Shown here: in pieces, positions 1 to 64,000 of the stretch | Numbering within the stretch: the stretch's first letter is position 1 | Layout: the number at the start of each line of letters is the position of its first letter | Origin: SAR202 cluster bacterium | GTDB taxonomy: Bacteria; Chloroflexota; Dehalococcoidia; Lucifugimonadales; GCA-2712585 | NCBI GenBank assembly: GCA_016872285.1 | Contig: VGZZ01000008.1 | Coordinates: 1-64,000 of the forward strand | DNA length: 64,000 bases | Direction of reading: 5' to 3' | Translations under genes and position numbers: made by a program | The notes under the pieces: generated by a model | What the model saw: the letters and a program-made list of their open reading frames with translations, nothing else | What the model was told of the DNA's origin: nothing | The model's database searches: none

Positions 1-16
1 CCCCCCCCCCCCCCCC
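1..16. other. poly-C tract at window start
   Basis: Sixteen consecutive C residues open the window. Nothing else like it occurs in the 64 kb. It is probably a contig-end or assembly artefact rather than biology. Confidence 0.5.
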
Positions 17-137
17 ATTACCCTCCCTATCCCCCTATTGCTCCATCTGGTATAGTTATACCAACCCAGGCTCCAGCCCAGCTTCAAATCGTCCCTTGGG
101 ATTGGAGCCTAATATTCTTGGAAGGGGGGTGAACTAG

Positions 138-329
138 ATGGCCTATGTATCCCTGAACGATGGCGAATCGCCAGAGAGCCTTATAAGCAGGTTCCGGTCG
201 GCAGTCCAGCGCTCCGGCATCCTGCGCGAACTCAAAAACCGCCGCTACCACAAGACCAAGAGCCAGAAGGCTCGCGAGGCCGCCCAGCGCGCCGCCCGCC
301 GCGCCCGACGACGACGCGTCATGCGCTAG
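138..329 (+). CDS. rpsU: 30S ribosomal protein bS21
   Basis: A 63-residue, very basic protein matching bS21, the small-subunit protein that sits near the anti-Shine-Dalgarno region of 16S rRNA. The N-terminal half carries the family pattern (E-S-P-E-S-L-I-S-R-F, then a conserved L-R-E-L-K-N-R-R-Y). The C-terminus is an Arg/Ala-rich helix ending R-R-R-R-V-M-R. A strong purine-rich ribosome binding site (GGAAGGGGGG, about 119-128) precedes the ATG. It stands alone, followed by a hairpin terminator. Family length is usually 58-70 residues, so it looks complete. Confidence 0.95.
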   Translation: MAYVSLNDGESPESLISRFRSAVQRSGILRELKNRRYHKTKSQKAREAAQRAARRARRRRVMR

Positions 330-355
330 CCCGTCCCTTCCTTTATAGACTTCCA

Positions 356-393
356 TAAAAACGCCAGGCCATAATGGTCTGGCGTAATTGTTT
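356..393 (+). terminator. intrinsic terminator of rpsU
   Basis: The stem CGCCAGGCC / GGTCTGGCG (one G-U pair) with an ATAAT loop lies at 362-384. An A-run precedes it and TAATTGTTT follows. It is 30 nt past the rpsU stop. Confidence 0.6.
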
Positions 394-437
394 GCCATGA
401 AATAAGCTTTGGGCTCAAATGAACAGGGAGCGTACTT

Positions 438-512
438 GTCATTCTGGTGAGCCTTTAGCCCTGAGTATGCCGAAGGGGAAGTCGGTACTCCGACGTAGTC
501 GAAGAATCTGTC
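438..512. repeat. intergenic repeat, GTCATTCTGA type (copy 1)
   Basis: A degenerate copy of the short repeat starting GTCATTCTG and ending GTCGAAGAATCTGT. Here it is interrupted by the common CCTGAGTATGCCGAAGG piece. Other copies lie near 19490, 22944 and 45727. With the terminator it fills most of the rpsU-HAD gap. Confidence 0.75.
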
Positions 513-597
513 ATGCTTGCATCTCAGCTGCCGTCTCCGCTAGTCGGCTCCGCATCAATGATTTTCTCTGTGCCCTTTTCTAAGGCCACATCCCCCC

Positions 598-1293
598 ATG
601 AACAACTTCTCCCAATTCCAGGTCCTCACCTTCGACTGCTACGGCACCCTCATCGACTGGAAGTCCGGCCTCCGCTCCGCCCTCATCCCCATCCTCCGGC
701 GCCACGGCGTCGCCATCTCTCTCAAACGCCTCCTCCAACTCTACGGCCAGTTCGAGCGAGAACTTCAATCAGAACAGCCCTTCCGCGACTACCGCTCCAT
801 CCTCCAATCCATCGTCCTCCGCCTCGGCCACACCCTCGACTTCCACCCAACCGCCGACGACACCGCCTCTCTACCCGACTCCCTCGGCGGCTGGCCCCCC
901 TTCCCAGATACCGTCCCTGCCCTCAAAGCCCTGAAGCAGCGATTTAAGCTCGCCATCATCTCCAACACCGACCGCGACCTCCTGGCCCTAACCCTCCAGA
1001 AGCTTGAAATCGACTTCGACTGGCTCATCACCTCCCAGGACGTAGGCCGCTACAAGCCCTCCCACGAGAACTTCCACTACGCCCTCAAGACCATCGGCCT
1101 CCCCAAAACGCAGGTCCTTCACGTCGCCCAGAGCATGTACCACGATATCGCCCCCGCCCGCCAACTCGGCATCGCCACCCTCTGGATCAATCGCGGCGAC
1201 ACCACCCTCACCCCCGACGTGGACGCGGAACCCGACTGGCTAGCCCCCAACCTCACCCAGGCCTCCCGCCTCCTACTGAGCAAAGCCCGGTGA
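598..1293 (+). CDS. HAD-superfamily hydrolase, haloacid dehalogenase type II-like
   Basis: A 231-residue cytosolic HAD hydrolase. Visible motifs in order: motif I F-D-C-Y-G-T-L-I-D-W near residues 12-21 (nucleophile Asp13), a helical cap domain (about 25-100), motif II I-S-N-T-D near 120, motif III Lys in G-R-Y-K-P-S near 147, and motif IV with an acidic M-Y-H-D-I-A loop near 180. The D-x-Y-G-T-L pattern and cap size fit type II 2-haloacid dehalogenases and related phosphatases, which use an Asp ester intermediate. Which substrate it hydrolyses cannot be told from sequence. Codon use is typical of the window (C-ending). It has no operon partner. Confidence 0.85.
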   Translation: MNNFSQFQVLTFDCYGTLIDWKSGLRSALIPILRRHGVAISLKRLLQLYGQFERELQSEQPFRDYRSILQSIVLRLGHTLDFHPTADDTASLPDSLGGWPPFPDTVPALKALKQRFKLAIISNTDRDLLALTLQKLEIDFDWLITSQDVGRYKPSHENFHYALKTIGLPKTQVLHVAQSMYHDIAPARQLGIATLWINRGDTTLTPDVDAEPDWLAPNLTQASRLLLSKAR

Positions 1294-1377
1294 TGTCCAT
1301 TCACAATCCTGGAGTCGCAACGCCGTGCTTGCTGCCATCACCTTCATCCAGGTGGCCACGCTAGGCGCAACTGTCTT

Positions 1378-1436
1378 CTAGTCCCTTTGCCCTTGATGGG
1401 AGAGGATTAAGAGCCTGTCCTGAGGGTATCCGAATG
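1378..1436. repeat. intergenic repeat fragment, CCTTGATGGGAGAGG type
   Basis: This begins like the CTCCCTTGATGGGAGAGGATTAAGG repeat found at 5671, 15615, 23047 and 29601 (shown in parts: CTCCCTTGATGG, GAGAGGATTAAGG). It switches midway to GAGCCTGTCCTGAGGGTATCC, a piece of another repeat. It is a hybrid or recombined copy in the HAD-NHL gap. Confidence 0.6.
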
Positions 1437-1531
1437 GGTGACGATAAAGGCAGAACGGCACCACGTAACTCGCTTGCAAACGAAAGACCATTGAACTAAC
1501 ATCCCCAATGTTGGAGGTAGACAATAGACCG

Positions 1532-2803
1532 ATGCGTGATACATGGCCAGGGATGACTCGAACGGGAATTGTCAGCCGTACCACCCAGAGCCTGATCCTG
1601 ACCTTTTTCTTGCTAGTCTCTGCGTGCGCCACTAAGCAGGACCGTTCGGAATCCCAACAGCCGTGTCCTGGCCTCCTCCCCCTACCCGGATTTTCGTCAA
1701 CACCAACACCTTCTGCACTCCACTACCAGTGGGGTCTCTTATGTTCCGAGGAAGGGAGACACACCGAAGCCGAACTGCAATTCACGCTCTCGATAGCAAA
1801 GCATCGTCGCGAAAACGACATCTCCCTCCAAGCTGTGTACAGCGCTAGGGCTATCGCTTATCGCAAACTCGGACGGGATGAACTCTTTCTTGCGGACTGC
1901 CAAAAGGTATTCGATCTAAACCCCGGGTACGAAACGCCGACGAAATTGGTGTGGGGAGAGCGCGGGCGAGGCGATGGACAGTTCCGTAACCCTTGGGGTA
2001 TCGCTTTGGGTGCCAGTGGTGACATCAACGTAGTAGATTCCGACAATGAACGGATTCAAAGATTTGATACCCATGGTAAATTCCTTTCAAAGATCGACCT
2101 GCCAGGGAGCCACCTAAAAGGAATTGCCACTGACATGTTGGGTTTCCTGTACGTGACCGATGGGGATTGGGTCCGAAAATTAGGGCCGGATGGTGGCAAA
2201 ATATTTGCGTTGGGTGGGTACGGGACAGGCAATGGTCAACTTAGCCAGCCATTGGCGATAGCAGTTGATCCAAAGGGAATTATCTATGTGGCGGATACTG
2301 GGAATAACAGAATCCAAACGTTTAATGACCGAGGCAGGTTTCTGGATGAATGGGTGTTTCCGGAGTTCTACCCGCGGGCGATCCACATTGCAAACGAAAA
2401 CGAGATTTGGGTGGGTGGTCAAAAGGGAGTGCTCCAGTTGGACAGTCGAGGAGTGGTAGCCCAAGAATTCACCAGCAGCGTGGGAGCATACACCAGCCCC
2501 GTGGCAGGCGTTTCCCTCACAGAGATTATTGATGGCATTGCCGTTACTATTGATGGTAGGGTGATCATTACTACTGACTTCGGGATCGTTTGGGTAAAGG
2601 GCTCTCCATCCAGTGACACCTTTCCTGAGCGAGCCATCACGCACGGCTACCGATTCGACGGCTGCCATTCTCCGCTGAGGGGGCCCCGCGGCATTATTGC
2701 GGATGCTTTCGGATCAATCTGTGTTGTGGACAGTTCAAACTCCATGATTGTGGTATTCGGCCCGCAGGGCATCACAGGGCTCGCCACACCAGCGCCGCCT
2801 TAG
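1532..2803 (+). CDS. NHL-repeat lipoprotein with TPR-like N-terminal part
   Basis: About 423 residues. A signal peptide ends in the lipobox L-V-S-A-C, so it is probably a lipid-anchored extracytoplasmic protein. Next comes a TPR-like helical stretch (W-G-L-L-C-S-E-E-G-R-H-T-E-A-E through D-L-N-P-G-Y). Then follow several NHL/beta-propeller repeats recognisable by G-Q-F-R-N-P-W-G-I-A, I-Y-V-A-D-T-G-N-N-R-I-Q-x-F and related copies. Such propellers bind ligands or proteins; the partner is unknown. The start is uncertain: ATG 1532 has GGAGGT 13 nt upstream, while ATG 1553 gives a tidier signal peptide and 1508 is possible. Codon use is mixed, unlike the C-ending neighbours, which suggests acquisition. 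Confidence 0.8.
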   Translation: MRDTWPGMTRTGIVSRTTQSLILTFFLLVSACATKQDRSESQQPCPGLLPLPGFSSTPTPSALHYQWGLLCSEEGRHTEAELQFTLSIAKHRRENDISLQAVYSARAIAYRKLGRDELFLADCQKVFDLNPGYETPTKLVWGERGRGDGQFRNPWGIALGASGDINVVDSDNERIQRFDTHGKFLSKIDLPGSHLKGIATDMLGFLYVTDGDWVRKLGPDGGKIFALGGYGTGNGQLSQPLAIAVDPKGIIYVADTGNNRIQTFNDRGRFLDEWVFPEFYPRAIHIANENEIWVGGQKGVLQLDSRGVVAQEFTSSVGAYTSPVAGVSLTEIIDGIAVTIDGRVIITTDFGIVWVKGSPSSDTFPERAITHGYRFDGCHSPLRGPRGIIADAFGSICVVDSSNSMIVVFGPQGITGLATPAPP

Positions 2804-2820
2804 TCCCTGCTAATTAAGGA

Positions 2821-3198
2821 GACCGTCCTTCCGCTGGTCTTCTCCTTGCCCAGGGCGGCCACTTTAGATACCTGGCGGACAGGGGCTTTAGCTCCAAGGA
2901 GGGTGAGGCTTACTGGCAGTAGAGCTATGGTGTAAGGGTCCTAGCCCCGTCCCTTAGGCAGAGCAAGAGTCCCTGGCCCCAGGCCCAAAGGCGCTTACAC
3001 TCCAGCCTTAGACAGATAGTTGAGGTGGTATACCGGGTGCTCAGAAGGCAGTTCGCCCTGGAAGACCATGGCTCCAAAGGTATGGAAGGCTTACTTACCC
3101 CCGTGGCTGCCAAATTATCAGCCTACCTTTTTGGCATCAGGATCAATCATCAATTCCAACGCCCCTTCCACTCCTTTGCTACAATCACTACTTGGTAA
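2821..3198 (+). pseudogene. transposase C-terminal remnant (DDE type, IS982/IS5-like)
   Basis: In one frame the segment reads as the C-terminal part of a DDE transposase: R-Y-L-A-D-R-G-F-S-S-K-E-G-E, then V-R-Q/L-R-Q-I-V-E-V-V-Y-R-V-L, then G-L-L-T-P-V-A-A-K-L-S-A-Y and a terminal R-I-N-H-Q-F-Q-R-P. The frame is broken by a TAG at 2920-2922 and closes with TAA at 3196-3198. No start, N-terminal half or inverted repeats are visible, so this is a decayed fragment. Family assignment rests on remembered motif shape only. It occupies nearly all of the 2804-3240 gap. Confidence 0.65.
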
Positions 3199-3240
3199 TT
3201 TTGCATCACACATGGACAAAGGCGATGATGGACTATGGAA

Positions 3241-4128
3241 CTACAACGCCCTCCAGTACCGCCTCCCCTTCCCCCTCACTACCCTCCCAAACCCCGGCGC
3301 CGGAAAATGCCCCGCCGCCACCTTAATCCCCTCCCTCTCCAGCCACTCCACCGTCTCCCTTCGAGTCTTCCTTCCTAGCTCCGGCTGAACGTCCGCGTGC
3401 GCCTCCCAGTCCGGTATCTCTAACTGCACACGCAAGTGCGCCACGTCCCCCAAAATAAACGCCCGCTCCCCCGCTGAGGTTATCATCAGGCTCTGATGCC
3501 CCGGCGTATGCCCCGGGGTCGGCACCGTCTCCACCTCCGCCGTCACCGCCTTCTTCCCCTCCACCAGCTCCAAATCCCCCACCTTCGCCAGCCCCTCCCC
3601 CAACTCCTTCGACTTGTCCACAAACAACCCTATCGCCTCCTCCGAAAACGCGTACGGCCTCGCCCCCGCCGGCTTCTTCGACGGGTTCCGAAGCAATTCC
3701 CAGTCAACCTTCGGCACTATATACCTGGCCTTCGGAAACGTCCGCCTCACCTTCCCGCCCGACGTCACCGCCATCCATCCGATGTGGTCGAAATGCAAAT
3801 GCGTCGCCACTACAACGTCTATCGACTCCGGATCGACGCCCCGCTCCTTCATCACCCGCGGCAGCCTCCCCTCCACGTTCCCCATCGCCGCCACCGGCCC
3901 CGGCCCCACCCCCGCGTCCACCAGTATCCTCTGTCCCCCCGACACCACCAGGAACGCCGCCACGTTTATCCCGCCCTTAACCTTGCAGTTTTCATCGATA
4001 TGCTCCCCATACGCCCCAAAATCCTTCACCGACCTGTTGCTAAAAAAATTACACGCGTCAATCTCCGCCACACAATCGGAAAAAGAAACAACCTCCACCT
4101 TCCCCACCGTCATCTTATCCATAGCCAT
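3241..4128 (-). CDS. MBL-fold metallo-hydrolase
   Basis: A 295-residue metallo-beta-lactamase-fold hydrolase. The metal-binding signature T-H-L-H-F-D-H-I-G-W (H-x-H-x-D-H) lies near residue 110. Further ligand motifs follow in order: T-P-G-H-T-P-G-H, then I-L-G-D-V-A-H, then A-G-H-F-P-A-P near the C-terminus. This arrangement matches the AttM/AiiB-like lactonase and general esterase branch of the fold, but the substrate is not predictable. There is no signal peptide, so it is cytosolic. The start codon is preceded by GAGGGGGG on the minus strand. It is divergent from the alcohol dehydrogenase, with a composite repeat between them. Confidence 0.88.
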   Translation of the reverse strand: MAMDKMTVGKVEVVSFSDCVAEIDACNFFSNRSVKDFGAYGEHIDENCKVKGGINVAAFLVVSGGQRILVDAGVGPGPVAAMGNVEGRLPRVMKERGVDPESIDVVVATHLHFDHIGWMAVTSGGKVRRTFPKARYIVPKVDWELLRNPSKKPAGARPYAFSEEAIGLFVDKSKELGEGLAKVGDLELVEGKKAVTAEVETVPTPGHTPGHQSLMITSAGERAFILGDVAHLRVQLEIPDWEAHADVQPELGRKTRRETVEWLEREGIKVAAGHFPAPGFGRVVRGKGRRYWRAL

Positions 4129-4222
4129 TCAACGCCCCCCTCTCAGAAAATCTTCCTAACTCCCGAGCATTCTCCACAAAGTAACACTCGCTTGCAATGG
4201 AATGGAGCGTTCTTGTCTCCTC

Positions 4223-4332
4223 TGGTTCTCCCCCTTCGGCCTGGAAGGCGAAGGGGGAGAACCAGAGGGGGTTGTGGTGTATCTTTTTCTCTTCCCCTTC
4301 CAGCAGGAAGGGGATTAAGGGGATGGTATCCC
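4223..4332. repeat. composite double-hairpin repeat (copy A1)
   Basis: Module 1 is the hairpin CTCCCCCTTCG/CGAAGGGGGAG. The linker is AGAGGGGGTTGTGG. Module 2 is the hairpin CCCCTTCC-AGCA-GGAAGGGG with the tail GGGGATGGTATCCC. This is the reference layout for the family. It lies in a divergent intergenic region, so it is not simply a transcription terminator. Confidence 0.85.
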
Positions 4333-4449
4333 ACTTAAGAAGAAGGCTTGGCTTTTCAGCATCACCGAACGCAGTTGGTCCCCCCTTCCTTTGACATCAC
4401 CCTCCCCCGTCCATTAACTTTATCCCAACTACCATCAGGGGTGACCGCC

Positions 4450-5550
4450 ATGAAGGGTCGAGTCGTCGTCTGCCGCCAGTACCGCAAGCCCTTCGACATC
4501 GAAGAATACGAAGTCCCGCCCCTGGATCCCGGCGCCATCCTCCTCCGCACCGCCCAGTCCGGCGTCTGCGGCTCCGACCTTCACACCTGGCGCGGCGACC
4601 AGGAAAAAGCCCCCCTGCCCAAAGCCGGCAAGCTCATGGGCCACGAAGGCTTCGCCACCATCGACTCCCTCGGCAAAGGCGTCAAGACCGACTCCCTCGG
4701 CCAGCCCCTCCATGAAGGCGACCGCGTCGTCTACTCCGCCCTCTTCCCCTGCTACCACTGCCGCCACTGCCTCAAAGGCAACACCGCCTTCTGCCTGGAC
4801 CGCCCCGTCCCCGTCGCCGGCGTCTACCCCTACTTCACCGCCACCTACGCCGACTATATGTACCTCCCGCCTCGACATCCCATCTTCAAAGCCCCCGACA
4901 GCCTCCCCGACGAGGTCCTCGCCCCTGTCAATTGCGCCACCGGCACTGTAATGCAAGGCCTACGCTCCGCCGGCGCACGAGAGGGCCATACCGTCGTCAT
5001 CCAGGGCGCGGGCGGCCTCGGCCTCACCGCCACCGCCGTCGCCAAGGACCTGGGCGCCCACCAGGTCATCGTCCTCGACCGCCTGGAAAACCGCCTTCAG
5101 CTCGCCGAAGAGTTTGGCGCCGACCACACTATTAACGTCGAGGAGTTCAACACCCCCGAGGCCCGCGTCGGTCGAGTCAAGGAGCTGACTCATGGCCGCG
5201 GCGCCGACATCGTCATGGAGCTGGTAGGCCGCGCAGAGCTTATGGCGGAAGGTCTTCAGATGCTGGACAACACCGGCACGTTCCTGGAAATCGGCGACAT
5301 CGTTCCCGGCCGCACCGTCGCCATAGACCCCTCCACCCTCCTCAAGGGCAAGCGCATCGTCGGCTCCCTCATGTACCCCGCCGAAATCCTTCCCCTCGCC
5401 CTCGACTTCCTGGAGCGCAACGTCAGCCGGCGCCCCTTCCACAAAATCGTATCCCACAAATTCAAGCTGGCCGACGTCAATAAAGCCTTCGAGCAGGCCG
5501 AATGGAACGCCCGCCAGACCGCCGTCACCCGCGCCGTCCTGGTGCCCTAA
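4450..5550 (+). CDS. zinc-dependent alcohol dehydrogenase (MDR family)
   Basis: 366 residues from the ATG at 4450, chosen because CAGGGG lies 8 nt upstream and the N-terminus then aligns with the family; the frame is open for 34 codons further upstream without family features. Catalytic-zinc motifs: G-V-C-G-S-D-L-H-T (near 30) and G-H-E-G-F (near 60). The structural zinc is bound by a four-cysteine lobe, C-Y-H-C-R-H-C then C after seven residues. The Rossmann motif G-A-G-G-L-G-L lies near 180. The enzyme should oxidise a secondary alcohol or polyol with NAD(P), in the threonine/sorbitol dehydrogenase-like group. The substrate is not inferable. Confidence 0.9.
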   Translation: MKGRVVVCRQYRKPFDIEEYEVPPLDPGAILLRTAQSGVCGSDLHTWRGDQEKAPLPKAGKLMGHEGFATIDSLGKGVKTDSLGQPLHEGDRVVYSALFPCYHCRHCLKGNTAFCLDRPVPVAGVYPYFTATYADYMYLPPRHPIFKAPDSLPDEVLAPVNCATGTVMQGLRSAGAREGHTVVIQGAGGLGLTATAVAKDLGAHQVIVLDRLENRLQLAEEFGADHTINVEEFNTPEARVGRVKELTHGRGADIVMELVGRAELMAEGLQMLDNTGTFLEIGDIVPGRTVAIDPSTLLKGKRIVGSLMYPAEILPLALDFLERNVSRRPFHKIVSHKFKLADVNKAFEQAEWNARQTAVTRAVLVP

Positions 5551-5889
5551 ACCATGCCTGCCATCCTGAGCGAAGTCCACGCTCGTATGTAGTCAAAGGA
5601 CTTTATCGCCGTGTCAATTGCCTCCTTCGCCATCACAAAAACACGCCTCACATGGGAGATCCCTTCTTCTTTCCTCTCCCTTGATGGGAGAGGATTTAAG
5701 GTGAGGGTGAAACCCTATGAACACGCACCGTCCGCCAGGCATAAACACACCTTCCATGGCCTCCTCCTCTGGTCCCTTCCCCCCTTAAGGGGGAAGGTTA
5801 GAGCCTGTCCTGAGTATGCCGAAGGAATGGGGGGTCGGGGTCTTGGCGGGGGGGGTTGTCCTCCTACTGCATACTGAAGGAGCCACTCC
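5551..5889. repeat. intergenic region holding three repeat fragments
   Basis: No gene is seen. About 5562-5606 is a degenerate GTCATTCTGA-type copy (CCTGAGCGAAGTCC). 5671-5719 is a clear CTCCCTTGATGGGAGAGG copy ending GGTGAGGGTGAAACCCT. 5774-5843 is a composite-repeat half with the stem CTTCCCCCCTT/AAGGGGGAAG and an inserted GAGCCTGTCCTGAGTATGCC piece. A ribosome binding site (GAAGGAG) for the next gene closes the region. Confidence 0.7.
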
Positions 5890-7131
5890 ATGAAATTTGA
5901 CCTCTTCTGCCTCCCCACCATCCCAGGCACCCTGGAAGACCGCGCCCGCCTCCGGCCCATCGGCCGCAACAACGACCGCTACCAGCAAATGCTCGACGAG
6001 CTCCGCAAAATCGTCGTCTTCGCCGACAAGGCCGGCTTCCACGCCTTCTCCACCACCGAGCACCACTTCCACTCCGAAGGCTACGAAGCCTCGGTAGCTC
6101 CCCTTCTCCTCTACGCCGACTTCGCCGCCCGCACCAAAAACATCAAGTTCGCTCCCTTGGGCCTCGTCCTCCCCTCCTGGGACCCCATCCGATGCGCCGA
6201 AGAGCTAGCCATCCTCGACCACCTCACCAAGGGCCGAGTCATCGCCGGCTTCGCGCGAGGCTACCAGGACCGATGGACCAACGTCCTCGGCCAGCAGTAC
6301 CACGTCACCGCCGCCACCATGGACGGCTCCGCCATCGACGAGCGCAACCGCGAGGTCTTTGAAGAGGTCTTCGAGATCATCAAGCTGGCCTGGACCCAGG
6401 ACACCCTCTCCTACAAAGGCAAATATTACTCGGTGCCTGTCCCCTACGAAGAAGGCATACGTCGCTGGCCTCCTACCCAGTGGACCGCCAGCTACGGCGC
6501 CCCCGGCGAGATGGACAGCGAAGGCGTCATCCGCAAAATCTCCGTCATCCCCAAGCCCTACCAGAACCCCCACCCTCCCTTCTGGCAGCCCTTCGCCGTC
6601 AGCGAGACCACCATCCGACGCTGCGCCCAGCGCGACATCGTCCCCTGGATCATGACCTCTCTGCCGCCCAACTTCACCCAACTGTGCCAGGTGTACCAGG
6701 AAGTAGCCGCCAAGGAAGGCCGAGAGCATCGGCTGGGCCAGAACGTCGGGGCCATCCGCGCCGTCTACTTCGGAAAGACTTACGAGGACGCCTTCAAACT
6801 TGGCCTCAAGGCCCACGGCATCGGCTTTCACCACTACTTCGGCGGCTTCGGCTTCGTCGAACCCTTCCGCAACCCCGGCGAGGAGTCCCCAAGACCCCTC
6901 ACCTTCCCCACCGAGCGGCAGACCTTTCAGCGCATGGTCGACCACGACTTCGCCATCTGCGGCACCGTCGATCAGGTCAAACGCAAAATCGAATCCTTAT
7001 CCAAATGCCACTCCAACGGCAGCCTGGAATGGTTCGGCTGGAGCTTCGGCCAGGGCTTCCTAACCTGGCCCGAAGCCCAAGACCAGCTCGCCCTCTTCGA
7101 AAAACACATCATGCCCGAATTCAAGGGCTGA
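5890..7131 (+). CDS. LLM-class flavin-dependent monooxygenase
   Basis: A 413-residue luciferase-like (alpha/beta) TIM-barrel flavoenzyme. The N-terminus reads M-K-F-D-L-F-C-L-P, followed by the conserved substrate-side T-T-E-H-H-F-H-S-E-G-Y near residues 56-66. Later comes G-R-V-I-A-G-F-A-R-G-Y near 115-125. These are standard for bacterial luciferase-like oxygenases using FMNH2 or F420. A GAAGGAG ribosome binding site lies just upstream. A second member lies at 16916; the two share layout but differ clearly in sequence. SAR202-type genomes are known for expanded LLM families, thought to attack recalcitrant organic compounds. No reductase partner is adjacent. Confidence 0.9.
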   Translation: MKFDLFCLPTIPGTLEDRARLRPIGRNNDRYQQMLDELRKIVVFADKAGFHAFSTTEHHFHSEGYEASVAPLLLYADFAARTKNIKFAPLGLVLPSWDPIRCAEELAILDHLTKGRVIAGFARGYQDRWTNVLGQQYHVTAATMDGSAIDERNREVFEEVFEIIKLAWTQDTLSYKGKYYSVPVPYEEGIRRWPPTQWTASYGAPGEMDSEGVIRKISVIPKPYQNPHPPFWQPFAVSETTIRRCAQRDIVPWIMTSLPPNFTQLCQVYQEVAAKEGREHRLGQNVGAIRAVYFGKTYEDAFKLGLKAHGIGFHHYFGGFGFVEPFRNPGEESPRPLTFPTERQTFQRMVDHDFAICGTVDQVKRKIESLSKCHSNGSLEWFGWSFGQGFLTWPEAQDQLALFEKHIMPEFKG

Positions 7132-7194
7132 AGCGTGCCGTTCTCTACCTACATCTTAATCTAGCTGCCACGCTTCGCATGGCTCTTCCCCCGT

Positions 7195-7321
7195 CTGGTA
7201 CCCCTTCTTCTCCTATTGCAAAGGAGAAGAAGGGGCTAGGGGATGATGAGGTGATCCTATTTTTCTTTCCCTCTTCTCCCGTAGTCGGGAGAAGAGGGAC
7301 AAAGGGTGATGAGGGTCCCCC
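7195..7321. repeat. composite double-hairpin repeat (copy A2, variant stems)
   Basis: Module 1 has a different stem, CCCCTTCTTCTCCT/AGGAGAAGAAGGGG with an ATTGCAA loop. Module 2 is CCCTCTTCTCCCG/CGGGAGAAGAGGG with the tail AAAGGGTGATGAGGGTC. Both hairpins are perfect although the sequence differs from copy A1. It lies downstream of the LLM gene. Confidence 0.8.
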
Positions 7322-7527
7322 GCTTAAAACCAAGGTTCGCCCCTAGACTGAACGAAATCACTCACCTAATCCAATACGCCTAATCGGACTCCCCAAAAGG
7401 AACCACTTCTCCTTAGTCGTCAAGATTTCGTAGTATCCTTAAAGGTATCAATCCATTTGTCCCTTCTGAAATGGCGAAAGCGTTAACCTTCCATTAACAT
7501 TTAACCGTCAGCGGCTATCCGTCTTAG

Positions 7528-7556
7528 TTGACACCCCTTATCGTCAGGAATAGATT
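7528..7556 (+). promoter_or_regulatory. sigma-70-type promoter upstream of gdhA
   Basis: TTGACA (7528-7533), a 17-nt spacer, then TAGATT (7551-7556). The -35 box is perfect and the spacing ideal. It would give a leader of about 260 nt before the gdhA start. The 7322-7824 gap is otherwise without a convincing gene. Confidence 0.55.
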
Positions 7557-7824
7557 CTACTCTGTGGACTGCCCATAAGGATAACATCAAGGTAAAAGTC
7601 TTTGTCCCGCGTCTCTCACAACCTCCAAAAAACGCTTCCTCTCATACTTCGCTTTTACCTCCAACTCATTCCTGGCGCCCTTCCAAAACCTCCTTGTAAG
7701 GGCTACTATATCCAAGGGATCCCCTTCAACACCTCCCTGCCGCCTTGCGGATAGCCGCGCCCTGGAAAACCAAAAACAATCACACTCAGTCTATAAAACG
7801 GAAAATCTTGAAGGAGAACTTATA

Positions 7825-9099
7825 GTGGCAACTCTAAAAACGAAGGCCCCGGCCCAGAACGACTCCGTATTTGCCATGGCTGTCCAGCAGTTCAACGCCG
7901 CCGCCGACAAGCTCGGCTTAGACAAAGGCATGCGCGCCGTCCTCAGTTCATGTAAACGCGAGTTCACCGTCAACTTCCCCGTCAAAATGGACAACGGCAG
8001 CGTCAAAGTCTTCACCGGCCATCGCGTCCAGCACAACGTCACCCGCGGCCCCGCCAAAGGCGGCATTCGATACCACCAAGACGTCTCCCTTGACGAGGTC
8101 AAAGCCCTCGCCAGCTGGATGACCTGGAAATGCGCCGTCACCAACATCCCCTACGGCGGCGGCAAGGGCGGCATCACCGTCAACCCCAAAGACCTATCCA
8201 AATCTGAGCTCGAACGCCTCACCCGCCGCTTCGCCACCGAAATCTCCCCCCTCATCGGCATCGACTCCGACATCCCCGCCCCCGACGTTAACACCGACGG
8301 CCAGATCATGGCCTGGATCATGGACACCATCAGCATGCACAGCGGCTACACCCAGCCCGGCATCGTCACCGGCAAGCCCATTAGCATCGGCGGCACCTTG
8401 GGCCGCACTGAGGCTACCGGTCGCGGCGTCATGATCACGGCGCGAGAGGCCGCCAAGAAGCAGCGCCTCAGCCTTCAGGGCGCCAAAGTGGCCGTCCAGG
8501 GCTATGGCAACGTTGGATATTACGGCGCCACCCTGCTGCAGCGCCAAGGCTCCAAGATCATCGCAGCCAGCGACAGTGGCGGCGGCGTTCATAACGACAA
8601 AGGTATGGACGCCGAAGCCCTCCAGGCCCACAAGGTCAAGACCGGCTCCGTCTCTGGCTACAAAGGCGGCGACAGCATCACCAACGCCGAGCTCCTGGAG
8701 CTACCCTGCGACATCCTGGTCCCCGCCGCACTGGAGCGCCAGATAACCGGGAAAAACGCCTCCAAGGTCAAGGCCAAGGTCATCGTTGAAGGCGCCAACG
8801 GCCCCACCACGCCCGAGGCCGACGCCATCCTGGACAGCAAAGGCGTCGTCGTCGTCCCTGACATCCTCGCCAACGCCGGCGGCGTCGTCGTCTCCTACTT
8901 CGAATGGGTCCAGGACCTCCAGCGCTTTTTCTGGGACAAGGATGATGTAGACAAGAAGCTGGAAGCCGTTCTGACCAAGAGCTTTGACCAGGTCATGGCC
9001 CTCTCCGCCAAGCACAAGACCAACATGCGCACCGCCGCCCTCGTCCTCGCCGTCCAGCGCGTCGCTGAGGCCACCACCATCCGCGGCATCTACCCCTAA
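7825..9099 (+). CDS. gdhA: Glu/Leu/Phe/Val-type glutamate dehydrogenase
   Basis: 424 residues from a GTG start with AAGGAG 8 nt upstream. It interconverts glutamate with 2-oxoglutarate and ammonia. Signatures: R-G-P-A-K-G-G-I-R-Y (substrate side, near 75), P-Y-G-G-G-K-G-G-I (catalytic lysine, near 110), P-A-P-D-V-N-T near 152 and the Rossmann motif G-Y-G-N-V-G near 233. The length matches hexameric class I enzymes of about 420 residues. It is monocistronic, ending in a strong hairpin shared with the convergent lipoprotein gene. Confidence 0.93.
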   Translation: MATLKTKAPAQNDSVFAMAVQQFNAAADKLGLDKGMRAVLSSCKREFTVNFPVKMDNGSVKVFTGHRVQHNVTRGPAKGGIRYHQDVSLDEVKALASWMTWKCAVTNIPYGGGKGGITVNPKDLSKSELERLTRRFATEISPLIGIDSDIPAPDVNTDGQIMAWIMDTISMHSGYTQPGIVTGKPISIGGTLGRTEATGRGVMITAREAAKKQRLSLQGAKVAVQGYGNVGYYGATLLQRQGSKIIAASDSGGGVHNDKGMDAEALQAHKVKTGSVSGYKGGDSITNAELLELPCDILVPAALERQITGKNASKVKAKVIVEGANGPTTPEADAILDSKGVVVVPDILANAGGVVVSYFEWVQDLQRFFWDKDDVDKKLEAVLTKSFDQVMALSAKHKTNMRTAALVLAVQRVAEATTIRGIYP

Positions 9100-9122
9100 A
9101 ACGCCCCTTTAACCCAACCGTT

Positions 9123-9162
9123 AAAAGGTACGGCCCCCGATGAATCGGGGGCCGTACCTTTT
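9123..9162. terminator. bidirectional terminator between gdhA and lipoprotein gene
   Basis: A perfect 18-bp inverted repeat: AAAAGGTACGGCCCCCGA, loop TGAA, then the exact complement ending in CCTTTT. A-run and T-run on both sides let it serve both convergent genes. Confidence 0.88.
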
Positions 9163-9189
9163 AACGCGATCTTAGGAACTACTGTCAGT

Positions 9190-9699
9190 TTACTGATTCA
9201 CGCTATACTTGGTCGTCACAATCATAGCTGCCAGTGGGAACGAGTTCTGGAAGGCCATAACATGCTCGCCTTCTACGTCCGCCGTGATCTCCTGCGTATG
9301 CTCTATATCCTGGCCCGTCAGCAAAAGCTGGGAGCCCAGCGGGTCGTTTATGGCCATAATTATCCCGGCGTCGCCCCTGTTCTGCCCCTGCGTGTCCCCC
9401 GCGCCCACCACGGAAGAGCGTACCTTTACGCTAACCTTCAGCGTGTCTCCAATCTTTAGCGGCACTAATAGCTGGCCAAATTGAGAGGGCGGGATAAACG
9501 TAACTTCCTCTTTAGTGTAAGCCTCCGTTTTGCCCCCGCCGCCTGAGGCTGGCGTAGTGCCGGGGTTTACAGTGCCGCTCGCGGACCTGGTGGGCGTGTT
9601 GGTCGCCACGGAGCCGCCGTCGCCGCCGCAAGCCGCCACCAGCAAAAGCGCCAGAAGCGCCGCCGCCAGCGCCCCCAGGATATTTCTGCTCTTCAACAT
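9190..9699 (-). CDS. GOLD/emp24-like lipoprotein, paralog 1
   Basis: 169 residues from the ATG at 9699, which has GGAGG 7 nt upstream (an in-frame ATG at 9720 is less likely). A signal peptide ends in the lipobox L-L-V-A-A-C followed by Gly-Gly, then a Thr/Gly/Ser-rich linker. The globular part (about 60-169) contains F-x-P-P-S-Q-F, K-x-G-D-T-L-K-V-S, V-V-G-A-G-D, a conserved I-N-D-P-x-G and an end pattern F-Q-N-S-F-P-L...Y-S-V-N-Q. This resembles a small beta-sandwich of the emp24/GOLD kind (F-x-N-x-F-P hallmark). Two similar genes follow on the same strand. Function is unknown; it is probably on the cell surface. Confidence 0.75.
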   Translation of the reverse strand: MLKSRNILGALAAALLALLLVAACGGDGGSVATNTPTRSASGTVNPGTTPASGGGGKTEAYTKEEVTFIPPSQFGQLLVPLKIGDTLKVSVKVRSSVVGAGDTQGQNRGDAGIIMAINDPLGSQLLLTGQDIEHTQEITADVEGEHVMAFQNSFPLAAMIVTTKYSVNQ

Positions 9700-9870
9700 A
9701 CTTGAGCCTCCGCTAAACATTTGGATAACTTTCGTGAGAGAACTCCGTCAGGGAAACAACACAGGCCCATTCTTGATACAGTGCGAGTATGAATATCATG
9801 GACGAAAACGCCCAAATTAGCAAGCCTGCCATCAACTAATTCACTTCCGGTCGCGGAGTTGGTGCCCGTT

Positions 9871-10365
9871 CTACTGATTTATAGAATACGTTACCGTCAC
9901 GCTCTGGGCTTGCAGCGGGAAGGGATTTTGAAAGATTATCTCGTGCTCGCCATTTGCGTCTGCCGTCAATTCAATCTCGTCCGTTTTTTCCTGCTCCCCA
10001 CGATATACCGAATTCTCCGACGGATCGTTGATAGCCATAATCGCCCCGGCCTGCGCCAGGTTGCTCACGTCGCCGGCCCCCACAATCACCGACTGCGCCA
10101 CATACTTGACCTTCAGCTTATCGCCCGCCTTCAGGGACACCTTTATCGTGTCGAAATTGTTTGCCGTCAAGAAAAGCGTCGCGCTTCCTGAAGACGGCTG
10201 GGGCGTGGACTCCGCCTGCTGCGTCGGCGCCCGCGTTGGCCCGCCATTTCCATTCTCGCTTCCGCCTCCGCACCCCGCCGCCAGCCCCACAGACATGGCT
10301 GCCATGAGCAGCGCGCCCATCATCCTTAGCATCCAGCCCCTGCCATGAACGTATCCAATGTTCAT
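9871..10365 (-). CDS. GOLD/emp24-like lipoprotein, paralog 2
   Basis: 164 residues from the ATG at 10365 (GAGGG 7 nt upstream; an in-frame ATG at 10386 exists). Lipobox G-L-A-A-G-C, then Gly-Gly-Gly and a Pro/Thr/Gln linker. The domain repeats the pattern of paralog 1: K-A-G-D-K-L-K-V, I-V-G-A-G-D, M-A-I-N-D-P, A-N-G-E-H-E-I-I-F-Q-N-P-F-P-L and the terminal Y-S-I-N-Q. It is closer to paralog 1 than to paralog 3. No enzyme motif is visible. The domain name is inferred from the hallmark pattern. Confidence 0.75.
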   Translation of the reverse strand: MNIGYVHGRGWMLRMMGALLMAAMSVGLAAGCGGGSENGNGGPTRAPTQQAESTPQPSSGSATLFLTANNFDTIKVSLKAGDKLKVKYVAQSVIVGAGDVSNLAQAGAIMAINDPSENSVYRGEQEKTDEIELTADANGEHEIIFQNPFPLQAQSVTVTYSINQ

Positions 10366-10386
10366 ATGAGCGCCCTCAGCCTCCAT

Positions 10387-10769
10387 TCCTGCTAAGCATT
10401 CCGCAAGCAGTACCGGCTAAATCCCCGCGACGCAGACTCTAAGTGTCAGCCCTGCGCGTAAACATTGTCAAGCCTGGCCGCAAACCCGCCCATCTGGTCT
10501 CCCTCTCTGGCGCCCCCTCTTCTCCTATCGCAAAGAGCTCCGCTGCCTTAAAGCATATATCGCGGCGTCCGATGCAATCGGACCTGTTTCGAGTATCCCC
10601 CGAGGGAAGAAGAAGGGGGATAGAGCCTGCCCTGAGCTTGTCGAAGGGGGTGATGAGGGTCCCCTAATTTATGACCAGGTATGTATCGCGCATCATACAT
10701 TTGATACAGCAGTAGCCACCCCGCCATCGCTATCGGACCCTGGCGCCATTCCCAACGCCAGCCGTGGCG
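10387..10769. repeat. intergenic gap with rearranged composite repeat
   Basis: About 10494-10672 is a scrambled composite element. It starts with CCCCTCTTCTCCTATCGCAAAG and is interrupted by about 55 nt of unrelated sequence. It continues with the hairpin-bearing GTCCGATGCAATCGGACC, then GAGTATCCCCCGAGGG and a GCCTGCCCTGAGCTTGTCG insert, and ends GGGTGATGAGGGTCCCC. The remaining bases before the next gene hold an imperfect hairpin (10740-10768) but no T-run. Confidence 0.65.
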
Positions 10770-11324
10770 TCAGGGATTTATCACGTAGTCCAGCTTAACT
10801 GACTCGCCTTGGAATGGAAAGGAATTTATGAAAGTAAACGTATACTTGCCGGCGGACTCAGCGGTAAAATTTACCGTGTCCTCTTTCGTTGGTTTTCCCT
10901 CATAAATCACGTTCCCTAGCGGGTCCGTCACCGCCAGCGTCACCTCACTCTCCACCTGGCCCTGCTGGCTCCCCCCCGTCCCCAGTGCTGACCTTCCCAC
11001 AACCTGGCTCCTGGCTACAAAATGCAGCCGGACCGCATCGCCCCCATTAAGCGAAAGGTTAAAGTCTTTGAACTGAGACGGCGGCACGTAAATCTCCTGG
11101 CTGCCTGTTGCCGCCTGGTCTCCCTGCGACGCCGTGGTCGCTGCGGGTGTGCTTGTTCCGTCTGTTCCCGTCCCATCAACATTCAAAGGTTGGCTGGCGC
11201 CGCCGCACGCAGCCATCGACGCTGTAAAAACCGTCCATATCATCAGAGCTATCCCCAGCCTGGCCCTGCCATTTAAACCCCTGCTTCCACGCAGCAAATG
11301 GCGCGTTTCATCAAAGGATCTCAT
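10770..11324 (-). CDS. GOLD/emp24-like lipoprotein, paralog 3
   Basis: 184 residues; start ATG with GAGG 7 nt upstream. A longer N-region is followed by a hydrophobic segment and the lipobox A-S-M-A-A-C-G-G. The linker is Thr/Gly/Ala-rich. The domain has Y-V-P-P-S-Q-F, N-G-G-D-A-V-R-L, V-V-G-R, V-T-D-P-L-G-N-V-I-Y, and the hallmark F-I-N-S-F-P-F near the C-terminus. It differs from paralogs 1 and 2 by a Ser/Gly/Gln insertion in the middle. Three copies in a row next to a substrate-binding lipoprotein suggest a surface assembly or binding role, but that is inference. Confidence 0.75.
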   Translation of the reverse strand: MRSFDETRHLLRGSRGLNGRARLGIALMIWTVFTASMAACGGASQPLNVDGTGTDGTSTPAATTASQGDQAATGSQEIYVPPSQFKDFNLSLNGGDAVRLHFVARSQVVGRSALGTGGSQQGQVESEVTLAVTDPLGNVIYEGKPTKEDTVNFTAESAGKYTFTFINSFPFQGESVKLDYVINP

Positions 11325-11422
11325 AAGTACACCTCAACAGGAGAGTTCATAAAGAACCAGTCTTTCCGCCTCATACACCCTCTTCACTCTCCGTTGCGAA
11401 TAAGGGAGCGTCGTAACTCCTG

Positions 11423-11461
11423 CTGCCACGGCCCGCCTGAGAGGCCGGCCGTGGCAGTTTT
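11423..11461. terminator. hairpin downstream of the substrate-binding protein gene
   Basis: The stem CTGCCACGGCC/GGCCGTGGCAG (11 bp) encloses a smaller GCCT-GAGA-GGC hairpin. T-rich sequence follows on the plus side, while on the minus strand (the direction of the gene) no clear T-run follows. It is a strong cruciform; its terminator role is plausible but not certain. Confidence 0.45.
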
Positions 11462-11483
11462 CTCCTCGACTACACCATCCCAT

Positions 11484-13289
11484 CTACTTAAAAACGGCCT
11501 TGGTGTACTCGTGGTAGCGAACAGGGCCAAAGTGAAGCTGGTTCACGGTGTAATCTTCCACCACCTTCGGGTCCACCCCCACTTCGGGAATCACCCAGAA
11601 CAGCGGCACGGTGACGTGATTGGCTTTCCACCAGTCCCCCAGCTCCTTGGACATCTTGAGCCTTTCCTTCAGGTCTATCGTGTTATCGTACTTGCGCTTC
11701 CAGTCTGTGACAAACTGGTGCTCAATAAACCCTCTGGGGTTCTCAAACCAGGAGAAGCTCAGAGACAGGGAAATGGGGTCTAACGAGTAGCGCGTCAGGT
11801 TCACGCTTCCCGTCCACTTCTTTTCCTGTTGCTCCTGCCGTGAAAGTCCGGCTTCGATAATCTTGAACTCTATGTCAATCCCAATCTCCTTCCACATGGC
11901 TGCCATAGCCTCCGCTATGTCAGGCATCTCAGGCAGACCGCCGGTGTCCAATGTAGTCTCAAATTTCAGCTTGAACCCGTTGGGATACCCGGCCTCCGCC
12001 AACAATTGTTTGGCTTTTACGGGATCACCGTTCCCCGGATATGGCCAGCCTCCCGCGCAGCCTGTCTTACCTTGTGGACCCGGATGCGGCGCCCAGGCAT
12101 CTTTGCAGTCTTCGCGCCAGGGCGGGAAATACTCCACCGGGTCTGGCATACCTTTACCCTTTAGGAACCTGTCGTTGATGGCGTTTCGGTTGATGGCTAG
12201 GTTCATCGCCTCCCGCACCTTAACGTTTCGCACAGGATCGTTGGGGTTGTGATTAGGCACCTGCCGTCCGTCAAAGGTTGGGTTCTGGTAGTAAGGAACG
12301 CGGATCCAAACGTGAAAGCCCGGCAGCGTAGATTTGTAAATCTTTATTCCGCGGCCAATCAGTTCTTCGTGGGCTGTTCTCGGGACGTCCACTATATGCG
12401 CTTCCCCCGCGATCATCTGGGCCACGCGGGTTGCCGCCTCAGGGACCCACAGGAACTGCAGCTCGTCAAAGTCCGACGACTTGCGCCAGTGGGGCTTGTT
12501 GGCCTTGAAAAGCATGTGCTGGTTGACGACCTTCTCCACAAAGCTGAAGGCCCCGGTGCCCATAGGCTTAGCCAGATAGCCGTCCTGGCCGCCCACGTCG
12601 TTCCAGTAGTCCAGGCTGGTGATGCCAAAGGTCCATTCCTCCGACAGAACGAAAGGCATCTCCAGGTCTATTAGCTTATGGCGGATATACACCTCATGGT
12701 CGCCTCTCAGTTCAATGGCGCTGGCGTCGTCGGCAATTCTCACCCAGTCGGCGGGAGATTCGGCCTTATTCTTCTTTCCTGCCATAATCTCCCAGGTGTG
12801 CCGCACGTCCTTGGAGGTGAACTGCTTGTATTTGTCGGAGGCCTTGCCGTCCAGCCAGAACGGGATCCCTTGGCGGAGCTTGAAAGTCCAGTTCCTGCCT
12901 GTGTTGTCCACGTTCCAGGAAGTGGCGAGCTGGATAGGCTTCTCTTCGTCGGTGATTATGTCCATGCCCACCAGGTACTCATGGACGTTATGCAGGTGTC
13001 CGCCGGCGCTCTGGAAGGTCTGAAAGTGCCCCGTTACCTGCCCCGCCGGGGCCACCATTGATACCTTCAATCGAGGTGATACTGGCACCCTGCCGGCCGT
13101 CGTCGTGCGCGTGGGCGAAGGTGCGGAAGTGGCGGTAGCAGTGGTGCCCGGACGCGATGTCGCTGTGGAAGTTGCGCCCGGCGTCTCGTCTTCGCCGCAG
13201 GCCAGGATGAATAGGGTTAGAATCGCGAGTCCAGATACTATTAGAAGCAGCCTTGAATACGTGCGCCTGTTTCCTGGTTCCATATTCAT
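11484..13289 (-). CDS. ABC transporter substrate-binding lipoprotein, family 5 (peptide/nickel type)
   Basis: About 601 residues. A signal peptide ends in the lipobox T-L-F-I-L-A-C, followed by a Thr/Ala/Ser/Pro-rich linker. Family 5 features include R-Q-G-I-P-F-W (the K-L-R-x-G-V-x-F motif) near 150, the A-x-N-x-x-A-I/R-D-A-I-like A-I-N-R-N-A-I-N-D-R near 365 and V-K-A-K-Q-L-L-A-E-A-G-Y near 420. The family binds peptides, nickel chelates or sugars for an ABC permease; no permease or ATPase genes are adjacent, so this is an orphan component. TTG 13292, ATG 13289 and ATG 13283 are alternative starts; AGAGG lies just upstream. Confidence 0.88.
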   Translation of the reverse strand: MNMEPGNRRTYSRLLLIVSGLAILTLFILACGEDETPGATSTATSRPGTTATATSAPSPTRTTTAGRVPVSPRLKVSMVAPAGQVTGHFQTFQSAGGHLHNVHEYLVGMDIITDEEKPIQLATSWNVDNTGRNWTFKLRQGIPFWLDGKASDKYKQFTSKDVRHTWEIMAGKKNKAESPADWVRIADDASAIELRGDHEVYIRHKLIDLEMPFVLSEEWTFGITSLDYWNDVGGQDGYLAKPMGTGAFSFVEKVVNQHMLFKANKPHWRKSSDFDELQFLWVPEAATRVAQMIAGEAHIVDVPRTAHEELIGRGIKIYKSTLPGFHVWIRVPYYQNPTFDGRQVPNHNPNDPVRNVKVREAMNLAINRNAINDRFLKGKGMPDPVEYFPPWREDCKDAWAPHPGPQGKTGCAGGWPYPGNGDPVKAKQLLAEAGYPNGFKLKFETTLDTGGLPEMPDIAEAMAAMWKEIGIDIEFKIIEAGLSRQEQQEKKWTGSVNLTRYSLDPISLSLSFSWFENPRGFIEHQFVTDWKRKYDNTIDLKERLKMSKELGDWWKANHVTVPLFWVIPEVGVDPKVVEDYTVNQLHFGPVRYHEYTKAVFK

Positions 13290-13373
13290 CAACCTCTATT
13301 TCTAAATTAGACGTTAACCATTATTTCTAGACCAATATTTCTGCTTTCCCTCCTTCCTCCAATATTTGACTCT

Positions 13374-13402
13374 CTTGTAAGCTATAAATATATTTTTGTC
13401 AA
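13374..13402 (-). promoter_or_regulatory. promoter of the substrate-binding protein gene
   Basis: On the minus strand TTGACA (13402-13397), a 17-nt spacer, then TACAAG (13379-13374). It lies in a markedly AT-rich 150-bp gap, about 80 nt before the start. The -10 box is weak. Confidence 0.45.
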
Positions 13403-13567
13403 CACGACACTAAATAGTTGTCATTAGTAATCTATTTATTTCGTAGATAGCTGTATTTATTAGTACGACTTACGAACTATCACAGATGTGTCCTCGCGGA
13501 TAATTCGCCCATCGTAATAGTCCCAACGGACCGCTGGCCCCTCCCTGCCGCCGCCGCGAGACCCCGC

Positions 13568-14317
13568 CTACTGCCCCGTCTTCCCCCCGTCGATGACCAG
13601 CTCCGCCCCCGTCATGTACGAGGACTCGTCCGACGCCAGGTACAGCACCCCGTATGCCACGTCCTCCACCCTCCCGAATCGCTTCAGCGGCACCGCCTCC
13701 ATCTGCGATTTCCTGTACCCCGCGTCTCCCATCAATTCCGCGATCATATCCGTCTCAATCGGCCCCGGATGCACCGAATTCGCCCTGATCCCCTCCCGCG
13801 CGTACTCCACTGCCGTCGCTTTGGTGAATATCCGCACCGCTCCCTTCGATGCGTGGTACGCCGACGTCTCCGCGCTCCCCACCAGCCCTGACGTCGACGA
13901 TATGTTGATAATCGACCCTCCTCCCGCTCGGCGCATCGCCGGTATACACGCCTTCGTCCCCAAAAACACCCCCGTCACGTTCACCGACATCAGCCTCTCC
14001 CACCTCTCCACGCTGATTTTTTCCAGCGATTCCTTCCAGAACACCCCCGCGTTGTTCACCAGCACGTTCAGCTTCCCGTACTCCCTCTCCGCTTTCGACA
14101 CCGCCGCCCGCCATTCCTCCTCCACCGTCACGTCCAGCCTCACAAAACTCGCCTTCCCTCCCTCCCGACGTATCCCCTCCGCCACCGACTTCCCCTCCTC
14201 CTCCAGCACATCCCCAATCACCACACACGCCCCCTCCCTGGCAAACAGCCCAGCCTCCGCCGCCCCCATCCCCTTAGCCCCACCGCTAATCAACGCCACC
14301 TTGCCGGCCAGCCTCAT
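13568..14317 (-). CDS. short-chain dehydrogenase/reductase (SDR) 1
   Basis: 249 residues from the ATG at 14317 (GGAG 7 nt upstream; an in-frame ATG at 14335 adds six residues). A classical SDR: cofactor motif G-G-A-K-G-M-G near 13-19, N-N-A-G near 87-90, catalytic Ser in I-I-N-I-S-S-T-S-G, the Y-H-A-S-K active-site pair (Y-x-x-x-K) and a C-terminal I-D-G-G. An Asp in the G-D-V loop at the end of beta2 suggests NAD preference. It should oxidise or reduce a secondary alcohol/ketone; the substrate is unknown. The strand is opposite to the next two SDR genes. Confidence 0.9.
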   Translation of the reverse strand: MRLAGKVALISGGAKGMGAAEAGLFAREGACVVIGDVLEEEGKSVAEGIRREGGKASFVRLDVTVEEEWRAAVSKAEREYGKLNVLVNNAGVFWKESLEKISVERWERLMSVNVTGVFLGTKACIPAMRRAGGGSIINISSTSGLVGSAETSAYHASKGAVRIFTKATAVEYAREGIRANSVHPGPIETDMIAELMGDAGYRKSQMEAVPLKRFGRVEDVAYGVLYLASDESSYMTGAELVIDGGKTGQ

Positions 14318-14335
14318 ATCTCGCTCCACTTTCAT

Positions 14336-14763
14336 ACGCTAGGCAATATTCTACAGAATGCTTCCGAGTAATGTTCCCTCAGCGTCAGCTTATCTTATCC
14401 TCTCCCATTGAACGCTTGATGCAAATTAAACTACCCGCCTGCCATTTGCACAGACTGGGCCAATGTCCCGTCAGGTTCTCCCCCTTCGGCCTGAAAGGCG
14501 AAGGGGGAGTTAGAGGGGGTTGTGGTTCCTATTTTATCTTCCCCTTCCAGCAGGAATGGGCCAGGGGATGGTATCCCGACTACGAACAACTTGTGTATTG
14601 TGGATCACACGTTTGATGGGAAGACTTAGACATGAGCGTCATGAATTAAGATAGGGAGGATTATGAGCACTCCAGTCAAGCAAAATCCTCTCCCTCATTT
14701 CCCCCCTCTGAAGTTCTCTGATACTATAAGCCACGCTCAATTTACGCAAACCGTGGGGTAACT
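14336..14763. repeat. gap with composite repeat (copy A3, 14471-14578)
   Basis: 14396-14425 is a degenerate start piece (TCCTCTCCCATTGAACGCTTGATG), also seen near 18214, 23160 and 31160. 14471-14578 is a full composite element with module 1 CTCCCCCTTCG/CGAAGGGGGAG. Its module 2 has a mutated right arm (GGAATGGG). The remaining bases up to the next gene show no ORF; GGGGTAACT before the ATG may serve as ribosome binding site. Confidence 0.75.
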
Positions 14764-15534
14764 ATGGAACTCAAAGGTAAAAAAGCCCTGGTCACCGGCG
14801 CCGCCAGCGGCATCGGCCGAGAGATCACCCTCCTCCTGGCCAAGGAAGGCGCTAAAGTCGCCGTCACCGACATCGCCATGCTCCCCGGCGAAGGCGTCCT
14901 CCGCGAGGTCGCCGCCCTCCACGCCGAAGGCCTCCCCCTCCGATGCGACGTCTCCTCCCCCGCCAGCGTCGACTTCACCTTCTCCACCGTCACCGCCACC
15001 TTCGGCGGACTGGACATCCTCGTCAACTGCGCCGGCATCGGCGGCGGCAAACCCCTCATCGACGAGACCGAGGAGCAGTGGGACAAGGTCATGGACACCA
15101 ACCTCAAAGGCGCCTTCCTATGCTCCCAGCAGGCCGCCCGCGCCTTTATCAAACAGGGCCGCGGCGGACGAATCGTCAACATCGCTTCCACCGCCGCCGA
15201 CAACGCCCGCCCCGGCGCCTCCGCATACAGCGCCTCCAAGGCCGGCATGGTCCAGTTCACCAAAGTCCTTGCCCTGGAGCTGGGCCCCCACAACATCACC
15301 GTCAACGCCGTCTCCCCGGCCATGACCGACTTCTCCACCGGCCCCAACCCCAAGTCCACCCCCGCCTATCGAGAAGCCTTCATCAAGCAAGTCCCCCTGG
15401 GCCGCGCCGCCCAGGCCTCGGAAGTCGCCCAGGCCGTCCTCTTCCTCGCCTCCGACAAAGCCGCCTTCATCACCGGCGAAGTCATCCACGTAGACGGCGG
15501 CTACTCCGCCGGCAAAACCCAGGTCCGCGGCTAA
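14764..15534 (+). CDS. short-chain dehydrogenase/reductase (SDR) 2
   Basis: 256 residues, classical SDR. T-G-A-A-S-G-I-G lies at 12-19, the N-C-A-G variant of N-N-A-G near 88, catalytic Ser in I-V-N-I-A-S-T-A, Y-S-A-S-K near 157-161 and H-V-D-G-G-Y-S-A at the C-terminus. Asp after beta2 (V-T-D-I) points to NAD(H). It is about 40% similar by eye in motifs to SDR 3 but clearly distinct. A repeat separates it from SDR 3, so the two are probably not one transcript. Confidence 0.9.
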   Translation: MELKGKKALVTGAASGIGREITLLLAKEGAKVAVTDIAMLPGEGVLREVAALHAEGLPLRCDVSSPASVDFTFSTVTATFGGLDILVNCAGIGGGKPLIDETEEQWDKVMDTNLKGAFLCSQQAARAFIKQGRGGRIVNIASTAADNARPGASAYSASKAGMVQFTKVLALELGPHNITVNAVSPAMTDFSTGPNPKSTPAYREAFIKQVPLGRAAQASEVAQAVLFLASDKAAFITGEVIHVDGGYSAGKTQVRG

Positions 15535-15614
15535 ATTAGGCAAGTCCCATGCAATTCGAGCAGTTCAACGTTGCTTTAGTAGACGAACGCCTTGCCATAT
15601 GCATCTGTTCTTCT

Positions 15615-15659
15615 TTCCTCTCCCTTGATGGGAGAGGATTAAGGTGAGGGTGAAACACT
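15615..15659. repeat. intergenic repeat, CTCCCTTGATGG type
   Basis: A clean copy: the hairpin CTCCCTTGATGGGAG followed by AGGATTAAGGTGAGGG and TGAAAC. It matches copies at 5671, 23047 and 29601. Confidence 0.8.
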
Positions 15660-15799
15660 GGCGCTACGATACGTCCGACAGGCATAACCACACCTTCCAT
15701 CGCACTCTCTTCCCTCCCGTCTCGTGTCTGCGGGAATTGGATAAGAGAATTTCAGATCTTAGCAGGACTCTTACTTAACTAACCCCCAGGAGGCTCCCC

Positions 15800-16582
15800 A
15801 TGGACTTCCGCGGCAAGTCCGCCATCGTCACCGGCTCCGGCCAGGGCATCGGCCGCTCCATCGCCAAAGACCTCGCCGCCCGAGGCGCCCACGTCCTCGT
15901 CTCCGACCTCCGGCCCCAGGGCGTCGACGCCGTCGTCTCTGAAATCCGAAAGGCCGGCGGCACCGCCGCCTCCTTCCTCTGCGACGCCACCAACCCCCAG
16001 CAAGTGGACTCCCTCGTAAACGTCGCCCTCGGCTCCTTCGGCAAAATCGATATCCTGGTAAACAACGTGGGAGGCAGCGGCACCCAGGGCGTCGACCAGA
16101 TCGAAGAGGTCACTAACGATCTCTGGTCCTTCATCATGGACCTCAACATGAAAAGCATGTTCCTCTGCAGCCGCGCCGTAGCGCCCTCCATGAAGGCCAA
16201 AGGCTGCGGCAAAATCGTCAACCTTTCCTCCATGGCCGCCCACGGCAGCTTCGGCGGTCGAGGCGCCGCCGCCGCCCGGCTCCCCTACGCCGGCGCCAAG
16301 GCTGGCGTCGTCGGCTTCACCCTCCAGCTCGCCAAAGACCTCGGCCCCTTCGGCATCAACGTCAACGCCGTCATGCCCGGCCTCATCCTCACCGAACCCG
16401 GCACCCGCATCGCCCAGCGATATGCCACCCTGTCCGAAGAAGCCAAACAGAAGTCCCTCGAACGCGTCCCCCTGGGACGCCGCGGTACGCCCGAAGAAGT
16501 CGCCAAAGCCGTCGCCTTCCTCGCCTCTGACGACGCCTCCTACATCACCGGCGTCATCCTGGAAGTCGCGGGTGGCATGTAA
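15800..16582 (+). CDS. short-chain dehydrogenase/reductase (SDR) 3
   Basis: 260 residues with a CAGGAGG ribosome binding site 9 nt upstream. T-G-S-G-Q-G-I-G near 12-19, N-N-V-G in place of N-N-A-G near 88, catalytic Ser in I-V-N-L-S-S-M-A, then a Y-A-G-A-K active site. An alanine/arginine insertion between Ser and Tyr (G-R-G-A-A-A-A-R-L-P) lengthens the substrate loop. C-terminal L-E-V-A-G-G-M is typical of FabG-like members. It is probably an NAD(P)-dependent ketoreductase. Confidence 0.9.
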   Translation: MDFRGKSAIVTGSGQGIGRSIAKDLAARGAHVLVSDLRPQGVDAVVSEIRKAGGTAASFLCDATNPQQVDSLVNVALGSFGKIDILVNNVGGSGTQGVDQIEEVTNDLWSFIMDLNMKSMFLCSRAVAPSMKAKGCGKIVNLSSMAAHGSFGGRGAAAARLPYAGAKAGVVGFTLQLAKDLGPFGINVNAVMPGLILTEPGTRIAQRYATLSEEAKQKSLERVPLGRRGTPEEVAKAVAFLASDDASYITGVILEVAGGM

Positions 16583-16710
16583 CCCGCCATAAAGCTAAAA
16601 TACTCTAGATTAAGCACCTTCCCATAATCTTCCGATTTGCTCTTTCACATTACGTGGCTTTATCTACCATTCATCGGCTGCAAGCCAGCCTGGGATTTTT
16701 CTGCATCCCA

Positions 16711-16846
16711 TCAGGTTCTCCCCCTTCGGCCTGGAAGAGCCTGTCCCGAGTACCCCCCGAGGGACGAAGGGGGAGTTAGAGGGGGTTGTGGTCCCTTATA
16801 TTCTCTTCCCCTTCCAGCAGGAAGGGGATAAAGGGGATGGTATCCC
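16711..16846. repeat. composite double-hairpin repeat (copy A4, interrupted)
   Basis: Module 1 is split: CTCCCCCTTCGGCCTGGAA is followed by an inserted GAGCCTGTCCCGAGTACCCC piece before the right arm CGAAGGGGGAG. Linker and module 2 (CCCCTTCC-AGCA-GGAAGGGG, tail GATGGTATCCC) are intact. Confidence 0.8.
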
Positions 16847-16915
16847 GAATGAGAACGAGGCTTGCACCTCTTCTCGAGGCAAACGAATAAAGACTTTGGA
16901 GACAACACCCCGCCC

Positions 16916-18088
16916 ATGATAAAAAGCTTCGGCATCCTCTACGCCGGCCACATAGACTCCCAACACATCGGCTTCCAGGCCACCCCCGCCAACGAGCGGC
17001 GCTTCGACAACGCCGCCGTCGCCCGCGCCCTCACCGACGCCGCTGACATCGCCAAGCTCGCCGACCGCCTCGGCTACGACATCCTATGGATGGCCGAGCA
17101 CCACTTCCAGCGCGAAGGCTTTGAATGCATCCCCAACATCCTCATGCTCAGCGTCCACCTCGCCAGCCTCACCAAACGCGTTAAGTTCGGCTGCGCCTTC
17201 AACATCATCCCCATCTGGCACCCCCTCCGTCTCGCCGAGGACTACGCCGTCGCCGATATCCTCACCGGCGGCCGCGTCATCTTCGGCGTCGGTCGAGGCT
17301 ACCACACCCGTGAGGTCGAAACCCTCGGCGGACCCCTCCTGGATCAGGAAGCCAACCGCTCCATATTCGAAGAGTCCATTGAGCTTATCCTCAAGGCCTG
17401 GAACAACGACTCCTTCACCCACCAGGGCCGCCACTACCAGCTCCCTCCCCAGGTCCCCTACCGGGGCTATACCCTCCAGGACCTTACCCTGGTGCCGCGT
17501 CCCGTCCACCACCCCATTCAGGTGTGGCAGCCCATCGTCAGCGGCAGCGCCAGAGGCATCCAGTTCATGCACCAGCACGGCATCAAAGGCATGGTCAGCG
17601 GCGTCGATGACGACACCATCGACAAGACCTTCCGTTCCTTCCGAGATGTCGGCGCCCAGATGGGCAAAGACTTGGAGCTTGGACAAGACCTCTGCCTGGG
17701 GCTCCGCTTCTACCTGGCCGAATCCCAGGAGGAAGGCATTCAAAAAGCCCGCATCTTCCACGAAGAAGGCATGAAGTTCAGCGGCCCCCTGGGCTTCAGC
17801 CCCAACCTGACCGAAGACCAGCGTAAGGCCATCATCAACCCAAAGCTCTACGGCTCCGACTTCTTCCCCTCCCTGGAAGAAGAAGTGGCTGAAGGCGTTT
17901 GGACCTGCGGCCCAGCCAAAGACGCCATCGCCAAGCTCAAAGACATCGAAAGCAAGTACCCCGGCCTTGAGCACGTCCTCATCAACATCGGCGTCTCCAC
18001 CCATAAAAAAGTCTACATGGAGCAGCTGGAGCACTTCGCCGCCGAAGTCATGCCCGCCTTCATCAAGACCCCCTCCCACAGGCGCTAG
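16916..18088 (+). CDS. LLM-class flavin-dependent monooxygenase 2
   Basis: 390 residues from the ATG at 16916; the frame is open to a TTG at 16862, but that extension lacks family sequence. Luciferase-like TIM barrel: W-M-A-E-H-H-F-Q-R-E-G-F near 60-71, then I-L-T-G-G-R-V-I-F-G-V-G-R-G-Y near 115-130. Residues 17-40 carry a T-P-A-N-E-R-R-F-D insertion. The gene 5890-7131 encodes a distant paralog. It probably oxygenates an organic substrate with reduced flavin. The strand and close spacing after SDR 3 suggest related metabolism, but a composite repeat lies between. Confidence 0.88.
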   Translation: MIKSFGILYAGHIDSQHIGFQATPANERRFDNAAVARALTDAADIAKLADRLGYDILWMAEHHFQREGFECIPNILMLSVHLASLTKRVKFGCAFNIIPIWHPLRLAEDYAVADILTGGRVIFGVGRGYHTREVETLGGPLLDQEANRSIFEESIELILKAWNNDSFTHQGRHYQLPPQVPYRGYTLQDLTLVPRPVHHPIQVWQPIVSGSARGIQFMHQHGIKGMVSGVDDDTIDKTFRSFRDVGAQMGKDLELGQDLCLGLRFYLAESQEEGIQKARIFHEEGMKFSGPLGFSPNLTEDQRKAIINPKLYGSDFFPSLEEEVAEGVWTCGPAKDAIAKLKDIESKYPGLEHVLINIGVSTHKKVYMEQLEHFAAEVMPAFIKTPSHRR

Positions 18089-18656
18089 CCCCTCACCGCA
18101 TCCTCCCCTCTCCTTCACTCCGGCGTAATACCAAATCGGTAGAATAGAGGCGGGAATAAAGCTGCGGGATGTTGAGGAAGATAACCCAGCCTTGCATGGC
18201 CCCTTCCCGTCTTATCCTCTCCCCTTGAGGTGAGCGCCTTGATGCTATCTAAATCGCGAAATCTCCCCATCTTTAATTCCTATCCAATCTGGGAGGCTCA
18301 ATTCATCGGCCCCAATAGCATCGGGAGGGAGAGCTGGAGGGGGAGGTCGGGTGTCTCCTCAGGTTCTCCCCCTTCGGCCTGAAAGGCGAAGGGGGAGCTA
18401 GAGGGGGTTGTGGTTCCCATTTTTCTTTCCCTCTTCTCAGAAAGGAGAAGAGGGATTAAGGGTGATGAGGTCGTCGCGCTTATAATCAGAATTGTGTTAT
18501 CAATCAGGGGATGGTATCCCAATAATGACCAGGAATGAATTGCGCATCACTGGCGGCATGCCCATCCTCAACCACCACAACACACAACATTTTGCCTTCA
18601 TGCCCTCAGATTTGCTTAATTGTTAATAATTTTTTGTAGGAAAGTAACCTCTACTT
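18089..18656. repeat. long gap with composite repeat (copy A5, 18359-18520)
   Basis: No gene is seen. 18214-18245 holds the TCCTCTCCCCTTGAGGTGAGCG start piece. 18359-18470 is a composite element with module 1 CTCCCCCTTCG/CGAAGGGGGAG and module 2 CCCTCTTCTC-AGAAAG-GAGAAGAGGG. A detached tail AGGGGATGGTATCCC lies at 18506-18520, followed by ATGACCAGGAATG, which also follows copies near 10671 and 31397. Confidence 0.75.
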
Positions 18657-18665
18657 TGCTAGAAT
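18657..18665 (+). promoter_or_regulatory. extended -10 promoter of the response regulator gene
   Basis: TGC followed by TAGAAT forms an extended -10 element 41 nt before the GTG start. No good -35 box is seen; the upstream 40 bases are AT-rich. Confidence 0.4.
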
Positions 18666-18705
18666 CCCTTGTATCCTTTACCCCAGCGCGCGGGAGTGCC
18701 TTTGC

Positions 18706-19500
18706 GTGGAATCCAAAACCTCAAAAGGTAACATCCTCGTCGTCGAAGACGAGGCCACCATTCGCGAGCTTCTGGAAGCTATGCTGGAGCCTCAGAACTA
18801 CGCCGTCCGCACCGCTGGCGACGGCCAGGAAGGCCTCCGCGCCTTCTTCTCATGGAAGCCGGACCTCGTATTTCTGGACGTCATGATGCCCAAAATGGAC
18901 GGCTGGAAGCTCCTGGAGCGTATCCGCGAGGTCTCCGACGTACCCGTTATCATGCTCACCGCCCTCGGCATGGAGCACGAAAAAGTTCGCGGCCTCAAAG
19001 GCGGCGCCGACGACTATCTCACCAAGCCCGTCTCCCAGGGCGAGCTCCTAGCCCGCGTCGAAGCCGTCCTCCGCCGCAACAAAAAGGCCTCCTTCGTCGA
19101 AAGCTACCGCGACTCCCTTCTCCATCTCGACTTCGAGCGCCACATGGTCCTCAAAAGCGGCCAGGAAATCGACCTCTCCCCCACCGAGTTCCGCCTCCTC
19201 ACCACCCTCGTTAAGCACAAAGGCACCGTAATGAGCGTGGAGCGACTCCTGGACACCTGCTGGGAAGACGGCATCGGCCGCCCCGACAACGTCCGCGTCT
19301 ATGTCTCCTACCTCCGGCGCAAGCTCGGCAGCGACGTCAAAGGCCGCGACCTCATCGAAACCGTCCGCGAGTTCGGCTACCGCTACCGCCCCCCACGAAT
19401 AACCCCTTGCTGTCTGCCGCTCCCTTCCTGCTATCGACGCTTTCCTAAACGTCGCCTAAAGATGCTTAGCCATAGTGCTAAACAAGAATTGTCATTCTGA
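18706..19500 (+). CDS. OmpR/PhoB-family response regulator (orphan)
   Basis: 264 residues from GTG. The receiver domain (about 5-120) has the acidic pair E-D-E, phospho-acceptor Asp in V-F-L-D-V-M-M-P-K-M-D-G and the conserved Lys in L-T-K-P-V. The winged-helix DNA-binding domain (about 140-230) has L-S-P-T-E-F-R-L-L and R-V-Y-V-S-Y-L-R-R-K-L, ending E-F-G-Y-R-Y-R-P-P. No histidine kinase lies in the window. After the normal domain end the frame runs about 35 residues further (Cys/Arg/Pro-rich) and stops inside the intergenic repeat GTCATTCTGA, so this tail is probably non-native sequence captured after loss of the original stop. The codon use of the tail is unlike the rest. Confidence 0.88.
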   Translation: MESKTSKGNILVVEDEATIRELLEAMLEPQNYAVRTAGDGQEGLRAFFSWKPDLVFLDVMMPKMDGWKLLERIREVSDVPVIMLTALGMEHEKVRGLKGGADDYLTKPVSQGELLARVEAVLRRNKKASFVESYRDSLLHLDFERHMVLKSGQEIDLSPTEFRLLTTLVKHKGTVMSVERLLDTCWEDGIGRPDNVRVYVSYLRRKLGSDVKGRDLIETVREFGYRYRPPRITPCCLPLPSCYRRFPKRRLKMLSHSAKQELSF

Positions 19501-19544
19501 GCGAAGTCGCGATGTACTCGTCGTGACGTAGTCGAAGAATCTGT
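19490..19544. repeat. intergenic repeat, GTCATTCTGA type (copy 2)
   Basis: GTCATTCTGAGCGAAGTCG, then a short palindromic middle, then GTCGAAGAATCTGT. Its TGA supplies the stop codon of the response regulator gene. Confidence 0.8.
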
Positions 19545-19604
19545 GCCCTCTGCCAACCTCAATTAGCCGTCCAAGCAATTAACCTCGCCTCATTCCCTCT
19601 CCCC

Positions 19605-21128
19605 CTACCCCATCGCCGCCTCCCTCACCCACTCCCCCATCCGCTCCCCAATCATGAAACACGTCGCGTTCGGATTAACACTCACCACATCCGGCATAAT
19701 CGACGCGTCCGCCACCCTTAACCCCTCCAATCCGTGCACTTTCCCGTACTGGTCCACCACTGCCATCTCGTCCGACGAAGGCCCCATCTTGCACGTCCCC
19801 GCCGAATGATGCCCCGTCGTCACCGTCGACCTCATCCACGCATCCAGCTTCTCGTCCGACGCCAGTTCCGCCTCCGTCGGCGCCACTCGCCTCTCAAAAA
19901 TCCCCTTGAACGCCCCGCTCTCCGCCAGCTTCACGCTCAGCCTTACCCCCTCCCGCAGCCGCTCCCTGTCCCACGGCTCCTCCAGGTATTCGTACTCCAG
20001 TTCCGGCGTCGACGGCAGCTCCTTCGAGGCCAGCCGCAGCCTTCCCGCGCCCCGCGCCTTCTCCAGCGTCACGTTGAATCGAGTGTACGGCCTGCCATCT
20101 ATGACCCATCGATTGTCCGGGCTTATCGTCAGGTCTCCTGGCGTCTTGGACCCCTTGGCTGTGAACCTCAGGAACGCCTGCGTTATTACTGACGCCTTCG
20201 GCTCCTTCGATGCGTCCAAATACAACACCCACGCCACCGGATGGTTCCGCAGGTTCTGTCCCACCCCGGGCAAAATCTGCGTCGACTTTATCTTCAACCG
20301 CTTTAACTCCTCCTCCGGACCCACCCCTGACCTCATCAAGAGCATCGGCGACCCAAAAGCCCCGGCGCAGCATACAATCTGCCGTCCCTCTACCTGGAAA
20401 GTCTGCCCGCCGCTGTTCACCTCCACGCCCACCGCCCGCTTCCCCTTGAAAAGTATCCGGCTCGCCAGCGCGCCCCCGCGAATCGTCAGGTTCAGACGCT
20501 CCCTCGCCGCCGCCAGGTACGCGATGGCGCTGTTGACCCGCACGCCCTTGTAGTCGTTATGCGGGTACGGTCCCACTCCCCACGCTCCCGGCAAGTTCAT
20601 ATCGCGCCCGTCCGGAAACCCCGCCGACAGGCACGCCTTGTAAAACGCCCTGTTGTTAGGCAGCCACGTGCTCGGGGCCAGACGGCACACCGGCACCGGC
20701 CCGCTCTTGTTATGAAAGTCCCCGCCAAAGTCCACATCCTGCTCTGCCCTCAGGTAATACGGCAGCGCCTTCTGGTACGTCCACTCCGGATTACCTCTGG
20801 ATGCCCAATCGTCAAAGTCCTCCTGCGGCGCCCTCAAAAATATCGACCCGTTTATCGCGCTCGTCCCGCCGATGATCCGCCCCGACGGCATCAGCATCGG
20901 CTCCTTCTTATACCCGTTGGCCTTCGCCGCGTAGTTCCGAATATGCGGGCTCTCCTGCCCCGCCCTGTTCCCATACCCCGATAAAATATCCGCTGGCATC
21001 TCCGACGCGTCGGCAAAGTCCTGCCCCTCCTCCAGCAGCAGCACCGATATGTTCGGGTCCTCGGACACCCTCGACGCCACCACCGCCCCCGCCGTCCCGG
21101 ACCCTATAACAATCACATCGTACTTCAT
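19605..21128 (-). CDS. GMC family oxidoreductase 1
   Basis: 507 residues, FAD-dependent glucose-methanol-choline oxidoreductase. N-terminal ADP-binding G-S-G-T-A-G-A near 8-14 with L-L-L-E-E-G after it. The GMC signature block G-R-I-I-G-G-T-S-A-I-N-G lies near 83-94. The C-terminal active site has the base in G-H-H-S-A-G-T-C-K-M-G and the N-P-N-A-T motif before M-I-G-E-R. It oxidises an alcohol to aldehyde/ketone; the substrate is unknown. First of four tandem same-strand paralogs, each separated by 230-480 nt containing repeats, so probably separately transcribed. Confidence 0.92.
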   Translation of the reverse strand: MKYDVIVIGSGTAGAVVASRVSEDPNISVLLLEEGQDFADASEMPADILSGYGNRAGQESPHIRNYAAKANGYKKEPMLMPSGRIIGGTSAINGSIFLRAPQEDFDDWASRGNPEWTYQKALPYYLRAEQDVDFGGDFHNKSGPVPVCRLAPSTWLPNNRAFYKACLSAGFPDGRDMNLPGAWGVGPYPHNDYKGVRVNSAIAYLAAARERLNLTIRGGALASRILFKGKRAVGVEVNSGGQTFQVEGRQIVCCAGAFGSPMLLMRSGVGPEEELKRLKIKSTQILPGVGQNLRNHPVAWVLYLDASKEPKASVITQAFLRFTAKGSKTPGDLTISPDNRWVIDGRPYTRFNVTLEKARGAGRLRLASKELPSTPELEYEYLEEPWDRERLREGVRLSVKLAESGAFKGIFERRVAPTEAELASDEKLDAWMRSTVTTGHHSAGTCKMGPSSDEMAVVDQYGKVHGLEGLRVADASIMPDVVSVNPNATCFMIGERMGEWVREAAMG

Positions 21129-21224
21129 ACTCTTGTTACCCCCCCCAATTCTTTAAAGTGGCGTTTCCAAGGACAAGGTCGAGCGACGGACTTAGACCTG
21201 CCTAATAGGGCTTGGGTGTTCCAT

Positions 21225-21328
21225 CTGGTCCTCCCCCTTTCCTCGTGAGGAAAGGGGGAGATAGAGAGGGATTGGTGAAATTTTTCTCTTCCCCTTCCTG
21301 AAAGGAAGGGGTCAGGGGATGGTGGCTC
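21225..21328. repeat. composite double-hairpin repeat (copy A6, variant stems)
   Basis: Module 1 is lengthened: CTCCCCCTTTCCTC/GAGGAAAGGGGGAG. The linker is ATAGAGAGGGATTGG. Module 2 is CCCCTTCCT-GAA-AGGAAGGGG with the tail CAGGGGATGGTGGC. Both stems remain perfect despite changed bases. Confidence 0.8.
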
Positions 21329-21357
21329 CGATTGAAGAGACGCTCCGTCTTTCATGA

Positions 21358-22875
21358 TTACCTGAGCGCCTCCCGCACAAAATCAGCCCCCCTCTCCCCA
21401 ATCAAACAGCACGTCGCGTTAATATTCCCCCGCGCTATATGCGGCATCACCGACGAGTCAATCACCCACAACCCCTCCACCCCTCGCACCCGGCACCTCT
21501 GGTCCACCACCGACATCTCATCACTCCCCATCCTGCACGTCCCGCTGCTGTGGTAATACGACACAATCTCCCGCCTCAGCCACCCCTCCAGCGCCGCCTC
21601 CGACGCCAAGTCTCCATCCCCCGGCGCCAGCCGGCTCCCCATAATCCCCTTAAACGCCTTGTGCTTCGACAGCTCCACCGCCAGCCTCACCCCCTCTGCC
21701 AGCCGCTTCATATCCCTCTTGTCCGACAGCATCCCATAGTCCAGCCTCGGCGCCGCCTCTGCCTCCGACGATGTCAACGTCATCCTCCCCACGCTGTGCG
21801 GGTACTCCAGCGTCACCGCCACTCGATAGTACGACCTCCCATCAATCGTCGCCGGCTTGGACTCCAGCGTCATCGCCATATCGTTCGGCGCCTCCGACCC
21901 TGACGCCGTGTAGCGCAAAAACACCTCGTTGGTAATGTTGTACGTCGGCAGCCTGTCGTCGTTATGAAAACTGAGATACGCCGTCGCGTGGTTGTACAAG
22001 TTCTGCCCCACGCCCGGCGACTCCACCACCGCCTTCACCCCCAGCCTCCGCAGCTCCTCCGACGGCCCAATCCCCGACAGCATCAGCAGCCGCGGCGACT
22101 CGATGGCCCCCGCGCTTAGCACCACCTGCCGTCCCTCCACCTCAAACTCCTCCCCCCCGCTCACCGCCCGCACTCCCACCGCCCTCCCTCCCTTCACCAC
22201 TACCTTCGTCACCCTGGTCCCGCCTCGAATCGTCAGGTTCACACGATGCCGCGCCGGCTCCAAATAGCCAATGGCCGTGCTTATCCGCATCTCGCCCCTG
22301 CTGTTCACCGGATGCGGCCCAACGCCCGACGCGTCCGGCGCGTTCATATCCGGGCAGTCCGCGAACCCCCTGACCCTGCACGCCTCGTAAAACGCCTTCT
22401 CCATCGGCAGCATCTGTCCCAGCTTCGCCCGCCGAATAAATATCGGCCCCTCCTTCCCGTGATACTCCCCGCCGAATTCCAGGTCCGTTTCCATCCGACG
22501 CCAGTACGGCAGCACTTTGACATACGACCACTCGTCGTTCCCCTCCGCCGCCCACCTGTCGAAATCGTCCCGGTGTCCCCGAATAAACACGCCGCCGTTA
22601 ATCGCGCTCCCCCCTCCCAAAATCTTCCCCCTATACGTCCTCCTCTCCCCCCGCTGCTCCTTGGTATAAATCGCCGGGTAGCCCTCCATAAAAGGCGTGA
22701 CCACCCCCCGCAGGTTCAGGCACGATGTTGTCGCGTCCTCCGGGTACCTCTCCAACCCCCCGAAATCCGGCCCCTCCTCCAGCAGCAGCACCGATATGTT
22801 CGGGTCCTCGGCCACCCTCGACGCCACAATCCCCCCCGCCGCCCCGGAACCCACAACAATCACATCGTATTTCAT
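21358..22875 (-). CDS. GMC family oxidoreductase 2
   Basis: 505 residues. G-S-G-A-A-G-G near 8-14, L-L-L-E-E-G-P-D-F, then G-G-G-S-A-I-N-G-G near 86-94. The active-site base lies in Y-Y-H-S-S-G-T-C-R-M-G, and the N-I-N-A-T-C motif precedes L-I-G-E-R. A large FAD-enzyme alcohol oxidase/dehydrogenase of the choline-dehydrogenase type. N-terminus nearly identical to paralog 1 (M-K-Y-D-V-I-V), pointing to tandem duplication followed by divergence of the substrate domain (about 200-400). Confidence 0.92.
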   Translation of the reverse strand: MKYDVIVVGSGAAGGIVASRVAEDPNISVLLLEEGPDFGGLERYPEDATTSCLNLRGVVTPFMEGYPAIYTKEQRGERRTYRGKILGGGSAINGGVFIRGHRDDFDRWAAEGNDEWSYVKVLPYWRRMETDLEFGGEYHGKEGPIFIRRAKLGQMLPMEKAFYEACRVRGFADCPDMNAPDASGVGPHPVNSRGEMRISTAIGYLEPARHRVNLTIRGGTRVTKVVVKGGRAVGVRAVSGGEEFEVEGRQVVLSAGAIESPRLLMLSGIGPSEELRRLGVKAVVESPGVGQNLYNHATAYLSFHNDDRLPTYNITNEVFLRYTASGSEAPNDMAMTLESKPATIDGRSYYRVAVTLEYPHSVGRMTLTSSEAEAAPRLDYGMLSDKRDMKRLAEGVRLAVELSKHKAFKGIMGSRLAPGDGDLASEAALEGWLRREIVSYYHSSGTCRMGSDEMSVVDQRCRVRGVEGLWVIDSSVMPHIARGNINATCCLIGERGADFVREALR

Positions 22876-23295
22876 GCTCTTTTATTAACGCCCTTCCGAT
22901 TACTCAGTTAAAGGCACTGAGTCTAACAACAAAGAAACCGTATTGTCATTCTGAGCGAAGTCGGTACTCCGACGTAGTCGAAGAATCTGTTATCACGGCA
23001 GCCTCGCTTCCACCGAAAACGACCATGGTTAGTCCGCTTTTTTCACCTTCTCCCCCTTGATGGGAGAGGATTAAGGTGAGGGTGAAACCCTGGCTCCACG
23101 CTCCGTCCGCCAGGCTAAGCTACCCCGCACTAGCGTGGGAAAGGCGGGGCCTCCCCTCTGATCCCTTCCCCCCTTGAGGTCGAACGCCTTGATTCATATC
23201 GATATGAGGTCCCAATGTCCATCGTGGGGGGCTAGGATGAGGGGTCAGGGATGGATGGAGGGTCTAGAATAGCCCCCGCACCCTCGTCCCCTTCC
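22876..23295. repeat. gap with two intergenic repeats and degenerate sequence
   Basis: 22944-22990 is a GTCATTCTGA-type copy (GAGCGAAGTCGGTACTCCGA middle, ending CGAAGAATCTGT). 23047-23093 is a CCTTGATGGGAGAGGATTAAGG-type copy. About 23153-23245 resembles the CCCCCCTTGAGGTCGAACGCC start piece and a degenerate GGGATGG tail. No ORF is supported. Confidence 0.7.
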
Positions 23296-24813
23296 CTACC
23301 TCATCGTCCCCTTAACCAAATCCGCCGCCCTCTCCCCTATCATCACGCACGTCCCATATATCGCCGGCCTCGTAATCCCGGGCATTATCGACGCGTCCAC
23401 CACCCTGAGCCCCTCCATCCCCCTCACCCGGCACCACTGGTCCACCACCGCCTCATCTCCCGTCCCCATCCTGCACGTCCCGCAATAGTGCTGCGACGCC
23501 TTCACATTCAGCCGAATCCACTCCTCCAACGCCCCCTCCGACTCCAGGTCCCTAGGCCCCGGCGCCGTCAGCCCCGCAAACAACCCCTGGAACTCCGCGC
23601 GGCGCCTCATATCCACCGCCATCCTCACCCCCTCCCTCATCCGCCTCATGTCCTCCCCCTCCGACAGCGCCCGATAATGCAGCACCGGCGCAGCCTCTGG
23701 GTCCGACGACACCAGCTCGATATACCCCTCGCTCTTCGGCGACTGTAACCCCACCCCCAGCCGGGTGTGCGGCGCGCCGTCGATGTCATACCGCGCGTCC
23801 ACCGCCAGGCTCATATCCCCCTTCACCGCCGACCCTGACGATGTCCACCTCAAAATAACCTGGCTTATTAAAACATCCCGCCTCAGCCCCGGCCCGTTCT
23901 TAAACGCCACCGGCGCGCTCACATGGTTCATCAGGTGCCTTCCGACCCCCGGCAGGTCATGTCGCACCCTGATCCCCTTCGACTCCAAGACCTCCTTCGG
24001 CCCAATCCCCGAATGCATCAAAATAAACGGTGACCCTATCGCCCCCGCGCTCAGGATCACCTCTCCCGCCTCCACCACCGACACCTCCCTCCCCGACACC
24101 ACCTCCACTCCCACCGCCCTGCTCCCCTTCAAAACCACCCGCTGCGCCTTGCGGTTACCAATAATCGTCAAATTCTTGCGCTGCCTCGCCGGCCACAAAT
24201 ACGCCATCGACGTGTTCACCCTCAGCCCGTTCCTGTCCGCCACGCAGTGCGGCCCCACCCCCTCCACCGCCTCCGGCGAGTTCAAGTCCGCCCGCTCCGC
24301 GAACCCCTTCGCCAAGCACGCCTGGTAGAACGCCGACGCCACCGGCAGCATCTCCTCAAACCCCGCCCGGCGCACCGGCATCGGCCCGTCCCGCCCGTGA
24401 AACTCCCCTCCAAAGTCCTCGTCACACTCCATCCGCTTGAAATACGGCAGCACCTTCTCAAACGACCACTCGCTGTTCCCCAACGACGTCCACCCGTCAA
24501 AGTCCCCCGGCAGCCCCCTGAATAGCACCGCCCCGTTAATCGCGCTGGACCCGCCCACACATCGGCCCCGCATCACCGCGTCGGACAGCCCCTGCTCCTC
24601 ATTCACATACGCTGAACACCGCCAAACATACTCGCCCTGAAGCGTGGACAGCTTCCCATAAAAATGCTTCACGTCCCGCGGCGTAGCCTCCAGCGTCGGA
24701 TAGTCCGGCCCCTCCTCCAACACCAGCACCCTCACCCCTACGTCCTCCGACAGCCGCGCCGCCAGCGCCGCCCCTGACGCCCCCGCCCCCACTATCACGA
24801 CATCATATTTCAT
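23296..24813 (-). CDS. GMC family oxidoreductase 3 (altered active-site motif)
   Basis: 505 residues. G-A-G-A-S-G-A near 8-14 and G-G-S-S-A-I-N-G-A-V near 87-96 are normal. The first catalytic motif is kept as S-Q-H-Y-C-G-T-C-R-M-G. The second, N-x-N before T-C in the other three paralogs, reads A-I-Y-G-T-C here, so both asparagines are gone. In the GMC family this position (His or Asn) helps bind and activate the alcohol, so chemistry or substrate may differ. Otherwise full length and C-codon rich, with no sign of decay. Confidence 0.9.
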   Translation of the reverse strand: MKYDVVIVGAGASGAALAARLSEDVGVRVLVLEEGPDYPTLEATPRDVKHFYGKLSTLQGEYVWRCSAYVNEEQGLSDAVMRGRCVGGSSAINGAVLFRGLPGDFDGWTSLGNSEWSFEKVLPYFKRMECDEDFGGEFHGRDGPMPVRRAGFEEMLPVASAFYQACLAKGFAERADLNSPEAVEGVGPHCVADRNGLRVNTSMAYLWPARQRKNLTIIGNRKAQRVVLKGSRAVGVEVVSGREVSVVEAGEVILSAGAIGSPFILMHSGIGPKEVLESKGIRVRHDLPGVGRHLMNHVSAPVAFKNGPGLRRDVLISQVILRWTSSGSAVKGDMSLAVDARYDIDGAPHTRLGVGLQSPKSEGYIELVSSDPEAAPVLHYRALSEGEDMRRMREGVRMAVDMRRRAEFQGLFAGLTAPGPRDLESEGALEEWIRLNVKASQHYCGTCRMGTGDEAVVDQWCRVRGMEGLRVVDASIMPGITRPAIYGTCVMIGERAADLVKGTMR

Positions 24814-24889
24814 AGCTTTATCTCACCTGGCTGTCCCGACGGAATTGGTAGCGGCTCATTATAAGGCGGCTAATGCGCTTCTCCCATTC

Positions 24890-25018
24890 TGGTTCTCCCC
24901 CTTCGGCCTGGAAGGCGAAGGGGGAGTTAGACGCCGTCCTGAGTATGCCGAAGGAGGGGGTTGTGGTTTCTTATTTCTCTTCCCCTTCCAGCAGGAAGGG
25001 GTCAGGGGATGGTATCCC
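24890..25018. repeat. composite double-hairpin repeat (copy A7, interrupted linker)
   Basis: Module 1 CTCCCCCTTCG/CGAAGGGGGAG is intact. The linker is split by ACGCCGTCCTGAGTATGCC between TTAG and GAGGGGGTTGTGG. Module 2 CCCCTTCC-AGCA-GGAAGGGG is intact. The same insertion at the same place recurs at 31234 and 26779. Confidence 0.8.
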
Positions 25019-25092
25019 ATAGTGCTACTCAGGCATCTTCGCGAGTACCAGGAGTCAAAGATACCTCGGGGTTCCCAAGGGGGCCAGCCCCC

Positions 25093-26616
25093 TTACCCTC
25101 CCTTCACCCAGTCCGCCACCCTCTCCCCAATCATTATCGACGTGCAGTTCGTGTTCGCCCGCACAATCTCCGGCATAATCGACGCATCCGCCACCCTAAT
25201 CCCCTCCAGCCCGTGCACCCGCCCGTACTGGTCCACCACCGCCTTCGCGTCCGTCTCCGCCCCCATCTTGCACGTCCCCGACGCGTGATGCGACGTAATC
25301 GCGTTCCTCACTATCCACCTGTCCAGCGCCTCGTCCGACGCCATATCTGTGTCCGTAGGCTGGCTCCGGCACTCCAGTATCTTCTTGAACGCCTTGTCTG
25401 AGCATATCCTGTCCAACAGCCTCACCCCCTCCCGCATCTTCGCCACGTCCTGCGCGTCCTCCAGGTAGTTGAACTCTATCCGGGGGTTCACCCTCGGGTC
25501 CGACGACACCAGCGACACCTTCCCATAGCTGTGCGCCATCTCCAGAATCACCCTCGCCCCCATGTGCGGCTGGCCCTTGTATATCTCCCCTGGGTACGGG
25601 CTGAGAAACATGTCGTTGCGAATCTTCGACCCCCTGGCCGTGTAGCTCATACCCACCTGGCTGATAGTCGCCGGCTCCTCGCACCCCGACCTGTACTTGA
25701 AGTACACCAGCACCGACGGATGGTCCGTCAGGTGTTCTCCCACCCCCGGCAGGTCGTGCGACACCGGTATCCCCAGCGACTCCAGCTTGCCCCACGGCCC
25801 TACCCCCGAGTGCATCAAAATGAACGGCGACCCTATCGCCCCCGCGCTCAAGATCACCTCGTCCCCCTCCACCTTATATCCGCCGGAGGCGGACCCTCCG
25901 CTCTCGCACTCCACACCTACCGCCCTCCGGCCCTTGAACAACACCCGCCTCACGTTTACATTTCCCCGAATCGTCAGGTTCATTCGATGCCGGTTCGGAT
26001 TCAAATAGCAAAGGTTGGTGCTCATCCTCACGCCGCCCACCTGGTTCAGCGGCCTCGCCCCCACACCGTGAGCGTCCGGCGCGTTATGGTCCGGATTGTC
26101 CGGAAACCCCGCGCTGCGGCACGCCTGGTAAAACGCCCGCAGGCTCGGCCTCCACTCCTCCGGCTTGAAACGACGCACCGGTATCGGCCCCTCCTTCCCG
26201 TGAAAGTCCCCTCCAAAGTCCAGGTCCGTCTCCAGCTTCCGAAAGTACGGCAAGACCTTGGTGTACGACCACTCGCTGTTCCCCAGTTTCGCCCAGTAGT
26301 CGTAGTCCTCCGGCACGCCTCGAATAAACACCATCCCGTTCACTGAGCTCGACCCGCCCACCACCTTGCCCCGCTGCAGCGTCATCGGCATCCCCTGATG
26401 TCGATTCGCCACCGCCATATAGTCCCACAGGCTGCCTCCCCGCGACGCCTTAATCGCGTCGCTGCCATCCCTCACGTCTTCCGGCAGGAGGTCCACCGTC
26501 GAATAGTCGGCTCCCGCCTCCAGCAGCAGCACGCTGCGCTTCGCGTCCTCCGACAGCCGCGCCGCCAGCGCCGCCCCTGACGCTCCCGCCCCCACAACTA
26601 TCACGTCGTATCCCAT
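25093..26616 (-). CDS. GMC family oxidoreductase 4
   Basis: 507 residues. G-A-G-A-S-G-A near 8-14, L-L-L-E-A-G-A-D-Y, G-G-S-S-S-V-N-G-M near 87-95, base motif S-H-H-A-S-G-T-C-K-M-G and N-T-N-C-T before M-I-G-E-R. The choline-dehydrogenase-like layout is complete. It shares the G-A-G-A-S-G-A-A-L-A-A-R-L-S-E-D N-terminus with paralog 3, suggesting 3 and 4 arose from a later duplication, but keeps the asparagine pair that 3 lost. The translation-start region has GGAG 6 nt before the ATG. Confidence 0.92.
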   Translation of the reverse strand: MGYDVIVVGAGASGAALAARLSEDAKRSVLLLEAGADYSTVDLLPEDVRDGSDAIKASRGGSLWDYMAVANRHQGMPMTLQRGKVVGGSSSVNGMVFIRGVPEDYDYWAKLGNSEWSYTKVLPYFRKLETDLDFGGDFHGKEGPIPVRRFKPEEWRPSLRAFYQACRSAGFPDNPDHNAPDAHGVGARPLNQVGGVRMSTNLCYLNPNRHRMNLTIRGNVNVRRVLFKGRRAVGVECESGGSASGGYKVEGDEVILSAGAIGSPFILMHSGVGPWGKLESLGIPVSHDLPGVGEHLTDHPSVLVYFKYRSGCEEPATISQVGMSYTARGSKIRNDMFLSPYPGEIYKGQPHMGARVILEMAHSYGKVSLVSSDPRVNPRIEFNYLEDAQDVAKMREGVRLLDRICSDKAFKKILECRSQPTDTDMASDEALDRWIVRNAITSHHASGTCKMGAETDAKAVVDQYGRVHGLEGIRVADASIMPEIVRANTNCTSIMIGERVADWVKGG

Positions 26617-27110
26617 CTCATCTCCTAAAGTTTCAATTCAGTGCTGACCAATTCTCGTTTATCGGAAAAACAGAATTATATAGTTTACCCGCCTCCGCCT
26701 AGTATCTTTCCTAACCGAGAGCGCAGGCAATTTGCGCCTTTCCCCGCTGCAACTAGCGACAGGGCGGGCCCTCCCATTCTGGTCCTCCCCCTTCGGCCTG
26801 GAAGAGCCTGTCCCGAGTATCCCCCGAGGGACGAAGGGGGAGTTAGACGCCGTCCTGAGCCTGGCCGAAGGAGGGGGTTGTGGTGTCTTTTTTCTTTCCC
26901 CTTCCCGAAGAGGAAGGGGCTGCAAGCTCGCCGTGGCGAGATAAAGGGGATGGTGGCCCCGAACGAGGAATGTTCCCATTTTCAGAGTCAAGCCGTCATG
27001 TCAAATACGATCCACCCCAGAATAACCCCGCATTATAAAGTCGCCCTATGGCAAAAACTAGCGCCATGTTAATATAACTCCACCTTCTTTCTACGTCCCT
27101 GGAGGGAACT
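26617..27110. repeat. gap with composite repeat (copy A8, 26779-26960)
   Basis: A composite element carrying both insertions: GAGCCTGTCCCGAGTATCCC inside module 1 and GACGCCGTCCTGAGCCTGG in the linker. Module 2 is CCCCTTCC-CGAAGA-GGAAGGGG, then GCTGCAAGCTCGCCGTGGCG inserted before the tail GGGGATGGTGGCCCC. The rest is AT-richer and unassigned; CTGGAGGGAACT before 27111 is the ribosome binding site of the next gene. Confidence 0.75.
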
Positions 27111-27941
27111 ATGGCTGATAGACCTCTCCCCAAACTCAAAGACGCCGCCCAGACCGTATTCTTCCAGGCCGGCGGCGAATGGTGCTTCCTCCGCACTCCC
27201 GCCAGCTTCAAAGCCTCCGGCGCGCCCACCCCCTGCGTCATCCAGTGCCACGGCAACACCGGCTACGTCAAGGACGGGGAGGCCGACTGGCTCAAGGACG
27301 AAGGCAAGACCACCTTTATAAACCGGCTCACCGAGGCCGGTATCGCCGTCGCCAGCACCCACGCCACCGGCAACCACTGGGGCCGACCCAACGCCGTCGC
27401 CGCCAACGCCGCCCTCCACACCGCCATCACCCAGAACGCCAACATAGACCGCGCCCGCATCGGCATCTGGGGCGGAGGCCTCGGCGGCGCCCTCGTTTGG
27501 AACTCCGTCACCGGCCCCCTCCTCGGCAAAGTCAAAGCCGCCGCCCTCCAGCAGGCCACCCTCTCCTACGAAAGCGTCATCCGGCAGCACAAGTTCAAAG
27601 GCCACCTCCTGGAAGCCTACGGCATCCCCGCCGACACCCCCGACGACGCCGCCTTCGCCACCCTCTCCTTCAACGACCCCGTCACCCGCACCCGCCTCCT
27701 GGAAGACAAAATGGGCAAAAGCCTGGCCTCCCAGTTGCCCGAGGTTATCTTCATCCACGGCGACCTCGATGAAAACATGCTCTACCAGGAAAACCCCGTC
27801 CGACTCTCCCACGCCCTCAGCCCCGTCGGCGCTCGATTCACCTTCCACACCTTCAAAGGCGTCGGCCACGCCACCTACGCCCTCGGCGACACCGCCGCCC
27901 AGGTCGTCTCAGGCTTCTTCAAAAAGACTTTTGCCTTGTAA
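27111..27941 (+). CDS. alpha/beta-hydrolase-fold protein lacking the nucleophile serine
   Basis: 276 residues. Fold features are clear: V-I-Q-C-H-G-N-T-G-Y (oxyanion-hole strand, near 44-53), the nucleophile-elbow region I-G-I-W-G-G-G-L-G-G near 121, F-I-H-G-D-L-D-E-N (acid, near 214) and G-V-G-H-A-T-Y (catalytic His, near 255). At the elbow the usual G-x-S-x-G-G reads G-G-G-L-G-G, so Ser is replaced by Gly (codon GGC, one base from AGC). It may be non-catalytic or use another chemistry. CTGGAGGG lies upstream. The cytochrome gene overlaps its 3' end by 11 nt, so the two are probably co-translated. Confidence 0.8.
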   Translation: MADRPLPKLKDAAQTVFFQAGGEWCFLRTPASFKASGAPTPCVIQCHGNTGYVKDGEADWLKDEGKTTFINRLTEAGIAVASTHATGNHWGRPNAVAANAALHTAITQNANIDRARIGIWGGGLGGALVWNSVTGPLLGKVKAAALQQATLSYESVIRQHKFKGHLLEAYGIPADTPDDAAFATLSFNDPVTRTRLLEDKMGKSLASQLPEVIFIHGDLDENMLYQENPVRLSHALSPVGARFTFHTFKGVGHATYALGDTAAQVVSGFFKKTFAL

Positions 27942-28374
27942 CCTTCTACGCCGGCTCGCTCTGGCTGTAGGTCTTCCGTTGGTACTCTCGCTAGCCGCCT
28001 GCGGCGGCAACGCCCCCTCTCCCGCCCCCTCCCCAAACCCCGCCCAAGCCCAGCGCGGTGCCGCCCTCTACAACCAGAATTGCCAGTCCTGCCACGGCGA
28101 CGCCTCCTCCGGACAGGGCCGCATCGAGGGCGCTCCCATCCACGGCCCCGGCGGCCACACCTGGCACCACGCCGACGGACAGCTCGCCGGCATCATCCTC
28201 GGCCGCCTCGACTATCCAGGCCGCCGTATGCCCTCCTTCGCCGCCACCCTCACCGAAGATGACGTTGATGACATCCTCGCCTACTTCAAGACCCTATGGA
28301 CCCAGGAGAACCGCGACTTCCAGGCCGAAGTCTCCCGCAACTGGGATGCCCAGTTCTCCACCCCATCCCCCTGA
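27931..28374 (+). CDS. c-type cytochrome lipoprotein
   Basis: About 147 residues from the TTG at 27931, which overlaps the preceding stop. The N-terminus then forms a signal peptide with the lipobox L-S-L-A-A-C-G-G. A Pro/Ser/Ala linker leads into a class I cytochrome c domain: heme motif C-Q-S-C-H near 50 and the axial Met in R-R-M-P-S-F near 92. L-T-E-D-D-V-D-D-I-L-A-Y-F is the typical C-terminal helix. It should be a membrane-tethered electron carrier outside the cell. The frame continues upstream inside the hydrolase gene, but that part is Pro/Ser shadow sequence. No ribosome binding site is obvious. Confidence 0.82.
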   Translation: MPCNLLRRLALAVGLPLVLSLAACGGNAPSPAPSPNPAQAQRGAALYNQNCQSCHGDASSGQGRIEGAPIHGPGGHTWHHADGQLAGIILGRLDYPGRRMPSFAATLTEDDVDDILAYFKTLWTQENRDFQAEVSRNWDAQFSTPSP

Positions 28375-28379
28375 CCCTC

Positions 28380-28412
28380 CCGTCATTCCAGCGGAAGCTG
28401 GAATCCAGTTCT
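28380..28412. repeat. palindromic repeat, GTCATTCCAGCGG type (copy 1)
   Basis: GTCATTCCAGC-GGAA-GCTGGAATCCAG. A second copy (GTCATTCCGGCGGAGGCCGG) is inside the helicase gene at 49791, in frame. Confidence 0.85.
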
Positions 28413-28420
28413 CTTCGTAG

Positions 28421-28566
28421 GGGCAGGTCTGTGACCTGCCCTCTCCAAGCGTCGGATAATTATTCTAAGGGTGCGCGATAGAAAGAGTTCTGTCATCTCC
28501 CCACAATATCTCATTATTCAGGGCAGTCCGATGTAATCGGACCTGAGCCTGGCGAAGGATCTATGC
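28421..28566. repeat. hairpins in the gap before 28691
   Basis: 28421-28441 is the perfect hairpin GGGCAGGTC-TGT-GACCTGCCC. 28526-28542 is GTCCGAT-GTA-ATCGGAC, followed by CTGAGCCTGGCGAAGGATCT, a common repeat end. No T-run follows either, so they read as repeat elements rather than terminators. Confidence 0.65.
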
Positions 28567-28690
28567 CCACCACCGACCTCCCATTTAGCCCACCCTTGTT
28601 CCCTTCTCCCCTTTTGTGACAACTTTCGCTTGCTTTAATAAATACATATGTTCTATTATTCCCTACACACCAAACCCGTGGAGGCCCTTC

Positions 28691-29314
28691 ATGGAATCTA
28701 ATCCCCAGCCGTCCCACCCTATCAGTTCCCACCTCGCCACGGACACCCTGCCACCTGTCCCCATGCCCACCGACGAAGACCCTGAGGCTCCACTCAACGT
28801 TATAGACCCCGCGCTGTTGTGTTCCAATGAATGCGCCCACCTCTCGATGCAAAATCCTCCCACAGGTAAGTGCGACGGCGAATGCCGAAAGCGTTTCTTT
28901 GAGGAGGCCAACAACATTCTTAACCAATTGGAGCAGTGGCAGGCTGCTAAAAATGCCGCTAAGAAAGAGGAACAGGCCAAAAAGCGCCGCCCCGGCGGCC
29001 AGCCCGGCAACCAGAACGCCCGCAAATATGACCTCCACCCCAGGCGCCTCGCCCCCAAGGAGTGGGCAATGGTGCAAGAGTATATGGCCAATGAAAACTT
29101 GGACCTACGAGAAGAGATTTCCCTCCTGCGAGTTCGCTACCTCCAGCTTATTGTCGACCCCGACGCTAGCCCTAAAGAAATCGCCTACCTCGTCCATGCC
29201 ATGACTAGCATGCTTAAGACTCAGGCCCTCATCGACAAAATCTATCACCCCCTCGAAGAAAACGAAGAAAACAACGAAAACGACTCCACGCCTGATTCAC
29301 GCCTGAAAACCTGA
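28691..29314 (+). CDS. unknown protein with paired-cysteine cluster and basic G-Q-P-G-N-Q-N-A-R-K motif
   Basis: 207 residues from the ATG at 28691 (GGAGG 7 nt upstream; an in-frame start at 28616 is weaker). Residues 1-40 are Pro/Ser/Asp-rich. C44-x3-C48-x12-C61-x3-C65 could bind zinc. Residues 66-98 are a charged coiled coil, followed by R-R-P-G-G-Q-P-G-N-Q-N-A-R-K near 99-112. That motif is seen in phage terminase small-subunit-like and other DNA-binding proteins, so a mobile-element link is possible. The C-terminal half is helical and ends in an Asn/Glu-rich tail. Codon use is mixed, unlike its neighbours. No function is assigned. Confidence 0.65.
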   Translation: MESNPQPSHPISSHLATDTLPPVPMPTDEDPEAPLNVIDPALLCSNECAHLSMQNPPTGKCDGECRKRFFEEANNILNQLEQWQAAKNAAKKEEQAKKRRPGGQPGNQNARKYDLHPRRLAPKEWAMVQEYMANENLDLREEISLLRVRYLQLIVDPDASPKEIAYLVHAMTSMLKTQALIDKIYHPLEENEENNENDSTPDSRLKT

Positions 29315-29725
29315 GTCGATTTGGAAAAAAATTGCAAATCGACTCCCCAAAACGAATCCCCACTCCGATGTGCTCTACAATGTTGCCAATAGGGCCAATG
29401 CCGCCGACTGAAGTCGGCGGTACAGTCCTCCCACTCTAACTCCAACAAAAAGCCCGTCCTTCAGCCGAAGTTTAACAACTGAATTGGGTAAAGGAGGCTG
29501 CATGAGAATAAGCCTTTGGCTGGCCCTCCTTTCTCCCCATTGAAGGCCTGGTGCTAGTTGAGGTTCGATACGCATGAAACGACTAGCAGCCTCCAAGAAA
29601 ATTCCTTCCCCCTTGATGGGGGAAGGCGTAGGATGAGGGTGAAACCCTGGCTCAACAATCCTTTATTAAGGCTACCTGCCATCACTTTCCATCTCTAAAA
29701 CTTACCGGGATAACTAGCACCTCCC
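29315..29725. repeat. gap with hairpins and one intergenic repeat
   Basis: 29401-29420 is the perfect hairpin CCGCCGACT-GA-AGTCGGCGG. 29446-29470 (AACAAAAAGCCCGTCCTTCAG) is a half copy of the terminator at 29755. 29601-29650 is a CCTTGATGGGGGAAGG-type repeat ending GATGAGGGTGAAACCC. No supported gene. Confidence 0.6.
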
Positions 29726-29787
29726 TTTTTGTTGGGGGCTCTTTAGCCCCCAACAAAAAGCCCGTCCTTCAGCCGAAGGACGGGCTC
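29726..29787 (-). terminator. two overlapping hairpin terminators of the amidohydrolase gene
   Basis: 29760-29787 holds AGCCCGTCCTTC/GAAGGACGGGCT, which on the minus strand is followed by TTTTTGTTG. 29726-29759 is a second perfect 15-bp stem (TTTTTGTTGGGGGCT, loop CTTT, exact complement). The A/T-run between them is shared by both hairpins. Confidence 0.8.
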
Positions 29788-29810
29788 TGAAATCCTAGTT
29801 TGAAGGAAGG

Positions 29811-30944
29811 CTACTTCAAAAACCCGTACAGCTTCCCCGCATTATCCCTCGTTATCTTCTTCCGCGCCTTCGCGCTCACCCCTTCCAGGTCCTCCTCAAT
29901 CCACTTCTTGGACTCCGGCCATATCCCGTCCGGGTGCGGGTAGTCGCTCCCCCATATCACCCTGTCCTCCCCCACCATCGGCACAAAGTCCGCCAGCCCC
30001 ACCTCATGCTGGTACGTGCTGTACCCCTGCCGGCTCCAGTACTCGCTGGGCTTCATGCTCAGCCCCTTATTCTGCGCCCGTCGGTCTATAAACTCCTCAT
30101 CCATGCGATTCAGCACGTGCGGCAGCCACGTTATCCCGCACTCGCCCAGCACAAACTTGAAGTCCGGGTATCGCTCGCACGCCCCGCCGAATATCGCGCT
30201 GGCCAGGTACTCGCTCCCGCACACCTGAAACAGGCTTATCTTCACCATCCTGAACGCCTCGTCGTACTCCTTTGCCATGGCCGGGTCGTTAGGCTCCCGG
30301 ACGTTCGGCCCCGTCGTGTGGAACGATATCGGCAGCCCCGTCTCCCCCGCCGCCTCCCAGAACACATCCCAATCGCGATGCCACACCGGCTTCACCGCCG
30401 TCGCCACCGCGAAGTCCGCGCCCTTCAGCCCCAGCCTCGCCGCCCGCCTTAACTCGCTGGCCGCTATCTTCGGGTCGTGGTTCGGTATGCACGCCAGCGC
30501 CGCCCAGCGGCCAGGCTCCTTCTTGCAGAACTCCGCCGCCCACGAGTTGTATATCTCATATACCGCCTGCGTCATCTCCTTGTTCTGGAACCTCATCCCC
30601 ACACCCAGAATCCCATAGATAACCTCCGCGTCAATCCCGTCCACCGACATATCCTTCAACCGAAGCTCCGGCGTCGTCGGATGCGGCCCGCCCTCGTAGA
30701 ACCCGTACTCGTACATCTTGTCGACGTGCTTGGAGTGTCCCCTCTCAGGCTTCGTAAACCCAAACCCCAGCCCGCCGTACACCCCCAGGTCCTTCCCCTC
30801 CGCCACCCAGTGCGGCCCGTCCGGCTTCTGGACTATCTGCGGCACGTCCTTCTTGAACTTCGGCGGCGCCATCTCCACAAACAGCGTCCCCGGCATCCAC
30901 GTCATATCGATGTGCGAGTCCCCGGAAATAACGTCGTACTTCAT
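29811..30944 (-). CDS. amidohydrolase family protein 1 (amidohydrolase 2 type)
   Basis: 377 residues. N-terminal D-S-H-I-D-M-T (near 9-15) stands where ACMSD-like amidohydrolases carry their metal-binding H-x-H. Later features: A-C-I-P-N-H-D-P near 155, the metal-ligand S-F-H-T-T-G-P near 213, L-G-E-C-G-I-T-W-L-P near 272 and W-G-S-D-Y-P-H-P-D-G near 334 with the conserved catalytic Asp. Members of this group are TIM-barrel decarboxylases or hydrolases acting on ring-cleavage products and other carboxylates. The substrate is unknown. A paralog lies at 38579 with the same W-G-S-D-Y-P-H core. Confidence 0.87.
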   Translation of the reverse strand: MKYDVISGDSHIDMTWMPGTLFVEMAPPKFKKDVPQIVQKPDGPHWVAEGKDLGVYGGLGFGFTKPERGHSKHVDKMYEYGFYEGGPHPTTPELRLKDMSVDGIDAEVIYGILGVGMRFQNKEMTQAVYEIYNSWAAEFCKKEPGRWAALACIPNHDPKIAASELRRAARLGLKGADFAVATAVKPVWHRDWDVFWEAAGETGLPISFHTTGPNVREPNDPAMAKEYDEAFRMVKISLFQVCGSEYLASAIFGGACERYPDFKFVLGECGITWLPHVLNRMDEEFIDRRAQNKGLSMKPSEYWSRQGYSTYQHEVGLADFVPMVGEDRVIWGSDYPHPDGIWPESKKWIEEDLEGVSAKARKKITRDNAGKLYGFLK

Positions 30945-31450
30945 CCCATAGCTCCTTCCATCTAAATTCTCTCCAATCCCGACGATAGCAGGCAGCCCTC
31001 CCCCTGCTTTTACCAGATGCCGAACCCCCAGTCAAGGAACCCTCCCCAATATGCAAACCCAGCGCCACCTTGCCCCAGCAACGTCCCTTACCCTATATTT
31101 ACCCCTACCTGTCATGACCACTTCAATATTAGCTAGGCTGCACATTGCCTGCCGCTCCACCTTCTCCTCTCATGAACGCGTGATGCAATCTGAGCCACGA
31201 GCCTTTTGTGCAGACGGTGCTGGGAGCTTTCCATTCTGGTCCTCCCCCTTCGGCCTGGAAGGCGAAGGGGGAGTTAGACGCCGTCCTGAGTATGCCGAAG
31301 GAGGGGGTTGTGGTACTTTATTTCTCTTCCCCTTCCAGCAGGCTGTACTCAGTCCCGATGCAGTCGGGAAAGGGGCCAGGGGATGGTATCCCGCGTATGA
31401 CCAGGAATGTAATATGCACCAAGCTTCTTGAGGGCAAGACCGGAGTACCC
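30945..31450. repeat. divergent gap with composite repeat (copy A9, 31234-31392)
   Basis: 31160-31195 holds the CCTTCTCCTCTCATGAACGC start piece. 31234-31392 is a composite element with the linker insertion ACGCCGTCCTGAGTATGCC, and a second insertion (CTGTACTCAGTCCCGATGCA) inside module 2. ATGACCAGGAATG follows the tail. CGGAG at 31441-31445 is the ribosome binding site of the hydratase gene. Confidence 0.75.
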
Positions 31451-32293
31451 ATGCCTGAACCCTACGTCATAGTCGAACGCCATAACGGGGTCTTGAAGCT
31501 CACCCTCAACGACCCTACTACCCGCAACGCCCTGGGCCCCGACATGGTCAAAGCCCTCTTCGATGAGTTGGACCGATTCGAGAAGGACCCCAACGACCGC
31601 GTCCTCCTCCTCACCGGCCAGGACCCCTCCTTCTGCTCCGGCGCCAACGTCCGCCGATTTGACCAGCAGGCCAAAGAGCGTCAGGAGCAGACCGCCGGGC
31701 CCACCTTACCCTGGGGCGCCATGGAAGCTTCCCTCGGCAAGCGCTCCGAAATCGAGCCTAACTCCGGCGCCCTCATGCCCCTCCGCCTCCATCGGCTTCA
31801 GAAGCCATCCATCGCCGCCGTCAACGGCCACGCCATCGGCGTCGGCATGGGCCTCGCCCTCGCCTGCGACATCCGTGTGGCCTCCGAGAAAGCCTCCTTC
31901 TCCGAAGCCTTTGTCCGCATGGGCCTCGTCCCCGGCGACGGCTCCTGCTGGCAGCTCCCCCGACTCATCGGCCTCAGCCACACCTTCCTCCTCCAGTACA
32001 CCGGCGACCGCATCGACGGCGCCGAGGCCTACCGCATCGGCCTCGTCAGCAAGCTCTACCCCCACGACCAGATGATGCGTGAAGCCGAAGCCCTGGCGCT
32101 GCGCATAGCCCAGGGGCCTACCTTCGCCATCTCTCTGATAAAATATCTAGTGCACAAGTCCTTGGACACCAACCTTGAGCAAAGCCTGGAACTCGCCAAC
32201 GCCGTCCAGGAGAAAGTCCGCGACACCGAAGACCACCGAGAGGCCGTCCGCGCCTTCCTGGAAAAGCGCCCCCCAAACTTCAAAGGAAAATAA
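31451..32293 (+). CDS. enoyl-CoA hydratase/isomerase (crotonase family)
   Basis: 280 residues from the ATG at 31451 (GGAG 5 nt upstream); the frame extends further up only through repeat sequence. Crotonase features: L-N-D-P-T-T-R-N-A-L near 19-28, the oxyanion-hole segment S-F-C-S-G-A-N-V-R near 58-66, and a second half I-A-A-V-N-G-H-A-I-G-V-G-M-G-L-A-L-A-C-D. Family members hydrate or isomerise enoyl-CoA thioesters. It leads a same-strand run with acyl-CoA dehydrogenases and CoA-transferases, which supports a role in breakdown of a carboxylic acid as its CoA ester. Confidence 0.9.
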   Translation: MPEPYVIVERHNGVLKLTLNDPTTRNALGPDMVKALFDELDRFEKDPNDRVLLLTGQDPSFCSGANVRRFDQQAKERQEQTAGPTLPWGAMEASLGKRSEIEPNSGALMPLRLHRLQKPSIAAVNGHAIGVGMGLALACDIRVASEKASFSEAFVRMGLVPGDGSCWQLPRLIGLSHTFLLQYTGDRIDGAEAYRIGLVSKLYPHDQMMREAEALALRIAQGPTFAISLIKYLVHKSLDTNLEQSLELANAVQEKVRDTEDHREAVRAFLEKRPPNFKGK

Positions 32294-32395
32294 CTACCAT
32301 CACCTCAAAATGCCCGCAAATCCCCTAAACTCATACCTGACCGCCGTGTTCGCGCCCCGTCTTGGATATGTCCAAGGTTGGTTGCAGGCTAACAT

Positions 32396-32453
32396 GCCCC
32401 TCCTTCTCCCCTTGTGGGAGAAGGTGCAGGATGAGGGGTGAAACCCTATGGAT
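32396..32453. repeat. intergenic repeat, CCTTCTCCCCTTGTGGG type
   Basis: CCTTCTCCCC-TTGT-GGGAGAAGG hairpin, then TGCAGGATGAGGGGTGAAACCC. It is a variant of the CTCCCTTGATGG family and separates the hydratase from the first dehydrogenase. Confidence 0.7.
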
Positions 32454-32574
32454 ACGATGCTTTATCAATGCCGCCTATCGCGCTGCGCTTATTCTTTCTC
32501 TCCTTTCGGGCGCCAGGATAGAAGATGGTCCATCCCTTTCATGCCCATTCACCACTCTAGAAAGACTACTTTTT

Positions 32575-33810
32575 ATGGACTTTGAACTCAAATTCACCCC
32601 GGAATTAGAAGGCTTCCGTAAAAAAGTCCAGGACTGGCTCAAAGCCAACATCCCCGACGGCATGGAGAACCCTGCCGACCCCGTTGACCTCACCCTGGAA
32701 GGCTACAACAAACAGCGCGCCCTTGGCCGCAAAATGGCCGAGCTAGGCTGGCTCTACCCCACCTACCCCAAAGAGTACGGCGGCGGCGGCCTCTCCGATG
32801 ACGAGGCCATCATCATCGAGACCGAGCTTGACCGCTACGACCAGCTTCTGCCCCCCTACTACGACTCCGGCGGCAAGCTGGCCGCCGCCACCATCATGGT
32901 CTGGGGCACCGATGAGCAGAAGCGCGCCTTCCTACCTCCTATCCTTACCGGCAAAGTCCGAAGCTGGCAGCTCCTCACCGAGCCCGACGCCGGCTCCGAC
33001 CTCGCCAACGTCAAGACCACCGCCATCCGTGACGGCGACCACTATGTCGTCAACGGCCAGAAAATCTTCGTCGGCAGCGCCCACGGCGCCGAATGGTCCT
33101 GGATGATCGCCAACACCAGCCCCAACGGCAAGCGCCACGAGAATCTTAGCTGGTTCGTCCTCCCCATGGACCTCCCCGGCGTCACCTGGACCCACATGGA
33201 CCTCATCTTCGCCGGCAACGAGTCCGGCGCCCTCAGCGGCTACAAGAATACCGTCTATCTGGAGAACGTCCGCATCCCTGCCTTCAACCTCGTCGGCGGC
33301 GAGAACAACGGCTGGAAAGTCGCCGGCACCCACCTTGAGTTGGAGCACGGCCTTATGCAAGGCTCTCTTAACGGCGACCGCACCCTTCAGAAGGTCTTCA
33401 AGGTCTGCCGCGACTTGAAGCGCGAAGGCAGACATCTCCTTGAGCACGACGACGTCCGCGAAGAACTCGCTGACCTCTATATCGACTCCGAGCTTACCCG
33501 CCTTCTCCACCTCCGCAACTACTGGATGCGCTCCGCCAAAAAGCCGATGACCTACGAAGGCCCCCAGGCCTACCTCCACATGAAGCGCGCCGCCCTCCGC
33601 ACCTCCAAGTCCCTCCACAAAATCCTCGGCCCCTACGCCCTCACCCTTGATAAAGAGCGCGGCCTGGAGGACGGCCACATCGAAGTCCAGCAGCGCGGCG
33701 GCATCGTCGCGCAGCACCCGGGCGGCACCGTGGAGATACAGAAGGTCATTATCGCCCGCCGTCTCGGTATTGGACGCGCCGTCAAAGAACAGGCGGGGGT
33801 GCTTCGCTAG
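32575..33810 (+). CDS. acyl-CoA dehydrogenase 1
   Basis: 411 residues from the ATG at 32575 (the frame continues upstream through repeat sequence only). FAD-dependent acyl-CoA dehydrogenase: helical N-domain with Y-P-K-E-Y-G-G-G-G-L near 65-74, middle beta-domain Q-L-L-T-E-P-D-A-G-S-D-L-A near 131-143 and V-N-G-Q-K-I-F-V near 160, then a helical C-domain. It desaturates an acyl-CoA at alpha-beta, passing electrons to an electron-transfer flavoprotein. It is larger than short-chain enzymes (about 380) and resembles CaiA/FadE-type members. The next gene starts 2 nt after its stop, so the pair probably forms a heteromer. Confidence 0.9.
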   Translation: MDFELKFTPELEGFRKKVQDWLKANIPDGMENPADPVDLTLEGYNKQRALGRKMAELGWLYPTYPKEYGGGGLSDDEAIIIETELDRYDQLLPPYYDSGGKLAAATIMVWGTDEQKRAFLPPILTGKVRSWQLLTEPDAGSDLANVKTTAIRDGDHYVVNGQKIFVGSAHGAEWSWMIANTSPNGKRHENLSWFVLPMDLPGVTWTHMDLIFAGNESGALSGYKNTVYLENVRIPAFNLVGGENNGWKVAGTHLELEHGLMQGSLNGDRTLQKVFKVCRDLKREGRHLLEHDDVREELADLYIDSELTRLLHLRNYWMRSAKKPMTYEGPQAYLHMKRAALRTSKSLHKILGPYALTLDKERGLEDGHIEVQQRGGIVAQHPGGTVEIQKVIIARRLGIGRAVKEQAGVLR

Positions 33811-33812
33811 CC

Positions 33813-34943
33813 ATGGACCTCTCTCTTACCGAAAGCCAGGAGATGCTCAAAGCCTCCGCCCGCGAGCTGGTGGAGCGCGAGTTCTCCAAAGACAACCTCG
33901 TTAAGAAGGACACCAACGGCGGCTTCCAGCCCTCCGACTGGAAGAAGATCGCCGACCTTGGCTGGGCCGGCCTCCTCATCCCCGACGAGTTTGGCGGCGA
34001 AGGCGGCTCCCTCACCGACGCCGCTGTCATATTCCATGAGCTGGGCCGAGGTCCCGTCCCCGGTCCCCACTTCTCCTCCGCTGTCCTCGGCACCCTCACT
34101 GTCCTGGAAGGCGCTACCCCCGAGCAGAAGATGAGCCTCCTCCCCCGTCTCGCCGTCGGCGCAACGGTTGTCTTGGCTCCCGCCATTACCGAGTCCGACT
34201 ACGGTTGGTCGGCCAGCCAGATCCAGATGAAAGCCGCCAAGCGAAACGGCAGCTACACCCTCAACGGCGCTAAGCTCTTCGTCCAGGACGCCATCGGCGC
34301 TACCCACATCCTCTGCGCCGCCCGCCTCGGCAGCGGCAAAATCGGCCTCTTCATTGTCGACGCCAAGACCCCCGGCGTGTCCCTACGGCCCCTCCCGGGC
34401 TTCACCACCGGCGTCGGCGAAGTCCGTTTCGACCGCGTCATCATCCACGAGTCCAACCTCCTCGGCGAAGGCCGCGAGGACGGCTGGACTATCCTGGAAC
34501 GAACGCTCCAAAAAGCCATCCCCATTCTATGTGCCTACCAGGTCGGCGGCAGCGAGAAGGTCTTCGAAATGTCCCTGGAATACGCCAACACCCGCGTCCA
34601 GTTCGGCATGGTCATCGGACGGTTCCAGCGCGTCCAGGACCATGTCATCGAGCAGGTCAACCAGCTGGACGCCGCTCGATGGGCCACCTACGAGGCCCTT
34701 TGGAAGCTCGATACCGGCCAGCCCGCCGCCGCCAGCGTCCACATGGCCAAAGCCCTCGCCAGCGAGGCCTACTACCAGGTGTGCAACGCCGCCCACGAAG
34801 TCCACGCCGGCCTCGGCATCATGCGCGAGTACGGCCTCTACCTCCACACCAAAATGTCCCGCACCCTCTACCACTACCTCGGCGACCCCAAATTCCACAA
34901 GCGCCGCCTCACCAACGCCCTGGAAGCCCAAGGCGTCATCTAG
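33813..34943 (+). CDS. acyl-CoA dehydrogenase 2
   Basis: 376 residues, starting 2 nt after the preceding stop. Short-form acyl-CoA dehydrogenase with I-P-D-E-F-G-G-E-G-G near 51-60, a degenerate middle domain (A-P-A-I-T-E-S-D-Y-G) and a C-domain with A-N-T-R-V-Q-F-G near 254. The usual T-E-P-x-A-G-S substrate/FAD loop is not clear here, so it may be the non-catalytic half of an alpha/beta heteromer with the gene before it, as seen in steroid side-chain and related degradations. Confidence 0.87.
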   Translation: MDLSLTESQEMLKASARELVEREFSKDNLVKKDTNGGFQPSDWKKIADLGWAGLLIPDEFGGEGGSLTDAAVIFHELGRGPVPGPHFSSAVLGTLTVLEGATPEQKMSLLPRLAVGATVVLAPAITESDYGWSASQIQMKAAKRNGSYTLNGAKLFVQDAIGATHILCAARLGSGKIGLFIVDAKTPGVSLRPLPGFTTGVGEVRFDRVIIHESNLLGEGREDGWTILERTLQKAIPILCAYQVGGSEKVFEMSLEYANTRVQFGMVIGRFQRVQDHVIEQVNQLDAARWATYEALWKLDTGQPAAASVHMAKALASEAYYQVCNAAHEVHAGLGIMREYGLYLHTKMSRTLYHYLGDPKFHKRRLTNALEAQGVI

Positions 34944-35041
34944 ACTTTGGCCTTAAACACACTCATGCCACGAGCCCTCAATTCCTCCGAATTTGTTCAC
35001 TCCACTTTTGCCTGTAGGGACGAGTGGGAAGGTGAAGTCAC

Positions 35042-35151
35042 ATCAGGTTCTCCCTCTTTTCCTCGTGAGGAAAAGGGGGAGTTAGAGGGGGAATTGGTGC
35101 AATCTTTTTTCTTCCCCTTCCTAAAAGGAAGGGGCCAGGGGATGGTGGCCC
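35042..35151. repeat. composite double-hairpin repeat (copy A10, variant stems)
   Basis: Module 1 TTTTCCTC-GT-GAGGAAAA inside CTCCCTC/GGGGGAG (one mismatch); linker GTTAGAGGGGGAATTGG; module 2 CCCCTTCCT-AAA-AGGAAGGGG; tail CAGGGGATGGTGGCCCC. It is closest to copy A6 at 21225. Confidence 0.8.
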
Positions 35152-35217
35152 CGCTTGAAGACACGTTGGCTCTTCATAACCCACTGTCCGGAATCTCAAG
35201 AGGCCGGCCCCACTAAC

Positions 35218-36456
35218 ATGCTCTCCCCCTACCGCGTCCTAGACCTCTCCGATAGCCGCGGCATCATGTGCGGCAAAATCCTCGCCGACCTCGGCGCCAA
35301 CGTCATCGCCGTCGAGCCTCCCTGGGGCAACCCTTCCCGGCGCGCCGGCCCTTTCTACCAGGACGACCCCGACCCCGAAAAAAGCCTCTTCTGGGCATTG
35401 AACGCCAGCAACAAGCGCAGCGTTACCCTCGACATCGAAAAGCCCGAAGGCCAGGCCGTCCTCAAGCGCCTCGTCAAAGACAGCCACTTCCTCATCGAGT
35501 CCTTTAACCCGGGCTATCTACATGAGCTAGGCTTGGGTTATAAGCAGATCAAGAAGATAAATCCCGCCCTCATATTTGTATCCATCACCGCCTTCGGTCA
35601 GGACGGCCCCTACAAAGACTACCGCGCCCTGGACCTCACCGGCATGGCCCTCAGCGGCATGATGTACCTCACCGGTGATACCGACCGGCCTCCCGTCCGC
35701 GTCACCTCCCCCCAGTTCTGGGTCGCTGGCGGCGCTTCCGGCGCGGCGGGCGCCATGATCGCCAACTACCACCGACTCCTAACCGGCCAGGGCCAGCACG
35801 TCGATGTCTCCTGCCAGCAGGCCGTGGCCCGCGCCCTCTCCCACGCCCCCATGATCTGGGACATGGAGCGCTACAACATGAAGCGCCAGGGCCCCTTCCG
35901 CCCCGTCGGCCAGGTCAATCTGCGCATCAACTGGGAATGTAAGGATGGCTATGTCAATTTCATACAGCCCGGCGGCCATACTGGCGGACGCAGCATGATG
36001 AATCTATCTAACTGGATGGACGAGGAGGAGATGGGCCATCGCGTCCTCCGCGAGACCAACTGGGGTGAAATCGGCTTTGGTCGCCTCGGCAAGGAGCTTC
36101 TAGACGAAATGACGCCGCCCCTGGAACGCTTCTTCAAGACCAAGACCAAACGTGAACTGGCCGACGGCGCCCTCAAACGCCGCATCCTCCTCTTCCCCGT
36201 CAACGACCCCAAGGACGTCTTCGAGTACCCCCAGCTTATCGCCCGCGACTTCTTTCAGAAGGTCGAGCCTCCCCTGGGCCCCGACGGCCAGAAGACCATG
36301 CCCATCCTCGGCCCCTTCATCAAAACTGGCCTCAGCCCCAACGAGGCCATCCGCCGTGCCCCCCGCATCGGCCAGCATAACGACGAGGTCTACCAAAAAG
36401 AGTTCGGTCTGACCTCGCGGGAACTGAAGAAACTGAAAGAGGCCAAGGCGATATGA
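35218..36456 (+). CDS. CaiB/BaiF family CoA-transferase 1
   Basis: 412 residues from the ATG at 35218, where the family N-terminus begins (Y-R-V-L-D-L-S); the ORF is open 21 codons further up. Class III CoA-transferase: L-A-D-L-G-A-N-V-I-A-V-E-P near 21-33, N-K-R-S-V-T-L-D near 62, and S-I-T-A-F-G-Q-D-G-P-Y-K-D-Y near 122-135 with the region carrying the catalytic Asp that forms a CoA-linked anhydride. It moves CoA between carboxylates. It overlaps the next gene by 4 nt (ATGA), so the two subunits are likely made together. Confidence 0.9.
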   Translation: MLSPYRVLDLSDSRGIMCGKILADLGANVIAVEPPWGNPSRRAGPFYQDDPDPEKSLFWALNASNKRSVTLDIEKPEGQAVLKRLVKDSHFLIESFNPGYLHELGLGYKQIKKINPALIFVSITAFGQDGPYKDYRALDLTGMALSGMMYLTGDTDRPPVRVTSPQFWVAGGASGAAGAMIANYHRLLTGQGQHVDVSCQQAVARALSHAPMIWDMERYNMKRQGPFRPVGQVNLRINWECKDGYVNFIQPGGHTGGRSMMNLSNWMDEEEMGHRVLRETNWGEIGFGRLGKELLDEMTPPLERFFKTKTKRELADGALKRRILLFPVNDPKDVFEYPQLIARDFFQKVEPPLGPDGQKTMPILGPFIKTGLSPNEAIRRAPRIGQHNDEVYQKEFGLTSRELKKLKEAKAI

Positions 36457-37661
36457 CCCACCCATTTGAAGGCGTAAAAGTCCTCGACTTCTGCTGGGTC
36501 GCCATCGGCCCTATGACTACCCGCTACTTCGCCGACTTCGGCGCCACGGTCGTGCGCATTGAGTCCATCCACCGCATCGATACCATCCGTACCGCCACGC
36601 CCCTCAAAAACAACACCCCCGGCACCAACCACAGCGCCTATTTCGCCAACTACAACAGCGGCAAGCATAGCATGGCCCTCAACATGGGCGACCCCCGTGC
36701 CAAAGATGTCGCCCTGGAACTCGCCAAATGGGCTGACATCGTCACCGAGAACTTTACGCCCGGCGTTATGGAGAAGTGGGGCCTGGGTTATGAAGACCTC
36801 AAGAAGGTCAACCCCAACCTCATTATGTTTAGCGCCTCCATGCAGGGACGAGGCGGCCCCTTCTCTAATCACCCGGGCTTTGGCCCCGTCCTCACCGCCC
36901 TCTCCGGCCACACCCACCTTACCGGCTGGCCCGACCGTACCCCCACCAGTCCCTACGGCGCCTACACCGACTTCCTCCTCCCCCGCCTCGCCGTCGCCGC
37001 CCTCGGCGCCGCCCTCGACCACCGGCGACGCACCGGCCAGGGCGTCTATATCGATATGTCGCAGCTAGAAGGCTCCCTCTACTTCGTCGCCGACGCCCTC
37101 ATGGACTACGCCGGCAACCATCGAGTCCCCGTGCGCCAGGGGAATCGGCACGTGTCCCACGCCCCCCACAATGCCTACCCCTGCCAGGGCGAGGACCGGT
37201 GGTGCGCCATCGGCTGCCAGAACGACCAGGACTGGATAGCCCTCTGCAAAGTCATCGGCAGGCCAGAGCTAGCTAAGGACAAACGCTACGCCACCCAGGA
37301 GTCCCGTAAGAAGCACGAGGATGAAATCGACAAGCTCATCAGCGCCTGGACCCACGACAAAGACGCCTTCGACGTCATGCATCGATGCCAGGCCGCAGGT
37401 GTGCCCGCCGGTGTGGTCCAGACCTGCGAAGACCTCTTCAACGACCCCCAGTTTAAGCACCGCAATCATTACGTCTTCCTCGACCACAAGGAGATAGGCC
37501 GCCACGCCTATGACGGCGTCGAGTTCAAGCTCTCCGAAGGCCACCCTACCTACCAGCCCTCCCCCCTCCTCGGCGAGCACACCGAGTGGGTCTGCAAAGA
37601 AATCCTGGGCTGGGGCGACGCCCGCATCAAGCGAGAGACTGAGTCCGGACTCCTGAGCTAA
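36453..37661 (+). CDS. CaiB/BaiF family CoA-transferase 2
   Basis: 402 residues, start overlapping the preceding stop (ATGA). Class III CoA-transferase: V-K-V-L-D-F-C-W-V near 9-17, F-A-D-F-G-A-T-V-V-R-I-E near 30-41, G-K-H-S-M-A-L-N-M and L-S-G-H-T-H-L-T-G-W-P-D-R near 150-162. It is distinct from transferase 1 and may be its partner in a heterodimer or act on another acid in the same pathway. Last gene of the acyl-CoA cluster; the toxin-antitoxin pair follows. Confidence 0.9.
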   Translation: MTHPFEGVKVLDFCWVAIGPMTTRYFADFGATVVRIESIHRIDTIRTATPLKNNTPGTNHSAYFANYNSGKHSMALNMGDPRAKDVALELAKWADIVTENFTPGVMEKWGLGYEDLKKVNPNLIMFSASMQGRGGPFSNHPGFGPVLTALSGHTHLTGWPDRTPTSPYGAYTDFLLPRLAVAALGAALDHRRRTGQGVYIDMSQLEGSLYFVADALMDYAGNHRVPVRQGNRHVSHAPHNAYPCQGEDRWCAIGCQNDQDWIALCKVIGRPELAKDKRYATQESRKKHEDEIDKLISAWTHDKDAFDVMHRCQAAGVPAGVVQTCEDLFNDPQFKHRNHYVFLDHKEIGRHAYDGVEFKLSEGHPTYQPSPLLGEHTEWVCKEILGWGDARIKRETESGLLS

Positions 37662-37673
37662 ACTAACAATCTA

Positions 37674-37707
37674 AGTATTGCAGTAAATACTGCAATACTG
37701 CTATGCT
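37674..37707 (+). promoter_or_regulatory. promoter and palindromic operator of the toxin-antitoxin pair
   Basis: A perfect inverted repeat, AGTATTGCAGTA-AA-TACTGCAATACT in two 12-bp arms (37674-37685 and 37688-37699). It overlaps a promoter: TTGCAG (37678-37683), 18 nt, TATGCT (37702-37707). This is the layout expected for autoregulation by the ribbon-helix-helix antitoxin. The gene has GGAGG 7 nt before its ATG. Confidence 0.75.
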
Positions 37708-37731
37708 GTTTGTACCCCCGGAGGTGTTGTT

Positions 37732-38040
37732 ATGGCCCAAGAAACCAAGACCCGTTTTACCTTAGACATGGACACCAGCTTTCAACGTCGACTGAAAGTT
37801 ATGGCCGCCCTCAAAGGCGTCTCCATGCGTGAATACTGCCTCGCCGCCATCTCTAACGAGTTGGAGAAGGACGAGGAGTTTCGAACAAAACCTAGAGGCT
37901 TAACCCTGGAGGCCATCGAACGAATGCGCAAGGTCAGAGACGAAGTTTTTAAGGGGAAAGCTTTGAAAAATGATTCAACAGAAATTATCCGTCAGGCTCG
38001 CGAAGAACGATCCAAATACCTAGAAGAACGATCTCAGTAG
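37732..38040 (+). CDS. antitoxin, ribbon-helix-helix type (VapB-like)
   Basis: 102 residues. The N-terminal beta-helix-helix pattern (T-R-F-T-L-D-M-D-T-S-F-Q-R-R-L-K, then A-A-L-K-G-V-S-M-R-E-Y) fits an RHH DNA-binding domain. The C-terminal half is charged and probably disordered until it wraps the toxin. It likely neutralises the PIN toxin encoded 3 nt downstream and represses its own promoter via the palindrome at 37674. Codon use is mixed and AT-richer than neighbours, as expected for an acquired module. Confidence 0.82.
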   Translation: MAQETKTRFTLDMDTSFQRRLKVMAALKGVSMREYCLAAISNELEKDEEFRTKPRGLTLEAIERMRKVRDEVFKGKALKNDSTEIIRQAREERSKYLEERSQ

Positions 38041-38042
38041 CA

Positions 38043-38486
38043 ATGAATGGTTGGATCGTTCTGGATGCTAGTTTTGCAGTTAAGCTCCTAGTGGTCGAGC
38101 CGTTCTCAGATCTAGCATACGCATTAACTGCTCAATGGGCAGTTGAGGGTAAGGACACTGTTGCGCCCCACTTCATGTTCGCTGAGGTAGCTAATGCCCT
38201 ATATAGAAAACATCTCGGGGGTGAGTTGTCGCAACTTGAGATTCTAACCCTGATTGATAACCTACATGCCGCAAAGATCCAACTAATGACGCCTCCCAGT
38301 CTTTATACCCATGCAGTTCAACTGTCCAGTCAACTTAAGCAAAGCACTATTTATGATTCTCTGTACCTGGCCTTAGCCCAACACCTGAATAGCGAACTCT
38401 GGACCGCAGACCAGCGTTTTTACAAAGCAGCGGTCTCAGTATTCCCTAACGTCAAATGGATAGGAGACCCAAACCTTAACTCCTAA
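38043..38486 (+). CDS. PIN-domain ribonuclease toxin (VapC-like)
   Basis: 147 residues, starting 2 nt after the antitoxin stop. A PIN-domain nuclease with the four expected acidic residues: D8 (V-L-D-A-S-F-A-V-K-L), E48 (M-F-A-E-V-A-N-A-L), D105 (I-Y-D-S-L-Y-L-A-L-A) and D123 (L-W-T-A-D-Q-R-F). These bind Mg2+ for RNA cleavage, usually of tRNA or rRNA. All are intact, so the toxin is probably active. Mixed codon use, like the antitoxin. Confidence 0.88.
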   Translation: MNGWIVLDASFAVKLLVVEPFSDLAYALTAQWAVEGKDTVAPHFMFAEVANALYRKHLGGELSQLEILTLIDNLHAAKIQLMTPPSLYTHAVQLSSQLKQSTIYDSLYLALAQHLNSELWTADQRFYKAAVSVFPNVKWIGDPNLNS

Positions 38487-38578
38487 GCGCACTCGTTCTC
38501 TCACCCTGCCATCTCCTCATTGACATCAAGTCCCCCCTTTCGCTAACTTATCTCTAGTTAGCTCGTGGAGGATAAATA

Positions 38579-39694
38579 ATGTCCACCTTCAAGCTGGTCT
38601 CCTCGGACTCCCACATCATGGAGCCCCCTGACCTCTGGCTGGAGCGAATAGACCCCGCCTTCAAAGACCGCGCCCCTCGAGTACGCCGCGAAGGCGAGTT
38701 CGACCAGTGGTATGCCGACGGTGATGTAAAATTTGGCGTCGTCGGCTCCAACACCCAGGCCGGCCGCCGATTTACCGCCCCCGAGACCATCCGCACCGAG
38801 GGCCGCTACGAGGACGTCCTCCCCGGCGGCTACGACCCCCACGCCCACGTCAAAGACCTGGACGTCGACACTGTTTATGCCGGCGTCGTCTACCCCTCCA
38901 TGGGCCTCACCACCTGGGTCATCCCTTCCAGCGACCTCCTCTCCGCCGTCTTCCGAGCCTATAACGACTGGCTCGCCGACTTCTGCCGCCCCTACCCCAA
39001 CCGCCTACGCGGCCTCGCTATGCTCAATATCGATAGCGTCGATGAAGGCGTCAAAGAACTAAAACGCGCCCGCAAAATCGGCCTGGCCGGCGCCATGATA
39101 CCCCAGCGCCCCGTCTTCGGCCGCTATGACGCCCTCATGTACGAGCCCCTCTGGAACGCCGCCGAACACCTGGACATGCCCCTCGCCATCCACATCGGCA
39201 CCTCCCGATGGGTCCCCGGCGGTGTCCCCACCTTCGGCGCCGACAAGGGCCTGGTGGAGTTCACCAACCAGGAATACCACATGAAGGACAACATCTGCGC
39301 CCTCCTCTACTCCAGCGTCTTCGACCGCCACCCCAAACTCAAAATCGGCGTGGTCGAGTACGAAATCTCCTGGGCGCCCTACCTCCTCAACCGCGCCGAC
39401 CACATCTACCAGGAGCGCCCCGCCAAGTTTCCCTACCGGCACCCCAACGGCGCCCTCCCCAGCGACATCTTTAAGGAACACATGTACATTAGCTTCCAGG
39501 AGGACGACCTGGGCATCCAGCTCCGCGATTACGTCGGCGTCAACACCCTCATGTGGGGCAGCGATTACCCCCACGCCGAGTCCACCTTCCCCAAGTCCCG
39601 CGAAATCGTAGACCGAATCCTTGAAGGCGTCCCCGAAGACGAAAAAGTCCTCATCGCCGGTGAAAACTGCGCCCGCGTCTTCGGCGTCAAGTAA
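38579..39694 (+). CDS. amidohydrolase family protein 2 (amidohydrolase 2 type)
   Basis: 371 residues; GGAGG 9 nt upstream of the ATG. S-S-D-S-H-I-M-E-P near 8-16, M-L-N-I-D-S-V-D-E-G near 145, A-I-H-I-G-T-S near 203, W-G-S-D-Y-P-H-A-E-S near 326. It shares the architecture of the protein at 29811 but differs in the metal-site loops. A TIM-barrel hydrolase or decarboxylase of the ACMSD superfamily; the substrate is unknown. It is monocistronic with a strong terminator. Confidence 0.87.
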   Translation: MSTFKLVSSDSHIMEPPDLWLERIDPAFKDRAPRVRREGEFDQWYADGDVKFGVVGSNTQAGRRFTAPETIRTEGRYEDVLPGGYDPHAHVKDLDVDTVYAGVVYPSMGLTTWVIPSSDLLSAVFRAYNDWLADFCRPYPNRLRGLAMLNIDSVDEGVKELKRARKIGLAGAMIPQRPVFGRYDALMYEPLWNAAEHLDMPLAIHIGTSRWVPGGVPTFGADKGLVEFTNQEYHMKDNICALLYSSVFDRHPKLKIGVVEYEISWAPYLLNRADHIYQERPAKFPYRHPNGALPSDIFKEHMYISFQEDDLGIQLRDYVGVNTLMWGSDYPHAESTFPKSREIVDRILEGVPEDEKVLIAGENCARVFGVK

Positions 39695-39704
39695 GCTATA
39701 AACA

Positions 39705-39735
39705 AAAAGGCGGGCCGGTTATCGGCCCGCCTTTT
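39705..39735. terminator. bidirectional terminator between amidohydrolase 2 and moaD-like gene
   Basis: AAAAGGCGGGCCG-GTTAT-CGGCCCGCCTTTT: a perfect 13-bp stem with A- and T-runs, serving both convergent genes. Confidence 0.88.
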
Positions 39736-39754
39736 CTATTCTTAAGTTGGTGCG

Positions 39755-40018
39755 TCACCCGCCGCCAATGGCCGGTATGAAATGCACCTCGGACTCCGTC
39801 GCAACCTTCTCCATCAACCCCATCCGGCCAATCTCCCCATCCACCGACACCGCCAGGTTTGGCCGCAGTTGCCCGTCCTCCACCAGCCTCTCCTTGATGC
39901 CTGGGAACCTGGCCTCCAGGGCCTCCACAACCTGCCTCACGTTCCTGGCCTCCACCTCCACCTCTTTGACCCCTTTAGTCAGGGGCAGCAGCAAGGTGGG
40001 TATGAAGACCCTGGGCAC
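39755..40018 (-). CDS. MoaD/ThiS-family sulfur-carrier-like protein
   Basis: 87 residues of ubiquitin-like beta-grasp pattern ending in A-I-G-G-G, the flexible Gly-Gly tail that is activated and carries sulfur in MoaD/ThiS. The centre has A-R-F-P-G-I-K-E-R-L and L-R-P-N-L-A-V-S-V-D-G typical of MoaD. It lies 2 nt downstream of the molybdenum hydroxylase large-subunit gene on the same strand, so it is probably in the same transcript and may help supply molybdopterin sulfur. It could also carry sulfur for another pathway. Confidence 0.85.
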   Translation of the reverse strand: MPRVFIPTLLLPLTKGVKEVEVEARNVRQVVEALEARFPGIKERLVEDGQLRPNLAVSVDGEIGRMGLMEKVATESEVHFIPAIGGG

Positions 40019-40020
40019 GG

Positions 40021-42396
40021 CTAGCCCTTCTTGCCGTTCCTCTTCCCCGGACCGTTCTTGGCGCCCGAATTAGCGGCTAGGGCCTCCTGAATTACCCCGG
40101 GCGTCATCGGCAGCCTATACAACCTCACGCCGGTGGCATGGTATATAGCGTTGGCGACAGCGGCCATGGGCGGCACTATCGACACCTCTCCGACTCCCCG
40201 CACCCCGTAGGGATGCCCAGGGTTCGCCACCTCGACGATCTCCGTGTCGATCATCGGCAGGTCCAGGCTCGTCGGCATGCGATAGTCCAGGAAGCTGGAG
40301 TTAATCATCGCACCGTCTTTGTTGAAGAAGTACTCCTCATTCAGCGCCCAGCCGATGCCCTGCACCGCGCCGCCCTGCATCTGGCCTTCCACATAGCTCG
40401 GATGTATAGCTTTCCCCGCGTCCTGTATGGTGGTGTACCGAAGCACCTGCACCTTCCCCGTCTCCGGGTCCACCTCCACGTCCGCGATGTGCATCGCGAA
40501 AGCCCCGCCGGCGCCCTTGGGGTCTATCGCCGCCCGGCCCACCACTGGCCCGCCCGTGTTCAGCAGCCTCGACGCCAATTGTTTGAATGTAAACTTTAGC
40601 TCCGGGTCCGACTTGTGCGCAAACTTCCCGTCCTTCATCTCCACGTCCTCAGGCTTCACGTCCCATATCTTCGCCGCCCGCGCGATCATCTGACGCTTGA
40701 TATCCTGGGCCGCCTCGTAGCACGCCCAGCCGGTCTTGAACGCCACGCTGCTGCCGCCCGTGTTCGATGTAAAGCCTATCGTATCCGTATCCCCCACCGA
40801 TGGATGTACATCCTCAGCCTTGAGGCCCAGGACTTCGGCCACGTGCATCGCTGCCACTGCCCTGGTGCCTCCAATGTCCGGTGACCCCTCCACCAGCTTA
40901 ATGGTGCCGTCCGAGTTGACCGACGCGATGGCGCAGGCCGGTCCCGTCCCATTGAACCAGAACCCCGTCGCCACACCGCGGCCCCGCCACGGCCCCTTTA
41001 TCGGCGCCTTCCAGTGGGCGTGCGCCTTGCCTGCTTTGACCATCTCGATATAGCCAATCTTGGGGAAAATAGGACCGGTCACTCGACGCGTCCCTTCCTT
41101 TGCCCCGTTCAGCAGCCGGAACTCCAGCGGGTCCATCCCCACCTTCTCCGCCAGCTCGTCGACGACACACTCGCAGGCGTACGCCGCCGCCGGCGAGCCG
41201 GGCGCGCGGTACGCCGCCGTCTTCTGCGTGTTCACCACCACGTCATATCCCTCGACACGCGCGTTGGGAATATCGTAGGGCGATAGCATGCACTGGACGC
41301 CCGGGTTCACCGGCGAGCCGGGGAACGCCCCCGCCGCGTAAATCAGTGTAGCGTCCGCCGCCGTTATCTTGCCGTTCTTCTTCACACCCATCTTCACCCG
41401 TATGTGCGAAGCCGACGTCGGCCCTGTTCCCTCAAACACCTCTTTCCGGCTCATCGATGCCTTCACTGGCAGGCCGGTCTTCTTAGAAAGCGCTGTGGCG
41501 ATAGGCTCCAGGTACACCAGCGTCTTCCCGCCAAAGCCACCGCCAATCTCCATCTGTATAACTTTAATCTGCGAGTTGGGGATCCCCAGGAGCTGCGCCG
41601 TCTGGTCCCGCATAGTGAACTGGCCCTGAGAACTGCACCATATCGTTACACGCCCGTCCTTGTTCCACGACGCAGTGGCCGAGTGCGGTTCGATGTACCC
41701 CTGATGTACCGCCTTGGTCTCAAAGTCCCGCTCGATGATTATGTCCGCCTCAGCAAACCCCTTCTTCAGGTCGCCGATTTCAAAGACAAAATGGCTAGCG
41801 ACGTTGCTTGACGCCGACTTGTCGTTATCATCCTTCAGCCCGCCCGGGCGGACAAACGGATTGTTGGCAGTAAATAGGCGCTCGTGGAGAATGGGCGCGC
41901 CGGGCTTCATCGCCTCCTTGCCGTCCAGCACCGGCGGCAAGACCTCATACTTTACGTCAATAAGCCCCAGGGCCTCCTCCGCGATGTGCGGGTTGATGGC
42001 CGCCACCGCCGCCACCGCATGCCCCTTATAAAGCACCTTGTCTTTGGCCAGGATATTGTTGCTTAAAAAGCGAGGGTTGGTCATAGCCCCTTCGCCCAAA
42101 TCGATAGCCTTCCCCGAAAGCGCCGCGAAATCGTCCGCTGTGATAACCGCCTTCACTCCTGGCAGCGCCAGGGCCTTGCTATAGTCGATGCTCTTTATCC
42201 AGGCGTGGGCATGGGGACTGCGAAGCACCCTTCCGTGCAGCATTCCGGGGAGATGTATGTCCGCGCCATACCGCGCCTGGCCCGTGACCTTCTCCAGGCC
42301 GTCGTGCCTGATAGGCCTCGTCCCCACCACCTTAAACTCAGTCGCGCCGTTCGACTTCCCGTTGGTCTTCGTCTTGGGCTTAGATGTTGTTGTCAT
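40021..42396 (-). CDS. xanthine dehydrogenase-family molybdopterin-binding subunit
   Basis: 791 residues. Aldehyde oxidase/xanthine dehydrogenase large subunit: A-R-Y-G-A-D-I-H-L-P-G-M-L near 41-53, H-A-H near 62, I-G-G-G-F-G-G-K near 288 (Mo-cofactor loop) and A-Y-R-A-P-G-S-P near 396. The last replaces the signature A-Y-R-C-S-F-R of true CO dehydrogenase and A-Y-R-G-A-G-R of its form II, so the substrate is not predicted to be CO; a purine, aldehyde or N-heterocycle is more likely. The N-terminus is extended by a Lys/Thr/Asn-rich stretch. It forms a three-subunit enzyme with the next two genes. Confidence 0.92.
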   Translation of the reverse strand: MTTTSKPKTKTNGKSNGATEFKVVGTRPIRHDGLEKVTGQARYGADIHLPGMLHGRVLRSPHAHAWIKSIDYSKALALPGVKAVITADDFAALSGKAIDLGEGAMTNPRFLSNNILAKDKVLYKGHAVAAVAAINPHIAEEALGLIDVKYEVLPPVLDGKEAMKPGAPILHERLFTANNPFVRPGGLKDDNDKSASSNVASHFVFEIGDLKKGFAEADIIIERDFETKAVHQGYIEPHSATASWNKDGRVTIWCSSQGQFTMRDQTAQLLGIPNSQIKVIQMEIGGGFGGKTLVYLEPIATALSKKTGLPVKASMSRKEVFEGTGPTSASHIRVKMGVKKNGKITAADATLIYAAGAFPGSPVNPGVQCMLSPYDIPNARVEGYDVVVNTQKTAAYRAPGSPAAAYACECVVDELAEKVGMDPLEFRLLNGAKEGTRRVTGPIFPKIGYIEMVKAGKAHAHWKAPIKGPWRGRGVATGFWFNGTGPACAIASVNSDGTIKLVEGSPDIGGTRAVAAMHVAEVLGLKAEDVHPSVGDTDTIGFTSNTGGSSVAFKTGWACYEAAQDIKRQMIARAAKIWDVKPEDVEMKDGKFAHKSDPELKFTFKQLASRLLNTGGPVVGRAAIDPKGAGGAFAMHIADVEVDPETGKVQVLRYTTIQDAGKAIHPSYVEGQMQGGAVQGIGWALNEEYFFNKDGAMINSSFLDYRMPTSLDLPMIDTEIVEVANPGHPYGVRGVGEVSIVPPMAAVANAIYHATGVRLYRLPMTPGVIQEALAANSGAKNGPGKRNGKKG

Positions 42397-42398
42397 GT

Positions 42399-42881
42399 CT
42401 ACCTCTTGGCTTTCATCCTTTGGCCTGCGTCCATCACCGCGCGAACAATCTTGTCATAACCCGTGCATCTGCACAGGTTCCCCGCCAGCCAGTGACGTAT
42501 TCTTCCCTCGTCCGCGTTTGGCTCCTTCTCCAGCAAGGCCTTGGACGCGACGATAAATCCCGGCGTGCAAATGCCGCACTGCAGCGCCGCGTTCTCTAGG
42601 AACGCCTGCTGCACCGGGTGCAGCTTGTCCGGCGACGCCACGCCCTCAATTGTCGTTATCTTCTTCCCCTGCGCCTCCACACCCAGCACCAGGCAGGAGT
42701 CTACCACCCTCCCATCGACGATCACGCTGCACGCGCCGCAGTTGCCGTCGTTGCAGCCCTCTTTAGTGCCCGTCATCTCTAAGACATCTCGCAGCACTTC
42801 CAGCAGGCTCTGTCGGGCTTCGCACAGGAACTCGGTGGACGCCCCGTTGATAGTTGTCTGTACGTGAATTTTGCCAGGCAT
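42399..42881 (-). CDS. (2Fe-2S)-binding subunit of the molybdenum hydroxylase
   Basis: 160 residues with two iron-sulfur clusters. The plant-ferredoxin-type cluster is bound by C-N-D-G-N-C-G-A-C (near 41-49) plus the Cys in D-S-C-L-V-L. The helical domain has C-G-I-C-T-P-G and L-C-R-C-T-G-Y for the second cluster. It passes electrons from the molybdenum centre to FAD. Its stop lies 2 nt before the large-subunit start. Confidence 0.95.
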   Translation of the reverse strand: MPGKIHVQTTINGASTEFLCEARQSLLEVLRDVLEMTGTKEGCNDGNCGACSVIVDGRVVDSCLVLGVEAQGKKITTIEGVASPDKLHPVQQAFLENAALQCGICTPGFIVASKALLEKEPNADEGRIRHWLAGNLCRCTGYDKIVRAVMDAGQRMKAKR

Positions 42882-42888
42882 TATTTAT

Positions 42889-43764
42889 CTAACCTTCCTT
42901 CGCTCGTTCTATTGCTTTGGTCAGGGCTCGCTTAGTAAGCACACCCACCAGATGCACCCGCTGCTTTGTCGTCCCGCGCATGTCGTCGATGGGCTTGGCC
43001 GCCTTCTTGGCCATCTCCGCCACCTCTTCCACGTTGGACTGGCTGGCCTCTTTCCCCTCCAGGAACTTACCGGCCTCCCTCGCGAATATCGGCGTCGGTC
43101 CCACCGCCGCCAAACCTATCCGCGCCGACGCCACCTTCCGCTTGGAAGCATCCAACTGCACCCAGGCCCCAACGCCTGCCACTGCGATGTCCATCTCATT
43201 CCTCGGTATGAACCGCAGGTAATTGGCCCCCGAGTTCCTGGCCGGCGATGGGAATTTCATAGACACTAGCAATTCCCCGGGCTGTAAGACATTCCGTCCC
43301 GGTCCCGTGCAGAACTCCTCTACCGGCACCGTCCTCTGCCCCTTGGGCCCGGCAATGACGCACGTCACTCCGTGGGCGATAAGCGTAGGTATGGCGTCGC
43401 CACTGGGCGACGAGTTACAAAGGTTGCCGCCCACGCTGGCCCGCCCCTGTATCTGTGTCCCCCCTATTAGCGACGCCGAGTCCGCCAGCCCCGGGTACAT
43501 CTTCTGGACCGTCTTGTCCTCGTAGATGCGATAGCAAGGTACGGCGGCGCCTAGAGTGAGGCCATCTTTGGGCGAATAAGAAAGCTCATTAAGCTCTGCG
43601 ACGTTCTTTACGTCCAGCAGCCGGTCTATCTGAAAACGTCCGCCTCGAAGCTGCACCAAAATGTCGGTGCCGCCGGCTAGGCACCTTGCCTTGGGGCCTT
43701 TTTCAGCCATCAAGGCCACCGCCTCTTTTAACGACTTTGGGGATACGTACTCAAAATCTTTCAG
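42889..43764 (-). CDS. FAD-binding subunit of the molybdenum hydroxylase, probable CTG start
   Basis: About 291 residues. FAD motifs A-G-G-T-D-I-L-V-Q (near 36) and G-G-N-L-C-N-S-S-P-S-G-D near 110 identify the CoxM/XdhB type. The GTG at 43719 would drop the conserved N-terminus; the frame upstream encodes K-D-F-E-Y-V-S-P-K-S-L-K-E-A, which matches the family opening F-x-Y-x-x-P-x-S-L. The only codon able to begin there is CTG at 43764-43762, with GGAGG 6 nt upstream and a TGA four codons before it. A CTG start is therefore proposed. The three genes (FAD, FeS, Mo) follow the usual order. Confidence 0.85.
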   Translation of the reverse strand: MKDFEYVSPKSLKEAVALMAEKGPKARCLAGGTDILVQLRGGRFQIDRLLDVKNVAELNELSYSPKDGLTLGAAVPCYRIYEDKTVQKMYPGLADSASLIGGTQIQGRASVGGNLCNSSPSGDAIPTLIAHGVTCVIAGPKGQRTVPVEEFCTGPGRNVLQPGELLVSMKFPSPARNSGANYLRFIPRNEMDIAVAGVGAWVQLDASKRKVASARIGLAAVGPTPIFAREAGKFLEGKEASQSNVEEVAEMAKKAAKPIDDMRGTTKQRVHLVGVLTKRALTKAIERAKEG

Positions 43765-43884
43765 GGGAGGCCTCCTTCAGCGTTCTTACGCACGAGCAAA
43801 GGCATTTTATAGTAACGCTAGTGAGTCTAGCAATGGTGGTTTAGTGAAGCCGCGCTCCACCAAAAGGGTTAACCTGAGCCCTGT

Positions 43885-44334
43885 CTACTTCTTCTGAAAG
43901 AACCAGTCCCAGGTCTTGCGCGAGTTATCCCTCGATAGGGACTCATGGTAATGGATAAACTTCCACTGCCCCTTCGCTTTTCGCAATACAAACGTGTTCC
44001 GCCCTGGAAACACCATAGTGCGCTTGAACGGAATGATGTGCGCCTCCACCACAAAGGTCAAGTACACCCATGCCACGTCTCCCAGCACATCAATCTTAAG
44101 GTTGTCCATCTTCCAGTCTGCCTTCGACACGTCCCTCTCCAGCCCACCGTAATAACCCTCCACCCCAGCCCAGCCGTGTATCGCGTCGTTGCTCTCTTCG
44201 GCGATGTATGTCAAATGCGGATACGTGGAATCCCATGTCGCCCTGACGCGCTTGGCGTCGTTCTTGTTTAGCGCGGCCAGCCACTCCTTGATCACAGCCT
44301 CGACTGCCTTCTTCTCGTTGGTTGTTGTGGTCAT
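43885..44334 (-). CDS. SnoaL-like/NTF2-like protein
   Basis: 149 residues. Pattern of the SnoaL/NTF2 cone fold: N-terminal helix with A-V-I-K-E-W-L-A-A-L-N-K-N-D, then G-W-A-G-V-E-G-Y-Y near 58, V-A-W-V-Y-L-T-F near 88 and W-K-F-I-H-Y-H-E-S-L near 125. These proteins are polyketide cyclases, isomerases or small-molecule carriers; no catalytic residue is assigned. No signal peptide. It lies between the molybdenum hydroxylase and an MFS transporter, transcribed divergently from the latter. Confidence 0.8.
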   Translation of the reverse strand: MTTTTNEKKAVEAVIKEWLAALNKNDAKRVRATWDSTYPHLTYIAEESNDAIHGWAGVEGYYGGLERDVSKADWKMDNLKIDVLGDVAWVYLTFVVEAHIIPFKRTMVFPGRNTFVLRKAKGQWKFIHYHESLSRDNSRKTWDWFFQKK

Positions 44335-44459
44335 TACTAGGCTCCTCTCCCCTTAGTGTCCAAATACTCACACACTCAACCCTTCCATGCAAGACTCGCC
44401 TTCGACTGTAACCCATGTTACTTGGCGCAGCGTCCGCCTTTCGTTACACTGCTCCAACC

Positions 44460-45701
44460 ATGACCCTCCTTAGCCCCCAGACCATCACCCAACCCCGCCA
44501 ACGATGGCGCGTCCTAGCCCTCATCTCCCTCGCCACCCTCTTCAGCCTCAGCGTCTGGTACAGCACCAACGCCATCGCCTCCGCCCTGGAGACCGACAAA
44601 GGCTTCACCGACGCCGACATCGCCTGGCTCACCGTCGCCGTGCAGTTGGGCTTCGTCGTTGGCACTCTAACCATCGCCTTCACCAACCTCGCCGACCTCG
44701 TCAACACGCGTACCGTCTTCGCGATAAGCGCTGTCCTAGCCGCCGCCGCCAACCTCACCCTCATCGCCATCCCCGACAACCTCGCCTCGGCCTTCGCCGT
44801 GCGATTTCTCACTGGTGTTTTTCTTGGCGGCGTCTATCCGCCCGGCATGAAAATCGTCAGCGGCTGGTTCCGCGCCAGCCGCGGCATCGCCATCGGCACC
44901 ATGATCGGAGCCCTGACCCTTGGCACCGGCTCGCCCCACCTTCTCCGCTCCATCTTTGTCTCCGACTGGCAGGCGACTATTTATGTAAGCTCCGCCCTGG
45001 CGGCCATCGGCGGCGCCATCGTCTACTTCCTGGTCAAGGACGGCCCCTTCGACGTTCCCGCCGTCCGATTTAACCCCCGCTACGTCATCGAAACTCTCAA
45101 AAGCCGCGCCTCTCGACTTGTCCTCTTCGGATACCTCGGTCACATGTGGGAGCTCTACGCCATGTGGGCCTGGCTTCCCGTTTTCCTTGGTACTGTTTAC
45201 AGCGACAGGCCCCTCGTCGGCGACTCCCTCAGCCTCGCCAGCCTTATGGCCTTCCTGGTCTTTATCGCCGGCGCTGTCGGATGCGTCACCGCCGGCCTTT
45301 TCGCTCAACGATGGGGCCGGTGCCTTGTCACCGGCGTCGCCATGATCATGAGCGGCGGCACCGCCCTCTTTATCGGCTTCATCTCCTCCGACTGGCAGTT
45401 GGCCGTCGCCGTCGCAGCGCTAGTCTGGGGCGTCAGCGTCATCGCCGACTCCGGCCAGTTCTCCACCGCCATGACCGAGGTCACCGACAGCGCCTACCGC
45501 GGCACAGCCCTCACCTTCCAGACCGGCGTCGGCTTCTTGCTCACCATCCTCACCATCCGCCTCGTCCCCATCATCGAAGACACCGCAGGCTGGGGAGTCG
45601 CCTTCGCCTTCCTCGCCATCGGCCCTGCCCTCGGCACAGCCTCCATGCTCTGGCTGCGCACCCTTCCCGAGTCCAGCGCTATTGCAGGTGGTAAACGCTA
45701 G
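44460..45701 (+). CDS. MFS transporter
   Basis: 413 residues from the ATG at 44460 (an in-frame start at 44415 gives an unlikely N-terminus). Twelve hydrophobic segments are recognisable, with the major-facilitator arrangement of two six-helix halves. A G-x-x-x-D-x-x-G-like loop is replaced by F-T-N-L-A-D-L-V-N-T-R between TM2 and TM3. S-R-G-I-A-I-G-T-M-I-G lies in TM4-5. Substrate unknown; nearby catabolic enzymes suggest uptake or export of an organic acid. Confidence 0.9.
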   Translation: MTLLSPQTITQPRQRWRVLALISLATLFSLSVWYSTNAIASALETDKGFTDADIAWLTVAVQLGFVVGTLTIAFTNLADLVNTRTVFAISAVLAAAANLTLIAIPDNLASAFAVRFLTGVFLGGVYPPGMKIVSGWFRASRGIAIGTMIGALTLGTGSPHLLRSIFVSDWQATIYVSSALAAIGGAIVYFLVKDGPFDVPAVRFNPRYVIETLKSRASRLVLFGYLGHMWELYAMWAWLPVFLGTVYSDRPLVGDSLSLASLMAFLVFIAGAVGCVTAGLFAQRWGRCLVTGVAMIMSGGTALFIGFISSDWQLAVAVAALVWGVSVIADSGQFSTAMTEVTDSAYRGTALTFQTGVGFLLTILTIRLVPIIEDTAGWGVAFAFLAIGPALGTASMLWLRTLPESSAIAGGKR

Positions 45702-45726
45702 GCTGATACTTTATAAGAAGTGAACC

Positions 45727-45801
45727 TGTCATTCTGAACGAAGGGCTGTACTCAGCCCAAAGTCCAAGCCTGTCCTGAGCCTGGTCGAAGGGAATCTGTT
45801 A
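45727..45801. repeat. intergenic repeat, GTCATTCTGA type (copy 4, interrupted)
   Basis: GTCATTCTGAACGAAGGGC, a CTGTACTCAGCCC piece, CAAGCCTGTCCTGAGCCTGG and TCGAAGGGAATCTGTTATG. The usual GTCGAAGAATCTGT end is altered by the insertion. Confidence 0.7.
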
Positions 45802-45927
45802 TGATTGCGTCCCGCCTAGCCTTTTGTTTGACACGCCTGGCCTATTCCAAACAAAACAATTCAATGTTTAAATCTGATTTGCACCTATTGAAAACATAAG
45901 TTCTTACTATTACACTACGCCTATGCC

Positions 45928-48900
45928 ATGAACGCCCTCGCCATACAAGACTCCCTCTCCCTCTTCCACCCTGTCATCCAGCGTTGGTTCCAGGGCCGCT
46001 TCTCGTCCCCTACTCCACCCCAGTCCCAGGGTTGGCCTGCCATCGCCTCCGGCCGCGACACCCTCATCGCCGCCCCCACTGGTTCCGGCAAGACCCTCGC
46101 CACCTTCCTCTGGGCCATCGACTCCCTCCTCCGCCAGGGCCTCGACGGCTCGCTGGCCGACGAGTGCCAGGTGCTCTACGTCTCTCCCCTCAAAGCCCTC
46201 AGCAACGACGTCCAGAAAAACCTCGCCCAGCCCCTCGATGAAATACGCCAGGGCGCCGCTGAAATGGGCATCGAAGTCCCCGAAATCCGCGTCCTCGTTC
46301 GCACCGGCGACACCCCAGCGAGCCAGCGGCAGGCCATGACCCGGAAGCCGCCCCATATCCTCGTCAGCACTCCCGAGTCCCTTTATATCCTCCTCACTTC
46401 CAAAAAGGGCCGCGAGATGCTCAAGACCGTCCGCACCGTCATCGTCGACGAAATCCACGCCGTCGCCCGCGACAAGCGCGGCTCTCACCTCGCCCTCACC
46501 CTGGAGCGCCTCGACGCCCTCACAGGCCATAGACCTGCCCGCATCGGCCTGTCCGCCACCCAGAAGCCTATCGACGAGGTCGCTCGATTCCTCGTCGGCG
46601 CTCAGCACATCGATGCCTCCGGCCAGCCCGACTGCTTTATCGTCAACCAGGGCCATGGCCGCGTTATGAACCTGCGACTGGAACTCCCCGGCTCGCCTCT
46701 GGAAGCTGTCCTCTCCAACAAGACCTGGGAGGAGATTTACGACCGTCTCGCCCAGCTTATACAGCAGCAGCGTACCACCCTCGTTTTCGTCAACACCCGC
46801 CGCCTGGCCGAACGAGTCGCCTTCAACCTCACCAAGCGCCTCGGCGAGGGCAATATCACCTCTCACCACGGCAGCCTCTCCCGCGAGCAGCGCCTCATGG
46901 CCGAGGAGCGCCTGAAATCCGGCCAGCTAAAGGCCCTGGTCGCCACCGCATCCCTGGAGCTCGGCATAGACATCAGCGCCGTCGACCTCGTCTGCCAGCT
47001 AAGCTCCCCCCGTTCCATCGCAACCCTCCTCCAGCGCGTGGGCCGCTCTAACCACCACACCACCGGCGTCCCCGTGGGCCGCATCTTCCCTCTCACCCGC
47101 GACGACCTTCTCGAGTGCGTCGCCATTCTTCTAGCTGTTAAGTCCGGTAATCTCGACAGGCTCAATATTCCTCAAAAGCCTCTGGACATCCTCGCCCAGC
47201 AGATCGTCGCCGCCGTGGCCACCAACGAATGGGACGAGGACGAGCTATTCGACCTGTGCCGGCGCGCCTACCCCTATCGCAGCCTCCAGCGCTCCGACTT
47301 CGACCAGGTCCTCCAGATGCTCTCCCAGGGCTTCGCCACCAAGAACGGGCGGCGCTCCGCCTACATCCACTACGACGGCGTTGGCCGCCGACTCCGCGCT
47401 CGCCGCAACGCGTCCCTTGCCGCCGTCACCTCGGGCGGCGCCATCCCAGACACCGCCGACTATCAGGTCATCCTCGAGCCTCAGAACATCCCCGTCGGCA
47501 CCGTCAACGAGGACTTCGCCGTCGAAAGTATGGCCGGCGATATCTTCCAACTCGGCATCTCCTCATGGCGCGTCCTCAAGGTCGAGCAGGGCAAAGTCCG
47601 TGTCGAGGATGCCCACGGCATGCCGCCCACTATGCCCTTCTGGCTTGGAGAAGCCCCCTCCCGCACCGACGAGCTTTCCAAAGCCGTCTCAGACCTCCGC
47701 CATCACATCGACGGCTTGCTCCCAGACCTCGAAGCCGCCCAATCCTGGCTGATAAAAGAGGTCGGCATCCAGGAACCCGCCGCTCGTCTTATCGTCGAAT
47801 ACATCGCCGCCAACAAAAGCTCCCTCGGCGTCGTCCCCACCCAGCAGTCCATCGTCCTCGAGCGTTTCTTTGACGAGTCCGGCGGCATGCAGCTTGTCGT
47901 CCACGCCCCCTTCGGAGGCCGCATCAACCGGGCCTGGGGCCTCGCCCTCCGCAAGCGCTTCTGCCGCACCTTCAACTTCGAGTTGCAGGCCGCGGCCAAC
48001 GACAATTCCATCGTTCTCTCCCTCGGCCCCCAGCACAGCTTCCCCCTCCAGGACGTTTTCGACTATCTGAAGCCAGCCACCGCCCGCGATGTCCTGGTCC
48101 AGGCCCTCCTCGCCGCCCCCATGTTCGGCACCCGGTGGCGATGGGACGCCAGCCGCGCCCTCGCCATCCTGCGAATGGAGGGCGGCAAAAAAGTCCCCAT
48201 GCCTATCCAGCGCATGCGCTCCGACGACCTCCTATCCGCCGTCTTCCCCGACCAGATGGCATGCCAGGAAAACCTCGCCGGCGGCGATATCCAGATCCCC
48301 GACCACCCCCTGATCAATGAGACCGTTAACGACTGCCTCACCGAAGCCATGGATGTGAACGGCTTCTTGTCCCTGATCCAGGCCATCCACGACCGCCGGC
48401 TTCAACTGTCCGCGGTAGACACCATCGAAGCCTCCCCCATGGCCCACGAAATCCTTACCGCCCGCCCCTACGCCTACCTGGACGACGCCCCCCTGGAGGA
48501 GCGCCGCACCCAGGCCGTCTATCTTCGCCGTACCCTTGACATCCAGTCCTCCGACGACGTGGGCCGCCTCGACCCCGAGGCCATCCAGCGCGTCCGCGAG
48601 CAGGCCTGGCCCGACGTAAACAACCCCGACGAACTTCACGATGCCTTGCTGCTCCTTGGCTTTATAACCTTATCTGAAATGCCACCCTGGCAAGAACATC
48701 TCGCTTCCCTCCTTGAGCAAAAGCGTGCAACTCGATTCTGGACCAATCCCGATCACAGCCTCTGGGTCGCCGCCGAGCGTCTACCCCAGTTCCAGGCTGT
48801 GTTCCCTGGGGCGCACATCCAGCCCCCTATCCAGGCGCCTTCCCGTGAGGCCGCCGTCGCCTGGACGCCCGAGGACGCCCTCCGCGAAATCGTCCGTGGC

Positions 48901-50289
48901 CGGCTGGAAGGCCTCGGCCCTCTAGCCACTCATCAAATCGCGGCTAGCCTTGGCGTGGAGGAAGGCTTCGTCATGCCTGCCCTTGTCGCCCTGGAAGCCC
49001 AGGGGTTTGCTCTCCGAGGCCGCTTCTCCCCGGGCGCCAACGGCAGCCAGGAGTGGTGCGACCGCCGCCTCCTCGCCCGCATCCACCGCTACACCCTCGA
49101 CCGCCTCCGCCAGGAGATCGAGCCTGTCTCCGCCTCCGACTTCCTGCGATTCCTCTTCAACTGGCACCACATCCACCCCGACCACCGCCTGGACGGCCCC
49201 ACCGGCCTCATCGGACTGTTGGAACTGCTGGAAGGCTACGAGGCCCCAGCCCTCACATGGGAGAGACACATCCTCCCCTCCCGAATGCGAAATTTCAATC
49301 AGTCCTGGCTGGATAACCTCTGCCTCTCCGGCGAGCTGGCCTGGGCGCGCCTCCATCCCGGCCCCGACACCGAGTCCCCCAAGTCCGGCGTCACCCGTTC
49401 CCTCCCCGTCTCCCTCCTCTTCCGCGACCACTTGGACTCCTACCTCGCCCTCTCTCCCCATATCGACCCCGCTGCGGTCCCCCTCAGCGGCATCGCCCGA
49501 CAGATAATGGAGCTTCTCCAGACCCGCGGCGCATGCTTCTTCCAGGAGCTTGTCCAAAACACACGCCAGCTCCCAGGCACCGTCCAGGAAGCCCTTAGCG
49601 AGCTTGTGTCCTGGGGCCTTATCACCTGCGACGGCTTCGCCGGCCTCCGCGCCCTGGTATCCCCCGTCAAAAGCGCCGGCACCCACCGCCTGCGCCAGTC
49701 CCGAGTGTGGCGCATGGGCATCCGCCCTGCCGACCGTATGGCCTCAGGCCGCTGGTCTATCCTCAACCGCACTCTACCACCCTCGCCTCTGGTCATTCCG
49801 GCGGAGGCCGGAATCCAGGCCCCTCCTTCCTCAATCAGTAATTCCGAACTGGTCGAATTCTCCGCCCGGCAGCTTCTAAAGCGCTACGGCATCGTCTTCC
49901 ACCGCCTCCTCCTCCGAGAGAACGGCGCGCCCCCCTGGCGTGACCTGGTCCGCGTCTATCGACGCCTTGAAGCTCGAGGCGAAATCCGTGGCGGACGATT
50001 TGTAGCTGGCTTCTCCGGTGAGCAGTACGCCCTCCCCCAGGCCGTCGACCAGCTTCGCGCCACCCGACGCGCCAAACCCGACGGCGGCCTCACCACCGTT
50101 ACCGGCTCCGACCCTCTGAACCTCGTCGGCATCCTCACCCCCGGCCAGCGCGTCCCCTCCCTCTCCACCAATCGCATCCTCTACCGCGACGGCGTGCCCG
50201 TAGGCGTCAAAGTCGGCGGCAAAATCAGCTACCTGGAAGCCTTCGGAGCGCCCCTCACCCCAGACCTGGAAGCCGCCCTCAAACGCTAA
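45928..50289 (+). CDS. lhr: Lhr-type DEAD/DEAH helicase
   Basis: 1453 residues, a superfamily 2 helicase of Lhr type (DNA repair and RNA-DNA unwinding in bacteria). Motif I A-P-T-G-S-G-K-T near 50, motif II V-D-E-I-H near 173, S-A-T near 209, motif V/VI with L-S-S-P-R-S-I-A-T-L-L-Q-R-V-G-R-S-N near 360. The Lhr core winged helix follows and then the long Lhr-CTD (about 870-1453), as in bacterial long forms. Near residues 1289-1297 the sequence V-I-P-A-E-A-G-I-Q comes from an intergenic palindromic repeat read in frame; nearby P-L/P-P-S-S linker residues suggest a tolerated loop. Full-length otherwise. Confidence 0.92.
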   Translation: MNALAIQDSLSLFHPVIQRWFQGRFSSPTPPQSQGWPAIASGRDTLIAAPTGSGKTLATFLWAIDSLLRQGLDGSLADECQVLYVSPLKALSNDVQKNLAQPLDEIRQGAAEMGIEVPEIRVLVRTGDTPASQRQAMTRKPPHILVSTPESLYILLTSKKGREMLKTVRTVIVDEIHAVARDKRGSHLALTLERLDALTGHRPARIGLSATQKPIDEVARFLVGAQHIDASGQPDCFIVNQGHGRVMNLRLELPGSPLEAVLSNKTWEEIYDRLAQLIQQQRTTLVFVNTRRLAERVAFNLTKRLGEGNITSHHGSLSREQRLMAEERLKSGQLKALVATASLELGIDISAVDLVCQLSSPRSIATLLQRVGRSNHHTTGVPVGRIFPLTRDDLLECVAILLAVKSGNLDRLNIPQKPLDILAQQIVAAVATNEWDEDELFDLCRRAYPYRSLQRSDFDQVLQMLSQGFATKNGRRSAYIHYDGVGRRLRARRNASLAAVTSGGAIPDTADYQVILEPQNIPVGTVNEDFAVESMAGDIFQLGISSWRVLKVEQGKVRVEDAHGMPPTMPFWLGEAPSRTDELSKAVSDLRHHIDGLLPDLEAAQSWLIKEVGIQEPAARLIVEYIAANKSSLGVVPTQQSIVLERFFDESGGMQLVVHAPFGGRINRAWGLALRKRFCRTFNFELQAAANDNSIVLSLGPQHSFPLQDVFDYLKPATARDVLVQALLAAPMFGTRWRWDASRALAILRMEGGKKVPMPIQRMRSDDLLSAVFPDQMACQENLAGGDIQIPDHPLINETVNDCLTEAMDVNGFLSLIQAIHDRRLQLSAVDTIEASPMAHEILTARPYAYLDDAPLEERRTQAVYLRRTLDIQSSDDVGRLDPEAIQRVREQAWPDVNNPDELHDALLLLGFITLSEMPPWQEHLASLLEQKRATRFWTNPDHSLWVAAERLPQFQAVFPGAHIQPPIQAPSREAAVAWTPEDALREIVRGRLEGLGPLATHQIAASLGVEEGFVMPALVALEAQGFALRGRFSPGANGSQEWCDRRLLARIHRYTLDRLRQEIEPVSASDFLRFLFNWHHIHPDHRLDGPTGLIGLLELLEGYEAPALTWERHILPSRMRNFNQSWLDNLCLSGELAWARLHPGPDTESPKSGVTRSLPVSLLFRDHLDSYLALSPHIDPAAVPLSGIARQIMELLQTRGACFFQELVQNTRQLPGTVQEALSELVSWGLITCDGFAGLRALVSPVKSAGTHRLRQSRVWRMGIRPADRMASGRWSILNRTLPPSPLVIPAEAGIQAPPSSISNSELVEFSARQLLKRYGIVFHRLLLRENGAPPWRDLVRVYRRLEARGEIRGGRFVAGFSGEQYALPQAVDQLRATRRAKPDGGLTTVTGSDPLNLVGILTPGQRVPSLSTNRILYRDGVPVGVKVGGKISYLEAFGAPLTPDLEAALKR
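49791..49820. repeat. palindromic repeat inside lhr (copy 2)
   Basis: GTCATTCC-GGCGGAGGCC-GGAATCCAGG, a full match in layout to the intergenic copy at 28380. Its length keeps the helicase reading frame open. Confidence 0.85.
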
Positions 50290-50691
50290 CTCCGCAACAA
50301 GCGCCGCCAGTCTTCCAACTCTCCTAAACGGCCCCAGCACATCCTGATCTGGTCGCTTGCTTGAACACCTTCTAGTATGTGGGGCGCTCCATCTTCTCCT
50401 TAGGTGGGGTGATGAAGTGTCTAAATTTCTCTTCCTCTCTCTGCAGGCACGCGATGCGCATTTAGGGCCTGGCTTATGAATTACGACCATCTCCTTTGAA
50501 CAGGCGGGGTGGGAGGGTTTTCCGTCCGGTTCTCCCCCTTCGGCCTGAAAGGCGAAGGGGGAGTTAGAGGGGGTTGTGGTATTTCTTTTTACTTTCCCTC
50601 TTCTCCCGTAGTCGGGAGAAGAGGGATAAAGGGTGATGAGGGCCACCCGATTAAGACCAAGGCTGTCTTTTTCTAAACGACTTAGTCGCCC
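50290..50691. repeat. gap with composite repeat (copy A11, 50525-50643)
   Basis: 50525-50643 has module 1 CTCCCCCTTCG/CGAAGGGGGAG, the AGAGGGGGTTGTGG linker and module 2 CCCTCTTCTCCCG/CGGGAGAAGAGGG with the tail AAAGGGTGATGAGGG. The sequence before it (50290-50524) shows no gene. Confidence 0.75.
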
Positions 50692-51552
50692 CTAATACTC
50701 AGCTAACTCCTCAAACCACTCCCTCCACTTACCCTCCGACTGCGTCCCATAGCCGCTCCGAAACGCAATCACCCCCTGGTGGTCCACCGCCACCTTGGAC
50801 GACTGCACCGTAATGTTATAGTCCCGCACAACGTCCCTGTGCGTCGTCGCCATAGGCCATGAATAGCCATTGGCGTCCCTGAACTCCCTAATCTTCGATT
50901 CACTTTCGCTGGGGTCCGTGTCTATCGCCAGCACTGATACCTTATCCTGGTACTGCGAGTACATCTCCTTTATGTGCCGAAACTCGGCACGGCAGTGCGG
51001 TCACCAACTAGCGAAGAAATACAGTATCAGCGGCCTACCCTCAAAGCTCGCCAGCGTCAGCCTTTCTCCATCCACCGTAATAACCTCAAAATCCGGCGCC
51101 GAATTGCCAACTTTGCTCCCCGTCGGCGGCCGCTGTGTAGGCGAAGGCGCCGTAGTAGAAGTAGGCGACGGCGTAGGAATGGGAGTCGGGGTTGGAAGTG
51201 TAGCCCCCGTTGTCGGCGTTGGGGTTGATGTTGCCGCCGGTGTCTGTGTCACGCCCGGCGTGGCGCTGCCGACAATAACCGGGCTTGGTGTAGCCGTCGC
51301 CGCCGGAGGTGGGCTGCCCGTCGCAACCGTCGGCGACGCCGTTGATGTGGCCATCGACCCGGAGGATATGACAACGGTGCCGCTATTAGCTGAAGTCGGA
51401 GTAGAGCTTGGCGTCGGCTGAGCCGTCGGGGTTTCAGTAGCCGGCTGAGTCGCGGACAGCCCCTCCGCGGAACACGCCGCCAGAACAAGCACTAGCCCTC
51501 CGATAACAATGCCTAGCCCTATCCGCCTTCGCAGGTATCCTCTAATAGTCAT
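50692..51552 (-). CDS. selenocysteine-containing thioredoxin-fold (TlpA/redoxin-like) lipoprotein
   Basis: 286 residues when UGA 51003-51001 is read as selenocysteine (Sec184). ATG 51552 is chosen over an in-frame TTG at 51570. Signal peptide with lipobox L-V-L-A-A-C27, then a long Thr/Pro/Ser/Ala linker (30-145). The TlpA/redoxin domain begins G-N-S-A-P-D-F near 150. Redox motif F-F-A-S-W-U-P-H-C: U replaces the attacking Cys of W-C-x-x-C and the resolving Cys187 is kept. After the UGA, 102 codons continue in frame with redoxin-like sequence (A-I-D-T-D, V-D-H-Q-G-V-I). The usual cis-Pro before the last strands is absent (V-Q-S-S-K). A hairpin lies 10 nt after the UGA. Alternative: a nonsense pseudogene (TGC/TGT to TGA). 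A membrane-tethered thiol/selenol oxidoreductase is inferred. Confidence 0.8.
50974..50990 (-). promoter_or_regulatory. SECIS-like hairpin downstream of UGA
   Basis: On the minus strand, 10 nt after the UGA, the coding RNA reads GUGCCGA-GUU-UCGGCAC, a perfect 7-bp stem with a three-base GUU loop. The loop starts 17 nt after the UGA, within the range known for bacterial SECIS elements bound by SelB. Confidence 0.65.
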
Positions 51553-51674
51553 ACTCGCGCCGCTTAACAAGAATCTTCTGTATAAAACTATAGATGAACC
51601 TTAGCCGCATAACGATACTTACAGGCCAATTAGCAGCAACTGTAAGAAAAGCTTAATAAAAACGTTCCTAAAAC

Positions 51675-51702
51675 AGCGGCCCCCGACGAATCGGGGGCCG
51701 CT
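51675..51702 (-). terminator. terminator of the aminotransferase gene
   Basis: AGCGGCCCCCGA-CGAA-TCGGGGGCCGCT, a perfect 12-bp stem; on the minus strand GTTTTAGG follows. Confidence 0.75.
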
Positions 51703-51734
51703 TTATCCTCATCTGTGGGTCTATAGATACGCTT

Positions 51735-52937
51735 CTATTTCAGCACGCCCTCCTGTTCAAAGAACCGCGCAATCCGACGAATCCCCTCTCGTATGTCCTC
51801 GTTGTTCAGGTGCGCGAAGCACAAGCGCAGGTAGTTATAAGCATCCTGCTCCGCCGAGAAGTTGGTCCCGATGCTGTAGCTCAGTCCCTGCTCCCTCGCC
51901 TTGGCCAGCAGCTTGGCGGTGTTGGTGCCCTCCGGCATCTTTACCCACAGGTACAGGCCACCCTTAGTGTCGTCGCACTCTACCCTGTTCCCCATGTACT
52001 CGCGGACGGAAGCGTAGGCCACATCCTTCTTCTTGCGGAACACACCTCGACACAACTCTATGTGTTCTTTCCCATGCTCTTGCAGGAAGTTCAGCGTCGC
52101 CAGCACCGAGAACTGGCTGGGCGTGGCCCCCAGGTGGATGCCTTTTACGTACTCGATAACCTGCGGAGGCGCCACCATGTATCCCAGCCTCATCCCGGGC
52201 GCCACAATCTTCGAGAAAGACCCGCAGTACAGCACGTTCCCTTCCTGGTCCATCGACTGGATGGCCGGAGGCGGCGGCTCGTAAAACCAGTTGTCGGCAT
52301 AGCAGTCGTCCTCAAAAAGCGGCGTGCTGTGCTTCTGCGAAACCGCCAGCACCTCCTTGCGCCGCTTCAGTCCCATAGTGCGCGCCGTGGGATTCTGAAA
52401 GGTAGGAATGGCATAGATCATCTTGGCCGGCGTCTTTTTAGACTCTAGGTCAGTCAGGGCCTCGTCCAGCGCCTCCGGGATAAGCCCCTCCTTGTCCATA
52501 GAGACTCCCTTAATCTTAGCCCCGTGGCGGCGCATGATTTGCATAGTGCCGTTATATGTGAACTGCTCCGCCAGCACCGTATCCCCGGGGTTGAGAAGCA
52601 GCTCCGCGAACCGCGCCACCGCCTGGCCCGACCCCGTGGTCAAAACTATCTGCTCCGGCGACACCTTCATCCCCCGCTCTTTTGCCAGCTTATCGGCAAT
52701 GTACTGGCGCATCCCCGTATGGCCTAGGTTGCTCGGGTAAAAAACGAGTTCCTTACCTTCTTTAGACAGGCCCTTTTTCAGCCCTTCCACTAGACCCTCG
52801 GTCGGAAACGTCTCCGGGTCCATGAAAGCTGTGGTGAAGTCATACCGCACCCTGCCCTGCGCCGGGCGCCCGCCCGATGGTATGGGCGGCACGTTCTTTG
52901 CTACTTTTGTGGAAAAATCAAAGGAACCCTTCGCCAT
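51735..52937 (-). CDS. PLP-dependent aminotransferase (class I/II, LysN/MocR-like domain)
   Basis: 400 residues, fold type I aminotransferase. Y-P-S-N-L-G-H-T-G-M-R-Q-Y-I near 68-81, T-T-G-S-G-Q-A near 100, P-T-F-Q-N-P-T near 175, the cofactor lysine in G-S-F-S-K-I-V-A-P-G-M-R-L-G near 240 and a C-terminal Arg (Y-L-R-L-C-F) for the substrate carboxylate. It resembles 2-aminoadipate/branched-chain aminotransferases and the aminotransferase domain of MocR regulators, without the DNA-binding part. GGAGG lies upstream of the ATG. It is divergent from rpsB. Confidence 0.9.
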   Translation of the reverse strand: MAKGSFDFSTKVAKNVPPIPSGGRPAQGRVRYDFTTAFMDPETFPTEGLVEGLKKGLSKEGKELVFYPSNLGHTGMRQYIADKLAKERGMKVSPEQIVLTTGSGQAVARFAELLLNPGDTVLAEQFTYNGTMQIMRRHGAKIKGVSMDKEGLIPEALDEALTDLESKKTPAKMIYAIPTFQNPTARTMGLKRRKEVLAVSQKHSTPLFEDDCYADNWFYEPPPPAIQSMDQEGNVLYCGSFSKIVAPGMRLGYMVAPPQVIEYVKGIHLGATPSQFSVLATLNFLQEHGKEHIELCRGVFRKKKDVAYASVREYMGNRVECDDTKGGLYLWVKMPEGTNTAKLLAKAREQGLSYSIGTNFSAEQDAYNYLRLCFAHLNNEDIREGIRRIARFFEQEGVLK

Positions 52938-53028
52938 AACTCCTCCTGAATATTAGCTGAAGCGGTTGCAGTATAACACCGCAAAATAAGTGCCGCTACC
53001 TCTGCCTTGTTCGACGCTCGTTCCGCCG

Positions 53029-53057
53029 TTGCTCGTTATATTCGCCTATGTTATACT
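53029..53057 (+). promoter_or_regulatory. promoter of the rpsB operon
   Basis: TTGCTC (53029-53034), 17 nt, TATACT (53052-53057), 59 nt before the rpsB start. Confidence 0.55.
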
Positions 53058-53116
53058 CCCACTTTGCGCAAAGCTGGCAATAATAAGTACAAAGGCAGGG
53101 ATAAAAGGCAGGTCTT

Positions 53117-53950
53117 ATGGTCCAAACAGTAGAGCAGCGGCCGGCGGGGCCGGAACCCATCACTATGAAGGCCCTCCTGGAGTCAGGAGTCCACTTCGGC
53201 CACCAAACGCGCCGCTGGAACCCCCGGATGAAACCCTTCATATTCACTCAGCGAAACGGCATCCATATCATAGACCTGGCCAAAAGCCTCTTTTATCTCG
53301 AGGAAGCCGTAAAGTCCGTCCGCGGCATCGTCGCCAACGAAGGCGACATGCTCTTTGTCGGCACCAAGAAGCAGGCCCAGGAAGCCGTCGCCTTCGAAGC
53401 AGCCCGCGCCGAGATGCCTTATGTCAATCAGCGATGGCTCGGCGGCACCCTCACCAACTTTCCCACCATCCGCAAGCGCGTCGACTACATGATCGAACTC
53501 GAGAAGCGCAAAGAGGCCGGTTACTTCAACGCCCTCTCCAAGCGGGACGCCCTCAAGGCTGAGGAGGAGCTTCGCAAGCTTCAGAAGTACTTCACCGGCA
53601 TCAAGAACATGCGGAAGCTCCCCGCCGCCATCTTCGTCATCGACATCTGCAAAGAGTCCAACGCCGTCGCCGAAGCCCGAAAGCTCGGCATCAAGCTGGT
53701 CTCCATCGTCGACTCCGACTGCGACCCCGACCTCATCGACCACTACATCCCCGGCAATGACGACGCCATCCGCTCCATCAAGCTCATCACCTCGCGAATG
53801 GCGGACGGGGCCCTGGAAGGCCTCCAGGAGCGCCGCGCCAAGGCCCAGGAGCAGGCGGCCCAGGCCGCCCCTGAGTCCCCTGCCCCTCAGGCTGAAGAGC
53901 CTGGGGAAGAGACTCAGAAGCTCATGGAAGCCCTTCCCTCCTCTAACTAA
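53117..53950 (+). CDS. rpsB: 30S ribosomal protein uS2
   Basis: 277 residues. Family blocks: [17 protein letters not shown] near 20-36, F-V-G-T-K-K-Q-A near 79, [10 protein letters not shown] near 105 and P-G-N-D-D-A-I-R-S near 212. The C-terminus adds an Ala/Gln/Pro/Glu-rich tail beyond the usual about 235-residue core, common in this phylum. First gene of the translation/isoprenoid/lipid operon that continues to rseP. Confidence 0.96.
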
Positions 53951-53981
53951 AACAATCTAAGTATCTATCAGGAGAATACCC

Positions 53982-54485
53982 TTGGAGGTCAGTGTAGATT
54001 TAGTTAAGTCCCTCCGCGAACGTACCGGCGCCGGCATCATGGATTGTAAAAGGGCGTTGACTCAAGCGGGGGGAAATCTGGACAAAGCTGAGGAAATCCT
54101 TAAGAATGCCGGTCTGGCCTCCGCCGCAAAAAAGGCCAGCCGCGCTACCAAAGACGGTCTCATAGAATCCTATATCCACAGCGGCAACCGCATTGGCGCC
54201 CTGGTAGAAGTAGCCTGCGAGACAGATTTCGTAGCCCGCACCTCGGAGATGAAAGCCCTCTCCCACAACCTCGCCATGCAGATCGCCGCCATGTCTCCAA
54301 AGTACATCTCCCAGGAAGACATGGACCCCTCGGAAACCCGCCCCGCTGATGAGGTTTGTCTCCTCCGCCAGACCTTTATTAAAGACCCCAGCAAGCGCGT
54401 CCAGGAAATCATCCAGGAGACCATTGCCAAGACTGGGGAGAACATTCGGGTTACCCGCTTCACCAGATTTGCCCTGGGGGAGTAA
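53982..54485 (+). CDS. tsf: elongation factor Ts (short form)
   Basis: 167 residues from a TTG start with AGGAG 8 nt upstream. Conserved R-E-R-T-G-A-G-I-M-D-C-K-R-A-L near 14-28 (UBA-type N-domain) and E-T-D-F-V-A-R-T near 78-85. It recycles EF-Tu by GDP/GTP exchange. It lacks the second subdomain of long EF-Ts (E. coli about 283 residues), like the short forms of Chloroflexota and Thermus. Confidence 0.95.
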   Translation: MEVSVDLVKSLRERTGAGIMDCKRALTQAGGNLDKAEEILKNAGLASAAKKASRATKDGLIESYIHSGNRIGALVEVACETDFVARTSEMKALSHNLAMQIAAMSPKYISQEDMDPSETRPADEVCLLRQTFIKDPSKRVQEIIQETIAKTGENIRVTRFTRFALGE

Positions 54486-55217
<732 letters not shown>

Positions 55218-55220
55218 ACT

Positions 55221-55808
55221 ATGACTCCTAAAGGCTCTGAAGACGGCTTAACACTCGACCAGGTCCTTCAAGACGCCAACCGCCGCATGGCCCAGGCTGT
55301 GGAACACCTTAAACGAGAGCTTAACTCGGTCAGAACAGGCAGGGCCACTCCGTCCCTGGTGGAAAGCGTGCTGGTGGACTACTACGGCGCGCCCACGCCC
55401 ATGAACCAGCTCTCTACCATCACCGCCCCTGAAGCCCAGCTTCTCGTAATTCAACCCTGGGACAGGCAGGCTATCAAGGACATCGAAAAAGCGATTCAGA
55501 AGTCCTCTTTAGGCCTCAACCCCTCCAACGACGGTGTCATAGTCCGCGTCCCCATTCCTCCCTTGAGCCAGGAACGGCGCCAGGACCTGGTGAAATCTTT
55601 GGGCCGCACCGTCGAAGAAAGCCGCGTCGCCGTCCGGAATGTCCGCCGCGACGCCGTCGATAAGGTCCGCGGCATGGAGCGCGGCAAGCAGGCTTCCCAG
55701 GACGAAAGCAAACGCTCCCAGGACCAACTCCAAAAAATGACGGATAATCACATCGCCTCCATAGAGCAAGTCTGGAACGCCAAGACCGCCGATCTTATGC
55801 GGGTTTAG
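55221..55808 (+). CDS. frr: ribosome recycling factor
   Basis: 195 residues, 3 nt after pyrH. Typical R-T-G-R-A-T-P-S-L-V near 46-55, Y-Y-G-A-P-T-P-M-N-Q-L near 64-74, and R-R-D-A-V-D-K in the helical hairpin. About 10 residues longer than E. coli at the N-terminus. Splits post-termination ribosomes with EF-G. Confidence 0.95.
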   Translation: MTPKGSEDGLTLDQVLQDANRRMAQAVEHLKRELNSVRTGRATPSLVESVLVDYYGAPTPMNQLSTITAPEAQLLVIQPWDRQAIKDIEKAIQKSSLGLNPSNDGVIVRVPIPPLSQERRQDLVKSLGRTVEESRVAVRNVRRDAVDKVRGMERGKQASQDESKRSQDQLQKMTDNHIASIEQVWNAKTADLMRV

Positions 55809-55859
55809 GCCGCTGTACCTCATCGCCTTTCACAAGTCTGGCTGGCTAAAAGCATTTAC

Positions 55860-56591
55860 TTGACCCCAAAGCGCCCATCGGAAGAACAATCCCTCAGCAT
55901 CCCGCGCCACGTCGCCATCATCATGGATGGCAACGGGCGCTGGGCCACCCAGCGCGGCCTCCCCCGCCTCAGCGGCCACCGCGCCGGCGTCGAGCGCACC
56001 CGCACCATCCTCCAATGCCTTGGCGAGCACGGCGTCCAGTACGTCACCCTCTACGCCTTCTCCACAGAGAACTGGTCACGGCCAAGCGAAGAGGTCTCGG
56101 GCATACTGGAAATCCTCGGCGAAGTCATCGAAGTCGAGAGCCAGGCCCTGCACGAAAAAGGCGTGCGCATCGTCCATCTTGGCCGGACTGACCGTCTTCC
56201 CGGCCACCTCAAGAAGTCCGTCGAGCGCTCCCAGGAACTCACCAAAAACAACCATCGCATGACTCTATGCGTAGCCTTCGACTACGGTGGCCGCAGCGAA
56301 ATCCTGGAGGCGGTCAAAGCCATCCTCAAAAATGGCATCTCTCTCAATGATCTTGACGAGGCTGCTTTCAGCAAGTATCTCTACACCGCCGGCATCCCGG
56401 ACCCGGACCTCATCATCCGCACCGGCGGCGAGCAGCGCTTGAGCAACTTCCTCCTCTGGCAGTCCGCCTACAGCGAGTTCTTCTCCACCCCCACCAACTG
56501 GCCCGACCTTGGCCCAGACGATATAAAAAAGGCCATTTACGTCTACAGCAGCCGTCAGAGGCGCTTTGGAGCCGTGAAACCTGGGTGCTAA
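55860..56591 (+). CDS. uppS: undecaprenyl diphosphate synthase (isoprenyl transferase)
   Basis: 243 residues from TTG. cis-prenyltransferase: I-I-M-D-G-N-G-R-W-A near 19-28 (catalytic Asp), G-H-R-A-G near 38-42, Y-A-F-S-T-E-N-W near 62-69 and I-R-T-G-G-E-Q-R-L-S-N-F-L-L-W-Q near 180-195. It makes the lipid carrier for cell-wall precursors from isopentenyl diphosphate, the product of the dxr/ispG pathway in the same region. Confidence 0.95.
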   Translation: MTPKRPSEEQSLSIPRHVAIIMDGNGRWATQRGLPRLSGHRAGVERTRTILQCLGEHGVQYVTLYAFSTENWSRPSEEVSGILEILGEVIEVESQALHEKGVRIVHLGRTDRLPGHLKKSVERSQELTKNNHRMTLCVAFDYGGRSEILEAVKAILKNGISLNDLDEAAFSKYLYTAGIPDPDLIIRTGGEQRLSNFLLWQSAYSEFFSTPTNWPDLGPDDIKKAIYVYSSRQRRFGAVKPGC

Positions 56592-56594
56592 GAG

Positions 56595-57410
56595 GTGAAG
56601 CCCCGGATCATCGTCGGGGTCATAGGCGCACCCCTGCTTTTCGCGATTGTCTGGGCCGGTTCTCCTTTTCTTCCTATCCTGGTCGGTCTTGCGTCCCTCT
56701 GGTCACTCTGGGAGTTCCACCGCCTCGCCCGAGATGCCGGTGCCCGCGTCTCCCTGCCCCTGGGCGTCATCCTTACCATCCTCTTTATCATCAACGGCCA
56801 GCTTACCGCAGACGAAAGCAATTTCGCCATCGAGCTGATCATTGTCACTTTAGCCATGTCCCTCTCTTGGGCCCTCTGGCTTCAACTTAAAGGTAACGCA
56901 GGCTTCGCTAAAAACCTCCTCCTGACCGCCCTCGGCCCCCTCTACGTCGGCCTCCTCCTCTCCCACAGCCTCATGCTTCGAGAGGCCGGCAACGCCCTCT
57001 ATGACGGCCGCGACTGGCTCCTCTACGCTATCTTCGTGACCTTCGCCACCGACACTGCCGCCTATTTCACCGGCAAGGCCATCGGACGCCACAAGATGGC
57101 CCCCTCCATAAGCCCCAACAAGACTTGGGAAGGCGCCGTTGGCGGGATGCTCGGCGCTCTCGGCGCATCCTTTGGCCTGGCCGCCATCCTAGACTTAAAC
57201 ATCTCGTTGGGCTGGCAAGCCGTCGTCGGGGCTATGCTCGGCCTCGGCGCACAAATCGGTGACCTGGCCGAGTCCTGGTTTAAACGACGCGCCAAAGCCA
57301 AAGACGCCAGCCACATCCTCCCCGGCCACGGCGGCCTCCTTGACCGTCTAGACTCGCTGCTCGTCACAATTCCTATCACGTACTACCTCCCAGCCCTTAT
57401 AATCTATTAG
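56595..57410 (+). CDS. cdsA: phosphatidate cytidylyltransferase
   Basis: 271 residues from GTG, 3 nt after uppS. Multi-pass membrane protein (about eight segments) with the C-terminal family signature K-D-A-S-H-I-L-P-G-H-G-G-L-L-D-R-L-D-S. Makes CDP-diacylglycerol for phospholipids. S-P-N-K-T-W-E-G-A-V-G-G near 173 is also diagnostic. Confidence 0.95.
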   Translation: MKPRIIVGVIGAPLLFAIVWAGSPFLPILVGLASLWSLWEFHRLARDAGARVSLPLGVILTILFIINGQLTADESNFAIELIIVTLAMSLSWALWLQLKGNAGFAKNLLLTALGPLYVGLLLSHSLMLREAGNALYDGRDWLLYAIFVTFATDTAAYFTGKAIGRHKMAPSISPNKTWEGAVGGMLGALGASFGLAAILDLNISLGWQAVVGAMLGLGAQIGDLAESWFKRRAKAKDASHILPGHGGLLDRLDSLLVTIPITYYLPALIIY

Positions 57411-57486
57411 TGACCTGAATCCCTGCCCTTAACAATTTCCATGCCTTTTATTCGTAATATGACTCAAACAATCTGGAGGGTGACTA

Positions 57487-58626
57487 TTGCCCGGCGCTAG
57501 AAAGGGTCTTGTAGTCCTCGGCTCCACAGGCTCCATTGGGCGGCAGACCCTAGACACTGTCCGCGCCTTCCCGGACCACTTTCAGGTGGCCGGCCTTGCC
57601 GCCGGCAACAACGTCGACCTCCTCCAGCAGCAAATCGCCGAATTCAAGCCGTCAATGGTCTATTGCGCCAGGTCCCAGGACGCCAGGTCCATCGCCCAGG
57701 GCGCCAAGATTACCCCTATGGAGGAGATGGTCCGCAATCCAGGCGTAGATATAGTCATGGCCGGCACTGTGGGCAGGGCTGGCCTCCTCCCCACCATCAG
57801 CGCCCTCCAGGCTGGGCGGACCGTCTGCCTCGCCAACAAAGAGGTCATCATCATGGCCGGCGAGATGGTGACTAAGCTATCACGAAAGGGCGGCGCACTA
57901 CTGCCCGTGGACAGCGAGCCCAGCGCCATCTGGCAATGCCTCCAGGGCGAAGACCAGCCCATCCGGCGCCTCATCATCACCGCCTCCGGCGGCCCCTTCC
58001 GCAAGACCCCCCTGGCCGATCTCGAGAAGGTTTCACCTGAGCAGGCCCTCAAGCACCCCACCTGGAAGATGGGTAAGCGCATCACCATCGACTCCTCTAC
58101 CCTCATGAACAAAGGCTTCGAGGTCATAGAGGCCCGGTGGCTCTTCAACGTGGACTGGCCCCAAATCGAGGTCGTAGTCCACCCCCAAAGCCTGGTTCAC
58201 TCGATGGTCGAGTTCGCCGATGGTTCCGTGAAGGCCCAGGTCGGCCCCCCCGATATGCGGCTCCCTATCCAGTACGCCATGCTCTACCCTGAGCGCCGAC
58301 CCAATGAGTCTCTGCCCAGATTTGATATCACTGTGCCTACCAGCATGACTTTCGAGCCTCTGGACCCCGCCAGGTATCCCTGCTTCACCCTGGCGCTGGA
58401 AGCTGGCAAGAAGGGCGGCACCTATCCCGCCGTCCTCAGCGCCGCCGACGAGGTGGCCGTACAACTCTACCTTGATAATCGCATTCGTTTCACTGACATA
58501 CCTAAAGTTGTCGAGCGAACTCTAGAAGCCCACACTCCCTCCCCAGCCGACGACCTGGAAGCCATCCTTGGCGCCGATGACTGGGCCAGGGCGCGGGCTC
58601 GAGAAACCGCCGGGGTTAAATCATGA
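57487..58626 (+). CDS. dxr: 1-deoxy-D-xylulose 5-phosphate reductoisomerase
   Basis: 379 residues from TTG. NADPH motif G-S-T-G-S-I-G near 11-17; substrate and metal loop D-S-E-P-S-A-I-W-Q near 138; H-P-T-W-K-M-G-K near 190; S-S-T-L-M-N-K-G near 205 and V-H-P-Q-S near 232. It makes MEP from DXP, committing carbon to isoprenoids. In the D-S-E-H-S/N-A loop of most enzymes the His (E. coli H153) is Pro here; the other active-site His residues are kept. Overlaps rseP by 4 nt. Confidence 0.95.
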   Translation: MPGARKGLVVLGSTGSIGRQTLDTVRAFPDHFQVAGLAAGNNVDLLQQQIAEFKPSMVYCARSQDARSIAQGAKITPMEEMVRNPGVDIVMAGTVGRAGLLPTISALQAGRTVCLANKEVIIMAGEMVTKLSRKGGALLPVDSEPSAIWQCLQGEDQPIRRLIITASGGPFRKTPLADLEKVSPEQALKHPTWKMGKRITIDSSTLMNKGFEVIEARWLFNVDWPQIEVVVHPQSLVHSMVEFADGSVKAQVGPPDMRLPIQYAMLYPERRPNESLPRFDITVPTSMTFEPLDPARYPCFTLALEAGKKGGTYPAVLSAADEVAVQLYLDNRIRFTDIPKVVERTLEAHTPSPADDLEAILGADDWARARARETAGVKS

Positions 58627-59678
58627 TCTTTATCCTTCAACTTCTTGCTCTGATAGTTATCCTGGTAGTCATCCACGAGCTAGGCCACTTTGTCACCGCC
58701 AAGCTCTTTGGCATCAAAGTCAACGAGTTCGGCGTCGGCTTCCCCCCCAAGCTCTGGGGCGTTAAAAAGGGCGAGACTGAATACACCATCAACGCGGTGC
58801 CCCTCGGCGGCTTCGTGAAGCTGGAAGGCGAGAACGACCCATCTCACCCCAGAAGCCTGGCCGCCAAGCCCCCCTGGCAGCGGGCCATTGTCCTGGCCTC
58901 CGGCTCCTTCATGAACGCCGTCCTGGCCATCGCCATCTTCGCCGGCCTGTACATGGTCCCCCGCGACGTGCAGATAGGCGACGTCTTCGTGGATCAGGTG
59001 ACTCCTAACTCTCCCGCCGCCGCCGCGGGCCTTATGGCCGGTGACCAGGTCCTTTTCGCTGACGGAAAGGACATCGAAAGCGTCAGCCACCTCGGCGCCA
59101 TCATCTCCCGCAATCTCGGCGAGGACATGGACGTAACCGTGCAGCGGGGTGGTCAGACCTTAGAGACCACAGTATCTCCTCGATGGGACCCGCCAGAAGG
59201 AGAAGGCCCCACGGGCGTTGTCCTTCGACTCGAAAACGCCACCATAGTCGAGCGTTCCGACCCTTTCTGGGAAGCTATCCCCAAGGGCTTCAAGGAGGTG
59301 GGCACCGTCCTGTCGGTTACCTGGAACGCCCTGACTAGCTGGGTTGGCGGCGATGCCCCTGTCCCATTCTCCGGCCCTGTAGGCATCGTTCGCGGCACCC
59401 AGGAGGTGGTTGATGAAGGCGGCGCGCTGGTGCTTATCCCCCTGGCCGCCCTCCTCAGCGTCAGCCTCGCCATCTTTAACATCCTCCCCATACCCGCCCT
59501 CGATGGCGGCCGCCTCCTCTTCGTCATCATTGAGTTCGTTCGTGGCGGCAAACGTATCCCGCCGGAAAAAGAAGGTCTCGTCCACATGATAGGTTTCGCC
59601 CTTTTAATCGCCATGGTGCTGGTGATAAGCTACAACGACATCACCAAAATCATCCGCGGAGAAAGCTTCATTAGATAG
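58623..59678 (+). CDS. rseP: RIP metalloprotease (site-2 protease)
   Basis: 351 residues, ATGA overlap with dxr. The first transmembrane helix carries zinc motif H-E-L-G-H at residues 18-22. A PDZ domain spans about 115-200 (V-T-P-N-S-P-A-A-A-A-G-L). The third zinc ligand lies in L-D-G-G-R-L-L near 292. It cleaves membrane-embedded anti-sigma factors or signal peptides. Probably the last gene of the main operon. Confidence 0.95.
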   Translation: MIFILQLLALIVILVVIHELGHFVTAKLFGIKVNEFGVGFPPKLWGVKKGETEYTINAVPLGGFVKLEGENDPSHPRSLAAKPPWQRAIVLASGSFMNAVLAIAIFAGLYMVPRDVQIGDVFVDQVTPNSPAAAAGLMAGDQVLFADGKDIESVSHLGAIISRNLGEDMDVTVQRGGQTLETTVSPRWDPPEGEGPTGVVLRLENATIVERSDPFWEAIPKGFKEVGTVLSVTWNALTSWVGGDAPVPFSGPVGIVRGTQEVVDEGGALVLIPLAALLSVSLAIFNILPIPALDGGRLLFVIIEFVRGGKRIPPEKEGLVHMIGFALLIAMVLVISYNDITKIIRGESFIR

Positions 59679-59727
59679 AACCATTCCATTTCTTTCGACT
59701 TCACTGGGCCCTAGGTGTCTCCTCTCA

Positions 59728-59840
59728 TCAGGTTCCCCTTCTTCTCCTATTGCAAAGGAGAAGAAGGGGTTAGGGGATGATGAGGTGATCCTACATTTCC
59801 TTCCCCTTCCAGCAGGAAGGGGATAAAAGGGATGGTATTC
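59728..59840. repeat. composite double-hairpin repeat (copy A12)
   Basis: Module 1 CCCCTTCTTCTCCT/AGGAGAAGAAGGGG with the ATTGCAA loop, as in copy A2; module 2 CCCCTTCC-AGCA-GGAAGGGG as in A1. Modules of the two classes are thus combined, which shows they shuffle. Confidence 0.8.
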
Positions 59841-59883
59841 CGATTACAAACGACACTTTTTATACGATGCCAAGATATCCCAT

Positions 59884-59892
59884 TGGTATAAT
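59884..59892 (+). promoter_or_regulatory. extended -10 promoter of ispG
   Basis: TGG followed by a perfect TATAAT (59887-59892), 28 nt before the ATG. No recognisable -35 box, as usual for extended -10 promoters. AAGGA at 59907 is the ribosome binding site. Confidence 0.55.
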
Positions 59893-59919
59893 GTTCACGC
59901 CCCCCCAAGGACAAAATGA

Positions 59920-61047
59920 ATGACTAAACGCAGAGTCACCAAGGCCATCTACGTCGGCAATGTCAAAATCGGCGGCGACGCCCCCATCGCCGTCCAGTCC
60001 ATGACCAAGACCGACACCCGCAACGTGGCCGCCACCGTCAGCCAGATTAAAGGCCTGGAAGAGGTGGGCTGCGACATCATTCGATGCGCCGTGCCGGACA
60101 TGGAAGCGGCCAAGGCCCTGGCCGAAATCAAGAAGCAGATTAAAATACCCCTCGTCGCCGATATCCATTTCCACTACCAGCTCGCATTAGAAGCCCTTCG
60201 AAGCGGCGTGGACGCCCTCCGCCTCAACCCCGGCAACATTCGAGACCCCGAGCGAGTTAAAGAGGTGGTCCGAGCCGCCAAAGAACGCCAGGTCCCCATA
60301 CGCATCGGTGTCAACTTCGGCAGCCTGCCCCCCGTCGGCGGCATCGGCAAGTCCCGAGGCTTCTCCCGCGTCATGGACATGGTCAACCAGCTCCCCAAGG
60401 CTGGCGAGGCCGTCGAAGGCGACTACACCGCCGTCGACCACATGGTCGCCACCGGCCTCTGGGAAATCGGCCTCCTTGAGTCCCTGGACTTCGATCTTAT
60501 CAAGATATCCCTCAAAGCCTTCGACGTCCCCACCACCATCCAGGCTTACCAGCGCCTGGCTGCCATGGTCCCCTACCCGCTTCACCTCGGCATCACCGAG
60601 GCCGGCACCGTCAAGTCCGGCTCCATCCGCAGCGCCATCGGTCTCGGCTATCTCCTCTACCAAGGCATCGGCGATACCATCCGCGTCTCACTCAGCGGCG
60701 ACTCGCGAGAGGAGGTCACCGCCGGCTACGAGATTCTGAAGTCCCTCAACCTCCGCCAGAAAGGCGCCACCCTGGTGGCCTGCCCTAGCTGCGGCCGCGC
60801 CGACGTGGACGTTATCAAGCTATCCAACACCGTCGACGAGATGCTCAAAAAAGTGAACAAGAACATCAAAGTGGCCGTCATGGGCTGCGAAGTCAACGGC
60901 CCCGGCGAAGCCAAGGACGCCGACATAGGCATCGCCGCCGGCGCGGGCCGCGCCATCATCTTCCGCAAGGGGCAAAAGGTGAAAGTCGTGCCCGCTGCTG
61001 AAATGCTGACCGCACTCATGGAAGAGGTGGAGAAAGCCCCCGCCTAG
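59920..61047 (+). CDS. ispG: 4-hydroxy-3-methylbut-2-enyl diphosphate synthase
   Basis: 375 residues, the short bacterial form. TIM barrel opening with G-D-A-P-I-A-V-Q-S-M-T-K-T near 18-30; D-I-H-F-H-Y near 84-89; C-terminal [4Fe-4S] ligands in C-P-S-C-G near 288 and G-C-E-V-N-G-P-G near 322. It converts MEcPP to HMBPP, the penultimate MEP-pathway step, so its place beside dxr and uppS is sensible. It has its own promoter. Confidence 0.96.
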   Translation: MTKRRVTKAIYVGNVKIGGDAPIAVQSMTKTDTRNVAATVSQIKGLEEVGCDIIRCAVPDMEAAKALAEIKKQIKIPLVADIHFHYQLALEALRSGVDALRLNPGNIRDPERVKEVVRAAKERQVPIRIGVNFGSLPPVGGIGKSRGFSRVMDMVNQLPKAGEAVEGDYTAVDHMVATGLWEIGLLESLDFDLIKISLKAFDVPTTIQAYQRLAAMVPYPLHLGITEAGTVKSGSIRSAIGLGYLLYQGIGDTIRVSLSGDSREEVTAGYEILKSLNLRQKGATLVACPSCGRADVDVIKLSNTVDEMLKKVNKNIKVAVMGCEVNGPGEAKDADIGIAAGAGRAIIFRKGQKVKVVPAAEMLTALMEEVEKAPA

Positions 61048-61049
61048 CC

Positions 61050-61412
61050 ATGCCCACCCTCTGGCCCCCCCGCGCCACCTTCGAAAACGTCCGACCTGGC
61101 GACACCTTCCCCATCCTCATAAAATTCGTCCCGCCGTCCCTCTCCCAGGCATCCGACAGCCTCAACCCCCAATCCCTCATCGCCGTCTACGTGTCCGAGC
61201 TATTGCAAAAAGGCCTCCCTTCCCAAAAAGTGAAAGCATCCCTCGCTGCTGAGGTACAGCTAATCGGCCAGTTCACGACCCAGGATATTCTCACGCTGAC
61301 CGGCACCATCACGGCCAAAGACCCGCAGCAAAAATCCGTGGCTTATACCATTGAAGTCGCCACTCAGGAAAACCAAATCGTCGCCCGCGCCCAGGGACAG
61401 GTGACCTTCTAA
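61050..61412 (+). CDS. small hotdog-fold (MaoC-like) protein
   Basis: 120 residues, starting 2 nt after ispG. F-E-N-V-R-P-G-D-T-F-P near 11-21 and the ending I-V-A-R-A-Q-G-Q-V-T-F match the shape of MaoC-type dehydratase/acyl-CoA hydratase hotdog domains. The catalytic D-x-x-x-x-H motif is not visible, so it may be a non-catalytic or different thioester-binding member. Likely co-transcribed with ispG. Confidence 0.6.
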   Translation: MPTLWPPRATFENVRPGDTFPILIKFVPPSLSQASDSLNPQSLIAVYVSELLQKGLPSQKVKASLAAEVQLIGQFTTQDILTLTGTITAKDPQQKSVAYTIEVATQENQIVARAQGQVTF

Positions 61413-61504
61413 GTCCAACCCCATTTTGATATAAACGTTATTCAGAAGGACTTAGGCTATATCTCATCCGTGATGCGGAGGAGGCGCTTTAAGACCTCTT
61501 TCCC

Positions 61505-61623
61505 GTCTGGTTCTCCCCCTTCGGCCTGGAAGGCGAAGGGGGAGTTAGAGGGGGTTGTGGTTTCTGTTTCTCTTTCCCTCTTCTCCCGTAGTCGGGAGAA
61601 GAGGGATAAAGGGTGATGAGGGT
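61505..61623. repeat. composite double-hairpin repeat (copy A13)
   Basis: Module 1 CTCCCCCTTCG/CGAAGGGGGAG, linker AGAGGGGGTTGTGG, module 2 CCCTCTTCTCCCG/CGGGAGAAGAGGG, tail AAAGGGTGATGAGGG. Nearly identical to copy A11. Confidence 0.85.
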
Positions 61624-61675
61624 CTCCGAACCGAAACCAAGGCCCGCTTTTTAGTGCCAGAAGCGTGAGAACCCC

Positions 61676-61939
61676 CTAATTCCTCCCCAGCACCATATGA
61701 AACTCCAGCAGCCCCATCTCCCGCCCTCGCCGAATGGACTCCACGGCATACTCAACGCACATCCGCCCAAAACCCGGGTACTTCAGCACCGCCGACCCCA
61801 CATAAATCTTAGGCCTGAGGCCCGCCAGGTTTATCTCCATCCTCTCCTGGTCCGACTCGTCCATGACCAGGTCCACCGCCCTTCCGGCCATCTTCTCAAT
61901 CTTGCGATGCATCTTATCGAGAAACTCGTTATCGTTCAT
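61676..61939 (-). CDS. small conserved-looking protein of unknown function
   Basis: 87 residues. Helical N-terminus (F-L-D-K-M-H-R-K-I-E-K-M-A), a D-E-S-D-Q-E-R-M-E-I acidic stretch, then G-F-G-R-M-C-V-E-Y-A-V-E-S-I. No signal peptide or known motif. Codon use is like its neighbours, and it lies 50 nt from the next same-strand gene. No function assigned. Confidence 0.6.
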   Translation of the reverse strand: MNDNEFLDKMHRKIEKMAGRAVDLVMDESDQERMEINLAGLRPKIYVGSAVLKYPGFGRMCVEYAVESIRRGREMGLLEFHMVLGRN

Positions 61940-61991
61940 ACCCTGAAATCGCTTCGTAAGTTATAAGATGAGAATTCCCGTCCGCCCGCTA

Positions 61992-62738
61992 CTAACTGTA
62001 GCGCAAAAGCAGGTCGGCCAGCTCCCGCGGCTTATGCAGCATCGCCGCGTGACACGCTTCCAGCCGGTCGATCTCCACATATCCTAGCCCATGGGCCATG
62101 CGACGCTGCTCTTTGGGAGATATTAGCTTGTCCTGCTCAAGGACTATATAAGTTACCGGGAACTTTAACTCCAGCCCCTTTAAAGAAACCCGGCTTTTCA
62201 ACAGTCGAGTGGGAAGGGCCTGAAATCGCCCCACCACCTTGACGCTCTCCTCGTACGACATCCCGCTGCACCAGACATTATGTATCAGGAACTTAGGCAT
62301 CTTTACACCGCGACCGCCACCCAGCAAAGACTGAAGCATAAACGGCATCCGCACCAGCGGCGGTAAGACGCTCGCCGCCGACCTCCCCTCCTTGGGCAGC
62401 ACCCCGCCCACCAGCACCACTCGCCTTGGCGTCGACTCCAACGCCGATGCCGCCTTCAGCACCACCGGCGCCGCCACGCCATGCCCCACCAGCACCGGCT
62501 TTTGCAGCCCGTTATCCTTGACCAGCTTCACCAGCGCGTCCACACATTGCTGCAGGTTCATATCTGGACGCGCCTGGTTCTCCGCCACCCCAGCCGCGTT
62601 AACCGTAATCGCCTGCTCCACCGGCTCCCGAAGGTACAATCGAGGCGGGCTTATCGGCGGGGCCTTCATATAGCCCCATACCGGGCCCCAGGCCCAGCCG
62701 CCCAGCCCCGCGCCGGATACTAGAAGATAATCGCCCAT
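61992..62738 (-). CDS. alpha/beta-hydrolase-fold protein lacking the nucleophile serine (2)
   Basis: About 248 residues from the ATG at 62738 (GTG 62804 is an alternative). Fold: L-L-V-S-G-A-G-L-G-G-W-A-W near 5-17, elbow V-L-V-G-H-G-V-A-A near 96, V-L-E-Q-D-K near 204 with the acid, and C-H-A-A-M-L-H-K-P near 231 with the His. The elbow G-H-S-x-G has Gly for Ser (GGC, one base from AGC), as in the unrelated protein at 27111. It is therefore probably not a normal esterase. Confidence 0.78.
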   Translation of the reverse strand: MGDYLLVSGAGLGGWAWGPVWGYMKAPPISPPRLYLREPVEQAITVNAAGVAENQARPDMNLQQCVDALVKLVKDNGLQKPVLVGHGVAAPVVLKAASALESTPRRVVLVGGVLPKEGRSAASVLPPLVRMPFMLQSLLGGGRGVKMPKFLIHNVWCSGMSYEESVKVVGRFQALPTRLLKSRVSLKGLELKFPVTYIVLEQDKLISPKEQRRMAHGLGYVEIDRLEACHAAMLHKPRELADLLLRYS

Positions 62739-62847
62739 TAATCCTGCACCAGGCTTCTCTAAAATTGCCACACGAGATGATAACACGCCTTTTTTGTTAA
62801 GCACAGCGACTTACCCGTTCGCCTAAAATTAGACCGCCGGCCCACCC

Positions 62848-63999
62848 CTACGAAAAGGCCGCCCGCGCCGCCGTCAGCATCTCTCTCTCCTCCCCGGCCA
62901 GCACCGTCCGCGGGTCCAGCAGCACCATCCCATCCTCAATACGCCCCACCACCGGCGGGCGATGCCGCCGCAGCCGCGCCGCTACTCCGTCCGCCCCACC
63001 CTCAACCCCCTGACAGTCCAGCGCCACCGCCCACGACCGCAGCGTCTCCCCCGGCAGACTCCCTCCCCCAATTGCCGACACCGAGGGCACAACCTGTGCC
63101 CTCTCTCCCAACGTCCGCTTCCACCGTATAGCTCTGCGCTTTAACTCCGCCTCCGATGCAGCAATCATCGCCCACACCGGCACCTTGGATATAGCCTCTC
63201 CCTTGAGATAATGCAGCAGCGTCGCCGTAAGACCCGCCAGGCTCATCTTATCGATGCGTATAGCCCGAGCCAGCGGGTGACTCGACAGCCTGTCCACCAT
63301 CTCCTTCCGCCCCACAATTATCCCCGCCTGCGGCCCTCCCAGCAGCTTATCCCCCGAGAAAAATACCAGGTCGGCGCCGTCGCGGACGCTGTCCTGAGGC
63401 CGAGGCTCGTACGCCAGACCGTAAGGCCGCGTGTCCAGCAAACAGCCGCTCCCGATGTCATGCAGCGCCGGAATCCCACGCCTCTTGCCCAGCGCCACCA
63501 GCTCCGCCGTCTCCGGCGCGTGCGTGAACCCTACCACTCGAAAGTTGCTGGCATGGACTTTCAACAACGCCGCCGTGTTCTCGGAAATCGCCGATTCATA
63601 ATCGGCCACATACGTGCGGTTGGTCGTCCCCACCTCCACCAGCTTGGCACCGCTCTGCGCCAGCACCGACGGCACCCTGAACCCGCCTCCAATCTCCACT
63701 GCCTCTCCCCTGGAAACTATCACCTCCCTGCCCTGCGCTACCGCTGTCAGCCCCAGCAGCACCGCCGACGCGTTATTGTTCACCACCAGGCAAGCCTCAG
63801 CGCCAGTAAGCTGCTGCAAGATGGGTTGCAAATGCGCCTGCCGCGATCCCCTTCGTCCATCACCCAAATCCAACTCCAGGTTGCTATACCCCTGCGCCGC
63901 CTCCATCATCGCCTCAATGGCCTCTCGACTCAGAGGCGCCCTGCCCAGGTTGGTGTGTATGATGACGCCCGTCGCATTAATCGCCCTCCGTGGCTGCAC
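62848..63999 (-). CDS. selA: L-seryl-tRNA(Sec) selenium transferase, partial
   Basis: 383 residues visible; the gene runs off the window edge, so its N-terminus is missing (SelA is usually about 450-470). It converts seryl-tRNA(Sec) to selenocysteyl-tRNA(Sec) using selenophosphate. I-N-A-T-G-V-I-I-H-T-N-L-G-R-A-P-L near the visible start; A-L-H-D-I-G-S-G-C near 178; the PLP lysine in F-F-S-G-D-K-L-L-G-G-P-Q-A-G. Its presence implies the organism inserts selenocysteine, supporting the UGA reading at 51003. Confidence 0.93.
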   Translation of the reverse strand: MQPRRAINATGVIIHTNLGRAPLSREAIEAMMEAAQGYSNLELDLGDGRRGSRQAHLQPILQQLTGAEACLVVNNNASAVLLGLTAVAQGREVIVSRGEAVEIGGGFRVPSVLAQSGAKLVEVGTTNRTYVADYESAISENTAALLKVHASNFRVVGFTHAPETAELVALGKRRGIPALHDIGSGCLLDTRPYGLAYEPRPQDSVRDGADLVFFSGDKLLGGPQAGIIVGRKEMVDRLSSHPLARAIRIDKMSLAGLTATLLHYLKGEAISKVPVWAMIAASEAELKRRAIRWKRTLGERAQVVPSVSAIGGGSLPGETLRSWAVALDCQGVEGGADGVAARLRRHRPPVVGRIEDGMVLLDPRTVLAGEEREMLTAARAAFS

Positions 64000-64000
64000 C

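Follow-up and report, generated by a model that had tools for sequence, protein, structure and literature searches.

A conserved subfamily of predicted lipoprotein selenoenzymes with a redoxin UxxC active site and without the cis-proline in a SAR202 cluster bacterium and its relatives

Redoxin selenoproteins with a UxxC active site have been known since 2004-2008. In this established class (PMC1088965, PMC2398784, PMC13188914), predicted thiol-disulfide oxidoreductases of the redoxin/thioredoxin fold carry selenocysteine (Sec, U) for the first Cys of CxxC; Table 2 of PMC2398784 gives 321 Trx-like 1 and 225 Prx-like 1 GOS sequences, and Table 1 of PMC13188914 lists Prx-like and Trx-like 1 UxxC selenoproteins (PF00578 or COG0526). 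The gene described here, found in a window of 64,000 nucleotides (the whole stretch of DNA that was analysed), encodes a protein with these features, having an AhpC-TSA/redoxin domain with UxxC (WUPHC) as in the Prx-like thiol:disulfide oxidoreductases. In a comparison based on Pfam/COG assignment, motif and accession only, the parts of these reports that describe the class do not state a lipoprotein anchor, a Pro/Thr linker, loss of the cis-Pro or a two-Sec tandem form. The initial annotation, which had called the protein an unusual selenoprotein type, thus went too far; what is new is the variant, with its lipid anchor, Pro/Thr linker and cis-Pro loss, and some members of the clade are likely among the published metagenomic UxxC reads.

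The ResA/StoA/TlpA proteins share with the window protein the fold (ResA structures including 1st9, Z about 22, ~1.4 Å, 21-23% identity), a predicted extracytoplasmic location and the CxxC spacing, and the ResA variant 3c71 has the same motif, CPHC, as the UPHC found here; they differ in that the window protein has Sec for Cys, Ser for the cis-Pro, and a lipid anchor with a long linker. The pneumococcal proteins Etrx1 and Etrx2 (4hqs, 2yp6; Etrx2 Z about 18.5) are also lipid-anchored extracellular TlpA-like domains, but have Cys where the window protein has Sec. They belong to the CcdA/MsrAB2 system, whereas no DsbD/CcdA match (PF02683) was obtained in the host genome of the window. Sec-containing redoxin-fold families are likewise represented in NCBIfam by WAxxUGC_long ResA-like (NF041054) and redoxin_TUGYCR (NF053656), whose Sec motifs differ; the window protein scored 26 of 300 bits and 22 of 100 bits against them and 73.3 of 170 bits against the ResA model, and none of the NCBIfam models reached its cut-off.

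The coordinates of the gene and its parts are given below. In the ORF listing made with translation table 11 the gene is split into 51001-51570 (minus), ending in FFASW, and 50692-50964 (minus), as described in the initial annotation; with TGA translated as U the two pieces are one frame, in which 102 codons follow the TGA before the stop. When the joined protein was compared with Pfam, the matches to AhpC-TSA (73 bits, 2e-20; cut-off 26) and Redoxin (57 bits) both ran through the TGA, which lies exactly on the attacking Cys of the W-C-x-x-C motif (ASW-U-PHC) in a ResA/TlpA-like redoxin domain, so that the proposed position of U and the redoxin-like nature of the tail were both borne out. Ordinary annotation would therefore split one intact gene for a predicted membrane-anchored Sec redox protein. 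An Rfam search of the window gave no match, and promoter and terminator scans found nothing.

Positions in the window of the Sec gene, its predicted parts and selA
Feature	Position	Strand	Basis
Complete selenoprotein gene (predicted)	50692..51552	-	286 codons including Sec184, ATG start, TAG stop; AhpC-TSA/Redoxin match spans the TGA
Signal peptide, lipobox LAA-C27 (predicted lipid-anchored Cys27)	51472..51552	-	Sequence; family lipobox count
Pro/Thr/Ser/Ala-rich linker	51118..51471	-	Residues 28-145 (118 residues), 76% P/T/S/A
Redoxin domain, ResA/TlpA-like fold, QSSK (residues 250-253) replacing the cis-Pro	50692..51111	-	Pfam, alignment, structure model
UGA read as Sec (U184, predicted), nucleophile of WUPHC	51001..51003	-	Translation; same-column TGA in homologs
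Predicted SECIS hairpin GUGCCGA-GUU-UCGGCAC	50974..50990	-	Starts 10 nt after the UGA, apical loop 16-17 nt after the UGA
selA	62869..64000 (to contig position 64203)	-	557 bits; cut only by the right edge of the window

To place the TGA in its family, 197 genomes from the order of the host were searched for the domain, and the best 30 matches, each with exactly one TGA, and 80 further stretches were examined. With the nucleophile column located by a profile built from the alignment of the homologs, its codon among the examined matches was TGA in 118, TGC or TGT in 28, TGG in one, and TAA or TAG in none; removal of overlapping or duplicate loci reduced the 118 TGA matches to 109, with 108 distinct downstream sequences. 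TGA and Cys codons thus alternate at one column, the homologs of both kinds that the initial annotation had suggested looking for, and the recurrence of TGA at one codon is far beyond chance. The codon differences between close pairs downstream of the UGA were distributed over the three positions as 71/57/216, and by this third-position bias the tail after the UGA is translated; purifying selection acts on the family across the UGA codon. TGA members were also found elsewhere in the class (L204 and L206-L208), all with hairpins, that of L206 being weak. One locus (L173; G090:C282, codon at 1070, minus strand), which is one copy of a tandem pair, reads TGG (Trp) at a codon that is TGA in the near-identical L170, owing either to recent mutation or to an error in the assembly.

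The hairpin of the window gene (-13.2 kcal/mol, spacing 17, loop GUU) and those of 105 of the 108 relatives satisfy the bSECIS model (G in the first two positions of the loop, a distance of 16-37 nt to the UGA, MFE <= -7.5). Most Cys controls also pass this generic criterion somewhere, and it was dropped as evidence by itself; the discriminating facts are therefore the fixed position of the hairpin and its covariation. Within a fixed frame (stem at positions 13-18 and 24-29, numbered from the T of the UGA, loop AGUUN), 107 of 108 TGA genes had a hairpin with 5 or more pairs, with 18 different 5' stems; the Cys-codon members lacked the hairpin. For 35 sequences less than 72% identical, stem pairing was 84% versus 74% in 1000 column-wise synonymous shuffles, and the compensatory cells numbered 31 versus 15 ± 1.7 (0/1000 shuffles as high). 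Since such shuffles do not preserve relatedness, we give this reduced set together with a control in which the partners were slid by 1-3 columns, whereupon pairing fell to 30-55%. The Leu codon at the loop was TTR in 88 of 88 cases, compared with 150 of 1042 (14.4%) elsewhere (P=9e-67), and the Glu codon was GAG in 98 of 98; judging from these counts, the hairpin loop constrains codon choice. The sequence and structural context of UGA-184 fits Sec decoding directed by the immediately downstream hairpin.

The host assembly (2.61 Mb, 83 contigs, 95.6% complete) contains, in addition to the selA that the initial annotation had placed in the same window, selB (365 bits), selD (376 bits) and a tRNA-Sec with a UCA anticodon (76 bits), so that the absence of selB, selC and selD, by which the selenoprotein reading was to be refuted, did not materialise; the host SelD itself contains Sec at a classical in-frame UGA (GUASK). 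Two readings deny Sec at this codon. A redoxin pseudogene inactivated by a nonsense TGA would agree with the split produced by ordinary calling, but has a practically negligible probability: relatives across dozens of families have TGA at this very codon and never TAA or TAG, a conservation by which we consider the pseudogene reading refuted, and the frame is open to its end, with third-position-biased change past the TGA and a covarying hairpin. The random stops in homologs that the initial annotation had named as a second refuting condition were likewise not borne out. Alternatively, another UCA-reading tRNA or a genome-wide code change might insert Cys or Trp at UGA, in keeping with the relatives that have Cys at the same column. 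We reject this as very improbable, given the full Sec machinery and a hairpin that follows the UGA and is missing from the Cys-codon versions; moreover, UGA is still a stop in the host, since TGA terminates 5 of the 44 ORFs of at least 250 aa in the window (for example dxr at 57487-58626), and it also ends 33 of 113 homologous ORFs. With the four machinery components, the TGA/Cys alternation, the covarying hairpin and the synonymous-biased change after the UGA, the proposal of a hidden selenoprotein held up, and we are highly confident that the gene encodes a lipoprotein selenoenzyme, an envelope redoxin whose UGA-184 is predicted to be decoded by SelB and tRNA-Sec via the downstream hairpin. 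By this comparative evidence the family is a genuine and conserved subfamily of predicted selenoproteins that has had no name so far.

The N-terminus of the protein (MTIRGYLRRRIGLGIVIGGLVLVLAAC) has the positive stretch, hydrophobic core and lipobox Cys of a bacterial lipoprotein, and a lipobox-like Cys was found in 92 of the 102 Sec homologs whose 5' end is complete, the remainder having mostly a hydrophobic N-terminus that lacks the Cys; the proposed lipid-anchored, extracytoplasmic location is thus consistent with the signals in the sequence, and the long Pro/Thr linker was present as described. A structure model with Cys substituted for Sec (pLDDT 95.5) has the TlpA-like thioredoxin fold and matched best the ResA-like structure 4nmu (Z 23.3, 1.2 Å over 135 residues). 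In agreement with the missing cis-Pro noted initially, the residue aligned with the ResA cis-Pro is Ser251, within QSSK, and most of the clade, Sec members and most Cys members alike, has a QSTK/QSSK-like motif at this site. As for the accompanying suggestion of a divergent subfamily, nearly all members of a large clade lack the cis-Pro, so that its loss is a subfamily marker, not the peculiarity of one divergent gene. With Ser or Thr in place of the cis-Pro, followed by a largely conserved Lys, the protein probably binds its substrate differently from classical TlpA/ResA. We found no study on a cis-Pro-less UxxC thioredoxin active site in the literature searched, and the site represents a concrete variation of that active site.

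The most likely function is that of an extracytoplasmic selenol-disulfide oxidoreductase. Two more specific roles were weighed against it. A mainly peroxidatic, peroxiredoxin-like role in the envelope deserves some weight while being the less probable reading; AhpC-TSA is the best Pfam family and the AhpE and PrxQ structures reach Z about 17-18, but the motif is the thioredoxin-type UxxC rather than the TxxC/U of peroxiredoxins, and ResA-type structures fit better (Z 22-23). We judge it unlikely that the protein serves apocytochrome c maturation as its dedicated ResA/CcmG reductase. ResA is the closest solved fold and the host genome has two PF01578 cytochrome c assembly proteins, but one of the two genes (contig C5) adjoins a CcmH-like ORF, and ~4 kb from it the same contig encodes a redoxin of the Cys type (WCPPC) that has the cis-Pro; the Sec gene is located elsewhere, lacks the cis-Pro and occurs in 2-3 copies in many genomes.

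As a selenol-disulfide oxidoreductase, the protein would be exported as an unfolded chain and lipidated at Cys27, so that a flexible linker of ~118 residues would hold the redoxin domain at the outer face of the membrane. There the selenolate of Sec184 would attack an oxidised substrate, a disulfide or possibly a peroxide, and Cys187 would resolve the intermediate as an Se-S bond before some donor re-reduces the enzyme. Under selenium shortage, the lipoprotein would be cut short at the UGA and lack the active site. No VKOR match (PF07884) was obtained in the host genome, and no conserved operon partner was seen in 21 neighbourhoods except the gene's own tandem copies. It is probable that this lineage invests selenium beyond the cytoplasmic membrane.

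In a maximum-likelihood tree of 138 columns with the nucleophile masked, in which the inner forks are weak, a 98% branch separated 31 Cys redoxins with cis-Pro from 113 Sec rows without cis-Pro, 3 Sec rows with Pro, 12 Cys rows and the TGG row; by this tree the Sec subfamily forms one clade, within which the Cys members are scattered over several places. A full-length selA was found in 79 of the 84 genomes with a listed TGA member, and the five without a full match (G104, G041, G080 with a partial one, G110 and G154) are mostly fragmented or incomplete. Among lineages with the Cys form selA was absent in two of three: the genomes of the Cys members L051 (G031, 97% complete) and L184 (G042, 91%) are without a full selA. 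So is G098 (79% complete), which has the Cys form, yet its congeners G073, G085 and G023 have selA and use Cys nonetheless; because three of the four g26 genomes that carry the Cys form keep selA, Sec is dispensable. As Sec/Cys replacement and loss of the SECIS hairpin are visible on one tree, the question of when and why Sec is kept becomes testable. The family, split or truncated by annotation pipelines, is hereby rescued in a large uncultured lineage.

When the host RpsB was compared with 16 named genomes, the two best matches were Chloroflexi MAGs at 57% and 56%, and a Bacillota genome also reached 56%; this is compatible with membership of Chloroflexota but is no proof of it. The scan of the contigs of named genomes back-translated Cys codons only, and accordingly brought up no TGA members of the clade. 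Six records with archaeal titles (L054-L059; Woesearchaeota, Aenigmatarchaeota, AR5 and Caldarchaeum) are Cys members of the clade without cis-Pro, having Ala, Thr or Ser at that column, which suggests horizontal transfer. A Krumholzibacteriia contig (L074, position 4602) holds a tandem redoxin array with one TGA member (FANWUPVC) and a similar hairpin.

Two or three adjacent copies of the Sec gene occur in many genomes, and members of the subfamily are, by their sequences, mostly lipoproteins with a Pro/Thr linker, often in tandem. In three loci (L124 in G103, L133 in G080 and L127 in G010) a single ORF contains two complete redoxin domains, joined by Pro/Thr linkers, and two UGAs, each with its own hairpin. 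L124 and L133 come from congeners and are placed apart from L127 on the tree, so that at least two fusion or duplication events likely lie behind the two-Sec ORFs. A wider proposal, which we regard as doubtful, is that these proteins constitute a clade-wide class of surface selenoenzymes, in which cis-Pro loss together with Sec would give a chemistry unlike that of TlpA/ResA and repeated tandem duplication, leading up to the two-Sec polypeptides, would produce a multi-selenol array on the cell surface for extracellular redox chemistry (for example on oxidised organic matter, metals or peroxides).

Redoxin selenoproteins are, by prediction, richly represented in the host: of the 11 AhpC-TSA-family loci in its genome, 5 have a TGA in frame at the position of the active-site Cys. 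The four loci other than the window gene, at C3:69980, C6:58763, C12:38814 and C3:27022 (L223, L226, L228 and L232), have the motifs FTGGUTN, ASWUMC, GNWUSYC and TYCUINC, the last with NHL-like repeats. In several families selA lies ~8-15 kb from the Sec gene (G000, G014, G050, G093, G011, G174 and the genomes of genus g66).
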